Assembly (NCBI GenBank): GCA_018396615.1
Contig: JAGTQT010000006.1
Location: 1 to 51,794, forward strand
Length of the DNA stretch: 51,794 bases
Direction: 5' to 3'
Source: Candidatus Bathyarchaeota archaeon
GTDB taxonomy: Archaea > Thermoproteota > Bathyarchaeia > Bathyarchaeales > Bathycorpusculaceae
Position 1 is the first letter of the stretch; each line of letters starts with the position of its first letter. Of this stretch, positions 1-51,794 are shown piece after piece. The notes below the pieces were generated by a model that was given only the letters and a program-made list of their open reading frames with translations, made no database searches and was not told the origin of the DNA. Position numbers and translations under genes: made by a program.

Positions 1-359
1 TAGCCTTCAAGAAGCTTCACTGCTTTTTTAGCTAGGGTTTCAACTTTTTTAAGCCTGTTTCCGCAGAGAAAGCATTCTTTCACTGACGTGCTGATCGCGA
101 CACGTTTTTTCATGTTCTGCAGCATTTGTTTTGCCATTTGGCAGAAACCATTTTCCGCGAGGATTTTTAGGATGCGCACGCCGTCTTTGTTCTTAGACAG
201 CTCGAGTTCGTGTGCCTTGAGTGTTAGAACAAGTTTAACTGCTTTTCCGCGTTCATCGTTTTCCATGCCGTAGCCAAGGAGCGCGAACTGTCTGCCTAGG
301 CAGTTGTCGCATAAAGGGTGTTTCTCAAGCATCATCAACGCCTTTTCAAGAATCTCCAT
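1..359 (-). CDS. pus10: tRNA pseudouridine synthase Pus10, N-terminal part (runs off window edge)
   Basis: Manual reverse-strand translation from ATG at 359: MEILEKALMMLEKHPLCDNCLGRQFALLGYGMENDERGKAVKLVLTLKAQELELSKNKDG..., with the archaeal Pus10 'CDNCLGRQFALLGYGMENDERG' pattern and a later CFLCGN pair. Adjacent to srp54. Not in ORF track. Confidence 0.85.
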   Translation of the reverse strand, partial: MEILEKALMMLEKHPLCDNCLGRQFALLGYGMENDERGKAVKLVLTLKAHELELSKNKDGVRILKILAENGFCQMAKQMLQNMKKRVAISTSVKECFLCGNRLKKVETLAKKAVKLLEG

Positions 360-395
360 GCTCCATGCACTTCTCTACTTGTGTGATAGAAGCGG

Positions 396-1730
396 TTATT
401 TCATGTTCAGCGGCAAACCTTTCCCAAAAAAGGGAAGCTTTTTCTTTCTTCGCAAAGTTTTCAGCATTCGGCGCATTACGACATACTGCTTAAGAAGCTC
501 CTTGACCTCCTTATCGCTTGTTCCAGAGCCTCTTGCCACTCGCCGCATTCTCGACGAGTTAAAAATCTTGGGATTATCTCTTTCCTCAGGAGTCATAGAC
601 TGGATCATAACACGCCACTTCTCCAGTCGACCTTCAGCCATGTCCAGCATGTCTTTAGGAATGTCATAAGACATCCCTGGAAGCATCTTCAAGAGTTTTC
701 CAAAAGTGCCCATTCCTTTCATTGCTTCAAATTGCTCATACATGTCGGTTAGCGTGAATTTGCCGCTTAAGATGGCCTTGGCTTTTTTTTCTGGGACTTT
801 AATTTCTGCCTCTCGAACTTTGTCAAGCAAGGTTTCCAGGTCGCCCATGCCTAAGAGTCTTCCGACAAAACGGGATGGCACGAAGGGTTCTATGTCTTCT
901 GTTTTCTCGCCTGTGCCGATGAATGTTATGGGTGCACCGGTTGCTGCGACTGCTGAAAGTGCTCCTCCACCTCTGGCTGAGCCGTCTAGTTTGGTGACGA
1001 GGATTGAGCCTATTGGGGTTGCTTCGTGGAAGGCTTTTGCTTGGGTTGCTGCTTGTTGGCCTATGGTTCCGTCGATGATGAGTATGACTTCGTCGGGTTT
1101 GATGTTTTTTTCGAGTGTTTTCATTTCTTTGATTAGTTCTTGTTCTTCTTTGTGGCGGCCTGCTGTGTCGATTATTATGATGTCTTTGTCGTTGAAGAGT
1201 TTTAGGCCTTCGGTGGCTACTTTGACTGGGTCTTTTGCTTTTGTGTCGCCGTATACTGGTAGGTTTGTTTTGTTGGCGAGTTGTTGGAGTTGGGCGTATG
1301 CGCCTGGTCGGTATGTGTCTACGCATATTAGTGCGGGTTTGAGTCCTCTTTTTTGGAAGTATCTTGCGAGTTTTGCGGCGGTTGTTGTTTTTCCGGAGCC
1401 TTGGATGCCGACGAGCATTATGGTTTTTCGTTTTCCGGGTTCGGTTTTGATTGGTGTTGTTTTTTCTCCGAGGAATCGTGTTAGTTCTTCGTAGACTACT
1501 TTTATGAGGTGTTCGCGTCTTGAGATGCCTTGGGGGACTTTTTCTTTTGTGGCTCTTTCTTCTATGCGTTTGGAGAGGTCGAGTACGAGTTGGACGTTTA
1601 CGTCTGCTTGGAGTAGGGCTCGTTGTATGTCGTGGACTAGTTCTTTTATGGTGGCTTCGTCTATGAGCGATGCTTTGAAGATTTTTTTTAGGGCGTCGTA
1701 TAGTGATGAGCCTAAGTGTTCTAGTGCCAT
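396..1730 (-). CDS. srp54: Signal recognition particle 54 kDa protein (SRP54)
   Basis: GIQGSGKTTTAAKLA P-loop, DTYRPGAYAQL, DTAGRHKEEQELIKEM, TKLDGSARGGGALS, C-terminal M domain (LPGMS..., MTPEERDNP, SSRMRRVARGSGTS). Confidence 0.98.
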   Translation of the reverse strand: MALEHLGSSLYDALKKIFKASLIDEATIKELVHDIQRALLQADVNVQLVLDLSKRIEERATKEKVPQGISRREHLIKVVYEELTRFLGEKTTPIKTEPGKRKTIMLVGIQGSGKTTTAAKLARYFQKRGLKPALICVDTYRPGAYAQLQQLANKTNLPVYGDTKAKDPVKVATEGLKLFNDKDIIIIDTAGRHKEEQELIKEMKTLEKNIKPDEVILIIDGTIGQQAATQAKAFHEATPIGSILVTKLDGSARGGGALSAVAATGAPITFIGTGEKTEDIEPFVPSRFVGRLLGMGDLETLLDKVREAEIKVPEKKAKAILSGKFTLTDMYEQFEAMKGMGTFGKLLKMLPGMSYDIPKDMLDMAEGRLEKWRVMIQSMTPEERDNPKIFNSSRMRRVARGSGTSDKEVKELLKQYVVMRRMLKTLRRKKKLPFFGKGLPLNMK

Positions 1731-2008
1731 GGTTTTCCTCAGATTTAGACTGTTAACAGTCTTAAATAGGTATTGAGTGTGTGGTGGTGTTTTGGGGGTT
1801 TTGGTTGTTTGTTGGTGGGTTGGTTGAGGTTTATTAGAGAGGTTTAGGATTTGGCGTGGGAAGAAGCAAGATGTGATCTTTGATATGGTTGGAGAGGATG
1901 GGATAATGGGCTTGATTACTGATAGACTTTAAATTTATAGCCCCCTATATATAGGTCGCCTGCGTTAATCAATAGCAATCAAAAGCGTCATATGGAGCTT
2001 GTTATGTT

Positions 2009-2992
2009 TCATCCTTCAACATCTACCTTGAGCATGTAGAAACTCCGATAACTAGAATATGAGTGGATTTCTATGAACCAGTAGCCGTCCATGTCAATTG
2101 AGAAAGTGATGCTTCCTTCGCTCAAAGGCTTATCTGAGATTACTCTGGGAGCCCCTGAGGGGTCATATAAGCACGGATAAACTAACGGTGGTACTCCGTA
2201 TAGTGTGTAATTGAAATGAATGTTGATTGTTTGTCCTTGTCTCGCTTGGATCTTGTAGAAATCTGCGACATCGTATCCTCCGATGAAAAGCCTCGCGTAG
2301 GTCTCGTTGCCGGCGACTTCCTGCGCTGTGTCAAATGTGTTGTTGTCGTCTGGGCTAACTTTTAATTCGAATGGCTGAATCAATCGCTTAAAGACGCTGC
2401 CATTAAAATAGGTGACCTCAACTCTGAGGCTGACTTGATGAGTCTGATTATACGATCCTTGAAGGCATAGATGAAAAATCTCACGGAAGGAAACATTCTT
2501 CGGTTGGGATTCACCCTTCAGAAACACAAATGCGCGAGTATCATTTCCAAGAAGCCACGCATTGTTGCAGCCAGCATGGGATTCGATTTTTAGGTTCAAG
2601 TACTCTTTGTCATTGTAATAATACGAATCGACTTTCACGAGGTCGTTGCTCTCGAAAAAAGATACGTTCAGGTTATCTACGAAGCCGCTTTTCATGCTGA
2701 CTTTCGCTGTAAACCATACAAGTATCTCGTCGACAGCAGCGCAAAGCTCACTACCATCACGATGGCTCCACGGGGTCGCGCTTAGATTGGCTAAAAACTC
2801 GTTGCTCGCTGCAATGTTTTCTGCCCGATGACCTATGTCAAGGTCAACGTATCCTTCGGGTCTTTCCAGCTCCCACGTCGCTGGCTCAAGAGTAATTGTT
2901 TCCGCGATGACTACCTGGTCAAAAAAGCCGCTGAGCTTCAGCCCCGCCAAAACGCCTGCAACCAAAACTACCGCCAAAAAGACAAGCAACAC
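2009..2992 (-). CDS. Membrane-anchored extracytoplasmic protein with PPC-like C-terminal domain
   Basis: 327-aa ORF with N-terminal hydrophobic segment (LLVFLAVVLVAGVLAGLKL) and a C-terminal 'DVADFYKIQARQGQTINIHFNYT...YWFIEIHSYSS.SFYMLKVDV' pattern resembling PPC domains. GTG start. Confidence 0.6.
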   Translation of the reverse strand: MLLVFLAVVLVAGVLAGLKLSGFFDQVVIAETITLEPATWELERPEGYVDLDIGHRAENIAASNEFLANLSATPWSHRDGSELCAAVDEILVWFTAKVSMKSGFVDNLNVSFFESNDLVKVDSYYYNDKEYLNLKIESHAGCNNAWLLGNDTRAFVFLKGESQPKNVSFREIFHLCLQGSYNQTHQVSLRVEVTYFNGSVFKRLIQPFELKVSPDDNNTFDTAQEVAGNETYARLFIGGYDVADFYKIQARQGQTINIHFNYTLYGVPPLVYPCLYDPSGAPRVISDKPLSEGSITFSIDMDGYWFIEIHSYSSYRSFYMLKVDVEG

Positions 2993-3234
2993 ACCGCGCT
3001 TTCGAAGTATTCAACCTTGCCACACACTTGAAATTACATCAGAAACCTATAAATCTAATGGTGCACGGTTCCCGCAGACAAATCAACGATTCACCCTCGC
3101 CGGGCAAACCTAAACACATGTCACCGACGAAGCCCCCGAACACACTACAAGCTTTGAACCAGCATTTTATGTGAGAGGCGTTTCCATAAGCTTTTTACGC
3201 TTCGCACAGTCTCTACAAATACTCAGGGCTAAAC

Positions 3235-3978
3235 TTGAGCGAAATCACCATCATAGAAAAAAGGAACATCGCCCCAGACGCCACCATGCTTTTCGGCTTC
3301 CCAGACGTCGGACTCGTCGGCGTGATAGCGGCTTCACACTTAATTGAAGAGCTAAACCTCGAAGAAGTAGCCTACGTGGACTCAAAACTTCTACCACCCC
3401 TCATCGTTCTCCACGAAGGCCTACCACACTCTTCACTAAGAGTTTTCGCCAACAACAACATACTCCTAGCTGTCTCAGAAATACCAATAGCCGCCGACAT
3501 AATCTACCCCATAATACAGGCGTTGATCGACTGGGGAAAAAACAAGAAAGCCAAAATGATGATCTCCCTAAGCGGCATACCCATACAGGAAAGACAAGAC
3601 GCAAAAGAACTAAAAGTCTTCGCCGCCGGATCAACACCAGAAATGCTGAAGCTGGCGAAAGAGAAAGGCATAGACATACTTGGCGAAGGCTACATGGTAG
3701 GCCCACAAGCAGTAATGCTACAGAAATGCGCCAACATGAAAATACCCGCCCTCACACTGCTTGCCCAGTGCTTTTACAACTATCCCGACCCCGAAGCCGC
3801 AGCAGAAGTGCTGAAAAGCCTAGCAAACATTACGGGAGTCAAAGTAGACATCAAAGCACTCCTTGAGAAAGGCGAAGAAATTCGCCTGAAGGCAAGAGAC
3901 GTAATGAAGCGCACGCAACAAGAGCTGTCTGGCATAAAGAAGGCACGCGAATATGACATTCCGCTTTACGTCTCATAA
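3235..3978 (+). CDS. Proteasome assembly chaperone family (PAC2) protein
   Basis: FGFPDVGLVGVIAASHLIEEL...YVDSKLLPPLIVLHEGLP and GEGYMVGPQAVMLQKC pattern of archaeal PAC2-family proteins. TTG start. Confidence 0.85.
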   Translation: MSEITIIEKRNIAPDATMLFGFPDVGLVGVIAASHLIEELNLEEVAYVDSKLLPPLIVLHEGLPHSSLRVFANNNILLAVSEIPIAADIIYPIIQALIDWGKNKKAKMMISLSGIPIQERQDAKELKVFAAGSTPEMLKLAKEKGIDILGEGYMVGPQAVMLQKCANMKIPALTLLAQCFYNYPDPEAAAEVLKSLANITGVKVDIKALLEKGEEIRLKARDVMKRTQQELSGIKKAREYDIPLYVS

Positions 3979-3992
3979 GGAGGGAGAAAAGT

Positions 3993-4436
3993 ATGGCGAT
4001 TAGAAAGAGAAAATCATTCTTCGACATAATCAACGAGTATTTTGGCGACGTAGAAGAACTTGCAAACCAGTTTGAAGACATGTTTATGGAGAAACCAAGC
4101 TGGAGCCAGAAAAACTGCACTATGGAGCCACTTAAGGACGTCACAGTCACTCCGAAAGAAGTAATCGTTACCGTTGACTTGCCTCTGGCAAAAGAAGGCA
4201 CAATAGAAGTTAAACCCCTTGACAGCAAAACCATCGAAATATCGGCAGAAATGAAACGCAAAATCCGCTTCGACGACTTCGGCATAACCCACCACAAAGG
4301 CGAATTCCAGAGATTCTACTGCCAAACACGCATTCCGGTCCCCGTGGAAATGGACAAGGTCAAGTTCAACCTCAAAAAAGGAATCCTAGAGGTTCACATG
4401 CCACGGAAGCGTGGCGAAAGAATACCTATCGAATAA
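3993..4436 (+). CDS. Hsp20/alpha-crystallin family small heat-shock protein
   Basis: PLKDVTVTPKEVIVTVDLPLAKEGTIEVKPLDSKTIEISAEM...FNLKKGILEVHMPRK; alpha-crystallin domain pattern. Begins 15 nt after the PAC2 stop. Confidence 0.85.
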   Translation: MAIRKRKSFFDIINEYFGDVEELANQFEDMFMEKPSWSQKNCTMEPLKDVTVTPKEVIVTVDLPLAKEGTIEVKPLDSKTIEISAEMKRKIRFDDFGITHHKGEFQRFYCQTRIPVPVEMDKVKFNLKKGILEVHMPRKRGERIPIE

Positions 4437-4558
4437 ACCACAAAGCACACGCACCAGCACTGTTGAGGACTAGCGGAAGCTGACAAGTAACCAGCATAGA
4501 AAAATCTTTTAACAACAAAACAACGTAGAACATACCAACAAAAACAGGTGACACTTTA

Positions 4559-4759
4559 TTGCCCGTTGAGCGCGCCATACACTTTGCAACATTCGTCCTT
4601 ATACTCATCGGACTATGCAGCGTAAGCGCCTGGGCGAGTTACACGTATCTGAAAGACACTTTGATTCTGCAGATCGCAAGCATCGCCCTAAGCTGGGGAA
4701 TAACCCTCCTAGTTCTCTACGTGGGATTCAAACAGCTTGGCTGGGATTGGTGGAGCTAA
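4559..4759 (+). CDS. Small membrane protein (two predicted TM helices)
   Basis: 66-aa ORF with two hydrophobic segments; TTG start preceded by AGGTGA. Confidence 0.6.
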   Translation: MPVERAIHFATFVLILIGLCSVSAWASYTYLKDTLILQIASIALSWGITLLVLYVGFKQLGWDWWS

Positions 4760-5271
4760 GACAACAGCAAACCCATCACTACCTCATCATGATATTTCCC
4801 ATCCTCACCGAGATAGGAAGCACGCATCACCCCCTCTTTCTGGAAACCTAACTTCTCATAAAGATGAATAGCACTCTTGTTATCCGCTATGACACGCAGC
4901 CCTATCCTATGAATCTCTTCAGCCGCGGCAATTTCAATAAGCTTCCGAAGCATCGCAGTGCCTAAACCGACATTGTGAAAGTCTTGATGAAGATAAATGA
5001 GAAGATCTCCTGTACCTTTTCGCCGAGCGTGCGGATACTTCAAAATCTGTGCGTGCCCAACAATTTTTCCGCCATAAACAGCCACGAGAACTATAAGGTT
5101 CTGAATGTTGCTAAGCCATCTCTCAATAGCTTCCCTTGTGTACGGAGGCATCGCCCAACGCAAAGCTTCATCTGAAAGCGAAGCATACATGCCAACAAGG
5201 TTTTCCTTATCCTCCATCTCAAATCTTCTTATAAGAACAACTCTACCATCCTTCAGCCTAACCTTAGACAA
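4756..5271 (-). CDS. GNAT family N-acetyltransferase
   Basis: LHQDFHNVGLGTAMLRKLIEIA...IGLRVIADNKSAIHLYEKLGFQKEGVMR; GNAT motifs A and B. Confidence 0.92.
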   Translation of the reverse strand: MSKVRLKDGRVVLIRRFEMEDKENLVGMYASLSDEALRWAMPPYTREAIERWLSNIQNLIVLVAVYGGKIVGHAQILKYPHARRKGTGDLLIYLHQDFHNVGLGTAMLRKLIEIAAAEEIHRIGLRVIADNKSAIHLYEKLGFQKEGVMRASYLGEDGKYHDEVVMGLLLS

Positions 5272-5324
5272 ACAGACGCCCCTCTAAGACGGAAAGCATT
5301 ACACCTTTCCAATAGGGCTCGAAT

Positions 5325-5717
5325 CTATTTCGTTCTGACAATCTTCATCTTGCCAAGAATCTTCCAATACTCTATCTCAACACCAGGCGTAAGCTTTGCC
5401 TTCAGCTCTGGATCCTCTGGAAAAGGTGCATCTAGATACTCGTATGTCTCCAAATCCATAATCTGCACGCCCGTCGGGTTAACAGCAAAAATCTGCCCCA
5501 TGCGCTTATCGATAATCGGCACTTCAGCATTAAGGTCAACGGGCTTTACGATGCTTCTTTTTACTCCGTCAAAGACGCCGATGGCGACGATTCGCGCCTT
5601 CGCCGACCCATGCTTCCCTGGCTTTGACTTGGTTATGTCAACAATGTGGCAGGGTTCACCGTCAACAATCATGTATCCGCCGACGCGGAGACTTCCTACA
5701 TCAACAGGCTTGCTCAT
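5325..5717 (-). CDS. eif5A: Translation initiation factor aIF5A
   Basis: KPGKHGSAKARIVAIGVFDG hypusination-loop motif and EVPIIDKRMGQIFAV; 130 aa. Confidence 0.97.
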   Translation of the reverse strand: MSKPVDVGSLRVGGYMIVDGEPCHIVDITKSKPGKHGSAKARIVAIGVFDGVKRSIVKPVDLNAEVPIIDKRMGQIFAVNPTGVQIMDLETYEYLDAPFPEDPELKAKLTPGVEIEYWKILGKMKIVRTK

Positions 5718-5781
5718 TGCACATCATCTTTTCTACGTTTGCTCTGTTCTTCTTCTGAACAACATCCATATATAGATTAAG

Positions 5782-6651
5782 GTGCCGCTAGATAGCATGA
5801 GCCGTGAAAGATTGTTTCAAAGCGCCGGTATCGTCGCGCGTTTCGACAAAAAAGAGTCTCTGAAGCTTGCTAAAGAACTCGTAGACCACCTCTACAAAAA
5901 GGGAGTAGAAGTCTTCGTGGAGGAGACACTTCCCAGCGAACTGCACAAGCACGCAAAAGCGATCCCACTTAACCAGATGAAAACAGACTTCGTGATCACC
6001 ATAGGCGGAGACGGCACAATCCTAAGAACCTGCCTAGCGCTCCCAAAGCCAGAGCCGCCGATATTGGCAATCAACATGAGCGTAAGAGGCTTCCTAACCG
6101 AGGCTGAGCCAAAACAAGCTCTTGAAGCTGTAGAAAAATGTCTGCAAGGCAAATACATCATCGAAAAATGCATGAAACTCTCGGCAGCTACAAAGGAAAC
6201 AAAGTTTCCTGACGCACTAAATGAAGTTGTCACAATAGCTGAGGAACCTACAAAGCTTCTTTACATGCGAATAATGAAAGACAAAGAACACATCGTGAAC
6301 TGCCAAGCAGACGGCTTAATGGTTTCCACCCAAACAGGCTCCACAGGCTACTCGCTTTCAGCAGGAGGACCCGTTCTGGACCCTCAAGTAAACTCCTTTG
6401 TTCTCACACCACTTTGCCCCCTAACCCCGTTTCACCCGATAGTTTTCCCAGCCAAAACAAAGCTCACTATAGAGATAGAAAAGCCGAAAAGAATACTGGT
6501 AATCATAGATGGACATTACCGCCAACTAGTTAGCTCTGAACCTCTAGAAATAACCGTAACAAAATCAAGGAATGCAACCTCCTTCATAAGAATGCAAGAA
6601 AATTTCTACCACCGCCTGAGAAGCCGACTCCTTTTCAAAGGAAACGGATGA
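5782..6651 (+). CDS. nadK: NAD kinase
   Basis: TIGGDGTILRTCLAL, DGLMVSTQTGSTGYSLSAGGPVLDP, LTPLCPLTPFHPIVFP motifs. Confidence 0.95.
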   Translation: MPLDSMSRERLFQSAGIVARFDKKESLKLAKELVDHLYKKGVEVFVEETLPSELHKHAKAIPLNQMKTDFVITIGGDGTILRTCLALPKPEPPILAINMSVRGFLTEAEPKQALEAVEKCLQGKYIIEKCMKLSAATKETKFPDALNEVVTIAEEPTKLLYMRIMKDKEHIVNCQADGLMVSTQTGSTGYSLSAGGPVLDPQVNSFVLTPLCPLTPFHPIVFPAKTKLTIEIEKPKRILVIIDGHYRQLVSSEPLEITVTKSRNATSFIRMQENFYHRLRSRLLFKGNG

Positions 6652-6657
6652 ACACGC

Positions 6658-7188
6658 ATGAGTGAAAGCGGCAAAAAAGTCGTGGTTCTAGACGCTTCCG
6701 CATTCATTTCTGGTCTTGACCCCCTTTCCATAAGCCATGAACAGTACACGCCGCCAGCAGTGCAGCAAGAACTCAAAGAAAAATCCATGGCAACCGTCAG
6801 ACTCAAAATGGCTTCAGAAAGCGGCAAACTCAAAATAAGAGAAGCAAACCAACAGTTTCTAGAAAAAGCCAAGGAATCCGCCGCACTTGTCGGCGATGCC
6901 TTTTTTCTATCAGAAGCAGACGTGCAGGTGCTCGCGCTGGCGCTGGAACTCAAGTCTCAAGGAATGTCTCCACTAATAGCCACGGATGACTATTCGATAC
7001 AAAACGTGGCAAACCAGCTTGGCATCGAATTCGCTTCCCTAGCCACCTTCGGAATCCGCCGCCGCCTCAACTGGATAAGATACTGCCCTGCCTGCGGAAA
7101 AAAGTATCCAGCAACATTCTCATCAAAAAGCTGCACTGTCTGCGGCACCATGCTGAAAAGGAAAGCGTTAAGAAAAAACACGGCATGA
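6658..7188 (+). CDS. nob1: rRNA maturation endonuclease Nob1 (PIN domain plus zinc ribbon)
   Basis: VVVLDASAFISGLDP, LATDDYSIQNVANQLGI, RRRLNWIRYCPACGKKYP...CTVCGTMLKRK. Confidence 0.92.
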   Translation: MSESGKKVVVLDASAFISGLDPLSISHEQYTPPAVQQELKEKSMATVRLKMASESGKLKIREANQQFLEKAKESAALVGDAFFLSEADVQVLALALELKSQGMSPLIATDDYSIQNVANQLGIEFASLATFGIRRRLNWIRYCPACGKKYPATFSSKSCTVCGTMLKRKALRKNTA

Positions 7189-7211
7189 ACTAGTTGACAG
7201 GAGAAAAGCAG

Positions 7212-7787
7212 ATGAGCATGATCAAAAGAGAAACAGTCTACTTCAAGCAAGCAGGCAAAGAAAACACAGATACACTTCTATCCCTTGTCAAGAAATATGC
7301 AGAAAAAGAGGAGATACACGACATTGTAATCGCGTCAACGACAGGCAACACAGGAGCTAAAGCATCAAAGACATTCAAGGGACTTAACACCGTCGTCGTT
7401 ACTCACTGTTTCGGCTTCCAAGAACCTAGGAAAACAGAACTCCAAGAACAATACAAAAAGGAAATCTTGAAAAACGGAGCAAAAATCTTCACTGGAACAC
7501 ACAGTTTAAGCAGCGCAGAACGCGCCATCCGCAAAAACCTAGGCACAGTTCAAAGCCTCGAACTTATCGCCCACACGCTAAGACTCATGGGGGAGGGAAC
7601 CAAAGTCTGCGTCGAGATCACGCTTATGGCCACTGACGCCGGCTTGATCCCTGCCGACAAGGATGTCATAGCGATCGGAGGAACAGGGAGAGGCGCAGAC
7701 ACGGCGTTAAGGATAAAACCTGCAAACTCGGCGAGATTCTTTGACCTGAAGATAAGGGAAGTCATAGCGAAACCACTCGAGTTCTGA
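7212..7787 (+). CDS. Pyruvate kinase alpha/beta (C-terminal)-like domain protein
   Basis: TGNTGAKASKTFKGLNTVVVTHCFGF...HSLSSAERAIRK...CVEITLMATDAGLIPADKDVIAIGGTGRGADTAL; ATG at 7212 preferred over TTG at 7194. Confidence 0.8.
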   Translation: MSMIKRETVYFKQAGKENTDTLLSLVKKYAEKEEIHDIVIASTTGNTGAKASKTFKGLNTVVVTHCFGFQEPRKTELQEQYKKEILKNGAKIFTGTHSLSSAERAIRKNLGTVQSLELIAHTLRLMGEGTKVCVEITLMATDAGLIPADKDVIAIGGTGRGADTALRIKPANSARFFDLKIREVIAKPLEF

Positions 7788-7842
7788 GCGCCAAAGACGG
7801 ACAGCAGTAAATCCGCCTCTTGAAGAGAAGACGTTTGTTCTA

Positions 7843-8271
7843 CTAGACTTCGTTGCTTTCACGTTTACTAAAGTAAGTAACGTCACGATGTTCAACGTAA
7901 CCGCATTTTCTGAAAAGCTCTTTAGATCCTGTGTTCCAATTTTCTATGTGAACAGCGAAAACCTTTATGCCCGCCTCCTTAAGCACCCTCTCGGACTCGG
8001 CGATCAACGCTTTTGCAATGCCACGGCGCCTAAACCCGGGATCAACAGCTAGACGGTTAATCCAGCCTCTCCGCATATCACTGCTTAAAACAACGGCACC
8101 TACCAAGCGATCACCCTCAAAAGCTCCCAAAAAAAACTGAGGATTCGCAGCCATCTGCGCTGCAATTTCTTCTTTGCTGTCTCGTCCTCTAGCCTTATAA
8201 TGCAGTTTCGCCCTTTCCCACAGCTCTACCAAAGCTTCATAATCAGCAATAGATAACCTGCGAATCTGCAT
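7843..8271 (-). CDS. GNAT family N-acetyltransferase
   Basis: INRLAVDPGFRRRGIAKALIAESERVLKEAG...FRKCGYVEH. Confidence 0.92.
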   Translation of the reverse strand: MQIRRLSIADYEALVELWERAKLHYKARGRDSKEEIAAQMAANPQFFLGAFEGDRLVGAVVLSSDMRRGWINRLAVDPGFRRRGIAKALIAESERVLKEAGIKVFAVHIENWNTGSKELFRKCGYVEHRDVTYFSKRESNEV

Positions 8272-8285
8272 TTTAGAACACTTGG

Positions 8286-9632
8286 CTAGGCTTCCTTTGA
8301 AACCTCTTTAGCCACATCTTCAATTATGTCAAGGGCCGAGTCTACGAGTTCTCTGAAAATTATCAGTGGCGGCGCAATGCGGATTGTTGAGACTCCACAC
8401 GTGATTACGTTGACCCCTCGTTTCCACGACCGCATCATGATCTCGCTTGCTTTTTGAGGGGCAGGCTTTTTGCTTTCTTTGCTTTCCACGATCTCCATTC
8501 CAATCATCAGCCCTTTGCCTCTTACATCGCCAATTATGCCGCAACTTTCTTTAAACTCTCCAAGCCTTTTTAGAATGTACGTGCCTTGTTTGGAAGCATT
8601 CTCCAGAAGCTTTTCTTCCTTTATAGTCTCTATCACGGCAAGTGCAGCCACACACGAAAGCGGGTTGCCACCGAAAGTGCTTGCGTGAGAACCTGGTGTC
8701 CAGTCCATGACGCTTGCTTTGGCAACAGTTGCGCCTAACGGTAGCCCGGAGGCTAAAGCCTTGGATGTGCACAGAATGTCTGGTTCGATTCCCCAGTGTT
8801 CAATTGCAAACCATTTACCGGATCTACCCATGCCTGCTTGCACTTCATCGTCAATAAGCAATAGTCCATGCTTGTCAGCCAACTTTTTCAGCCGCTGGAA
8901 ATACTCTGGTGGAGGCACAACGTAGCCGCCTTCACCTTGAATCGGTTCCAAAACTATGGCTGCAGTATCTTCAGGAGGCACATACTTCTGTAAAACGTAT
9001 TCGTCGATGAAGTCTACGCACCAGTAATGGCATTCAGGATAGTTGAGCTTGAATGGGCATCGATAGCAGTAAGGATAAGGCACATGATGAACGCTTGGCA
9101 TTAGTGGGAAAAAGTAGCGTCTTTGAGCTGGCTTGCTTGCAGTAATGGACAGCGCGCCTATAGTGCGACCGTGAAAGGCACCGACAAAACCTATAAACAG
9201 CTGCTTGCGAGTATGCCACTTGGCAATCTTGATAGCTGCCTCAATTGCCTCGGCACCACTGTTTCCAAAATAGACTTTCTTTGCGAAAGTGCCGGGAGTA
9301 ATTTCGGAAAGCTTGGCTGCCGTCTTAATCACTTCATTGTAGAAGAAATCCGTGTTTGAATAATGCAGGAAACGTTCGCACTGATTTTTTATGGCGGCAA
9401 TCACTTTCGGATGATTATGACCGACATTTAGACACACCAAGCCCGAGTTGAAGTCAATATACTCGTTTCCGTCAACATCTTTAACGATGCATCCTTTTCC
9501 AGACTCAACGACAAGAGGATAAAAGCGACCGTAAGAAGGTGAGATCAACCGTTCGTCTTCTTTAACCGCTTCCCTTGCCTTTGGACCAGGAGGAGTAACA
9601 ACTATCTTTGGATACTTGTCCATGTACACCAC
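8286..9632 (-). CDS. Class III PLP aminotransferase (acetylornithine/4-aminobutyrate aminotransferase family)
   Basis: FHGRTIGALSIT, LLIDDEVQAGMGRSGKWFAIEHWGIEPDILCTSKALASGLPLGA, STFGGNPLSCVAALAVIE. Confidence 0.93.
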   Translation of the reverse strand: MVYMDKYPKIVVTPPGPKAREAVKEDERLISPSYGRFYPLVVESGKGCIVKDVDGNEYIDFNSGLVCLNVGHNHPKVIAAIKNQCERFLHYSNTDFFYNEVIKTAAKLSEITPGTFAKKVYFGNSGAEAIEAAIKIAKWHTRKQLFIGFVGAFHGRTIGALSITASKPAQRRYFFPLMPSVHHVPYPYCYRCPFKLNYPECHYWCVDFIDEYVLQKYVPPEDTAAIVLEPIQGEGGYVVPPPEYFQRLKKLADKHGLLLIDDEVQAGMGRSGKWFAIEHWGIEPDILCTSKALASGLPLGATVAKASVMDWTPGSHASTFGGNPLSCVAALAVIETIKEEKLLENASKQGTYILKRLGEFKESCGIIGDVRGKGLMIGMEIVESKESKKPAPQKASEIMMRSWKRGVNVITCGVSTIRIAPPLIIFRELVDSALDIIEDVAKEVSKEA

Positions 9633-9760
9633 CTTGAGGAGAATTCAACGATTAGAAAAGACGGTTTTATATATCTAACTATGCTAATTGCTTAAATGCA
9701 TCAAGAAAAGCAAAGTTTAAGCGAATCTGCGAGTAGTAGGCTCAGGGAAAACTGCTCTTT

Positions 9761-10096
9761 TTAAGGCTTAGCAAGTGTGATTTCTACGGCTGAAACGTTT
9801 GACTTTCGACCCTGCTCTCTCGCAACTTCCTCGGTGCTAATCGTTATTTCTTCAACTTGAAGGTTTTTTGCAAACGAGCGTTTCAACACTTCAACTGTAT
9901 CAACTGCTCTGCAGATTGCTTGTCCTCGAGCCTTCAAAACCAGTTTTTGCGTGCCAGAGTTCAGATGGGTCATACATGCGAGAACATAGTTCATAACGGG
10001 TTTCTTTCCTATGTACAGCGCGTTTTCCGAGACTTCTAGATTTTGAGGGGAGTTTTGTTTTTGTATGTTTGCCTTTTTTCGTTTTTCATTGGGCAT
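9761..10096 (-). CDS. albA: DNA-binding protein Alba
   Basis: YIGKKPVMNYVLACMTHLNSGTQKLVLKARGQAICRAVDTVEVLKRSF...; Alba signature. Confidence 0.92.
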   Translation of the reverse strand: MPNEKRKKANIQKQNSPQNLEVSENALYIGKKPVMNYVLACMTHLNSGTQKLVLKARGQAICRAVDTVEVLKRSFAKNLQVEEITISTEEVAREQGRKSNVSAVEITLAKP

Positions 10097-10200
10097 GTTT
10101 TCCAGTTCTCCTTGTTTAGTGCATTTTTATCTGTGAATTGCGAAGCAGAGTATCATGAAACAGAGCTTATATGTTTCTGTATAGTGAGCGAAAAGACGCA

Positions 10201-10779
10201 TCACTTTGTTTTAGGACACTTTTCCTTAACGAATTTTACACCTTCTTCAAATGCAAGCATATTTGCCGCTAAGAACTCTCTTTTTGCTCCAAAAAGCTCT
10301 TCCAAGCCTTTGTTAATGCTTTCCTTTGACACTATGCCTGTACATGCTACATATGCGCCCAACATCACCATGTTTGCTGCTTTTTCATTGCCAACTTTTG
10401 AAGCAATCTCGTTCGCTGGAATGAAAGTTGCCCTAATATCCTTGCGCGTTGTCGAGCGTGTGACGAAAGAGCTGTTGGCTAAAAGCAAGCCTTCGCTTTG
10501 CAGTCTCGGCTCAAAGGCTTCAAGAGATGGATTATTCATAACTATAACGGCGCGTGGGCGAGGAATAACAGGCGAGCCTATTTCTTCATCTGAAACAACT
10601 ACAGTGCAGTTAGCTGTTCCGCCACGCATCTCAGGACCATATGACGGTATCCATGTCACGTGTTTGCTTTCCTTCATCGCGCTGTAGGCAAGCAGTTTAC
10701 CGATAAACATGAGACCTTGTCCGCCGAACCCAGCCATTATCACGTCTTCATAGATCCCTTTCACTTTTCCCTTTTCCAC
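10201..10779 (-). CDS. korC: 2-oxoacid:ferredoxin oxidoreductase gamma subunit
   Basis: IMAGFGGQGLMFIGKLLAYSAMKESKHVTWIPSYGPEMRGGTANCTVVVSDEEIGSPVI; last gene of a four-gene kor operon. Confidence 0.93.
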   Translation of the reverse strand: MEKGKVKGIYEDVIMAGFGGQGLMFIGKLLAYSAMKESKHVTWIPSYGPEMRGGTANCTVVVSDEEIGSPVIPRPRAVIVMNNPSLEAFEPRLQSEGLLLANSSFVTRSTTRKDIRATFIPANEIASKVGNEKAANMVMLGAYVACTGIVSKESINKGLEELFGAKREFLAANMLAFEEGVKFVKEKCPKTK

Positions 10780-10781
10780 AG

Positions 10782-11534
10782 TTACCCCTCCTTTGGAACC
10801 TTAAACTCGCCTAATGGATAGTAAAGCGCCATCTTCTCGTCAACCCACTTCACAGACTCAAAAGGAGTCATATGCCAATTCGTCGGACACTGTGACAGAA
10901 CCTCCACAAGAGAATAGCCCAGACCTCTAACCTGTGTTTCAAAGGCTTTTTTGATAGCCTTCTTGGCTTGAACAACGTTTTTTGGGCTGCTTACGCTGAC
11001 GCGGGCAACGTATGCTGCTCCTGGAAGAGTTGCCACGATTTCGCACATTCTAACTGGAAAACCTGCAGTTTCCGGTTTTCTGCCAGCAGGTGTGGTTGTG
11101 CTTTTCTGACCGATGAGAGTTGTAGGCGCCATCTGCCCCGCAGTCATTCCATAAATCGCATTGTTAACGAAAATTGTTGTAATTTTTTCTCCACGCGCTG
11201 CAACATGTATTGCTTCAGCAGTGCCGATCGCCGCAAAGTCACCATCCCCCTGATAGGTAAACACTACAAGATGGGGGTGCACTCTTTTGCATCCCGTAGC
11301 AATAGCAGGCGCCCGTCCATGAGCCGCCTCGTAGCAGTCAACATTAAGATAATTGTAAAGCAAAACCGCACAACCAACGGGAGCCACTGCCACAGTCTTC
11401 TCGCGAATTTCAAGCTCATCAATAACTTCCGCTACAAGTCTATGAATAATGCCGTGACCACATCCCGGACAGTAATGTGTAGCAACCGGAAACAGCGATC
11501 TAGGTCTTTCATAAACAACTTCCATGCTATCCAC
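10782..11534 (-). CDS. korB: 2-oxoacid:ferredoxin oxidoreductase beta subunit
   Basis: [22 protein letters not shown]...[50 protein letters not shown]-binding motif. Confidence 0.95.
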
Positions 11535-12588
11535 TCTCTTTAACTACCTTTTCAACCTCACGCAGTATCTCATCATAGCCAGGCACAACGCCGCCCACCC
11601 TGCTGTAGAAGTTAACCTTGGTTTTACCGCAGACAGCCAACTGAACGTCCTGAACCATCTGCCCAAGGCTCATCTCAACAACCAATATTTTTTTCCCGCT
11701 TTCTGCTACCTTGGCAAACTGCTGATAGGGGAACGGAAAAAGAGAGATGGGCCTCAGAAGCCCGACTTTCACGCCTTTTTCACGTAGAATTTTGATAGCG
11801 GTCTTTGCAATACGGGCCACAGTGCCATAGGCGCCTATTACAATGTCAGCATCGTCAACCATAAAAGACTCAAACCGCACCTCGTTCTTAACCGCTTCAC
11901 TTAATTTGCTGGCAATAGCCAAGTTACGTTTCTCAAGAACAGGAGGATCCAAGTAAAGCGTCTTAATCAAACGGCGAGGCCTGTTTCTAGCTCCATCAAG
12001 GATCCAGCCCTTCTTTGAAAACTCGGTCTTTGGAGGCGGCGGAAACTCCACGGGCTCCATCATCTGCCCCATGTTGCCGTCCCCCAAAATCATCACGGGA
12101 TTGCGATACTTATCTGCAAGGTCAAAGGCAAGCATGGTAAGGTTTACCGCTTCCTGAGCGGTATGAGGAGCAAGAACTAGAAGATGATAGTCGCCGTGTC
12201 CTCCGCCTTTTGTCGCTTGAAAGTAGTCTGCCTGCGACGGATGGATGCCGCCAAGTCCTGGCCCGCCTCGCATCATGTTAACAATGACACACGGAAGCTC
12301 TGCTGCTGCAATGTAGGAGATCCCCTCCTGCATAAGGCTAATGCCTGGACTTGATGACGAGGTCATCACTCTCGCGCCTGCTCCAGCAGCGCCAAAGGTC
12401 ATGTATATGGCAGCTACTTCGCTTTCTGCCTGAAGAAAAGTTCCGCCGACCTCTGGAAGCCGCATAGACATATATTCGCAGATCTCGTTTTGCGGGGTTA
12501 TGGGGTAGCCGAAATAGAAACGGCAGCCTGCTTGAATCGCAGCCTCGGCGATTGCTTCGTTTCCAGCCATAAACCTTTTTTCGGTCAT
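11527..12588 (-). CDS. korA: 2-oxoacid:ferredoxin oxidoreductase alpha subunit
   Basis: [40 protein letters not shown]...; start at 12588 overlaps the korD stop (ATGA). The longer ORF to 12675 is an upstream extension. Confidence 0.93.
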
Positions 12589-12830
12589 TTTTTTTCGCCT
12601 CCAGCTTTTCTGTCTCTGAAGACCTGTATTGCAACGTCTGGGCAAACCAGCGCGCATAGACCACATCCAGTGCATTTGCCCTCAGGGTCAACAAATTCGG
12701 CTGGATGATAGCTGGTTTTGCTTACATGCTTCGCTGTTTTCAAAAGTTTCTGAGGGCACGCATTAACACAGAGGGCGCACCCTTTGCAAAAGTCTTCGTT
12801 AATGGCTATTTTACCCGTCATCTCACCCAC
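12585..12830 (-). CDS. korD: 4Fe-4S ferredoxin, delta subunit of 2-oxoacid:ferredoxin oxidoreductase
   Basis: CKGCALCVNACPQ...CTGCGLCALVCPD double 4Fe-4S motif. Confidence 0.93.
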   Translation of the reverse strand: MGEMTGKIAINEDFCKGCALCVNACPQKLLKTAKHVSKTSYHPAEFVDPEGKCTGCGLCALVCPDVAIQVFRDRKAGGEKK

Positions 12831-12916
12831 CAGAGCATTTATGATCTCTATCGAAGAGGCGCCGGCTAAGATGTGCAGATGTTAATATCAGAAACCTCTG
12901 CAATATTAATATTGGC

Positions 12917-14740
12917 TTAAACATAAAGCAAAAACAACATCAAAAGCAAGCCGGTTACCCCAAAAATGGGAGCTGATATCCTTTTTGCCTTCTGCAGACC
13001 TTTATCTATAAGAAGACAAAGCATCTCCAGCTGCTTCTCTCCTATGACTTTGACCCCGCGAATCAACACGCTACGGCAACACACGTTTTCAACAGGTTCC
13101 AAGCGAGACATAGCCTTAATCGACGCCTCCTTAACGTAGCCCACCAGTTTTTCATTGTCCATAACCTCGCCTACGGGGTGATAGCCACGTTCTCCAAGTA
13201 TGACGGCGTTCACTACATGGGTGTCTGTCGTGAAGATTTCGCCCTCCTCCACGCCTAGAGATCGCAGAGCCGAAAGCATTCGCTCACGCAGCCCTGTAAT
13301 CATGTTGTTTCCATCGATAATTATGTAGGCAGCTTTCTGTTCGGCTACCTTAACCACGATGGCGGTAATGCCTCCCAGTCCCATACCATCTTTAAGTCCA
13401 AACTCCTTTGGAAACACCGTGGCGGCCCCAACGCTGAAAGGCTGACGGTTAAGCGAAGCTGCCTTCTTGATAGCCTTAGCAGCAACGTTTTGAATTGCAT
13501 CCAAAGTCTTCTGCATGTCGAACGAGCCGTCAATGCAGTTGTGCGCATTAACGACTGCAGAACATTCTAAGTCGTTTTTTTCGGCTTCTTGTCTAGCAAA
13601 GATGCCTAGCTCTTTCGGAAAGTCTTCTGTGGTTCTTGGCGAAAGCGTAAAAGAGAGAAACACAGAGTTACCGAAAATCTGGCAGGACGCTGTCGCAAGG
13701 TCGTTGCTCAGCGATATAAACGGAGAAGCCTTTGCTTCAAAAGGAGTGCAATCTGCTGAGCCCGCAAGAGCCTTGATTAATTTTTGGTTCTGTGCTTGAG
13801 ATGCTAAATCAAGCTCATGACCAAAAAGCCCGTGAGGCACACCTACCACACAGCCATATTCCGCTTCAAGCTCAGTCTTAATCATATATGGAAGAGCGCT
13901 GCTGCCAATATTTTTAAACGGCCCCGGATGAACAAAGGGAACAACAATCGCGGCTTTGGATTTGGGATACCCGAACCTAATCAAAGAGACCTCAACATCC
14001 GTTTCTTCTCCAAGCCTTTCCAAAAGCTCTTCAAAAGGAGCGATCAACCCGAGAACCCAGTTAAGCAGAAACGCTTTCAAAAGAGATAAAGCAGGAACAC
14101 CAACGGTTTCTTTTCCAACACGGTCAAGAATAGAAAGAAACAGCAAAGTGGATACAAATCCTAGCACCGTAGAAAAAACTAGGAAAATAAGCATCTGCAG
14201 ATTAATCTCGAAACCTATTTTTGCCCAGAAAGCCAGAAAAATGATCAAGTGGAGAACAGGCTGAAGAAAGGAAGCGCTATGCGATCGAAAAGAACGAAGA
14301 CCGGATACTGCTCTAAAAACTACTAGACGCAGGAGAAGCACTGCAGAAAAACCCAAAAGGCAAAATCGCATCCACCACCATGGCGAATTCACTGCTACTG
14401 TTAAGGTGGTGCCAGCAAGCAAAAAAATAATCCAGACACCCAAGCAGATAAGCGACACCGCAGCCGTTCTTCTAAAATCAAAAATCGGATCACCTCGCAT
14501 AATTACCTTGCTTACGGCAAGATCAGAAAAGACATTTACAAGTAAGATAACAAGACTTAACGATAACCCGACAGTTAACCAGTAATCGTGGACTAATAGA
14601 ACACTTGCGGAAAGAAGGCCGCAGACGAGGCATACGGCGGTTTGAAATAAAAGAACTCGACCGTACGAAGGGAGCTTAAACAGTGACTCGTAATGTTTCA
14701 CTGCGCTATCCATCGATCTGTTCAGAGTTTCATTAGGCAC
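12917..14740 (-). CDS. DUF2070 family multi-pass membrane protein
   Basis: 607 aa; multiple N-terminal hydrophobic helices, soluble domain with FVHPGPFKNIGSSALPYMI, GLFGHELDLAS, AHNCIDGSFDMQKT, IIIDGNNMITGLRERM; matches archaeal DUF2070 as I remember it. Confidence 0.8.
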   Translation of the reverse strand: MPNETLNRSMDSAVKHYESLFKLPSYGRVLLFQTAVCLVCGLLSASVLLVHDYWLTVGLSLSLVILLVNVFSDLAVSKVIMRGDPIFDFRRTAAVSLICLGVWIIFLLAGTTLTVAVNSPWWWMRFCLLGFSAVLLLRLVVFRAVSGLRSFRSHSASFLQPVLHLIIFLAFWAKIGFEINLQMLIFLVFSTVLGFVSTLLFLSILDRVGKETVGVPALSLLKAFLLNWVLGLIAPFEELLERLGEETDVEVSLIRFGYPKSKAAIVVPFVHPGPFKNIGSSALPYMIKTELEAEYGCVVGVPHGLFGHELDLASQAQNQKLIKALAGSADCTPFEAKASPFISLSNDLATASCQIFGNSVFLSFTLSPRTTEDFPKELGIFARQEAEKNDLECSAVVNAHNCIDGSFDMQKTLDAIQNVAAKAIKKAASLNRQPFSVGAATVFPKEFGLKDGMGLGGITAIVVKVAEQKAAYIIIDGNNMITGLRERMLSALRSLGVEEGEIFTTDTHVVNAVILGERGYHPVGEVMDNEKLVGYVKEASIKAMSRLEPVENVCCRSVLIRGVKVIGEKQLEMLCLLIDKGLQKAKRISAPIFGVTGLLLMLFLLYV

Positions 14741-14974
14741 TTGGTTTTCCTCTGGGAGAAAAAGCTATGAAAGAGGCTCTGAAATATTAAAGTGTCGCAA
14801 TAACAAGTTTACGTTAATTGCCCTTTAGAAAAAGCTGCGGAAACGGTATTGAGTTTGGAAGGATTTGCCGCAGAAAGTTACATCACCTATGAAACTTGGG
14901 CGCATTCATGCTTCCTTAAGCGAGGGGCAACTGTTTTATCCTTGAAAATCCAATCATAAGATTTTGCGAACTCT

Positions 14975-15262
14975 ATGCCAGAGCAAAATGTACCTATCAC
15001 AATATTTCATATGTTGGAGAAAAACCTGGGTAAAGAGATACGAGTAATTCTCGAGCCTTCATATGGCTTTGAAGGCACGTTAGTCGCCGTAACAGACAAG
15101 CCAGCAGGCATTTGGCTTTCAGACGCGGAGGCAATTACACTACGGGCAACCATCGCGCAGCCGATACCCTCGGTTGTAAGCCGAGAAGAAAGAAGTGAAA
15201 TATTCCTCCACCTTGACTCGATTCAGAGAATTGAAGTGTTACACTTGCCTGCGCGGCGATAG
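14975..15262 (+). CDS. Small Sm/LSm-like domain protein (tentative)
   Basis: 95 aa: NLGKEIRVILEPSYGFEGTLVAVTDKPAGIWLSDAEAITLRA...EIFLHLDSIQRIEVL, Sm-fold-like beta pattern. Confidence 0.5.
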   Translation: MPEQNVPITIFHMLEKNLGKEIRVILEPSYGFEGTLVAVTDKPAGIWLSDAEAITLRATIAQPIPSVVSREERSEIFLHLDSIQRIEVLHLPARR

Positions 15263-15270
15263 AGCCTTAT

Positions 15271-15438
15271 TTAGAAGAACACTTGGGCAAGAATGCACAC
15301 AACAATCAGGGCAATTGCCGCGCCCACGAGAATTTCGGGTCTAACTTTAACTCCCTCAGTTTCCTCCTCAAAGAATCTGAGAAGCCCTGCGCTTGCTGCG
15401 GGCATGGGCCCTGACTTTTCCTTCTTTTTCTTGCTCAC
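15271..15438 (-). CDS. secG: Preprotein translocase subunit Sec61-beta
   Basis: Manual translation from GTG at 15438: MSKKKKEKSGPMPAASAGLLRFFEEETEGVKVRPEILVGAAIALIVVCILAQVFF* (55 aa). Typical archaeal Sec61beta; below ORF-track cutoff. Confidence 0.9.
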   Translation of the reverse strand: MSKKKKEKSGPMPAASAGLLRFFEEETEGVKVRPEILVGAAIALIVVCILAQVFF

Positions 15439-15554
15439 GTTCTAAGCCCCATACACTTGACTGTAAAATTTCGTGCTTCTTTATTATTAATGTTGCGCCA
15501 CAGAAAGAGTTTTTATTAATCGACTGTTCATTATGAAATGCAACGGTGCGATAG

Positions 15555-16871
15555 ATGCCAACACCCCGAGAAGAATACGATCAGGTTTTCAACTTGCTAG
15601 AGCAGCATCACAAATGGTTCAAAGAAAGCATACCCCTTATAGCAAGTGAAAACATTCCAAGCCCGGCTGTACGCGAAACAATGGCCACAGACTTCGGAAA
15701 CCGTTACGCAGAGGGCTGGCCCGGCGAACGTGTCTACGCGGGTTGCCGCTTTATCGACAAAGTGGAGTTTAAATGTATTGAGCTTATGAAGAAACTTTAC
15801 GATGCCGAGTTCGTTGACGTTAGACCCATATCGGGAGTTGTAGCTAACCTAGCAGTCTACACCGCATTTACGGAGCCAAATGATATTCTAATGGCGCTTT
15901 CAATCCCATGCGGAGGGCACATAACTTCCGGCAAGAAAGAGCTCGGCGGCACAGCGGGCGCGGTTAAAGGACTGGTTGTCGAATATTTACCTTTAGACTA
16001 TAAAGAACTAAACATTGACGTTGACAAAACTAAGAAAAAAATACAGGAGCTTGCAGCTAAAGGCAAGCCGCCAAAGTTCGCTATGTTCGGCGCCAGCGTC
16101 TTTCCCTTTCCACACCCAGTAAGAGATTTAGCAGAAGCCTTTCACTCGGTTGGAGCAACTGTTGGCTATGACGCTGCCCATGTAGCAGGGCTAATCGCGG
16201 GCAAGCAGTTCCAAGACCCCCTTAGAGAAGGCGCCGATGTCGCCAGCCTAAGCACACATAAAACCTTCTTTGGTCCACAACACGGCAGCATCCTCTCGTG
16301 GGAGAAGCACGCGGAAAAACTGAAGAAGGCAACTTTTCCTGGAATGGTAAGCAATCACCACTTACATGCAGTTGCAGGTTTGACAGTTGCCTGCGCAGAA
16401 ATGCTGGAGTTTGGCAAAGAGTATGCAAGCCAAATTGTGAAGAACGCGAAGGCGCTTGCACAAGCGCTTTATGAAAGAGGTTTCGAGGTGCTTGCAGCGC
16501 ACAAAGGCTTCACCGAATCCCATGTGATCTTGATAGATATCACAAAGCATGGTGACGGCGGCACAATCGAAGAAACCTTGGAAAAGGCGAACATCATAAT
16601 CAACAGGAACCTTCTTCCTTGGGACATTAAAGAAGGAAGACATTTCATGCATCCAGGCGGTATCAGGATGGGTGTTTCTGAGGTAACACGGCTTGGGATG
16701 AAAGAGTCAGAGATGAAAGAGATAGCAGAATTTGTAAAGCGTGTAATAATTGATGCCGCTCCGCTGGACAAGGTTGCTGCCGACGTAGCTGAGTTTAGAA
16801 AAGGCTACCAGAAAGTACATTACTGTTTTGAAAATGCGACAGAAGCTTACAAGTACGTTAGAATACGCTAA
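15555..16871 (+). CDS. glyA: Serine hydroxymethyltransferase
   Basis: LIASENIPSPAVRETMATDFGNRYAEGWPGERVYAGC, GGHITSG, YDAAHVAGLIAGKQFQDPL, STHKTFFGPQHG, GGIRMGVSEVTRLGM. Confidence 0.95.
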   Translation: MPTPREEYDQVFNLLEQHHKWFKESIPLIASENIPSPAVRETMATDFGNRYAEGWPGERVYAGCRFIDKVEFKCIELMKKLYDAEFVDVRPISGVVANLAVYTAFTEPNDILMALSIPCGGHITSGKKELGGTAGAVKGLVVEYLPLDYKELNIDVDKTKKKIQELAAKGKPPKFAMFGASVFPFPHPVRDLAEAFHSVGATVGYDAAHVAGLIAGKQFQDPLREGADVASLSTHKTFFGPQHGSILSWEKHAEKLKKATFPGMVSNHHLHAVAGLTVACAEMLEFGKEYASQIVKNAKALAQALYERGFEVLAAHKGFTESHVILIDITKHGDGGTIEETLEKANIIINRNLLPWDIKEGRHFMHPGGIRMGVSEVTRLGMKESEMKEIAEFVKRVIIDAAPLDKVAADVAEFRKGYQKVHYCFENATEAYKYVRIR

Positions 16872-16951
16872 AATAGTATCCAGAGGGCATTTCAAGAGAC
16901 CTCTAACATTACAGAGTAGCATAAAGAATCAATGTTTAGGACGCGAGAAAA

Positions 16952-17245
16952 ATGCACATACGCGAATATCAAAAATTGATGCACCAGCTATATTTCCATA
17001 AGGATTCAAAACGTGGCGCCAAAGGAACTTTCGACAGGCTTGTTGACGAAGTGGCGGAGCTAGGCGAAGCTCTTGCAGGTCAGGATAAGGAGACGCTTGA
17101 GAAAGAGTTTGCTGATGCCCTAGCATGGTTGGCTTCTCTTGCAAATGTTGCAGACGTGGATTTAGAGAAGGCTGCGATAGACAAGTATAATGGAAAATGC
17201 CCGAAATGCGGAAACTCGCCTTGCAAGTGCCCTTTTCTAGTTTGA
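16952..17245 (+). CDS. MazG-like nucleotide pyrophosphohydrolase
   Basis: FDRLVDEVAELGEALAGQDKETLEKEFADALAWLASLANVADVDLEKAAIDKYNGKCPKCG; all-alpha NTP-PPase EExxE...ExxD pattern. Confidence 0.85.
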   Translation: MHIREYQKLMHQLYFHKDSKRGAKGTFDRLVDEVAELGEALAGQDKETLEKEFADALAWLASLANVADVDLEKAAIDKYNGKCPKCGNSPCKCPFLV

Positions 17246-17539
17246 TGCAACCAAGCGTTTCTGCCCGATCCCTGTAGTTTTCCATGTAAAAGGTTTAATG
17301 CCTCTGCGTTCTACTATGCCCTCCGCGCCCAAAAGCCTCAAATGATGCATTACCACATTGTAATGCGCGCTGGCCTCTTTAGCGAGAGATTTCACATCCA
17401 TTGGATGCTTGTCTAAAATATTCAGTATCTTAGTTCTAGTGTCTAACCCTCGTTTTATGTTTCTAATGCTGGATAAGTAGGCGTTTGGATGGTATGCTTG
17501 TTTGGTCATACTTATCATACGAAACTTAGGCGGTTCCAA
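17237..17539 (-). CDS. Winged-helix transcriptional regulator (ArsR-like)
   Basis: LDTRTKILNILDKHPMDVKSLAKEASAHYNVVMHHLRLLGAEGIVERRGIKPFTWKTT; wHTH pattern. 3' end overlaps the MazG-like gene by 9 bp. Confidence 0.75.
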   Translation of the reverse strand: MEPPKFRMISMTKQAYHPNAYLSSIRNIKRGLDTRTKILNILDKHPMDVKSLAKEASAHYNVVMHHLRLLGAEGIVERRGIKPFTWKTTGIGQKRLVASN

Positions 17540-17556
17540 ATAGAAAAGTCTTGTTT

Positions 17557-20500
17557 CTAGGCAAAATCAGTTAAGCAGATCTGTCTAGGTTTATTGCCAT
17601 CAAAAAGCGTGTTGATTTCCTCTTTCAGTAGCTTAATTCTCTGCGCATAGTAGGATGGAAGACCATATTTCTCAACCAAGTGCTGTGCGGCTTCAATGTA
17701 TTTTTCGATGCCGCCACGGTACACAGTTAAAGACAGTTGCCCCCCACAGATGGAGCATTTACCTCGAAGAGGCACACGTCTAAAGTGCTTGTTGCAAGAC
17801 TTACATCGGAAGCCTTGAGTTGAAAACGCACGCAGATTGCCAGCGATGTCGCGCATAAAATGTGTCGTTAAAACCTTCAATGCCACGGTTCTAGCATCCA
17901 CCGCATCGATTTTTTCAGCAAGCTCAAGCTGGCTATTCAGCTTCTCAATCATTGCTTTAAATTTCTTGTAAGAGCTTTCGGCGTTACCAACGTTCACATT
18001 TGACACAGGAATCGTGAAGTTGAAGCCTTCGAACTGTGCCTCGGTGCCAAGTCGGTAGCCAACAAGGTCGATAAGCCTGTTCACTTGTCTCGCGTCTGTC
18101 TGCTCCCATGTTTTTTCATAAAACTCAATTGGGTAAGTAGAGGAAACGTCAAAATCATGCGCTTGTCTCTGCACCTCTTTAGGATTAACCGTGGGAATTA
18201 GTAATAGCGGTGCATCCATGATCCCTCCAATCTGCGCAGGCAGATACTCTTTGGAGAAGTTGAGCAAGACATCCAGTGCAAGCATGACTGTATCCTCGTC
18301 TCCATCGCAGTCCCTTCGCTTTGCGGAGTGCCACATGGGGTGCGCATAGCAAACATTCAGGTTCGTGAAGCCTATAATGCGTCCCAAGATCCCTGCACAT
18401 GTATGAGGAGCTAAGCCTATTATCAAATGCCCAAGCGTTTCTTTTGCACTGCTAACTTTGAAGTAAGGCGGAAGACCATAAACCTTAACGAGGCATTCAT
18501 CAACAAAACAGGCTACGCGCATCAAATAGTCTGCACATTTAAAGGGCACTATTACATCTTGAAGCTTCAGTTCACACATCTGGTTCGCGTCTTCTAAAGG
18601 AGCCCCAAAGCAGTCGTGAGTGTAACCAAGTTCGTGGAGCTTCTCAACAGGGATACCAATTTCGAACGGCTTAAAATGAGTCAAAGGAGCATTTGTAACA
18701 TCAAAGCGAATTGTCCCATCCTTATACACTGACAGATCATGCCGTGCACGCAAGAGACCTTTTTCAATGGTTTCAGGTGTTCGCGTCTTGTTCGTCAGAG
18801 CTTTGACGCCTTTGAGGATTTTGGGTAGAGAAACGCCTAAAGCAGTGCACGCTGGCTCAAGATACTCTCTGATGTTTATGGATCGCTTTTGATAGTTGCA
18901 CGCGGGCGTTTTGCAAACTGGGCACTCATCTCCTTTCAAAACTTTGCCGCACCGCGGGCATGTCTTTTCGGCAATTGTCTCTGCGCCGCATGAGCCACAT
19001 TTAATTCTGGTAGTCAAAATATTGCAGACTGGGCATCTTCTTTTAACAAGATCCACGAAGATTGCGCCTTTCCTTGCGGCTTCGGCAAGATCCCTTTGTG
19101 ATCCGCCAGCTAGACCAACAGGGAAAAGGACATGAACAAGCGGTTTCATTTCACGTCTTTTGGCCTTCTCAGGCCTGCCCATCCGCGCACCAACAAGGGT
19201 CGGCGCCTTATCCCTAATCGTAACACCAGAAAGCATGCTAACAGCAGACAGCACGGATTCGGGAAAGGAGACATCACAAGGATTTGACACGCCAATACCT
19301 AGAGAAAACGCAAAGGCCGCTGCATCTTCTCCTTCAACAACAATTTTGTCCTCTATTATTTTGTGAGGCAGGCAAATCGCGTCTAAAGAAGCCTTAATAT
19401 CCGGAGCGAAGACTCCACTAATTTTAGTAACAAAGCCACCTTCACGCACAGTCTCTGCGCCAAGAAGCCATTTTCTCAGCTTTACAAGATCGTTAACTGA
19501 GGAAAGATTCGCCCAAAAATACAAGAAGCGGGGATGCAAGGGCAAATGTAGAGCAGAAGACAAGGAAACAGCTTCTTGGATCGTAGGCTTATTTGCAAAA
19601 GGATTGGCTAAAAGCTCTTCCAACCGCTTCAAAGGAACCTTTGCAGCATCAGCAGCCTTAGCAGCGTCTCCGCCAAAACTCCGTGCAATAACAACACGCA
19701 GATCTTCAGTCCACCATTCCTCAACATAACCAGAGGCCACAAGGCGCTTACTATTGTACAAAAAATCTCCAAAACTGACCAACATGTCGCCTAAAAACAG
19801 TATCTTTTTAATCTTTTCATGAATCTGTGCAAAGCTTCCAGCCTCCACGCGAACAACCGAACCGTCTTCAAGGCGAACCACAGGAGACTCAAGAGCATCC
19901 ACAGGCGCCACTATACCGCCTTTTCCAGGAAGCTCTAGACGCAGCTGTGTTCCGGCTGCAAGAAAACCTTGCAGAACAAGCATTGTTGCTGGGTGAAGAC
20001 CCACGGCTGACAGCCCCGTGTTACGCGCTCTACCATAGCGCAAACGGAAGCCGCCACGCCTTGAAGGAAAGGAGAAAATCGGCCGCCCCGCGATTACGTC
20101 GTCCATGAATCCGGCTGACTTCTTTTCTGACTTTTTGCTGAAGTCTTTAAGCCAATCCCACCCTTTTATTCGAAGCTTCTCGATAACGGCTAAAACCTTG
20201 GATGCTCTTCCCACTACACCGTCGTTGACGACTCTGAGGGCTCCGCCTCTTACCCTGTTAGTTTCTATGCGTGGCAGATTGCGGAAGGAAGACACCTCAT
20301 AAGGATCCGACTCCGTGCCCGTTACCTCAACTGGGAGCCAACTAAGCGCCTTCCTTAACTCGTCATCAGTGACATGATACTGAAACCGCCCAACAGCACG
20401 CTCATACAGCCTGATTTCTTCAATAAAACGCGAAATCTCATCTTCAGTGGGCTTATACCGATCGAGTCCCAGAAGCCGCCTAACAAAGTCTCCAACAACA

Positions 20501-20961
20501 AGTGTCAACGCTTGGTCGGTGCCACCTGCGGCGCGCATAGGCCCAGCAAAGTACACGGCAAGATACCGTGTCCGATCATTGTTTGCCTTAATCTTAACTT
20601 GTGCCACTCCCTGTAGAGGTGCAGCCGTTAAGCCTTCGGTAAGAATCGCAAGCGCGGTTCGGATAGCTTGGTCTGCCGCTTTCTCAGGTTCCATATGGCC
20701 AAACTTGCCATACACGATCTCTTCAGCAACCTTAAACGCCAGCTCTTCCCTAGAGATTCTTGTGCTTAGCTCTCTAATGCTTGCAGCAACTCCCGGAGGG
20801 CCAACAAGCCCTTCAACAAGATCTGCCAAGTCTTTTGCAAGCTTGCATTCGGTCGCAAGCGAGGGATCCAGCCCTTTAGTTCGAGCGTGCATGCTTATTT
20901 CGTACAGCTGGTTTAGACTGCGCTCGAGGCTTTCCAAGTATTGTCTGTACTTTTCACTCAT
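17557..20961 (-). CDS. polC: DNA polymerase D large subunit (DP2)
   Basis: AGPMRAAGGTDQAL, zinc ribbons CPVCNILTTRIKCGSCGAE and CPRCGKVLKGDECPVC, RDCDGDEDTVMLALD, C-terminal CKSCNKHFRRVPLRGKCSICGG. Open frame extends to 21033; MSEKYRQYLESLERSL at 20961 is the likely start. Confidence 0.96.
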   Translation of the reverse strand: MSEKYRQYLESLERSLNQLYEISMHARTKGLDPSLATECKLAKDLADLVEGLVGPPGVAASIRELSTRISREELAFKVAEEIVYGKFGHMEPEKAADQAIRTALAILTEGLTAAPLQGVAQVKIKANNDRTRYLAVYFAGPMRAAGGTDQALTLVVGDFVRRLLGLDRYKPTEDEISRFIEEIRLYERAVGRFQYHVTDDELRKALSWLPVEVTGTESDPYEVSSFRNLPRIETNRVRGGALRVVNDGVVGRASKVLAVIEKLRIKGWDWLKDFSKKSEKKSAGFMDDVIAGRPIFSFPSRRGGFRLRYGRARNTGLSAVGLHPATMLVLQGFLAAGTQLRLELPGKGGIVAPVDALESPVVRLEDGSVVRVEAGSFAQIHEKIKKILFLGDMLVSFGDFLYNSKRLVASGYVEEWWTEDLRVVIARSFGGDAAKAADAAKVPLKRLEELLANPFANKPTIQEAVSLSSALHLPLHPRFLYFWANLSSVNDLVKLRKWLLGAETVREGGFVTKISGVFAPDIKASLDAICLPHKIIEDKIVVEGEDAAAFAFSLGIGVSNPCDVSFPESVLSAVSMLSGVTIRDKAPTLVGARMGRPEKAKRREMKPLVHVLFPVGLAGGSQRDLAEAARKGAIFVDLVKRRCPVCNILTTRIKCGSCGAETIAEKTCPRCGKVLKGDECPVCKTPACNYQKRSINIREYLEPACTALGVSLPKILKGVKALTNKTRTPETIEKGLLRARHDLSVYKDGTIRFDVTNAPLTHFKPFEIGIPVEKLHELGYTHDCFGAPLEDANQMCELKLQDVIVPFKCADYLMRVACFVDECLVKVYGLPPYFKVSSAKETLGHLIIGLAPHTCAGILGRIIGFTNLNVCYAHPMWHSAKRRDCDGDEDTVMLALDVLLNFSKEYLPAQIGGIMDAPLLLIPTVNPKEVQRQAHDFDVSSTYPIEFYEKTWEQTDARQVNRLIDLVGYRLGTEAQFEGFNFTIPVSNVNVGNAESSYKKFKAMIEKLNSQLELAEKIDAVDARTVALKVLTTHFMRDIAGNLRAFSTQGFRCKSCNKHFRRVPLRGKCSICGGQLSLTVYRGGIEKYIEAAQHLVEKYGLPSYYAQRIKLLKEEINTLFDGNKPRQICLTDFA

Positions 20962-21143
20962 GGGACCGTTCAAGCAGAGCCTTTCCTTCGTCTTTTTGTG
21001 CACGAGAGTGCTTATTTCTGTTCTTTGAAACAAAAAAATAAAAGTTGATTCGGCAACAAAAAATGTTCCATACAGATTTCACATAGAAAAGGATACACAT
21101 TTCTACGTAGAAACGCAAAAGGAAAATTGTGCAGAGCCGCTTA

Positions 21144-21908
21144 CTAGCTTCTGAAACGTCGAATTCCCTGAATTATTTCAGAAACCTTCTGCCTAACGCC
21201 GGAGCTCTCAACAAGGTTGCCTGTAACAATTATGTCTGCTCCCGCAGAAGCCGCAGCCAGCGCTTGCTCTCTGGTTTTTATGCCGCCTCCAACAATAAGC
21301 GGAACATCAATATAATGTTTGACTGCCTGAATCATCTCGGGAGAGACAGGTTTCCTAGCGCCAGACCCTGCTTCAAGATATATAAAGCGCATCCCCAAAT
21401 ACTGCCCCGCCAAAGCATGTGCAGCCGCCAATTCAGGTTTGTCATGAGGTATGGGCACAGCTTTGCCAATAACTCCGACAGTTCCTCCTTCGCCAACAAT
21501 TACATATCCCAGCGGAAGCGGTTCTAGCCGGCATTTTTTGACAAGAGGAGCCCCTAACACCTGCGCGCCCATCAAGAAGTAGGGGTCAGCGGAATTCAGA
21601 AGAGACATAAACCATATCGCGTCAGCGTATCGGCTTATTCCAGTAACGTTGTTCGGAAACAGTATTACTGGGATCTTGACTGTGTGTTTAACCGCCTTTA
21701 TGACGCTGTCTAGGTGTTTCGGCGAGACAAATGTTGATCCACCAATCATTATGGCTGATGTCTCGCTACTCTTTGCTTTGCTGGCAATTCTGGAAGCTTG
21801 CGGTGGTGTCACCTCCTCAGGATCTATGAGTGTCATATGGATAGTCTTCTCAGCCGCAATCTTCTCAAGCAGATACTTCTCCACGCGTCCCATCACGACG
21901 TCTCTCAT
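21144..21908 (-). CDS. Geranylgeranylglyceryl phosphate synthase
   Basis: HMTLIDPEEVTPPQASRIA, MIGGSTFVSPKHLD, ILFPNNVTGISRYADAIWFMSLLNSADPYFLMGAQ, YLEAGSGARKPVSPEMI, PLIVGGGIKTREQA. Confidence 0.95.
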   Translation of the reverse strand: MRDVVMGRVEKYLLEKIAAEKTIHMTLIDPEEVTPPQASRIASKAKSSETSAIMIGGSTFVSPKHLDSVIKAVKHTVKIPVILFPNNVTGISRYADAIWFMSLLNSADPYFLMGAQVLGAPLVKKCRLEPLPLGYVIVGEGGTVGVIGKAVPIPHDKPELAAAHALAGQYLGMRFIYLEAGSGARKPVSPEMIQAVKHYIDVPLIVGGGIKTREQALAAASAGADIIVTGNLVESSGVRQKVSEIIQGIRRFRS

Positions 21909-21911
21909 TTC

Positions 21912-22175
21912 TCATTCGCTCCGTGTAGCAGGCGTTGAAGGCCTTGGGCTTCCATAAATCTTGTCAGTAAACATGCAGTAAACATCAATTTCGCCTTGAG
22001 CAGGCTTAACAGGAAACTCTGCCTTAACTCCACAACTGCCACATGCCACCGTGGCTTTGCCTTCGGAACGAGTGATTTCAACTCTAACGGTTTCCTTTCC
22101 GCATCTAGGGCAAGAGAAGAATTTAGGCAGATGCTTTTTGGGAATGCGAACGACTTTTCTCCTTCTTCTCCCCAT
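21912..22175 (-). CDS. Transcription elongation factor Elf1-like zinc-ribbon protein
   Basis: [56 protein letters not shown]...[11 protein letters not shown]. Confidence 0.85.
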
Positions 22176-22338
22176 TGTTCAATTCCATCCATAATGGAGC
22201 TAGTCTTCAATATTTACATTTACCCTTAAAAAGGTTCATATCAAAAACGCCACGCTATGAAGCCTATGAGTGCTTACGTTTTCTCTTGGATTGATGCTTA
22301 AATACTTGGAAAGAACCCTAAACCGTGAGGCAACATCC

Positions 22339-23178
22339 ATGAAGCTAACGGAAGCCGTTCTGGACATAAATTGGGCTGAGGTTGCCGAGAAAATAAAAGG
22401 TTTCATCAAGGATTACGCAAAAAAGGCAGGCGCAAAAGGATTAATTGTCTCATTATCGGGAGGCGTTGACAGCTGCACTGTGGCAGCACTTTCTTCGCTG
22501 GCCGTTGGCGGAAAGAACGTTTTGGGGCTCATGCTTCCCGAGAAAGAAACATGGGATGAAACAGACATCAAACATTCCAAGCTCGTTGCCAAAAAATTCT
22601 TCCTAGAAATTCAGCAGTGTGATATCACGCCGACACTAGAAGCACTATACCGTTCAATACCTGTGTTTGACCCCGCAGAAAAAGTCTGCAAAGGAAACCT
22701 AAAAGCGCGGACACGGATGATCTACGTTTACTATTACGCGAACAAACTTGGCAGAATAGTCTGCGGTAGCTCAGACAAGTCTGAAACAATGCTAGGCTAC
22801 TTCACAAAATGGGGAGACATCGCCGCAGACATATCACCAATAATGGATCTCTACAAAACCCAAGTAAGAAAACTTGCCCGCTACATCGGAGTACCAGAAC
22901 CAATCATTGCAAAACCCTCTTCGCCCGCACTGTGGCCTGGACAGACCGCTGAGAATGAGCTTGGCTTAAAATATGAACAGCTTGATCTAGTGCTCTATGG
23001 ACTTGAACATTTCATGGATACCGGCGATATAGCGGAACAGGTTGGCGTGGGTAAGACTGTTGTTGAAAAAATAAGGAACCGTTGGCTTTCAGCAGAACAT
23101 AAAAGGCGGGCATTGCTGACCACAAAACTTGAGTACCGTACAGTTGGAATGGATTTCAGACTTCCACGTAGTCAATAG
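22339..23178 (+). CDS. nadE: NAD+ synthase
   Basis: LIVSLSGGVDSCTVAALSS, ARTRMIYVYYYANKLGRIVCGSSDKSETMLGYFTKWGDIAADISPIMDLYKTQVR. ATG at 22339 preferred over the 22270 ORF start. Confidence 0.95.
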   Translation: MKLTEAVLDINWAEVAEKIKGFIKDYAKKAGAKGLIVSLSGGVDSCTVAALSSLAVGGKNVLGLMLPEKETWDETDIKHSKLVAKKFFLEIQQCDITPTLEALYRSIPVFDPAEKVCKGNLKARTRMIYVYYYANKLGRIVCGSSDKSETMLGYFTKWGDIAADISPIMDLYKTQVRKLARYIGVPEPIIAKPSSPALWPGQTAENELGLKYEQLDLVLYGLEHFMDTGDIAEQVGVGKTVVEKIRNRWLSAEHKRRALLTTKLEYRTVGMDFRLPRSQ

Positions 23179-23199
23179 AAAGAGACAAAGAGGAGATAT

Positions 23200-24033
23200 G
23201 TGATGCGAAAATTTAGGGTCGCTCTTGCACAAATCGAGTGCAAACAGGCAGATAAAGAAAGCAACCTAGAAAAAATCAGTAAAGTCACAATAAACGCGAA
23301 AAAGCAAGGAGCAAACCTTGTAATCTTTCCCGAACTTGCACTGACCGGTTACGTTGTTAAAGACGAAATCTACGAGCTAGCAGAGCATGTACCAGGACCA
23401 GCAACGAACTTCATAGCAAAACTGGCAAGGAAAACAGGCACACACATTGTGTTCGGAATGCCTGAGCTTGGAGAGAAGGCGCAAGCGACGCTGTACAACG
23501 CAGCGGTCTTGGTCAGCCCCTCAGGATTCGTCGGCAAATATCGTAAAATGTACCTTCCAACCCACAGCATTTTTGAAGAAAAGAGATACTTTCGCCCAGG
23601 CTACCACCCAGCCACGTTAAAAACAGAAATTGGGCACCTTGGTTTAATAATTTGCTATGACCTTTTCTTTCCCGAAGTAAGTCGACTAACACGCCTAGGC
23701 GGTGCTCAGTTAATAATCTGCATCTCTGCCTCACCCGCAGTGCGTAGAACATTCTTTGAAACTCTAATTGCGGCAAGAGCAATAGAAAACTCGGCATTTA
23801 TGGCATATGTAAACCTAGCAGGCATAGAAGATGGCTTACAATTTTGGGGAGGCAGCAGGCTTGTAGGCCCCCAAGGTAAGATTCTTGCACAGGCAGAGTA
23901 CGACAAAGAAGACACTGTTATCGGCGAAGTCGATTATGCAGACTTGAAGCCTATTGAGGCTTTTGTGCCCACGCTAAGAGACTTACGCCCAGAGCTGTTT
24001 GAAAAACTAAAGGAAGCTGCAGAAACTTTCTAG
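23200..24033 (+). CDS. Carbon-nitrogen hydrolase (nitrilase superfamily)
   Basis: VIFPELALTGY (Glu), YRKMYLPTHSIFEEKRYF (Lys), LGLIICYDLFFPEVSR (Cys): intact E-K-C triad. Confidence 0.92.
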   Translation: MMRKFRVALAQIECKQADKESNLEKISKVTINAKKQGANLVIFPELALTGYVVKDEIYELAEHVPGPATNFIAKLARKTGTHIVFGMPELGEKAQATLYNAAVLVSPSGFVGKYRKMYLPTHSIFEEKRYFRPGYHPATLKTEIGHLGLIICYDLFFPEVSRLTRLGGAQLIICISASPAVRRTFFETLIAARAIENSAFMAYVNLAGIEDGLQFWGGSRLVGPQGKILAQAEYDKEDTVIGEVDYADLKPIEAFVPTLRDLRPELFEKLKEAAETF

Positions 24034-24036
24034 CAT

Positions 24037-25209
24037 CTACCTCAACTTTGTGACCGCCCCTTCGATGCGATCTAAAGCGTCTACAAGTTGCTCGTACGCT
24101 GCTGCATAAGAGATTCGAATATATCCCTCCCCGCGACTGCCAAATGCAGATCCTGGAACGGTGGCAACGTCGGCTTCTTTCATGAGAAACTCTGCAAAGG
24201 CCTCTGATGTTTTGCCTAATGCCCTTATGTTTGGGAAAGCATAGAACGCGCCTTTCGGAATCCCGCATTCGATCCCCTTAATCTCATTGAGCCTTTTGCA
24301 AACCAGTCGGCGTCTCCTATCAAATTCCCGAACCATCTGGCTAACCGATTCCTGTGGTCCCCGCAACGCAGCCAATGCAGCGTACTGTGCCACAGTATCA
24401 ACACAAGCGGTAACATACTGGTGCACAAGCCAAAGTGCAGCAATAAGCTCCTTGGGGCCATACACGTAGCCCAGCCGCATACCCGTCATTGCATAGGTTT
24501 TCGAAAAAGAATTAACAACTAAAGTGCGCTCACGCATGCCGGGGAAGGCAGCAAGGCAATAGTGCTTCGCGCCATCGTAAATAATCTTCTCATACACTTC
24601 ATCAGAGATCACAATCAGGTCATGCTCAACAGCAACCTTGGCTAATGCTGCAATCTCATCATACGAGAGAACCGCGCCTGTAGGGTTGTTAGGAAAGTTC
24701 AGAATTATCACACGTGATCTTTTTGTGATAAGTGATGTCACATCATCAATTGAAGGCTTGAAATCATTTTTTTCCAGTAAAGGAATGGACACAGGCACGC
24801 CGCCGACAAGGCGAATGCCTGGTGCATATAAAAAAAACCCTGGATCAGTGGTGATTACTTCGTCGCCAGGATTTACAAGACTCATAAGGGCTAGAAAGAT
24901 TGCTTCTGTTGCTCCAATGGTCACAAGTATCTCTGAGGCAGGATCATAGGTCAAGCCATAGTCTGAGGCTGCTTTTTTTGTGAGTTCTTCTCGAAGTTCA
25001 GCAATTCCGTTCGTGGGGGCGTAGTGTGTTTTGCCTTCCAATGCTGCTTTAGTGCAAGCGTCTAAAATATGGCGGGGTGGAGTAAAATCGGGCTCTCCAA
25101 CGCTTAAATAGATTGTTTGGCTTTTTTTGTCTGTCAAAGCGAAAAATCGGCGAATTCCTGACGGTTTAATGCCTTTTAGGCGCTCAGCAGGCTTTAAATT
25201 TGAAACCAA
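24037..25209 (-). CDS. Class I/II PLP aminotransferase (aspartate aminotransferase-like)
   Basis: IYLSVGEPDFTPP, LNFPNNPTGAVLS, VISDEVYEKIIYDG, NSFSKTYAMTGMRLGY. Confidence 0.94.
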   Translation of the reverse strand: MVSNLKPAERLKGIKPSGIRRFFALTDKKSQTIYLSVGEPDFTPPRHILDACTKAALEGKTHYAPTNGIAELREELTKKAASDYGLTYDPASEILVTIGATEAIFLALMSLVNPGDEVITTDPGFFLYAPGIRLVGGVPVSIPLLEKNDFKPSIDDVTSLITKRSRVIILNFPNNPTGAVLSYDEIAALAKVAVEHDLIVISDEVYEKIIYDGAKHYCLAAFPGMRERTLVVNSFSKTYAMTGMRLGYVYGPKELIAALWLVHQYVTACVDTVAQYAALAALRGPQESVSQMVREFDRRRRLVCKRLNEIKGIECGIPKGAFYAFPNIRALGKTSEAFAEFLMKEADVATVPGSAFGSRGEGYIRISYAAAYEQLVDALDRIEGAVTKLR

Positions 25210-25338
25210 CGTTTATCCTCGATATGCATTGCTGTCTGAACATAAATTCTTTGCGATAGATTTTCACAAAAACTATTAGTGTTTGCATGCAAAAGCTAAT
25301 AGAGCTCGTATACAAACTTGTATCCATTTCGCATTGCA

Positions 25339-25818
25339 ATGGAGGCAAATGTTTTGAAGCTTAAAGACAACGTCCAAGTGTGGTTGACAAGCTCGTTAAA
25401 CGACCCTGTTTCAAAAATACTTGCAAAAAATAGTCATTTAACGACAACACAGCTAGAAACTTTCCTAATTGACATTTTATCAGATAGTTTATCAGGCAAA
25501 TCACTCACATACGATGAAAAAGCCAGTTTACGACTGATTAAGGCAAAAATAAGCCGAGGCGCCTTTAATAGGACATTAAAACAAGCAAAAGACAATGTCA
25601 TCAAGTCAATCTACACAGTGCTTCTCTTAGGGTATCTGGGAGTGTTTGAAAGCATAGCACTCGATCCCTATCTCGAAATAGCAAACAAATTGCAGGATTA
25701 CGTTGCCGCACACAAAAACCTCTCACACAACGACGGCAACATAGAAGACCATAAAAAACTCATAGAAATGATCCGAGAAGAGCTCGAAACAGGCCTAAAA
25801 AACCTCTCAAGTCCATGA
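25339..25818 (+). CDS. Hypothetical helical protein, origin-proximal
   Basis: Clean ORF MEANVLKLKDNVQVWLTSSLNDPVSKILAKNSHLTTTQLETFLIDILSD...; ATG at 25339 preferred over 25318. Confidence 0.7.
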   Translation: MEANVLKLKDNVQVWLTSSLNDPVSKILAKNSHLTTTQLETFLIDILSDSLSGKSLTYDEKASLRLIKAKISRGAFNRTLKQAKDNVIKSIYTVLLLGYLGVFESIALDPYLEIANKLQDYVAAHKNLSHNDGNIEDHKKLIEMIREELETGLKNLSSP

Positions 25819-25827
25819 ACGGCGCTA

Positions 25828-25853
25828 GTGTGACGTCACAAATCACAAAAAAC
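25828..25853 (+). repeat. 26-bp direct repeat copy 1: GTGTGACGTCACAAATCACAAAAAAC (contains palindrome GTGACGTCAC)
   Basis: Read directly; 23/26 identity to copy at 25994-26019. Confidence 0.85.
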
Positions 25854-25872
25854 AAAGGGTGGCACGGAACAG

Positions 25873-25911
25873 TTTTAGCTTTATTGAGATGGCTCTAAAA
25901 TAAAGCTAAAA
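25873..25911. repeat. Perfect 13-bp inverted repeat TTTTAGCTTTATT-(13 nt)-AATAAAGCTAAAA
   Basis: Arms 25873-25885 and 25899-25911, read directly. Confidence 0.9.
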
Positions 25912-25993
25912 AAAGAAAAGAAAGGCAAATTCTCGAGATTTCCAGCGATCATAAAAACGGTCTGAAAGAATTAAGCTGATATTTGGTTGTGAT

Positions 25994-26019
25994 GTGTGAC
26001 GTCATAAAGCACTAAAAAC
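25994..26019 (+). repeat. 26-bp direct repeat copy 2: GTGTGACGTCATAAAGCACTAAAAAC
   Basis: Read directly; 166 bp downstream of copy 1. Confidence 0.85.
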
Positions 26020-26125
26020 ATGCAATAACCATAAAATTTAAATGTTGTACGCCATGACTGTGATGTGTGATGCAACATGGTGCGCCACATATTATCACAG
26101 CGGTATCACGGGAGAGAGGTTTTTG

Positions 26126-26860
26126 ATGATTGACTTCGTGTTGATTGTCAGTGGAGTTTTACTTGGAATGACTATCACCATCACGGTGGGGATTTTGAGG
26201 AAGCTCAAGCGAGCTGGAGAGGAATATCAGAAGGCAAAGGACGCTTTCAGTGATATCATTCTAAGTTTTGACAAGCAGCTTGAACGTGAATCCAAGCGAC
26301 TGGAACTTGTTGCATATAAGCTGGAGGCTTCATCTTCGAGGAACGGTATGGTTTCTACAAAGGTTTCGCAAATTGAAAAAGATCTTGTGAGTCTCAAATC
26401 CAAAATTGATGATGCCCTTGTCTATAAAGAGCAAGCTGTGACATCACTAAGCGATCTCGACAAGAAATTGCGTGATATCGTTGCATCACAAGAGTCTGTT
26501 AGCGCGAAGGTTGCTGAAATCGAGTCGAAGATCTCAAAGCCTATGCACGTTCCAGAGCCCAAAATTGACGCTGTAATACCCATAAGGCGTGATAGAGCAT
26601 TATCGCCTTTAACTGAGACGGAGCTTGCTGCGTTAGAATATCTTGCTTCTGAAGGCCCGAAAACGGCGCCGGAAATCAGATGGAAGATCAGGCTTAGCAG
26701 AGAGCACACGGCGAGACTTATGAAGAAACTTTACGAAGCAGGCTATTTGGAAAGGGACCAGAGCAAGATTCCCTTTAAGTACAGCGCTAAAAAGGAGTTA
26801 GAAAAGGTGTTAAAGAAAACTAGCGATAACACAGCTGTTACCTCAAAGGACAATGCTTGA
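26126..26860 (+). CDS. Predicted membrane-anchored coiled-coil protein with C-terminal winged-helix DNA-binding domain
   Basis: N-terminal TM (MIDFVLIVSGVLLGMTITITVGILRKLK), long heptad-like region, then LTETELAALEYLASEGPKTAPEIRWKIRLSREHTARLMKKLYEAGYLERD (MarR-like wHTH). ATG at 26126 follows GGGAGAGAGG; the 26042 start is upstream extension. Confidence 0.75.
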   Translation: MIDFVLIVSGVLLGMTITITVGILRKLKRAGEEYQKAKDAFSDIILSFDKQLERESKRLELVAYKLEASSSRNGMVSTKVSQIEKDLVSLKSKIDDALVYKEQAVTSLSDLDKKLRDIVASQESVSAKVAEIESKISKPMHVPEPKIDAVIPIRRDRALSPLTETELAALEYLASEGPKTAPEIRWKIRLSREHTARLMKKLYEAGYLERDQSKIPFKYSAKKELEKVLKKTSDNTAVTSKDNA

Positions 26861-26918
26861 AAAGCCCCTCTTTACAAAGAATCCTTGCAATTGCAATGCA
26901 GTATGATATCAAAAAAGG

Positions 26919-27353
26919 TTACGGTGTCTGTCGTTTTGAGCTAATCTGCGGGATACTAGATACAAGTTTGTATCTCAGGTTGTTTCCTGCGCCGTTTTTT
27001 AGCAACATACCTTGGGCAGTCATTCGTGAAAGGTAGGTGGAAACCGTGCTAAGAGAGATAGGTTCCTTAAACCCCTGCTCATAAAGGCTCTGCACTTCAT
27101 GCGAAGAGAACCAGACTAGCGGAAAATTTTTCTTCAGTAGGAGTTTCATTTTCTCGTATTTACTCTGAAGTCCTTCAATCAAATTTCGGCTTGATTCGAA
27201 GTGCTCATCCGGAGCCTCTGAAATTCCTCCTAGTAGCTCAACCATGTCTAGAAGTCTCTGTGCCTTTTCGCGGTTTATTCTTCCTTCGAGGGCTATAGAA
27301 TATTTGTTACCCTCATCGTCTGATACCTCGACGCGTATCCTTCTTGCAGGCAT
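26919..27353 (-). CDS. Hypothetical protein with C-terminal HTH-like region, divergent from the origin region
   Basis: 144 aa: MPARRIRVEVSDDEGNKYSIALEGRINREKAQRLLDMVELL...ISLSTVSTYLSRMTAQGMLLKNGAGNNLRYKLVS. Confidence 0.7.
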   Translation of the reverse strand: MPARRIRVEVSDDEGNKYSIALEGRINREKAQRLLDMVELLGGISEAPDEHFESSRNLIEGLQSKYEKMKLLLKKNFPLVWFSSHEVQSLYEQGFKEPISLSTVSTYLSRMTAQGMLLKNGAGNNLRYKLVSSIPQISSKRQTP

Positions 27354-27555
27354 AGATATTTTTTCACTCCGTCCTAGGAGGTGTTCACAACTCTGTGTGT
27401 GTAGGTTATAGGTGTTATGGTGAAAGGGTAAAGAGTAAAATAGGCTAAATAAAGGCTAAAAGGAAAAAAGAAAAAGAAATTGCACTTTTGTGGCGGTAAC
27501 AATCTTCACATAAGCCACTTTTTCTGTTTTGCGGATAAGAACGTTCTTAAGCGGT

Positions 27556-27580
27556 TTTTCCAGTGGAAAGCAAGGGGTGG
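27556..27580 (+). promoter_or_regulatory. ORB-like origin recognition box 1: TTTTCCAGTGGAAAGCAAGGGGTGG
   Basis: Match to archaeal ORB pattern (TTCCA.TGGAAA....GGGGT). Confidence 0.85.
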
Positions 27581-27806
27581 TAGTTTCACAAGAAAAAAGT
27601 CAAAAATATGGCAAAAAAACCTTAAGGGGAAAGAAACACAGACATCTTTAAGTGTATTTCACATGGGTTTCACATTTTGTGAAGAAAAACTTTGTTTCCT
27701 TCAAAAGAGGTGAGACTATTTACAAAGAACACATGTATAGTAGCAGCATTATGTGTAACATTTTTGCGAAAGGAAACGTTGCAATCTGCAATTTTGTTGT
27801 TTCCTT

Positions 27807-27830
27807 ACGCCCCCCAATTTCTAGTGGAGT
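27807..27830 (-). promoter_or_regulatory. ORB-like box 2, inverted: reverse complement ACTCCACTAGAAATTGGGGGGCGT
   Basis: Reverse strand matches TCCACTAGAAA-N4-GGGG. Confidence 0.75.
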
Positions 27831-27980
27831 TGCCAATTTTTTGGTAGTGCGTACGATTGTGGTTATTCATGAGTTAATTTATTTTTTTGTGGTTGTTAGC
27901 TTATATTTAGTTTTGCTGTCTTACCGTCTGGAGTATATTTCTTTTCAAAAAGAAAACTAAAAGTTCTAAAGAACTTAAGG

Positions 27981-28006
27981 ATTTCCAGTGGAAAACATGG
28001 GGTGCG
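27981..28006 (+). promoter_or_regulatory. ORB-like box 3: ATTTCCAGTGGAAAACATGGGGTGCG
   Basis: Near-identical to box 1. Confidence 0.85.
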
Positions 28007-28081
28007 TAGGCTACACGAGAAAAGTAGCTGCGAACAACTTTTGTTTTTTCTTCTTTATTTTTCTATACTAGAGAGCTTATC

Positions 28082-28101
28082 TTTCCACTAGAAATAGTGG
28101 A
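28082..28101 (+). promoter_or_regulatory. Mini-ORB-like element TTTCCACTAGAAATAGTGGA (hairpin TCCACTA-GAAA-TAGTGGA)
   Basis: Shares TCCACTAGAAA with box 2, lacks the G-run; lies 30 nt upstream of the orc1 start. Confidence 0.55.
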
Positions 28102-28131
28102 TCAGCCTTTGAAAGTGGAGAGTGCAAAAAA

Positions 28132-29385
28132 GTGAGCGGAAATGATGTACTTGATGAGGTATTTGACCATTTTACGGGGCAGGCTATAGTCTTTAGAGAT
28201 AGAGAAGTTTTGAGGCATGACTATGTGCCGGGACGGCTGCCTCACCGCGAGGAGCAGATACAACGACTTGGAGAAACGGTAGCGCCTATATTGCGAGGTG
28301 AGCGGTGTTCGAATATATTTATTTATGGGAAGACTGGTACCGGTAAGACTGCGGTTACGAGGCATGTGCTTTCTCGGCTTGAAGTGAAGGCTAAGGAGCT
28401 TAACGCGCCGATTAGGCTTTGTTATGTGAACTGCCGTATGGTGGTTTCTGAGTATCGGGTGCTGGCAACGATGTGCCAAAGTGTAGGGTTGTCTGTTCCT
28501 TTTACTGGCTTGTCAGCCGGAGAGGTTTTTGACCGCTTTCGCGCGGAACTTGATACATCAAAAGTAGTTTTTGTTGTTGTTTTAGATGAAACGGATGCAT
28601 TAATCAAAGCTCGCGGGGATAATTTGCTTTATGAGTTAACGCGAGTAAATGAGACAATGAACAGAAGTAAAGTGACTGTGATTGGAATCTCTAATGATCT
28701 GAGGTTGAAAGAGTTTCTTGATCCCCGCGTTCTTAGCTCACTTAGTGAGGAGGAGATGGTTTTTAGACCTTACAACGCAGATGAGCTGAAGAATATTTTA
28801 CTTGAGCGGGCGCGTCTTTCTTTTAATGAGAACGTGCTATCTGATGCGGCTCTTAGCTTATGTGCTGCTTTGGCTGCTGCGGAGCATGGTGATGCCAGAC
28901 GTGCTTTGGATTTGCTGCGTGTTGCTGGCGAGGTTGCTGAGCGAAGAGGCGCCTGTACAGTAACCGAAGAACATGTGCGGGAAGCGGAAAAGCATATTGA
29001 GCATAATCGTGTTGTTGAGGCTTTGCGTAATCTTACGCTTCATTCAAAGCTTGTAACTCTTAGTGTTTATCACTTAAACGGGAAGGCTCCACAGGGAGCT
29101 ATAACAGGGGAAATATACGAGGTCTACAACGAGCTGAGCGGGGAACTAGGCGTTACTCCTTTGACACAGAGGCGCTTGGGTATGCTTGTTAATGAACTTG
29201 ACGCTATGGGTATTTTGAACGCCAAGGTTGTAAGCATGGGACGTTATGGACGAACAAAGAAGATTCGCTTAGAAGTTGCCCGTACCCAAATACGCGACGT
29301 TTTCTCAGATGATAGCCGCCTAGGGCTCCTTGTTGATTACGCGCCTAAATGCTTGTCCAAGCAAACACGAGAAACCAATGCATAA
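28132..29385 (+). CDS. cdc6: Orc1/Cdc6 replication initiator
   Basis: FIYGKTGTGKTAVTRHVL (Walker A), VVFVVVLDETDAL (Walker B), VIGISNDLRLKEFLDPRVLSSL (sensor 1), GDARRALDLLRVAGE (sensor 2), C-terminal winged helix. GTG start. Confidence 0.96.
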   Translation: MSGNDVLDEVFDHFTGQAIVFRDREVLRHDYVPGRLPHREEQIQRLGETVAPILRGERCSNIFIYGKTGTGKTAVTRHVLSRLEVKAKELNAPIRLCYVNCRMVVSEYRVLATMCQSVGLSVPFTGLSAGEVFDRFRAELDTSKVVFVVVLDETDALIKARGDNLLYELTRVNETMNRSKVTVIGISNDLRLKEFLDPRVLSSLSEEEMVFRPYNADELKNILLERARLSFNENVLSDAALSLCAALAAAEHGDARRALDLLRVAGEVAERRGACTVTEEHVREAEKHIEHNRVVEALRNLTLHSKLVTLSVYHLNGKAPQGAITGEIYEVYNELSGELGVTPLTQRRLGMLVNELDAMGILNAKVVSMGRYGRTKKIRLEVARTQIRDVFSDDSRLGLLVDYAPKCLSKQTRETNA

Positions 29386-29399
29386 ACACTTGCGCACTT

Positions 29400-30977
29400 T
29401 TAGCTGAATGCTAGATGCATGGGTTCCAGCGTTTGCAAATTGACAATAGGAACCTTGTTAGGGGTTGGCATAAACCCATTGCGCTTCATGTAACTAGTTT
29501 GCTCCTGCCAGCAGCCGGAATTTACAATCAAGACTCCGCGGTACATTCCATGCTCGAGTGAATGTATATGCCCGCCATGAAAGATGTCGGGCACGCGCTC
29601 TATAACTAGAAAGTCACTTGTCTCAGGGGACAGTGGCGTTTTTCCTCCGTATATTGGCGCAAGATGGCGGCTTTGGAGCAGTAAGCGCATCGCTTTTTCT
29701 GGATTGTTGTGAGACATGCCGGGAACGGCGGAAATAACGTCGTCCAAGCTTCTTCCGTGGAACATAAGCACCTCTACACCATGGATGCTAAGGTAGCATG
29801 GGCTTCCAAGCGAGCGCACGTTTCGGGTTTCTTGTAAGGTTTCCAGAAACTCGTTTGCTATAGCTGGCTGTGGCAGTGCTCTTCTCGGAGAATCATGATT
29901 GCCTGGGATAATAATCACTTCTATGTAGTCTGGGATCTGTTCTATGTATTTTGCTGCTAGCCGGTATTGTTTGTAGAGGTCTCTGACCACGAGTTCTTTT
30001 ACTTGGTTCGGGTAGACTCCCACGCCATCAACGATGTCGCCTGCGATTAGAACGTATTTTACGTGGCTGGCGATTTCACGCCAGTTTTCATTGCCGTATT
30101 TGCCGTTAAGCCAGAGGAGAAATCTGCTAAGTGCTTCTTTCTGGAATTTTGTGCTGCCAACATGTAAGTCTGACGTTAGTACGGCGTATACCGGCTCGTC
30201 TGCCTTGTGTGGCTGCTTTTGTGCGATGTCTGGAAGGATGATGTCCTCTGCGATTAAGAGAGAGCCTCTTGTTTTTGTGACGCTTACGCAGATAACTTGA
30301 TCAAGAAGTAAGGCGCGGGCTTTCTTTTTGACTTCTTCTGATGTGCTTTGGGGGATTAAAACGGTGACACTCGCACTTTGGTCTTCGAGAGTTATTATTG
30401 TACGTTGCTGTGACTCGCGTTTTTCCGTGATCATTCCAATTATTTTTGACCTTGTGCCAGAAGACGCTTTAATTGCGTCTATTATTGACGCTGCACCTTT
30501 TACGTCTATCCTTTGTCTAAGAAGTTTTTCGAGACGCCTGAATCTGTCCCTAAAATATTCTACATAATCTTCAACGGCGCCATCTGAGCCAAGCTTGCTA
30601 CACGGGTCATCTATGATCTTTGTCTCCGCAGCCACTTCCTTTGCGTAGGGGCGATAAGTGCTTTTGCTTTCTGTTAATTGAGACTCTGCAAATACAGTGG
30701 TCTCTTGCAAGGGAGGTGGACTTATTTCTTTGGATAACGCGGGTTCTTTTAGTAAGTCTACCAGTAGCTCTTTACAGATGAAGAATGGTTTTTTTTCAAG
30801 ACTGTTGAGGGCTGCTAGTGCCTTGTTTATCGTTTCTGTTGGGTCTTCTGTGGAGGCTAGCTCGCTTAGAAACTCGAATGCTTCTCGATCAAGTTGATAG
30901 CCTGCCGCAATAGCTTGCGCCACGGCATGTTGAAGCTTTTCCGCCTTGTTTACAGTTGAAGTTTTCTCCAGTTGCAT
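29400..30977 (-). CDS. polB: DNA polymerase D small subunit (DP1)
   Basis: OB-fold region then LTSDLHVGSTKFQ, VLIAGDIVDGVGVYPNQ, VIIIPGNHDSPRRALPQPAI, VLMFHGRSLDDVISAVPGMSHNNP, FHGGHIHSLEHGMYRGVLIVNSGCWQEQT. Confidence 0.96.
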   Translation of the reverse strand: MQLEKTSTVNKAEKLQHAVAQAIAAGYQLDREAFEFLSELASTEDPTETINKALAALNSLEKKPFFICKELLVDLLKEPALSKEISPPPLQETTVFAESQLTESKSTYRPYAKEVAAETKIIDDPCSKLGSDGAVEDYVEYFRDRFRRLEKLLRQRIDVKGAASIIDAIKASSGTRSKIIGMITEKRESQQRTIITLEDQSASVTVLIPQSTSEEVKKKARALLLDQVICVSVTKTRGSLLIAEDIILPDIAQKQPHKADEPVYAVLTSDLHVGSTKFQKEALSRFLLWLNGKYGNENWREIASHVKYVLIAGDIVDGVGVYPNQVKELVVRDLYKQYRLAAKYIEQIPDYIEVIIIPGNHDSPRRALPQPAIANEFLETLQETRNVRSLGSPCYLSIHGVEVLMFHGRSLDDVISAVPGMSHNNPEKAMRLLLQSRHLAPIYGGKTPLSPETSDFLVIERVPDIFHGGHIHSLEHGMYRGVLIVNSGCWQEQTSYMKRNGFMPTPNKVPIVNLQTLEPMHLAFS

Positions 30978-31519
30978 CTTTTTGGAATCACCACGTAGCC
31001 TTCTTGCTCATTCCCTATTGATTCTGTTTTGTTTTTTGTATGCAGGTGTGCTGTTAGAGCCGCAGTGACTGCGTCAATTTCGTGGTAACTCAAAGGGCGC
31101 TTGGAAAGGGTACCTTGTAGTTCAAGATTTTTGAAGGTTTTTTGGATTTCAGGCCAGTCTTTCAAGGGCATGTCTAGCGCTTTGCGTGTTGAGGTTGGGT
31201 GTACTTCTATTGTCTTATAGCCTTCCTCAGCTATTAACTTGTTGAGTTTTGAGGCACGGCTAGTAAGCATTTTCATCATGGGCAGAACAGGTGGAAAGAT
31301 TCTGTAGCCTCGTCTCAGCATCTCCTTTTCTGCTGTGCGTAGCATGCCTTCTTTTGGAAAGCTTAGAGGGGCGTCAATTGCTATGAGCGCTGGCTTGTTT
31401 TGAAGAACGTAGTCAAGTATCTCTTCATCTGAGTACAGCAAAAGAGACTTTACCTGCTTGGCTTTCCATAGTGCAATTCCCGTGGGGTTTTTTGCTTTGC
31501 CAGCCAAGTCTATACCCAT
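30950..31519 (-). CDS. DUF429 family protein (RNase H-like fold, predicted nuclease)
   Basis: MGIDLAGKAKNPTGIALWKAKQVKSLLLYSDEEILDYV...IAIDAPLSFP...HEIDAVTAALTAHL. Start at 31519; ORF extension to 31876 overlaps the divergent gene. Confidence 0.8.
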   Translation of the reverse strand: MGIDLAGKAKNPTGIALWKAKQVKSLLLYSDEEILDYVLQNKPALIAIDAPLSFPKEGMLRTAEKEMLRRGYRIFPPVLPMMKMLTSRASKLNKLIAEEGYKTIEVHPTSTRKALDMPLKDWPEIQKTFKNLELQGTLSKRPLSYHEIDAVTAALTAHLHTKNKTESIGNEQEGYVVIPKRCNWRKLQL

Positions 31520-31625
31520 TATAACTTTTCCAGTGTGTTTCAGACATGACTGCTTAGATTTATATATCTGGCGCATGTTTGAATTTATTGTATTCCAATT
31601 TCGAACCTCAAAGACTTGTGTGGTG

Positions 31626-32615
31626 ATGGCCATGAGTGCGCTTCGCAAGGTGCAACGTACCCCAAGCGGTACCTTCTTTGTTTGTCTTCCTAAAGCATGG
31701 GCTGAAAAATATAACCTAGAACGTGGTGCAGTGCTGGCTTTAAATGAAACAAGTGATGGAAAACTTCTTTTGGATGCTAGGCATGAGGCTGAGCCTTCTC
31801 CCAAAGTGGCTGTTCTGAAGCCAGGAGTGCATCTTAGCCGTGAAATCATCGGCAAATACCTGCTTGGTTTTGACATTATTCAGGTGGAAGCTAAAGACCG
31901 TATTAGCTTTGAGGTACGTGATATCGTTAAGAAAACAGTCAGTCGGTTAATAGGCTTGGAGATTGTTGAGGAAAACTATTCGCGAATAGTTATTCAATGT
32001 TTGCTTGAGGTGTCGGGTTTTCCTCCGGAGAAGAATCTTCGCAGAGGCTATGCCATTGTAACAGGCATGCATAGAGATGGAATCGACGCGGTAATAGATA
32101 ATGATGTGCACTTGGCGAAGAGCGTGGTTGCCCGCGACGACGAGGTTAATAGACTATATTTCCTGCTGGTTCGAATTTTGCGCACGATAATTCAGAATCC
32201 CAGCTTAAGCGAGAAACTGAACGTTAGACCCATTGATTGCCTAGACTATCGCTTGGCCGCAAGCTTAGTTGAGGCAATAGGTGATGAGTGCGTGAACATT
32301 GCTAACACGGTTATCGAGGTAGGTAACTTGAAGCTAACGAAGGATCTAAAGAAACTGCTTATGGGGCTCCACGCAGTTTGTTTTGAGGCACATGAAAACG
32401 CCTTGAAAGCTTTTCTTTCTAATGATATTGAGCTAGCTGAAAAAGTCAGGGATATCCGAGGAAAAATTGATGCGGAGTTTGCAGAAATAGGCAAAGTAGC
32501 TAAGGAGCAGTCTTTTGATTTTGTTCCACAAATATTGGCGCTTGCTTCTTCGTTGAAACAAATTTACGAGCATAGTGTGGATGTTGCGGATCTTGTGATG
32601 CCTAGGGAAGCTTAG
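31626..32615 (+). CDS. PhoU-domain protein with N-terminal AbrB/SpoVT-like domain
   Basis: LRKVQRTPSGTFFVCLPKAWAEKYNLERGAVLALNETSDGKLLLD (AbrB-like) followed by PhoU-like helical repeats. ATG at 31626 preferred over 31458. Confidence 0.85.
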   Translation: MAMSALRKVQRTPSGTFFVCLPKAWAEKYNLERGAVLALNETSDGKLLLDARHEAEPSPKVAVLKPGVHLSREIIGKYLLGFDIIQVEAKDRISFEVRDIVKKTVSRLIGLEIVEENYSRIVIQCLLEVSGFPPEKNLRRGYAIVTGMHRDGIDAVIDNDVHLAKSVVARDDEVNRLYFLLVRILRTIIQNPSLSEKLNVRPIDCLDYRLAASLVEAIGDECVNIANTVIEVGNLKLTKDLKKLLMGLHAVCFEAHENALKAFLSNDIELAEKVRDIRGKIDAEFAEIGKVAKEQSFDFVPQILALASSLKQIYEHSVDVADLVMPREA

Positions 32616-32625
32616 GGCGCGTTGA

Positions 32626-33867
32626 TTAGAGAGGAAGGGTGTTTACTTTTTGCGGCTGTTTTGCGAAGGTTACTTGGCTGCTTGCTCGTAGCTCATTAAC
32701 GTACAGTGTTTCGCCTTCTACTCTACAGTCGGCTTCCACAGTTATCTCTTCGCCATAAACGTTTCTTGCATGAACACCGTTTCGCAGTAGAATTCTTTTA
32801 CCATATACGTCCTCTACATGTGCATCTTTACCGATGATGATTTCGTCTGCCCGTAGTGTTCCTTTTGCTTCGCCTCTTTTGCCTATTTCAATGAACCGTG
32901 CCGTGGCACCCTCGTCAGTAGCAATAAGTCCGCCTACTTCTATGTGGTTTTGCGTTTGCACTTTCTTTGAGTGGAGTGTTCCTCCGACTTCGATGTTTTC
33001 AGCTTCTATTTCACCTGAAACTTCTATTTTTCCTCCGACTTCTAGATCTCCAGAAAGCTTTAAGGCGCCATACACACTGACTTTTCCTCCGACCTCAAGT
33101 TCTTCGCCGGCTGCTGATCCCGAAATGTCTATTTTTCCTCCTACGTCGATTTCTCTGAATTCAAGGTCTCCTTGAACTTTCAGTATGCCTCCTACCTCTA
33201 TTCTTTCTCCTTTGCTTTTGCCGGCTAGGCTAACTGTGCCTCCCACCTCTATATCCTCAAATTCCAGAGGCGCGTTTGACTCAAAACATCCTCCAACGTC
33301 GATCTCGCGGATTTTGCCTCCTCCTACGCGGGCTGTTCCTCCCACTGATAGCGAGTCAAGCTGGACAAGTGCTTCTGCTTCGAGGCTTCCGCCGACGTCT
33401 ACATCTTCCGCATTTATTTCACCTTTAGCTCTGAAACTTCCGCCGACGTCTATGGCTTCAGCTTTTATGTTACCGTCAACTCTGAGGCTTCCGCCTACAT
33501 CTATGTTCGCTGCTTCCAGTTTTCCATGGACAACTAGTGCTTCATCGACTTCCGCGCTTGCCGCAGAAACATTTCCGTCGACTTCTAGATAGCCATCGCT
33601 GATTTCGATATTGTTTTTAACCTCCAATTTACCGTGGATTTTTATGTTGCCTTCTGCCTCAAAACCTGTTGCGGAAAGGTTGCACTCAAAGGTATTGTTG
33701 CCTTCGCAGTAAACAGTTCCAGAAACCCTAACAGATGGGGGGGAGCCCTCGCCTTTTAGGGTCGCGTGTCTGCTTACTACAAGGTCTCCTTCAACGGAAT
33801 TTAAGGTTACGGTTGCTCCTTTTGGGATAGCTGTTTCATTGACCATTTTCAAACCTCCATTTAACAT
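32626..33867 (-). CDS. Bactofilin/polymer-forming-like repetitive beta-helix protein
   Basis: About a dozen tandem ~17-aa repeats ending [DE]VGG (e.g. SFRAKGEINAEDVDVGG, CFESNAPLEFEDIEVGG, KIEVSGEIEAENIEVGG). Confidence 0.8.
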   Translation of the reverse strand: MLNGGLKMVNETAIPKGATVTLNSVEGDLVVSRHATLKGEGSPPSVRVSGTVYCEGNNTFECNLSATGFEAEGNIKIHGKLEVKNNIEISDGYLEVDGNVSAASAEVDEALVVHGKLEAANIDVGGSLRVDGNIKAEAIDVGGSFRAKGEINAEDVDVGGSLEAEALVQLDSLSVGGTARVGGGKIREIDVGGCFESNAPLEFEDIEVGGTVSLAGKSKGERIEVGGILKVQGDLEFREIDVGGKIDISGSAAGEELEVGGKVSVYGALKLSGDLEVGGKIEVSGEIEAENIEVGGTLHSKKVQTQNHIEVGGLIATDEGATARFIEIGKRGEAKGTLRADEIIIGKDAHVEDVYGKRILLRNGVHARNVYGEEITVEADCRVEGETLYVNELRASSQVTFAKQPQKVNTLPL

Positions 33868-33905
33868 TTTTTTAGGTCTTTAAAAGAGGGACTCACTAAT
33901 TGTGA

Positions 33906-34142
33906 CTATACCGTTAGCAGATTGACTGCGCCTTCCTGGCAGCAAAACATTATTGCATTTGCCCTTTTCTGCTCAGTTCTTGCTACGTGATCTCTGATGG
34001 GGTTCACGCTCTCTGCACGTGTAGTAGGTAGCTCTATTGCTCTTTGTTCTATCCAGCGAACCAGAGTCTCCGCTAAATTGTGCTTCTGAAGCCTAGACTT
34101 ATCTATTCGCTGCTCCAGCTCAATCCGCGCTTTTCTTGCCAT
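33906..34142 (-). CDS. Small hypothetical protein
   Basis: 78 aa, MARKARIELEQRIDKSRLQKHNLAETLVRWIEQRAIELPT...; in the gap between neighbouring genes. Confidence 0.4.
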   Translation of the reverse strand: MARKARIELEQRIDKSRLQKHNLAETLVRWIEQRAIELPTTRAESVNPIRDHVARTEQKRANAIMFCCQEGAVNLLTV

Positions 34143-34327
34143 TCAAGTCACCTCTTCACGTAACCATATGTCAATAAGCTTACCTTAAAAGCCGACGCAC
34201 AATCAGAAAACACATAACGTAGTTACAAATTGTAACTTAACGCTTCTTAAAGAAGAGAAAAAACTTGCCCGTTGCTGCAAACAACCTGTGCAAAAAGGAA
34301 AGATAAGTCGAGAGACAGAGCGCACGA

Positions 34328-34771
34328 TTAGATTAGGCGAAAATCTTCCTTAATAGTCGTCAAAACTACATGTGTATTTGTTCGCTCCACATAGGGCAAC
34401 GCAAGCAACTTTTTTGTGAATCTGCCTAGTTCCTCTCGGCTCTTAAACTTCGCAATAATAACTGCGTCGATAAGTCCTGTTAGGTCGTAAACACAACAAA
34501 CATTCGGCAACCGCGCAATTTCGTTTTCCATTTCTAGCAGGCGACCTTTGGAAACCGTTATCTCGCTTACAATAGTTAACTCGTAACCAAGCTTCTCATG
34601 GTCCAGCAAAGCCGAATACGCTTTTATCACACCATCGTCCTCCAACCGTCTAATCCGAGATAAAACGGTGCCTATTGAGATTCCACATTTTTTTGCAATC
34701 TGCCTAGAAGACAGTCGAGAATCCTGAATTAACGCGTCAAGTATCTTCAAATCTGTTTCGTCCAACTGCAA
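34328..34771 (-). CDS. Lrp/AsnC family transcriptional regulator
   Basis: LDETDLKILDALIQDSRLSSRQIAKKCGISIGTVLSRIRRLEDDGVIKAYSALLDHEKLGYELTIVSEI; divergent from glnA. Confidence 0.95.
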   Translation of the reverse strand: MQLDETDLKILDALIQDSRLSSRQIAKKCGISIGTVLSRIRRLEDDGVIKAYSALLDHEKLGYELTIVSEITVSKGRLLEMENEIARLPNVCCVYDLTGLIDAVIIAKFKSREELGRFTKKLLALPYVERTNTHVVLTTIKEDFRLI

Positions 34772-34850
34772 CGTGCCTCGCCTTCACTAAACATCTATTC
34801 AAGCAACACACCTTATATTTAACATTTGTCCATTAAAAAGGGAATAAAGC

Positions 34851-34859
34851 TTTTATATG
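34851..34859 (+). promoter_or_regulatory. Candidate TATA box (TTTTATATG) for glnA
   Basis: 47 nt upstream of the glnA ATG in AT-rich divergent region. Confidence 0.5.
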
Positions 34860-34905
34860 CACGGAACAATCTCAAAACACTGTAAACACGTTCGAAGGAG
34901 TCACT

Positions 34906-36291
34906 ATGGTAGAAACTAGGCTACAAGCAATCCAAACACTCGAAACCACACTGAAACTGACAAAAAACGCCGACCACCTACTCTTGCATTTTACAGATAT
35001 TCTAGGGCTTCTCAAAGGAAGAACCATACCTGCTGATCAAGCGAAAACCGCCCTAACCCAAGGAATACCCTTTGACGGCTCGTCAATAAACGGCGGCGTA
35101 AACATAGAAGAAAGCGATATGACTATGAAGCCTGACCCCACAACATTCACTGTCTGCCCATACTACTTCTACGACAAAAGCGTTGCCACCTTTATCTGCG
35201 ACATCACAACCCCAGACGGTGAGCCGTTTGCAAATGACCCAAGATACATCCTAAAAAAAGTCACTCAAAAAATCAGGCAAGAAGGCTATGAACCGACCGC
35301 CGCAGCTGAACTCGAATTTTACCTCGTAAAGAGAACAAGGCAAAGCACAATTGAGCCGGTCGAAAACCATATCGCAGATAAGCAAAGATACTTTGACAAC
35401 GCTCCAGGTAGAGACCTAACAGAACCCTACAGAATGGACCTATCACAAACACTATCTGCCATGGGAATAACCGTGGAGCGCCAGCACCACGAGGTTGGTT
35501 CAGCACAAAACGAAGTTACAATAAAATACTCCGATCCTCAAACAACCTCCGACAACATAACTAAACACAAGTTCGCAGCCAAGGCAATAGCAGACAAAAA
35601 GTACGGCTGGACAGCTACATTCATGCCTAAACCATGGATGGGAAGAGCAGGAAGTGGAATGCATATTCATATAGGACTCGTAGACCTCAAAACAGGCAGA
35701 AATCCACTCTACGATCCCGACAGTTATGCAAACATCTCCCAAAAAGGCAGATACTTCATCGGAGGAATCCTGGATCACGCAAGAGCACTCAGCGCCCTAG
35801 CAGCTTCAACAGTAAACAGCTACAAAAGGCTCGTCCCAGGCTATGAAGCCCCAGTATATGTGGCGTGGAGCAGAAGAAACCGTTCAGCCCTCGTCAGAAT
35901 ACCGGCATTCACCAGCGAAAAAGAGGCGAGAGTTGAATTCAGATGCCCAGATCCGCTTTGTAACTCTTACCTCGTTTACGCGGCAGTATTCGAGGCTGGA
36001 GTAGAGGGCATAAAAAAGAAAATAGACCCAGGAGACGCCGTTGACATAAACCTTTACCATCTAAGTGAGATTGAACGAAAAAAACTCAGGATTAAAATGT
36101 TGCCAACATCACTAAAAGAAGCCTTAGAAGAATGGAAAAGCGATGGTATCTGCGTAACGGCATTGGGCAAGGAGACAGCTGAAGCATACGTGGCGCTTAA
36201 GACTCGGGAATGGGCTGAATACGCGCAGCATGCGCCGAAGAGCGGTAACGAAGTGACGGAATGGGAAATCGAGAAATATCTTTATGCTTGA
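34906..36291 (+). CDS. glnA: Glutamine synthetase, type I
   Basis: PFDGSSINGGVNIEESDMTMKPDP, AAELEFYLVK, QHHEVGSAQNEVTI, FMPKPWMGRAGSGMHIHI, VPGYEAPVYVAWSRRNRSALVRIP, ARVEFRCPDPLCNSYLVYA. Confidence 0.97.
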   Translation: MVETRLQAIQTLETTLKLTKNADHLLLHFTDILGLLKGRTIPADQAKTALTQGIPFDGSSINGGVNIEESDMTMKPDPTTFTVCPYYFYDKSVATFICDITTPDGEPFANDPRYILKKVTQKIRQEGYEPTAAAELEFYLVKRTRQSTIEPVENHIADKQRYFDNAPGRDLTEPYRMDLSQTLSAMGITVERQHHEVGSAQNEVTIKYSDPQTTSDNITKHKFAAKAIADKKYGWTATFMPKPWMGRAGSGMHIHIGLVDLKTGRNPLYDPDSYANISQKGRYFIGGILDHARALSALAASTVNSYKRLVPGYEAPVYVAWSRRNRSALVRIPAFTSEKEARVEFRCPDPLCNSYLVYAAVFEAGVEGIKKKIDPGDAVDINLYHLSEIERKKLRIKMLPTSLKEALEEWKSDGICVTALGKETAEAYVALKTREWAEYAQHAPKSGNEVTEWEIEKYLYA

Positions 36292-36389
36292 AAAACGAAA
36301 AGCGTAGCAATAACAGCGCATAACGTTTTGCCAGATCCATAAAGACATGGGCATGCTGGTTTCTCATTTTTGCAAACATGTGCTTTTGC

Positions 36390-37157
36390 TTAGACAAGTG
36401 ATTTCGATTTCAAATCAGTGGCTCTCGCTTTTTTCAGCGCCTCAACATGCCTTACCAGTTCTTCGATAACCGTTTTCAAAACCTTTTTCCCCTTATTAGT
36501 AGACGCGGTGGTAGACTTTCCCCAAACTCCGTAACTTGTAAAGTCAGCGGTGTCTAAGGGAAGCGTCACGCCTTCTGCCCGCGTGGGATGTTTACGTGAT
36601 TCTTCATTCACTGTTTTGCTTGTGGCGACAAGCTGGGGAAAGAGGGCAAGATTTACTGATGTTTCCTCAGCAGAGGCATGAAGTCTTTCCTCGGAAGTGA
36701 AGATGTTGGGAAGCAGTTTTGCAGATGCCGTCCACCACTGAAAAATTGAGAGAAACAGCCCTCTTTCTCGAAGTTCTCGTGCAACCTCTGAAAGCGCAGC
36801 AAGGTTGCCACCGTGCCCGTTGACAACTACGACTTTTCTTACACCGTAATAATAAAGCGCTAAGCATACATCTTTGATATAGGCTTTGAAAACTCGAGGC
36901 GACACGAAAATTGTGCCCCAATACTGTCTGTGGTGAGAGCTTACACCAAACGGAACGGTCGGCAAACACAAGACTTTGGTACGTTTTGCTGCCTCTTCTG
37001 CGATGACTTTGGCAACAAGATGGTCTGTTCCTAAGGGGTTAGCAGGTCCATGTTGCTCTGTAGAGCCTACGGGCAGAATGGCAATATCGTTTCTGGCAAA
37101 ATACTTCTTGGCTTCAACCCAACTCATTTCATAAAGCAGAAACTTGCCAAACATCAA
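36390..37157 (-). CDS. Creatininase family protein
   Basis: AILPVGSTEQHGPANPLGTDHLVA, PFGVSSHHRQYWGTIFVSP, VVVNGHGGNLAALSEVARE, HASAEETSVNLALFP. Confidence 0.9.
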   Translation of the reverse strand: MMFGKFLLYEMSWVEAKKYFARNDIAILPVGSTEQHGPANPLGTDHLVAKVIAEEAAKRTKVLCLPTVPFGVSSHHRQYWGTIFVSPRVFKAYIKDVCLALYYYGVRKVVVVNGHGGNLAALSEVARELRERGLFLSIFQWWTASAKLLPNIFTSEERLHASAEETSVNLALFPQLVATSKTVNEESRKHPTRAEGVTLPLDTADFTSYGVWGKSTTASTNKGKKVLKTVIEELVRHVEALKKARATDLKSKSLV

Positions 37158-37226
37158 TAATCATCCACGAAACCATTTTATTATTAACAACCGAATATAA
37201 GCCTACAAGAATCGCAGTGAAAAACA

Positions 37227-38318
37227 TTGAAAGCGTTAGTCTTAGCAGGAGGCTTCGCAACAAGACTGCGCCCACTTAGTTGCACGAGACCTAAGGCGCT
37301 TTTTCCAGTGGTCAACAAACCTCTTTTAGAGTGGACTTTCGAAAGACTTGGAAAACATAACATAAAAGAGGTTATAATGGCAGTTAATCATCAAACCGAA
37401 ATTGCGGTAAGGGCGCAAAGAATTCCAAAGCACGCATTGCGAATAATGTATTCGCGAGACCCGCCGAAAAAACCCTTGGGAACAGGTGGACCTATAAAAA
37501 AGGCGGAAAAACTGATAGGTCACGGCTCTTCTTTCTTGGTCTTAAACGGAGATATCTTTGCTGACGTTGATTATACGCGGCTTCTTGAAATCCACAGAAA
37601 AACAAAGGCAACCGCTACGATTGCTCTTTGCAAGGTTGATGACCCCAGCAGATTCGGCGTCGCCAAACTAGCCAAAGATAACCGCATACTTAGATTTGTG
37701 GAGAAACCTCCTCCAGAGAAAGAGCCTTCCAAACTCATCAACGCAGGAGTCTATGCATTCAGTCCAGAAATTTTCGAATACATCCCAGAAAACCAAACAG
37801 TCTCTACCGAGCGGGAAATCTTTCCAGAACTGGTAAAAGAGAAAAAACTCTATGGATATGTTCACCGTGATTTATGGATGGACATAGGAAAACCAGAGGA
37901 ATATCTGGAAATAAATCGAATATTACTTAGCAGAACTAAAGAACCCCAACGCCATCGGACAAGCCTAGGTAGCCAAATCAGAGAACCCGCGGCAATAGGC
38001 AAAGCTACTGTTATCGGGAAACGTTCAATAATTGGACCAAACACCGTTCTAGGACACAATATTACAGTGGGAGACAACGTGAGAATCCAAGACTCCGTGA
38101 TTTTTGATGGAACAGAAATAGATGACTCCGCACAAATACAAAACGCAATAATCGGTGGACATGTTAAGGTTGGAAAAAGAGCAAACATCCCAAAAGGCTG
38201 CATCCTCGGAGACTATGTAAAAATAAGAGATGATGTATCGCTGGCAGAAGGCGTGACTATTTGCCCAGCAAAAGAGATTTCTGAAAGTGTGGCAACAGCT
38301 AGAAACATCTGTTGCTAA
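37227..38318 (+). CDS. NDP-sugar pyrophosphorylase with left-handed beta-helix domain
   Basis: MKALVLAGGFATRLRPLSCTRPKALFPVVNKPLLEW, FLVLNGDIFADVDY, LINAGVYAFSPEIFEYIP, C-terminal hexapeptide-like repeats. Confidence 0.93.
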   Translation: MKALVLAGGFATRLRPLSCTRPKALFPVVNKPLLEWTFERLGKHNIKEVIMAVNHQTEIAVRAQRIPKHALRIMYSRDPPKKPLGTGGPIKKAEKLIGHGSSFLVLNGDIFADVDYTRLLEIHRKTKATATIALCKVDDPSRFGVAKLAKDNRILRFVEKPPPEKEPSKLINAGVYAFSPEIFEYIPENQTVSTEREIFPELVKEKKLYGYVHRDLWMDIGKPEEYLEINRILLSRTKEPQRHRTSLGSQIREPAAIGKATVIGKRSIIGPNTVLGHNITVGDNVRIQDSVIFDGTEIDDSAQIQNAIIGGHVKVGKRANIPKGCILGDYVKIRDDVSLAEGVTICPAKEISESVATARNICC

Positions 38319-38332
38319 ATGGAGAAGCTTTT

Positions 38333-39700
38333 ATGTTTACTTCAAGGCGCTTGTTCGGAACTAATGGCATAAGGGGAATTGTCAACAGGGAACTTACATG
38401 TGAAAAAACAGCCAAAATTGGATGCGCAATAGGAACCTACTTCAAAAAAGGAAGCCTAATCGTAGGATACGATGCAAGAACAAGCGGACCAATGCTTACC
38501 GACGCAGTAACCTCAGGACTTATCGCCGCAGGCTGCAACGTGCTGCATGCTGGAATGGCGCCCACGCCCACACTGCAATATGCAGTAAAAAAACATCAAG
38601 CGGACGGCGCCGTCATAGTAACGGCTTCTCATAACCCACCTGAGTATAATGGAATCAAAGTAGTTTGGAACGATGGCATCGAACTTTCAAGAGAGCAGGA
38701 AATCGAGATAGAGAACATATTTTTCGATGAAAAAACCCGCTATGCTGATTGGGACAAGATTGGATCTGTCCGCAGCTTACCCTCGATAATTGACGAGTAC
38801 GTTGACGCAATCAAACAGCACGTAGACACAGCCAAAATCGCTGTGAAACATTACCATGTCGTTGTTGATGCAGCAAACAGCGTAGGCAGTTTAGCAACGC
38901 CTCGTTTGCTTCGAGAGCTTGGCTGCAAAGTCACAACGATAAACGCAAATATTGATGGAACATTTCCTGGAAGGCTTCCTGAGCCGCGTCCGGAGAATCT
39001 TGTCGAGCTTTCATCGGTCGTGCGAGCTGTTAAGGCTGATTTGGGTGTGGCTTTTGACGGAGACGCGGACCGGTCAGTTTTTGCTGATGAAACCGGAGAA
39101 ATTCATTGGGGAGACAAAACCTTCGCCCTTGTTGCGAAAGATTTCTTACAAACTCATAAAGGAGAAAAAATAGTTACTCCTATTAGTTCCTCAACTTTGA
39201 TCAAGGATGTTGCTGACGCCTTTCACGGTGAACTTGTGTGGACTAGGGTTGGAAGTGTAACCGTCTCGCAAACCATGAAAAAACTGAAAGCGAAGCTTGG
39301 AGGAGAGGAAAACGGTGGAATTTTCTACGGTGCCCATCAACCTGTTAGAGACGGAGCTATGGCGACAGCTTTAATCTTGAATCTTATGGCAAAAACTGGA
39401 AAGAAACTTTCAACACTGCTTAGTGAGCTTCCCAAGTACTATATTGAAAAAGGTAAAGTTCCATGCCCAGAAAGCCTTAAAGAAAAAGCTTTGAAAAGAC
39501 TTGCGGAAGACGTAAAACACCTTAATCCAAACACTATTGACGGAATAAAACTATGGTTTACCGACAAAAGCGCTATATTGATACGTCCAAGCGGCACCGA
39601 GCCGGTATTCCGACTTTATGCTGAAGCTAAAACCAGCAAAAAAGCAGCGAAACTTGTAAACGAGTACACTTCAAAGCTTAAAAAATGCTTAACCATCTAG
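38333..39700 (+). CDS. glmM: Phosphohexomutase (phosphoglucosamine mutase-like)
   Basis: LFGTNGIRGIVN, VTASHNPPEYNGIKVV, AFDGDADRSVFAD, GGEENGGIFYG, LIRPSGTEPVFRLYAEA. Confidence 0.9.
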   Translation: MFTSRRLFGTNGIRGIVNRELTCEKTAKIGCAIGTYFKKGSLIVGYDARTSGPMLTDAVTSGLIAAGCNVLHAGMAPTPTLQYAVKKHQADGAVIVTASHNPPEYNGIKVVWNDGIELSREQEIEIENIFFDEKTRYADWDKIGSVRSLPSIIDEYVDAIKQHVDTAKIAVKHYHVVVDAANSVGSLATPRLLRELGCKVTTINANIDGTFPGRLPEPRPENLVELSSVVRAVKADLGVAFDGDADRSVFADETGEIHWGDKTFALVAKDFLQTHKGEKIVTPISSSTLIKDVADAFHGELVWTRVGSVTVSQTMKKLKAKLGGEENGGIFYGAHQPVRDGAMATALILNLMAKTGKKLSTLLSELPKYYIEKGKVPCPESLKEKALKRLAEDVKHLNPNTIDGIKLWFTDKSAILIRPSGTEPVFRLYAEAKTSKKAAKLVNEYTSKLKKCLTI

Positions 39701-39742
39701 AAGGCTAGAGCTCCAGAGCAATATATAGGGGGGTATCAGCAA

Positions 39743-41116
39743 ATGCTTTCACCAATGCTGCAGATAAAACCTGAAGACATCAACACACATGAAAAAAGAG
39801 GCAAGTACACCATAAGCGTCATAGATGATGGACTAACAGGGATCTTCCATGCCTACTTTTTCGCTGAAGCAGGATTCAAGGTATTTTTCATAGAGCTTGA
39901 ACAGACGCTAGTTGATCGGATAATGAAGGGAGCCATTTTTTTTCCAGAGCCAAATATTGAAAAAAAAGTGAAAAACCATATTCGATCTTCATACATCACC
40001 GTCACTCATGACGTTAAAAATGCAGTTTCACAAAGCGACGTTATCATCATCACAACACCAGTAAAAATTGATGAGAAAAAAAGACCTGACTACACACAAA
40101 TCAAAAACCTGTGCAAACAAATAGGCACATACTTACAGAAGGGTGCGCTCGTCATTATCGCAACAACTGTAGGAATAAGCTTAACAGATGAAGTAATCAA
40201 AAAAATCATCGAAGATACATCAGGGTTCAAGGTTGGAAGCGACATAGGCTTGGCGTACAGCCCCTACACCATTCCACTTAGTGCAACCCCGATGGAAACA
40301 CAACCGCGCATAGTTGCTGCAGACGATGAACTCAGTCTCAGCGCATCAGCTACCATCCTTGAAGCGATTATGCCTAAGAATCTTAGAAAAGTGAAGTACA
40401 TCAAAACTGCAGAGGTTGCATTGCTTTTTAAAGCCGCTCAAGGAAACGTGGAATCCGCGCTTAACAATGAGCTTGCAGCGTTCTGCGAAAAGGCCAAAGT
40501 AGACTTTCTGGAAGCAAGCGAAATCGTAAATCTGCTTCACTACAGTAAACTTGCGGTTCCAACATTTTCCGGCATAGAAAACTGGAAAGAAACAAGCATG
40601 CTTCTTGAAGACTCCGAAAACCTCGGCATCCCGCTTAGAATTACTAGAGCTAGTCAAAGCATAAATGAAGAACTCGTACGCCGCATAGTCAACTTGGTAA
40701 AGGACGCGTTACACAGCAGCAACAAAACAATGCGAAGAGCAAGAGTCACGTTGCTCGGGCTCTCTCCAACTCCGGACAAAAAAATTAGCCCAAGTAAGAA
40801 AGTAAACGAGCTCATCAAGACCATGGAAAAAAGAGGAATAAGACTAAGCATCTACGATCCCTACTTCACAAAAGACGAACTTGCCGACTTCCAGAAACAT
40901 GTCAAAAAAACACTAAACGAAGCTTTAGAAGGCGCTGACTGCATAATAATAATAACCGCACACACGCAATTCCGGCGCCTTGATCTAAAAAAACTGAAAA
41001 TCTTAATGCGCACACCAGCCACAATAGTTGACCTGCAGGCAGTGTTTGACCCCCGCAAAGTTGAAAAAGAAGGCTTTATATATCGCGGCTTAGGTCGCGG
41101 AGTCTGGACACGATGA
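39743..41116 (+). CDS. UDP-glucose/GDP-mannose (or UDP-ManNAc) dehydrogenase-like protein, divergent
   Basis: Overall UDPGDH architecture (VIIITTPVKIDEKKRPDYTQIKNLCKQIG, KTAEVALLFKAAQGNVESALNNELAAFCEKA, VTLLGLSP..., C-terminal domain), but catalytic GxCxPxD motif not found. Confidence 0.8.
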   Translation: MLSPMLQIKPEDINTHEKRGKYTISVIDDGLTGIFHAYFFAEAGFKVFFIELEQTLVDRIMKGAIFFPEPNIEKKVKNHIRSSYITVTHDVKNAVSQSDVIIITTPVKIDEKKRPDYTQIKNLCKQIGTYLQKGALVIIATTVGISLTDEVIKKIIEDTSGFKVGSDIGLAYSPYTIPLSATPMETQPRIVAADDELSLSASATILEAIMPKNLRKVKYIKTAEVALLFKAAQGNVESALNNELAAFCEKAKVDFLEASEIVNLLHYSKLAVPTFSGIENWKETSMLLEDSENLGIPLRITRASQSINEELVRRIVNLVKDALHSSNKTMRRARVTLLGLSPTPDKKISPSKKVNELIKTMEKRGIRLSIYDPYFTKDELADFQKHVKKTLNEALEGADCIIIITAHTQFRRLDLKKLKILMRTPATIVDLQAVFDPRKVEKEGFIYRGLGRGVWTR

Positions 41117-42060
41117 AAAAACTCGGCGTAGCCGTCATCGGCACAGGTTTCTGGGGCAAAAATCACGCAAGAGTCTACAAAGAGCTAGAAGAAACAGAGC
41201 TCCTCGCTGTTTGCGACATCGATGCTGGAAGAGCAAAAGCAGTGGCTCAGCAATTTGGAGTCAAACATTATTCAAAGCCGTCACAAATGCTGAAAAACAA
41301 AGAAATCGATGCTGTCAGCATATGCACTTGGTCAACAGTTCTTGCAAAAGAAGCTCTGAGAGCACTAGACGCTGGAAAACACGTTTTAGTCGAAAAACCA
41401 ATGGCAGCAAACACGAAACAAGCAGAAAAACTCGTACAAATAGCGGAAAAAGAGAGACTTCACCTCTCTGTAGGTTTTTTGATGAGGTTCATTCCTGGAT
41501 TACAGCACATAAAGGGCGCAGCAGCCAAAAAAACTATAGGCGAACTCGTGTGCGCCACTGCAAAAAGAGTTTCCCAATGGCCTGAAAGAATAGGAGATGT
41601 CGGCGTAGTAAAAGACACCGCTATTCACGACATAGATGTCGTCGCATATCTTTTCAGCGAAGAACCAGTTGCAATTTACGCAAAAACTGGCAACATGATG
41701 AATCGCAAGTTTGAGGATTACGCACAGATAATGCTCACTTTTGAAGAAGGAAAAACCGCGTTTATTGAATCAAACTGGCTTACTCCATACAAAACCAGAA
41801 CCCTCGAGGTTACTGGAAGCGCAGCGATAATGAAGCTGGATTACATTACACAAGAGTTGACCGTTGAAACTGAAAAAGAAACGGTTCAGCCAAGATACCC
41901 TATAAAGGAGCCATTGAAACTTGAACTACAGCACTTCGCTAACTGCATCCTCAAAAAAGAAAAACCGCTGATAACCGGAACAGACGGCGTAAAAGCTCTA
42001 AGAATAGCAGAGGCAGCTCTAAGATCTTCAGTAACAGGCAAAGCTATAAAGCTTAAATGA
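41113..42060 (+). CDS. Gfo/Idh/MocA family oxidoreductase
   Basis: LGVAVIGTGFWGKNHARVYKELEETELLAVCDID, AGKHVLVEKPMAANTKQAEKLV, DTAIHDIDVVAYLF. ATGA overlap with previous gene. Confidence 0.94.
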   Translation: MKKLGVAVIGTGFWGKNHARVYKELEETELLAVCDIDAGRAKAVAQQFGVKHYSKPSQMLKNKEIDAVSICTWSTVLAKEALRALDAGKHVLVEKPMAANTKQAEKLVQIAEKERLHLSVGFLMRFIPGLQHIKGAAAKKTIGELVCATAKRVSQWPERIGDVGVVKDTAIHDIDVVAYLFSEEPVAIYAKTGNMMNRKFEDYAQIMLTFEEGKTAFIESNWLTPYKTRTLEVTGSAAIMKLDYITQELTVETEKETVQPRYPIKEPLKLELQHFANCILKKEKPLITGTDGVKALRIAEAALRSSVTGKAIKLK

Positions 42061-42064
42061 AAAA

Positions 42065-42352
42065 TCATTTGCTCTGTTTACCCTTACCCAGACAGAATGG
42101 CTTGCCCTCGAAAAGTATTTTTTCAGGAACTTTTTCTTTCCATTTTTCCAGAAAAGGCAAATCCTCTTTTTCTTTCCGCAGCTCATCCGGCAGCATCTCA
42201 GGTATCGCTTCCCTTATAGGATACCATCTTAGACATTTTGGGCAGACAATTAGCCCTTCCTCAATTTCATCCCTTTCGCCAAAAACATGCAGTTCGAGCG
42301 GATGAGACTTGTCAATCGGGCAAGCCAATATGCCCATAAGCTTCTTTTTCAC
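42065..42352 (-). CDS. Trm112-family methyltransferase partner protein
   Basis: KKLMGILACPIDKSHPLELHVFGERDEIEEGLIVCPKCLRWYPIREAIPEMLPDELR; GTG at 42352 likely start (frame open to 42388). Confidence 0.88.
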   Translation of the reverse strand: MKKKLMGILACPIDKSHPLELHVFGERDEIEEGLIVCPKCLRWYPIREAIPEMLPDELRKEKEDLPFLEKWKEKVPEKILFEGKPFCLGKGKQSK

Positions 42353-42392
42353 CTTCCAGCCACCACATAACCGATAGCCAAACACCATCTTA

Positions 42393-43256
42393 TTAAACTT
42401 TAAGATTCGGTTTAATTGCTACATCTAAAACCACTTGATACCAGTTTGGACCAGTTGACCTAACAACACGCCCAGAAGAAAAATGGAAACGAGCTCCAAT
42501 GTCACGAAGCCGCTCAGCAACTTTCCGCTCTACCTTTGCTACTGGGCTCTCATCTTTACCACAGTGCACAAAATCGTAGTAGTGTATCCATCCACCCCTT
42601 TCTTTAAGAGACAGCAATGCATACGGCAAGTAATCCAAAGCCTTTTCAGGCAGAGGCATCAAAACTCGATCTGCCACATGTTTCAATCTTGTTTCAATTA
42701 CTTCTTTTGAGTCACCACGAATGGAAATCACTTTTCCAAAAAGTCCATTCATACTTACGTTACTTTGCATGTACTGGACCGCAACGGGGTTAACATCAAT
42801 TGAGTAAATCTTTTCCACGCCTGAGTGCTTACCAATCACTATTGAAAAGCAGCCCACACCGGCAAACATGTTCACCACAATCTCACCGTCTTTAACCTGT
42901 CTTGCAATACGCATCCTTTCGTAGTGAAGCCTAGGTGAAAAGTAGCATTTTTCAATATCAACCTGAAAAACGCAACCATATTCCCTGTGAAAGGTCACTG
43001 TCTTTTCGATACCGGCAACATATTTTAGCCTTCGAAGGCGAAACTCCCCATGAACAGCGCCTGACTGGGCAAGCACGGTTTTGACATTTTTATGGATCTT
43101 CATAATTGCTTCGGCAATTTCCAGAGAGTAGTTTACCGTTTTTTCTGTGAGGCGCACTATGGCAATATCGCCTATTACGTCATAAGAATCATAGATACCT
43201 TTCAAATTTTCCGCTGAAATCTTGGCTGAAAGCGCTTGCCGCAAGCCCCTTGCCAT
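42393..43256 (-). CDS. Class I SAM methyltransferase, Trm5/Tyw2 family
   Basis: YDVIGDIAIVRL, GEFRLRRLKYVAG, FSPRLHYERMRIARQVKDGEIVVNMFAGVGCFSIVIGKHSGVEKIYSIDVNPVAVQYMQSNVSMNGL, DRVLMPLPEKALDYLPYA. Confidence 0.9.
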   Translation of the reverse strand: MARGLRQALSAKISAENLKGIYDSYDVIGDIAIVRLTEKTVNYSLEIAEAIMKIHKNVKTVLAQSGAVHGEFRLRRLKYVAGIEKTVTFHREYGCVFQVDIEKCYFSPRLHYERMRIARQVKDGEIVVNMFAGVGCFSIVIGKHSGVEKIYSIDVNPVAVQYMQSNVSMNGLFGKVISIRGDSKEVIETRLKHVADRVLMPLPEKALDYLPYALLSLKERGGWIHYYDFVHCGKDESPVAKVERKVAERLRDIGARFHFSSGRVVRSTGPNWYQVVLDVAIKPNLKV

Positions 43257-43336
43257 GTACCTCCGCTCGCTCAGGATACCTTGTTATGTCAGAAAACCTT
43301 TTAAAGTCAGGCATTCTCCTCCTACGGGGAAGACCT

Positions 43337-43501
43337 ATGGAGAAACTATCTGGAATCGTCTATGAATGTGTTAGATGCGGAGCGAAAGTTCCTTCTGACG
43401 AGTTGGAGCTTCGAGGTGGAGAGATTAAGTGTATTGTCTGCGGCTACAGAATTCTGAAAAAAGTAAAGCCTCCAGTTGTTAAGCGGCTTCAGGCTAAATA
43501 G
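43337..43501 (+). CDS. rpoP: DNA-directed RNA polymerase subunit P (Rpb12-like)
   Basis: MEKLSGIVYECVRCGAKVPSDELELRGGEIKCIVCGYRILKKVKPPVVKRLQAK, 54 aa, CxxC...CxxCGYRIL. Confidence 0.88.
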   Translation: MEKLSGIVYECVRCGAKVPSDELELRGGEIKCIVCGYRILKKVKPPVVKRLQAK

Positions 43502-43543
43502 AAAAAATTAGGCATCTGGTGAACGCGGTTCGTAATGGCGTGG

Positions 43544-43840
43544 CTAGAAGATTTCCTTTTCGCCGATTTTCCGTAAAGCTCTTCCTCGGAGTTTTATTGT
43601 TGAACCGATTACTTGTTCTGGTTCTTTTTCAACGGTTTTTCTTTTTATTGTTTCTCCGCAGATTCCTCTGGGCAGTAGCCTTCGTTTTAAGCATAAAGCA
43701 TAGGTACAGTTTGCTACGTTGCAAGATTCCTCAGTCCATCGGCACCAGACATCTTCTCGACGGTAGACTGCTGCGTTTTTTGCGCACTTAAAGGATTGAC
43801 ATGTGGGAGAGCATGTTTTTGTTTGAGCCAACATACGCAC
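43544..43840 (-). CDS. Cysteine-rich small protein of unknown function
   Basis: 98 aa with eight Cys, mostly in the first two-thirds (TKTCSPTCQSFKCAKNAAVYRREDVWCRWTEESCNVANCTYALCLKRRLLPRGICGETI). Confidence 0.65.
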   Translation of the reverse strand: MRMLAQTKTCSPTCQSFKCAKNAAVYRREDVWCRWTEESCNVANCTYALCLKRRLLPRGICGETIKRKTVEKEPEQVIGSTIKLRGRALRKIGEKEIF

Positions 43841-43915
43841 GTCCTACGAGCTCATTTGTTTAAAACTTCGTTTTGCTTCCCTAGGAATATTTTCCACGCG
43901 ATTCGATTTAAGCTT

Positions 43916-46030
43916 TTATGCGTCAGACTCTTTATTTTGGCTCTCTTTTTCAAGCTTAACGTGCTTTCTTCGCCTATAGATTTCTATTGCAAGAATCACC
44001 AACAATGATACAACAATAAGGAGTACTACGGCTAGGTGACTTGTCTCGACCAGAAAGCCCATCAGCACTATGTATTTGTCTATTTTAAACTGAAACTCCA
44101 CTGAATTGCCCTTTATGGATTGCTCGTTAATGGTAAAGGTGTTTTGAGTGTTTACCTCTGTGTGCCCAGCAAGACGCACGCTAATCTGAACAGTGTCTCC
44201 AGAGACATTATCAAACACAGCTGACCCATTAGCCAGAGTCAAGTGCGAAAACTGTGCTAGGCTCTTCAAGCGTATTGTTACGTTAACGTTTGAGATAGGT
44301 TGACCAAAGTAGTCAACGATCTTCACATGTATAGCGAAGCCGTATAGAGGACAGTTTATGGTCAGGTTGCGATTCTGGAAAATCTCCACTGTGGTTTCAT
44401 GGAGCTCTATTCCATCGGAGCCATAAACCCTGAGGCTATAGCTTCCAAAGGTACAGTTAAGAACAACCTTGCCCTGCGCATCAGTGGTTCCCTCATTTGA
44501 TAATCCGCCGACAAGGTCTCTAACCCTAACTCGCGCATTAACTACGGGTTGCCCGCTTACGCCTGTAACGTTAGCTTGCAATTTCAGCACAGGACAAGTA
44601 ATTGTGACGTTAAACCATGGAATCGCTGAACCATTTACAAGCAGCGTCGGGATCGTCGTGACATTAAATGATCGGCCATAGCGGGAAGCATTCAGAACAT
44701 ATGGTTTAGTAACATTTGGCAGCAGAGACCGCTCGATAACTGTGCCATTGATATCAGTAGGCACCAGCGTTTTGTTATCAGGCTTGAAGTATATTGAAAC
44801 ATCGGGAATGCGCACCAACGCTTCATTAACAACTAGCACCTTAAGATTAGTCAGTTTGCAGGTAAACTCTGTTGACGTGTCTTCAGCAACATTCACCCAT
44901 CCCGAGTCAACCTTAGCATTTTTGAAATAGGCTTCATAAGTGTAGTTGCCAATCTCAAGAAGGGTAGAACAGAAACCGCTGGAATCACTAGTCACGTTAA
45001 GCAAAGAGACACCGCGCTCAAAAAGACGGACAGCCACGCCTGAGACAAGATCCTGGGCAAGGTTTCTAGTAGTCATGTTTACATTAAACCCTGGAACTGT
45101 GAATGCTTGAGCGTCAACAGGGGTTTTTTTAGTCTTGTTAACTGTTGAGACGGAAGTGATATTAAGGTTGTAGGTGCCGATTGACGCATTAAAGGGGACA
45201 GCCCAGGTGGTGTGAACTATTCCGCCTTCGCCGGCAGTTACGTTCACTGAGTAAACAAGCTTTGAACCTAAAGTAATTCGTACCGCCACATTTTCTGTCT
45301 GGTTATAACCAGCTGCTTTGATGTCCACATTCTGAAAACGGTGATATTGAGTAAAGTTAGTCAGCCCTACAGAAAAGGTATCCGTAGCCAGCGTCTTGTT
45401 AAAAGCAACGGTGTAAGTGCCTATGAAGTTCGTATTTGCTGTCCCAGTGAAACTTGCTGGATACAGTGTTGTCAGGTTCAATGCTGTTCCAGTATTTGTT
45501 GTGTTGGAAAGTTTCACAAGTGCAAAATAGGTTTGATTTGCCGGAGTCTTCACCGTAATGTTCGCAACATAAACCGTGTTCGCCACACCACCAGTCAAGT
45601 TTACGTTCACTTCTACTGAATCACTTTGCTGCAGCTGTCTAGGGGCTTCTGGAGCTTTTACCTTAAGATAATAAGTGCTCTGTATGTACAACCACGTGGT
45701 AGCGTTAATATTTGCTAAGATATCACGCAAAATCAAAGTGTAGTTTCCACGTGGAACAGGCGGAACAATGAACGTTACGCTAACGTTATTCTGCGTCGCG
45801 GTTGTTTCATTAACCAGCCGTTCTCCAAACCAGACTTGACAAGCACCGTTAGTAGTGTTTATAGTGCCGCCAATCTGTGCCTTAACGCCAACGCGGGCAT
45901 AGTGGTCTATAGGAGAGACAAAAGTGATCGCTACATCTGCGGCTTTAACATGGAGAAAAAGCATGCTAGAACACGTTAACGCCATTATTAACGCGCATAT
46001 AAGAATGAATGAACACCCTTTTTGTCTCAA
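43916..46030 (-). CDS. Large secreted/cell-surface protein with repeated Ig-like domains and C-terminal TM anchor
   Basis: N-terminal signal-like segment (FILICALIMALTCSSMLFLHVKAA), Ig/CarboxypepD_reg-like modules (GFCSTLLEIGNYTYEAYF, GQPVVNARVRVRDLVGG..TDAQGKVVLNCTFGSYSLRVYG, GQPISNVNVTIRLK), many N-x-S/T sites, C-terminal TM and basic tail. Confidence 0.85.
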   Translation of the reverse strand: MRQKGCSFILICALIMALTCSSMLFLHVKAADVAITFVSPIDHYARVGVKAQIGGTINTTNGACQVWFGERLVNETTATQNNVSVTFIVPPVPRGNYTLILRDILANINATTWLYIQSTYYLKVKAPEAPRQLQQSDSVEVNVNLTGGVANTVYVANITVKTPANQTYFALVKLSNTTNTGTALNLTTLYPASFTGTANTNFIGTYTVAFNKTLATDTFSVGLTNFTQYHRFQNVDIKAAGYNQTENVAVRITLGSKLVYSVNVTAGEGGIVHTTWAVPFNASIGTYNLNITSVSTVNKTKKTPVDAQAFTVPGFNVNMTTRNLAQDLVSGVAVRLFERGVSLLNVTSDSSGFCSTLLEIGNYTYEAYFKNAKVDSGWVNVAEDTSTEFTCKLTNLKVLVVNEALVRIPDVSIYFKPDNKTLVPTDINGTVIERSLLPNVTKPYVLNASRYGRSFNVTTIPTLLVNGSAIPWFNVTITCPVLKLQANVTGVSGQPVVNARVRVRDLVGGLSNEGTTDAQGKVVLNCTFGSYSLRVYGSDGIELHETTVEIFQNRNLTINCPLYGFAIHVKIVDYFGQPISNVNVTIRLKSLAQFSHLTLANGSAVFDNVSGDTVQISVRLAGHTEVNTQNTFTINEQSIKGNSVEFQFKIDKYIVLMGFLVETSHLAVVLLIVVSLLVILAIEIYRRRKHVKLEKESQNKESDA

Positions 46031-46251
46031 ATCAGCTCGACTCCCTACAGATTTTCATGATAGTGTAACATCTACTGCTAAGGGAGCATTTTAAACTTTA
46101 CCATTCCACATTTGTTTTCCATCTCCAGTTTTGACCTTGGAGCATCAAAAACAGAAAGGAACCTCTGAACACCCATTTCTTTGAAAACATGAAAAAGAAA
46201 AACAAACCAGCGTCAGTTGCCCCATGCTAACCAAAAAGATTTATCACTGTA

Positions 46252-47352
46252 TTAGAAAGGTTCAGACAAACCGATCTGTTTACCTATGGATTGCAGATCA
46301 GCAGCTACTTTAGCATTTAACGGAACCCCATGCTTTGCCAAGTATTCAGATTTTTCAAACTCTTTTTCGCCATGAATATATATGCGGTCAGCACCAGCGG
46401 CTTTTGGAGAATTTTTTAGACGCTGAATCAAGTCGTCCATGTCATGTTTGAACTCCTCTTTTGAACGAAAAGCGTCGATGCGTATTGCACCAAAAAAATG
46501 CCCCAAGCCAGAGGGCAAAGGCTTTCCTTCAGAATTTTTCGGGTAAACTTTGTTAGCATACAAAGCGCCTGGCAACACTGCGCTGAAGATTTCTACTGCT
46601 AGGGCTAGACCATAGCCTTTATGTCCACCTGACTCTTCTAGCGAGCCGCCTAGTGGAAGTAAGCCACCACCTGCTCTCTTTATTATGTTTTGGAGGACTC
46701 TTGTGGGATTGGTTGTTGCTATGCCGTTTTCGTCTGTAGCCCATGATGGAGGAATTTCTTTTTCTAGCCTAGCGTAGACTTCGAGTTTTCCACGTGTTAC
46801 TGTAGCAGTGGACATGTCTAGGACGAATGGGCGTTCTTTTCCGGCTGGTATTGCGATTGCGATGGGGTTTGTGCCTAATATGGCGTCTTTGGCGAAGGTT
46901 GGTACCACGAGGACTTCGGAGTTGGTGGTGCATATGCCTATCATGTCTTCTGCTAGAGCCATCATTGCGTAGAACCCTGCGATGCCGAAGTGGTTGGAGT
47001 TTTTAACTCCGACAAAGCCGAGGAAGTGTTCACACGCTTTTGACATGGCGAGTTTCATTGCGTTGAAGGATACAGGTTGCCCTAGCCCAGCGTCAGCGTC
47101 GATCGTTGCGGTAGATGGGGTTTCGTGGATTATTCTTGGTTTCGCTTTGGGGCGCATCATGCCATTCTGTATACCGTTCACATAGCGGCTCAGCCTTGCC
47201 ACGCCATGAGAGTCTATTCCTCGAAGATCTGCCTCAACTAGTACTCGCGCTGTTATTTCTGCGTCCTCATGCGGCACTTCCAGTCTTTCTAAAACTTCCG
47301 TACAGAACGCTCTTAACTTTTCCGCAGAAACGTATAAATCGCCTTGTTCCAT
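46252..47352 (-). CDS. Ldh family (malate/L-lactate dehydrogenase-type) oxidoreductase
   Basis: DLRGIDSHGVARLSRYVNGIQNGMM, SNHFGIAGFYAMMAL, GTNPIAIAIPAG, FVLDMSTATVTRGKLE, SGGHKGYGLALAVEIFSAVLPGALY. ATG at 47352 preferred. Confidence 0.92.
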   Translation of the reverse strand: MEQGDLYVSAEKLRAFCTEVLERLEVPHEDAEITARVLVEADLRGIDSHGVARLSRYVNGIQNGMMRPKAKPRIIHETPSTATIDADAGLGQPVSFNAMKLAMSKACEHFLGFVGVKNSNHFGIAGFYAMMALAEDMIGICTTNSEVLVVPTFAKDAILGTNPIAIAIPAGKERPFVLDMSTATVTRGKLEVYARLEKEIPPSWATDENGIATTNPTRVLQNIIKRAGGGLLPLGGSLEESGGHKGYGLALAVEIFSAVLPGALYANKVYPKNSEGKPLPSGLGHFFGAIRIDAFRSKEEFKHDMDDLIQRLKNSPKAAGADRIYIHGEKEFEKSEYLAKHGVPLNAKVAADLQSIGKQIGLSEPF

Positions 47353-47359
47353 ATCCTTA

Positions 47360-48475
47360 TCACCTTTTAACCTCATTTTCGTAAAGTTCAGACACATACT
47401 CAGCTATTGCCGGTGCTGCTGTTAAACCTGGAGACTCTATCCCAATAAGATTGATGAAGCCAAAAAAGCCTCGATCATGCTCATGTCTTATGGCAAAGTC
47501 CTTAAAGTTATCATTTGGTCCCTGAAGTTTGGGTCTTATTCCAGAGGAGTCAGCTTGGATTCTTGAATCACGTACGCTGGGCAAGAATCTTGCTACATCT
47601 TCTAGGAACTCTTTTTCACTTGACTCAACCTCGTAGGTGATCTTGTTTACGTAGTAGGCATTGGGGCCGAGTCTAATAGAGCCGTCGAGATCTGGGGTTA
47701 GGTGAATTCCAAGTCCTGCGCCTTTGGGAACGGGATAGACAAGCATTTTTACTGGGGGTTTTCCGAGTAGTCGGAAATAGTCTCCTTTGCAAAGGTGTAG
47801 TCTATAACCGAGCTTGTCCACGTCTAGTCCAACCATTTCAGCCACTTTGTCTGCGTAGAGGCCAGCACAGTTGATAATTGTCTTGGCTGTGACTGAGAAT
47901 TTTTCGCCGACGCTGGTTCCGCCGATTTCGTAGCCGTCAGTCGTTTTTCTGATGCTTGTAACTTCTGTTTCCATTGCAAAAACAGCGCCGTTTCTGCGAG
48001 CTTTCTGATAAAAATGGTTCATCAGTTCGTCGGGTTCTACGATTCCTGTTGATGGCGTGTATAACGCTTTTTCAACGTTTACGTTGGGTTCTAGTTTCTT
48101 AACTTCTTCTCTGTCAAGGTATTTTGCGCCTTCGACGCCGTTGTCTTGTCCCATCCGCATTAGTTTTTCCAGCTCTTCTATTTCGTCTTCTTCAATGGCT
48201 ACGGTTAGTTTCCCCAGTTTTTTATATGGGATTCCATGTTTTTCGCATATTTCATATGTTTTCTGGTTTCCTTTGACGCATAGAATCGCTTTTAGGCTGT
48301 TTTTGGGATAGTGGATGCCTGAGTGGAGAACTCCGCTGTTATGGCTGCTGGTTTCCTGTCCGAACTTCTTGTTTTTCTCGAAAACATAGACGTCTTTGTT
48401 CCCTTCGGAAATCTTGGCAGCGATCGCTAAGCCTACTACGCCAGCGCCTATTACTGCTATATTTAGGGTTTCCAC
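47360..48475 (-). CDS. FAD-dependent oxidoreductase, L-2-hydroxyglutarate oxidase (LhgO)-like
   Basis: IAVIGAGVVGLAIAAKISEGNKDVYVFEKNKKFGQETSSHNSGVLHSGIHYPKNSLKAILCVKG, CAGLYADKVAEMVG, IRPKLQGP, FGFINLIGIESPGLTAAPAIAEYV. Confidence 0.92.
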   Translation of the reverse strand: METLNIAVIGAGVVGLAIAAKISEGNKDVYVFEKNKKFGQETSSHNSGVLHSGIHYPKNSLKAILCVKGNQKTYEICEKHGIPYKKLGKLTVAIEEDEIEELEKLMRMGQDNGVEGAKYLDREEVKKLEPNVNVEKALYTPSTGIVEPDELMNHFYQKARRNGAVFAMETEVTSIRKTTDGYEIGGTSVGEKFSVTAKTIINCAGLYADKVAEMVGLDVDKLGYRLHLCKGDYFRLLGKPPVKMLVYPVPKGAGLGIHLTPDLDGSIRLGPNAYYVNKITYEVESSEKEFLEDVARFLPSVRDSRIQADSSGIRPKLQGPNDNFKDFAIRHEHDRGFFGFINLIGIESPGLTAAPAIAEYVSELYENEVKR

Positions 48476-48587
48476 GAAGAGCCATGAGAGGGGAAATTGC
48501 TAATAAATTTTCGGAGAAAACGCGTGAAACGGTTGATAGAAACGAATGTTTCAAATACTTTGGGAGTATTGAAAAGCATCTGGAGAG

Positions 48588-49772
48588 ATGAACTTGCTTA
48601 ACGAAATACTGAACTTGGTTAAAGCGCAGGAAAAGTGGCGCGGCAAGCAATGTTTAAACTTGATACCTTCAGAAAACATCATGAGTCCAGCGGCTAGAAG
48701 TTTGCTATGCTCGGATTTTGCACATCGCTATACAGCGCGAGACCGCTTTTACATGGGTACACGTTTTGCTGATGAGCTTGAGCAATTCGGGGAAAAAATC
48801 GCGAAGAAAGTATTCAAAGCCGAAGTCGCAGATCTTCGTCCGCTTTCGGGGCACATTGCCGATTGGATCATGCTAACATACTTGGCTGAGAGAGGAGATC
48901 GGTTTATGTGTGTTTCGCCAGAAGACGGAGGGTATCCAGGCATGTGGCAAAATGGTCTTGCTGGTGTGCTAAAGCTTAAGATTGCGGCGTTTCCGTTTTC
49001 CAAGAAGGATATGAATGTGTTGGTTGAGCAAGCAAAGGAAGTCATACATAAGTTTAGACCTAGTTTTCTGATTTTTGGTGCCAGTCTTATCACGTTTCCT
49101 CAAGCTGTTAAGGAGCTAGCAGGAGCCGCATGTGGGGTTGATGCGCTTGTGGGATATGATGGTTCTCACGTGCTCGGTCTTATTGCGGGCGGACAGTTTC
49201 AGGATCCTCTTAGGGAGGGCGCGTTTGCTCTTTTCGGGTCCACGCACAAATCCTTTTTTGGGCCTCAAGGTGGGATAATTCTGGCGGATAGAGAGCATGG
49301 GGAAGTGATTAAAGCGAGAATTTGTCCTGCATTTGTGGATAATGCGCACTGGAATCGTATTGCGGCACTGACTTTAGCATTAGCTGAGATGGAGAAGTTT
49401 GGTAAGGCTTACGCCTCGCAAGTGATAAAAAATGCCAAAGCCTTAGCAGAGGCTCTTTACGAATGCGGCTTTCCTGTAAGATGTGCGCATCGTGGGTTTA
49501 CTCAGTCACATCAAGCTATTCTTGACTATGGGAGCTATGATCAGGGCAGAGTTGTGGCGGAAAGGTTGCAGCAGGCCGATATTATTGTGGATTGTGCGGT
49601 GCGAGTTGGCACGTGTGAAGTGACGAGGCGTGGCATGAAGGAAGCTGAGATGTCCCAGATTGCTGAGCTTATGAAGCGAGCAGTTATCGACAAAGAGCCT
49701 TCTAACCGAGTGAAGAAAGATGTAGCCAAGCTGACCTGCGAATTTCAAAATGCTGAGTACTGCTTTGCTTAG
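48588..49772 (+). CDS. Divergent serine hydroxymethyltransferase-like PLP enzyme
   Basis: LIPSENIMSPAARSLLCSDFAHRYTARDRFYMGTRF, YDGSHVLGLIAGGQFQDPLREGA, GSTHKSFFGPQGG; clearly homologous to the SHMT at 15555 but with altered motifs. Confidence 0.88.
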   Translation: MNLLNEILNLVKAQEKWRGKQCLNLIPSENIMSPAARSLLCSDFAHRYTARDRFYMGTRFADELEQFGEKIAKKVFKAEVADLRPLSGHIADWIMLTYLAERGDRFMCVSPEDGGYPGMWQNGLAGVLKLKIAAFPFSKKDMNVLVEQAKEVIHKFRPSFLIFGASLITFPQAVKELAGAACGVDALVGYDGSHVLGLIAGGQFQDPLREGAFALFGSTHKSFFGPQGGIILADREHGEVIKARICPAFVDNAHWNRIAALTLALAEMEKFGKAYASQVIKNAKALAEALYECGFPVRCAHRGFTQSHQAILDYGSYDQGRVVAERLQQADIIVDCAVRVGTCEVTRRGMKEAEMSQIAELMKRAVIDKEPSNRVKKDVAKLTCEFQNAEYCFA

Positions 49773-49833
49773 TGAGCTTTTTATTTGTCCATAATCTTCC
49801 CTATTATCAAACGCAAGAAACAAGTGGCCTTTC

Positions 49834-50796
49834 TTGGAAAGCACGATTCCTCAATCCCTCATGCAAATACTAAAACGGCAAAAATATCATCTTGTAGGCA
49901 GACACTCGGCTGTGAAAAGATGCAGATGGCTGCATGAGTCGCTTGTCAAGGGGAGACCTTGCTACAAGCAGAAATTCTATGGGATAAAGACTCATCAATG
50001 TATCCAGATGACTCCTGTTCTTTTTAATTGTACTCAGAGGTGCCTATTTTGTTGGAGAGCTCAGAGTGGGGATCAAGAAATTGTCTGGAATGAGGTTGAA
50101 CCGCTTTCGTTGGATTCTCCGGATGAAATCGTAGAGAACTGTGTTAGGACGCAGATTAGGATTTTAAGTGGATATAAGGGGAACCCTCAAACTGATCTGA
50201 AGAAGTTTACCGAAGCTTTGACACCAAAGCATGTGGCCATAAGCCTAAGTGGGGAACCTTTGCTGTATGAACGCTTGGGAGAATTGATTGGAGCTTTTCG
50301 CAAAAAAGGCTTTACAACGTTTCTGGTTACTAACGGCACGATGCCTTCAGAGCTGGCGAATCTCGGCGAAGAACCTACTCAGCTCTATGTTTCGGTGTGT
50401 GCTTCTGATGAGAAGGCGTATAAGCGCGTGTGTCGACCGCAGATCGGTCGTGCATGGGAGAAGCTGAACCAAACGTTGGCTCTTTTGCCGAGTTTCAAAT
50501 GCCCAACTGTGGTTCGAGTTACTTTGTCTCGTGGTTTAAACATGAGCAATATCGAGGGGTATGCGAAAACTATAGAGAAGGCTAATCCGACGTATGTGGA
50601 GCCTAAGGCTTACATGCATGTAGGGTTTTCAAGGCTTAGACTTGGTTTCGAAAATATGCCGAGTCATGGTGAGATCAGAGATTTTGCGGTGCGGCTGGCG
50701 CATGTGGTAGGTTATAATGTTGTTGATGAGTCGGAGAGCAATAGGGTTGTGTTGTTGAGTCGGCTTGCGAAACCTGTTAGGTTTGATTTGCCCTAG
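49834..50796 (+). CDS. taw1: tRNA 4-demethylwyosine synthase (Taw1/TYW1-like radical SAM)
   Basis: KTHQCIQMTPVLFNCTQRCLFCWRAQSG radical SAM CxxxCxxC, HVAISLSGEPLLYERLGELI, FLVTNGTMPSEL, YVEPKAYMHVGFSRLRL. Confidence 0.94.
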   Translation: MESTIPQSLMQILKRQKYHLVGRHSAVKRCRWLHESLVKGRPCYKQKFYGIKTHQCIQMTPVLFNCTQRCLFCWRAQSGDQEIVWNEVEPLSLDSPDEIVENCVRTQIRILSGYKGNPQTDLKKFTEALTPKHVAISLSGEPLLYERLGELIGAFRKKGFTTFLVTNGTMPSELANLGEEPTQLYVSVCASDEKAYKRVCRPQIGRAWEKLNQTLALLPSFKCPTVVRVTLSRGLNMSNIEGYAKTIEKANPTYVEPKAYMHVGFSRLRLGFENMPSHGEIRDFAVRLAHVVGYNVVDESESNRVVLLSRLAKPVRFDLP

Positions 50797-50920
50797 TTTT
50801 TTAGGTTATTTAGGTTTTTCTTGCCTCTATTTATGTAACTTTGAGAGCAAGTCTTATATTGATACTTCAATAAATTAAATATATTCTAAAACTAATAATT
50901 AAACTTGGGTTTGAGAGAAC

Positions 50921-51119
50921 ATGGTGAGCGAAGGAAGAGGAAGATTATTCAGAAGAAAAGATGGCAAATACCTGATATATGTCCCGAAAGATCTGGCGGA
51001 AGACAGCATGTTTCCATTTAAAGTCTTGGACTCAATGTTTGAAAATCTATTTTAAAATTGGCGACTCCAAGCTAGTTATCCAAGAATGGAAGGAACCTTT
51101 GCCCGAAAAAACGCAGTAA
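50921..51119 (+). pseudogene. AbrB-like small protein interrupted by an apparent frameshift
   Basis: Frame 1 from ATG 50921: MVSEGRGRLFRRKDGKYLIYVPKDLAEDSMFPFK...ENLF* (stop 51055); another frame continues ...KIYFKIGDSKLVIQEWKEPLPEKTQ* (stop 51119), as if one gene. Confidence 0.55.
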
Positions 51120-51225
51120 ATGCGATAGAATACAGCGTGTTAGCGGGCTTCGTTTGATTGTGCTTTGAGGATACAATAAAATACTACTTCACGTCAATCA
51201 GCATCAGCAATCTGAAGTGATTAAA

Positions 51226-51794
51226 ATGTCAGCGTTGGAAGACTTTCTCAAACAGATTAAAGAGGAACTAAAGGAAAAAGAAGCGGTGCGACAGAAGCTG
51301 CAGAGCGATGTTAGGAAGGCTACAAGCCTCTCAAAGCAGTCTATTCTCCTGATCCACCAGAAAAAGCTGAGAGACGCCAAAACGCTTCTAAAAAACGCTA
51401 GCAGAATTATCCGAAAAAGCTGCAAAACAGCCGACATGTATCCTGATGTGGCGCACAGCGGAATGTTAAGTGCAGCGCGACAGGAATATGCTGAAGCGGT
51501 GATTTTTCTTAAGCTGGTGGAGCATGAAAGCTTTGCAACACCAGAAGAAGTTAATGTTCCTTCCATTGACTATGTTCTCGGGTTGGCAGACGTGATAGGG
51601 GAGTGTCGACGTCTCGCGTTGGATGCCCTTCGTGAAGGTGATGGCGAAAAAGGGGAGCGTTGCTTGGAAGTAATGGATGAGATCTATGTTGAACTTATGA
51701 GCATGGATGAAGCTTACATGATGGTTCCAGGTCTCAGAAGGAAGTGTGATGTTGCGCGGAAAGTTATTGAGATAACGCGTGGTAACATAACTCA
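51226..51794 (+). CDS. Translin-like family protein (3' truncated by window edge)
   Basis: Manual translation: MSALEDFLKQIKEELKEKEAVRQKLQSDVRKATSLSKQSILLIHQKKLRDAKTLLKNASRII...ARQEYAEAVIFLKLVEHESFATPEEVNVPSIDYVLGLADVIGECRRLALDALREGD. Not in ORF track because it is open at the edge. Confidence 0.8.
   Translation, partial: MSALEDFLKQIKEELKEKEAVRQKLQSDVRKATSLSKQSILLIHQKKLRDAKTLLKNASRIIRKSCKTADMYPDVAHSGMLSAARQEYAEAVIFLKLVEHESFATPEEVNVPSIDYVLGLADVIGECRRLALDALREGDGEKGERCLEVMDEIYVELMSMDEAYMMVPGLRRKCDVARKVIEITRGNIT

Follow-up and report, generated by a model that had tools for sequence, protein, structure and literature searches.

RocS of Streptococcus pneumoniae combines a winged-helix (wHTH) domain, a coiled coil and a membrane-binding helix and was proposed to act as a motor-independent DNA–membrane tether (PMC11500499). 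Its DNA-binding domain, which is of the MerR type, is N-terminal and its amphipathic helix is C-terminal. RacA of Bacillus subtilis, also a wHTH protein with a coiled coil, binds centromere-like repeats (ram sites) and anchors the chromosome (PMC11500499); it acts in sporulation, with DivIVA as the polar anchor. In the SegB/SegA system of Sulfolobales, the archaeal DNA-binding protein SegB has palindromic sites upstream of its own genes, and its sites are enriched near an origin (PMC12284271). SegB has a ribbon-helix-helix fold, a ParA-like partner and many chromosomal sites. WhiP, a winged-helix protein, is encoded beside oriC3 of Sulfolobus (PMC4010727). E. coli CRP reads TGTGA via R180-E181-xxx-R185 (PMC11253593). 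Outside Sulfolobales, chromosome positioning and segregation are an open question in archaea.

We analysed a stretch of 51,794 nucleotides from Candidatus Bathyarchaeota archaeon, further referred to as the window. The first-pass annotation had reported three uncharacterised genes beside a candidate origin, here named A, B and C, and a check of the ORF list confirmed their coordinates and strands. The genes of the locus and its conserved neighbours are as follows.

17557..21033, minus strand: large subunit DP2 of PolD, a conserved neighbour
21144..21908, minus strand: GGGP synthase, a conserved neighbour
25339..25818, plus strand: gene A, 159 aa, all-helical, family unassigned (from the ORF list)
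26126..26860, plus strand: gene B, N-terminal transmembrane (TM) helix, coiled coil and C-terminal wHTH domain with the recognition helix LSREHTARLMKKLYEAGYLER
26919..27353, minus strand: gene C, beta-beta-alpha N-terminal part and wHTH domain, divergent from Orc1 across the origin
27354..28131, no strand: oriC, the C–Orc1 intergenic region, with ORB elements; the GC-skew minimum of relative G132 is at the same locus
28132..29385, plus strand: Orc1/Cdc6 initiator gene (NF001625, 501.9 bits, cut-off 501)
29400..30977, minus strand: small subunit DP1 of PolD, a conserved neighbour

The reading frame of A is open already from 25318, and that of B is also open from an upstream ATG at 26042. The start of B at 26126 is favoured by the TATA-like TTTAAAT at 26037–26043 and by a GAGAGG motif before 26126. 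In a sister species (Candidatus Bathyarchaeota, contig JARYLR010000001.1) B is 81% identical. A is all-helical in the predicted structure (mean pLDDT 86), with no match beyond chance in Pfam, NCBIfam, PDB profile or fold searches and nothing similar to its fold in PDB at any useful score; it stays, as first described, a helical protein without a family. A likeness to HTH_10, noticed by eye, was borne out by just 2 of 50 members, and we make no claim of it. None of the described families covers the A/B/C module, and no description of it was found in the open papers searched. A bactofilin-domain protein (PF04519, 54.6 bits) is encoded near the origin, ~2 kb past DP1 (window positions 32626–33867, minus strand).

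The divergent interval between C and Orc1 is AT-rich, has a length of 778 bp and contains the following elements.

27557..27580, plus strand: ORB element 1 with G-string, conserved in the sister species
27982..28005, plus strand: ORB element 2 with G-string, conserved in the sister species
28083..28094, plus strand: degenerate ORB-like element TTCCACTAGAAA

The two ORB elements with G-strings compare with 0.02 expected by chance. Of 30 relatives, 25 carry such elements in the region upstream of Orc1 (0 of 200 shuffles). The cumulative GC skew of relative G132, computed over 1.2 Mb, has its minimum at 1.08 Mb, that is, at the Orc1/C locus. Together with the adjacent Orc1 gene, these data identify the C–Orc1 interval as the origin; hence the candidate origin of the first-pass annotation is real.

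The C-terminus of C, earlier called HTH-like, is a wHTH domain in the AlphaFold2 model (pLDDT >90 over the domain), and a flexible linker joins it to the N-terminal beta-beta-alpha part. Against Penicillinase_R the window protein scores 18.0 bits at a cut-off of 22.6, and 35 of 42 orthologues match this profile (best E 4.4e-8), in agreement with the model. The domain is generic, and in some orthologues it is MCM_C/Cdc6_C-like. C on the minus strand does face away from Orc1 on the plus strand across the ORB-bearing interval, so its orientation is divergent at the origin as had been reported. C is similar to WhiP as a winged-helix protein encoded beside an archaeal origin. Compared by description, WhiP is Cdt1-related and the initiator of its own origin, whereas C lies beside an Orc1-type origin and, unlike WhiP, co-occurs with Orc1 and does not replace it. 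C is a winged-helix protein distinct from B and linked to Orc1/oriC. We tentatively predict that it is an Orc1-linked origin regulator, which would probably affect initiation or Orc1 expression. Distant homologues of C were observed in loci L219 and L220 (family f48, PolD-lacking) with no Orc1 close by; these may be a paralogous wHTH family.

In the class (201 genomes), the counts are 170 for A, 154 for B, 142 for C and 154 for the locus-type Orc1, nearly always as a single copy; among 250 genomes of the phylum the numbers are 123, 129 and 156 for A, B and C, respectively. Gaps in MAGs give false absences in these counts. The order A+ B+ C− [oriC] Orc1+ is conserved in Bathyarchaeia and ammonia-oxidising Nitrososphaeria, marine ones included, often within the DP2-GGGPS-...-DP1 replication cluster. 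In ammonia oxidisers, A+ B+ C− Orc1+ recurs with DP2-GGGPS before it and DP1 after it (gene maps were made for phylum loci L187, L189, L193 and L202). In family f29, 17 genomes were tested, and each carries A, B and C side by side with Orc1 adjoining C; in five of them C and Orc1 are neighbours across the end of a single-contig genome. AmoA was confirmed in seven genomes of families f29, f58 and f61. In the Nitrosocaldus genome paper, the origin was placed by analogy with N. maritimus (PMC4010727). The co-occurrence with the origin in gene neighbourhoods is strong and extends far beyond Bathyarchaeia.

A and B are on the same contig in 130 of 131 genomes, in all cases at most 6 kb apart and on the same strand. 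Both C and Orc1 are present in 137 genomes, C alone in 5, Orc1 alone in 12 and neither in 47 (Fisher's test, 1e-28); several of the genomes with Orc1 and without C have a contig end beside Orc1, and the two genes are jointly absent from several lineages. When C and Orc1 are on the same contig, they are at most 6 kb apart in 131 of 132 cases, and 115 of these 131 close pairs are divergent; the other 16 belong mostly to lineage f24, with Orc1 upstream of A. DP2 is present in 119 of 123 phylum genomes with A vs 31 of 127 without A (Fisher's test, 7e-36). In genome G181, assembled as one contig, C-Orc1-DP1 is located 1.03 Mb from A-B-DP2. Family f17 has kept DP2-GGGPS-NADS-A-B-DP1, with C and the locus-type Orc1 both missing, and A occurs without B in five loci (families f10, f16, f18, f22 and f23). 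These arrangements show that C is tied to Orc1/oriC, and that the partners of A are B and PolD. The treatment of A, B and C as one unit was dropped after the G181 and f17 arrangements, and the single three-gene module of the first-pass annotation is accordingly replaced by two associations, one with the origin and one with the PolD cluster.

The same counts bear on the explanation that the three genes have unrelated housekeeping functions and keep their place since the PolD–Orc1 region rarely rearranges. Metabolic genes (GGGP synthase, NAD synthase) are indeed found in this region. However, genomes tend either to retain both C and Orc1 or to lack both, the two genes move jointly in G181, and A follows PolD across the phylum; we regard such hitch-hiking as improbable.

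Several arrangements were observed besides these. The only Orc1 of family f17 (loci L123, L124, L130 and L131) is a divergent one elsewhere in the genome; the origin of this family may have moved or been replaced. In family f35 (L196, L195 and L194), B is reduced to the TM helix and the wHTH domain (~128–147 aa), and A-B are apart from Orc1 and DP2. In several relatives, a HerA-type ATPase (PF01935) and a second ORF are inserted between B and C, beside the origin (L127:7223-9809 and L140:7447-10024, both on the minus strand); the second ORF looks by eye like a NurA partner and has no Pfam hit.

Near its N-terminus B carries a single hydrophobic segment, with a Kyte-Doolittle mean of 2.36 over 19 residues; TM segments were called from hydropathy alone. 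This segment is present in 29 of 30 loci of relatives from family f1, the remaining ORF call starting late, as well as in ammonia oxidisers, and is absent in families f24, f27, f30, f32, f33, f41 and f46. Hence the TM–coiled coil–wHTH layout ascribed to B earlier holds for most lineages, by hydropathy and Pfam matches, and fails for several, where the TM helix is missing. Orientation of membrane proteins follows the positive-inside rule. Given the net positive residues after the TM segment of B and almost no extracytoplasmic part before it, the wHTH domain should be cytoplasmic.

The wHTH domain of B ends ~20 residues before the C-terminus. It exceeds the Pfam cut-offs (given in parentheses) of TrmB with 27.8 (25.6), MarR with 26.6 (24.6) and HTH_27 with 26.7 (22.2), and is closest to MecI (E=1.2e-4) and MarR (E=1.6e-3). 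B shares with the MecI/BlaI and MarR/TrmB regulators the wHTH fold and a local, putatively autoregulatory layout of sites. Unlike B, these regulators have no TM helix or long coiled coil and use a different half-site, and the C-terminal sugar-binding domain of TrmB is absent from B. The recognition helix [ST]REHT[AS]R hardly varies over the range of lineages between Bathyarchaeia and ammonia oxidisers, with R192, E193 and R197 (RExxxR) invariant in alignment A1. Both this motif (R192-E193-xxx-R197 in B) and the TGTGA half-site, predicted in the case of B, are common to B and CRP/FNR, but B has no cyclic-nucleotide domain (no match to a cNMP-binding domain in Pfam and NCBIfam), and its predicted half-sites are 2 bp apart, not 6. 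The search of A, B and C against the same two databases yielded no match to the ParB CTPase fold and no RHH match.

The array of TGTGA/TCACA half-sites in cis around A and B is new to this analysis. In the window it is arranged as follows.

24724..24743, minus strand: array site "distal", ATGTGACATCACTTATCACA, within the coding sequence for the aminotransferase adjoining A
25828..25847, plus strand: array site "far", GTGTGACGTCACAAATCACA, just past the A stop codon
25988..26007, minus strand: array site "near", TGTGATGTGTGACGTCATAA on the plus strand, upstream of the B TATA-like box
26037..26043, plus strand: TATA-like box TTTAAAT of B, a putative promoter element
26059..26078, minus strand: weaker array site, TGTGATGTGTGATGCAACAT on the plus strand, at the predicted B transcription start
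26095..26110, plus strand: leader half-sites TCACAgcggtaTCACG

In the A–B interval, a TGTGAYRTCACA-type palindrome occurs twice in inverted orientation (at 25828 and 25994) as a 27-nt repeat, and each copy carries one extra half-site. Palindrome copies are present in this interval in all 30 f1 relatives examined. The matrix for the array was trained on sites from the f1 A–B intervals, and thus their presence in f1 follows from the training itself; independent evidence comes solely from the distal site, from the other families and from G132 sequence beyond this locus. Up to four sites per locus were found with this matrix, at about −1402, −298, −138 and −67 from the B start. All 30 f1 relatives have at least two sites and 26 have the distal one, with the spacing kept. 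The distal site is intergenic in L126 and L141 and is present also where the aminotransferase gene is absent. The sites bracket the TATA-like box of B, in which TTAAA is nearly invariant in 23 relatives. The scan of G132, covering 1.2 of 1.456 Mb of the main contig (82%; about three quarters of the genome), yielded four strong matches (scores 19.5, 31.1, 33.0 and 27.6), all at A–B (1085.9–1087.3 kb) within 1.35 kb; the next-best match scores 10.9.

In Bathyarchaeal families outside f1, a site was found at 13 of the 15 loci where A is accompanied by B vs 0 of 5 where B is absent (Fisher's test, p=0.0014), and L124, one of the two negatives with A and B, shows TGTGATATCACAataaaTCACA at the same place. 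The matrix had no match in 30 Orc1/origin loci, and in G181 the sites are located with A–B, away from C-oriC-Orc1. For ammonia oxidisers the matrix is too strict and the density of half-sites was used instead: at four A–B junctions, 5 TGTGA/TCACA were observed vs 0.24–0.29 expected, a density ~20-fold the local mean. The presence of the array tracks B and not the origin.

The A–B intergenic region might instead be a structured RNA (a leader or a small RNA), with the half-sites serving as helix strands. Its fold z-score of −3.4 and the inverted "far" and "near" copies are consistent with this, but the RNAalifold covariation term is only −0.51, most paired columns are invariant, the variable central column includes A.C mismatches, the Rfam search returned no match, and the half-sites recur in differing arrangements and within coding sequence. 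Variation among the array sites is concentrated at the central YR step, and covariation is low, which fits protein-bound DNA over RNA. A structured RNA is therefore disfavoured as highly improbable.

Judging by sequence, the array is likely to be bound by B, which would read the TGTGA half-sites via its CRP-like recognition helix (R-E-x-x-x-R); C, A or another regulator could also be the reader. Bound around its own promoter, B would repress or balance its own expression and probably that of A, and such autoregulation is fairly probable. The binding would probably be cooperative, via the coiled coil, and B possibly loops to the distal site, 1.1 kb from the others. In most lineages B is predicted to sit in the membrane, and its only strong sites are apparently at this locus; hence bound B would hold a segment 2–3 kb from oriC, beside the PolD genes, at the membrane. 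A physiological tether of this kind is hypothetical and rather unlikely. Taken as a whole, our best explanation is that B is usually membrane-anchored, binds the array, autoregulates A–B and places origin-proximal DNA at the membrane; we consider it about evenly poised.

The cis-sites associated with B flank the putative promoter of this gene, and autoregulation is thus better supported than anchoring. One alternative is that B is an ordinary MarR/BlaI-type repressor of A–B with an incidental or sensory membrane helix and no part in tethering or segregation. It agrees with the position of the array around the TATA-like box and predicted start of B, with the similarity of the wHTH domain to MecI and MarR, and with the persistence of the array in TM-less lineages and, along with A–B, away from the origin. 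On the other hand, a conserved site 1.1 kb upstream, coding in some genomes and intergenic in others, would be an unusual operator, and no sensor domain accompanies the TM helix on the outer side of the membrane, which leaves location as the only evident role of the helix. We hold this alternative to be possible, if somewhat doubtful.

The opposite alternative is a dedicated tether or partition system, in which B and a centromere-like array position the oriC/PolD region in a RocS-, RacA- or Noc-like manner and autoregulation is secondary, as in plasmid par operons. Pointing to it are the combination of a membrane helix with a coiled coil and a wHTH domain in B, the confinement of the sites to one locus beside oriC in the G132 scan, and the oriC linkage conserved across Bathyarchaeia and ammonia oxidisers. 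The three-part layout is shared with RocS, itself a proposed DNA–membrane tether (PMC11500499), and both proteins unite a wHTH domain, a coiled coil and membrane attachment in one chain, with the helix lost in some B lineages. However, the order of the parts in RocS is reversed relative to B, the B profile matches TrmB/MarR/MecI and not the MerR type, and B differs from RocS by its TM helix and the predicted local cognate array. RacA differs by its DivIVA anchor and its role in sporulation, and no homology between it and B was detected. B resembles SegB in the predicted sites upstream of its own genes and in the proximity of the array to an origin, but B is a wHTH protein whose predicted sites are at one locus. 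No ParA-like gene (segA-type) was found among the identified neighbours of the module, which argues against a dedicated tether, as do TM-less B orthologues and the separation of A–B from oriC in G181 and f17. A dedicated tether is thus unlikely in our estimate.

The array, with B as its predicted reader, is near oriC in most genomes, G181 and f17 being the exceptions, and its position away from Orc1/oriC in these two argues against a universal origin-anchoring role. TM-less orthologues, with f24 keeping the sites, indicate that the core function does not require attachment to the membrane. For the same reason, and since A–B are off the origin in some genomes, the tether was graded lower. In its broadest form, B, the array, A and C would be an ancient membrane tether/partition system of PolD-bearing Thermoproteota: membrane-anchored B would grip the TGTGA array as a centromere-like element next to oriC and PolD, A would be its partner and C a regulator on the origin side, and initiation would be linked to positioning without a ParA-type motor. 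We consider this an unlikely, speculative extension.

The locus thus provides a widely conserved origin-linked candidate module in Bathyarchaeia and cultivated ammonia oxidisers, for which the proteins are named and both a half-site and a recognition code are predicted. Should B be no more than an autoregulator, three widely conserved origin-linked protein families would still gain a context, and even then C would be a candidate regulator of initiation beside Orc1.
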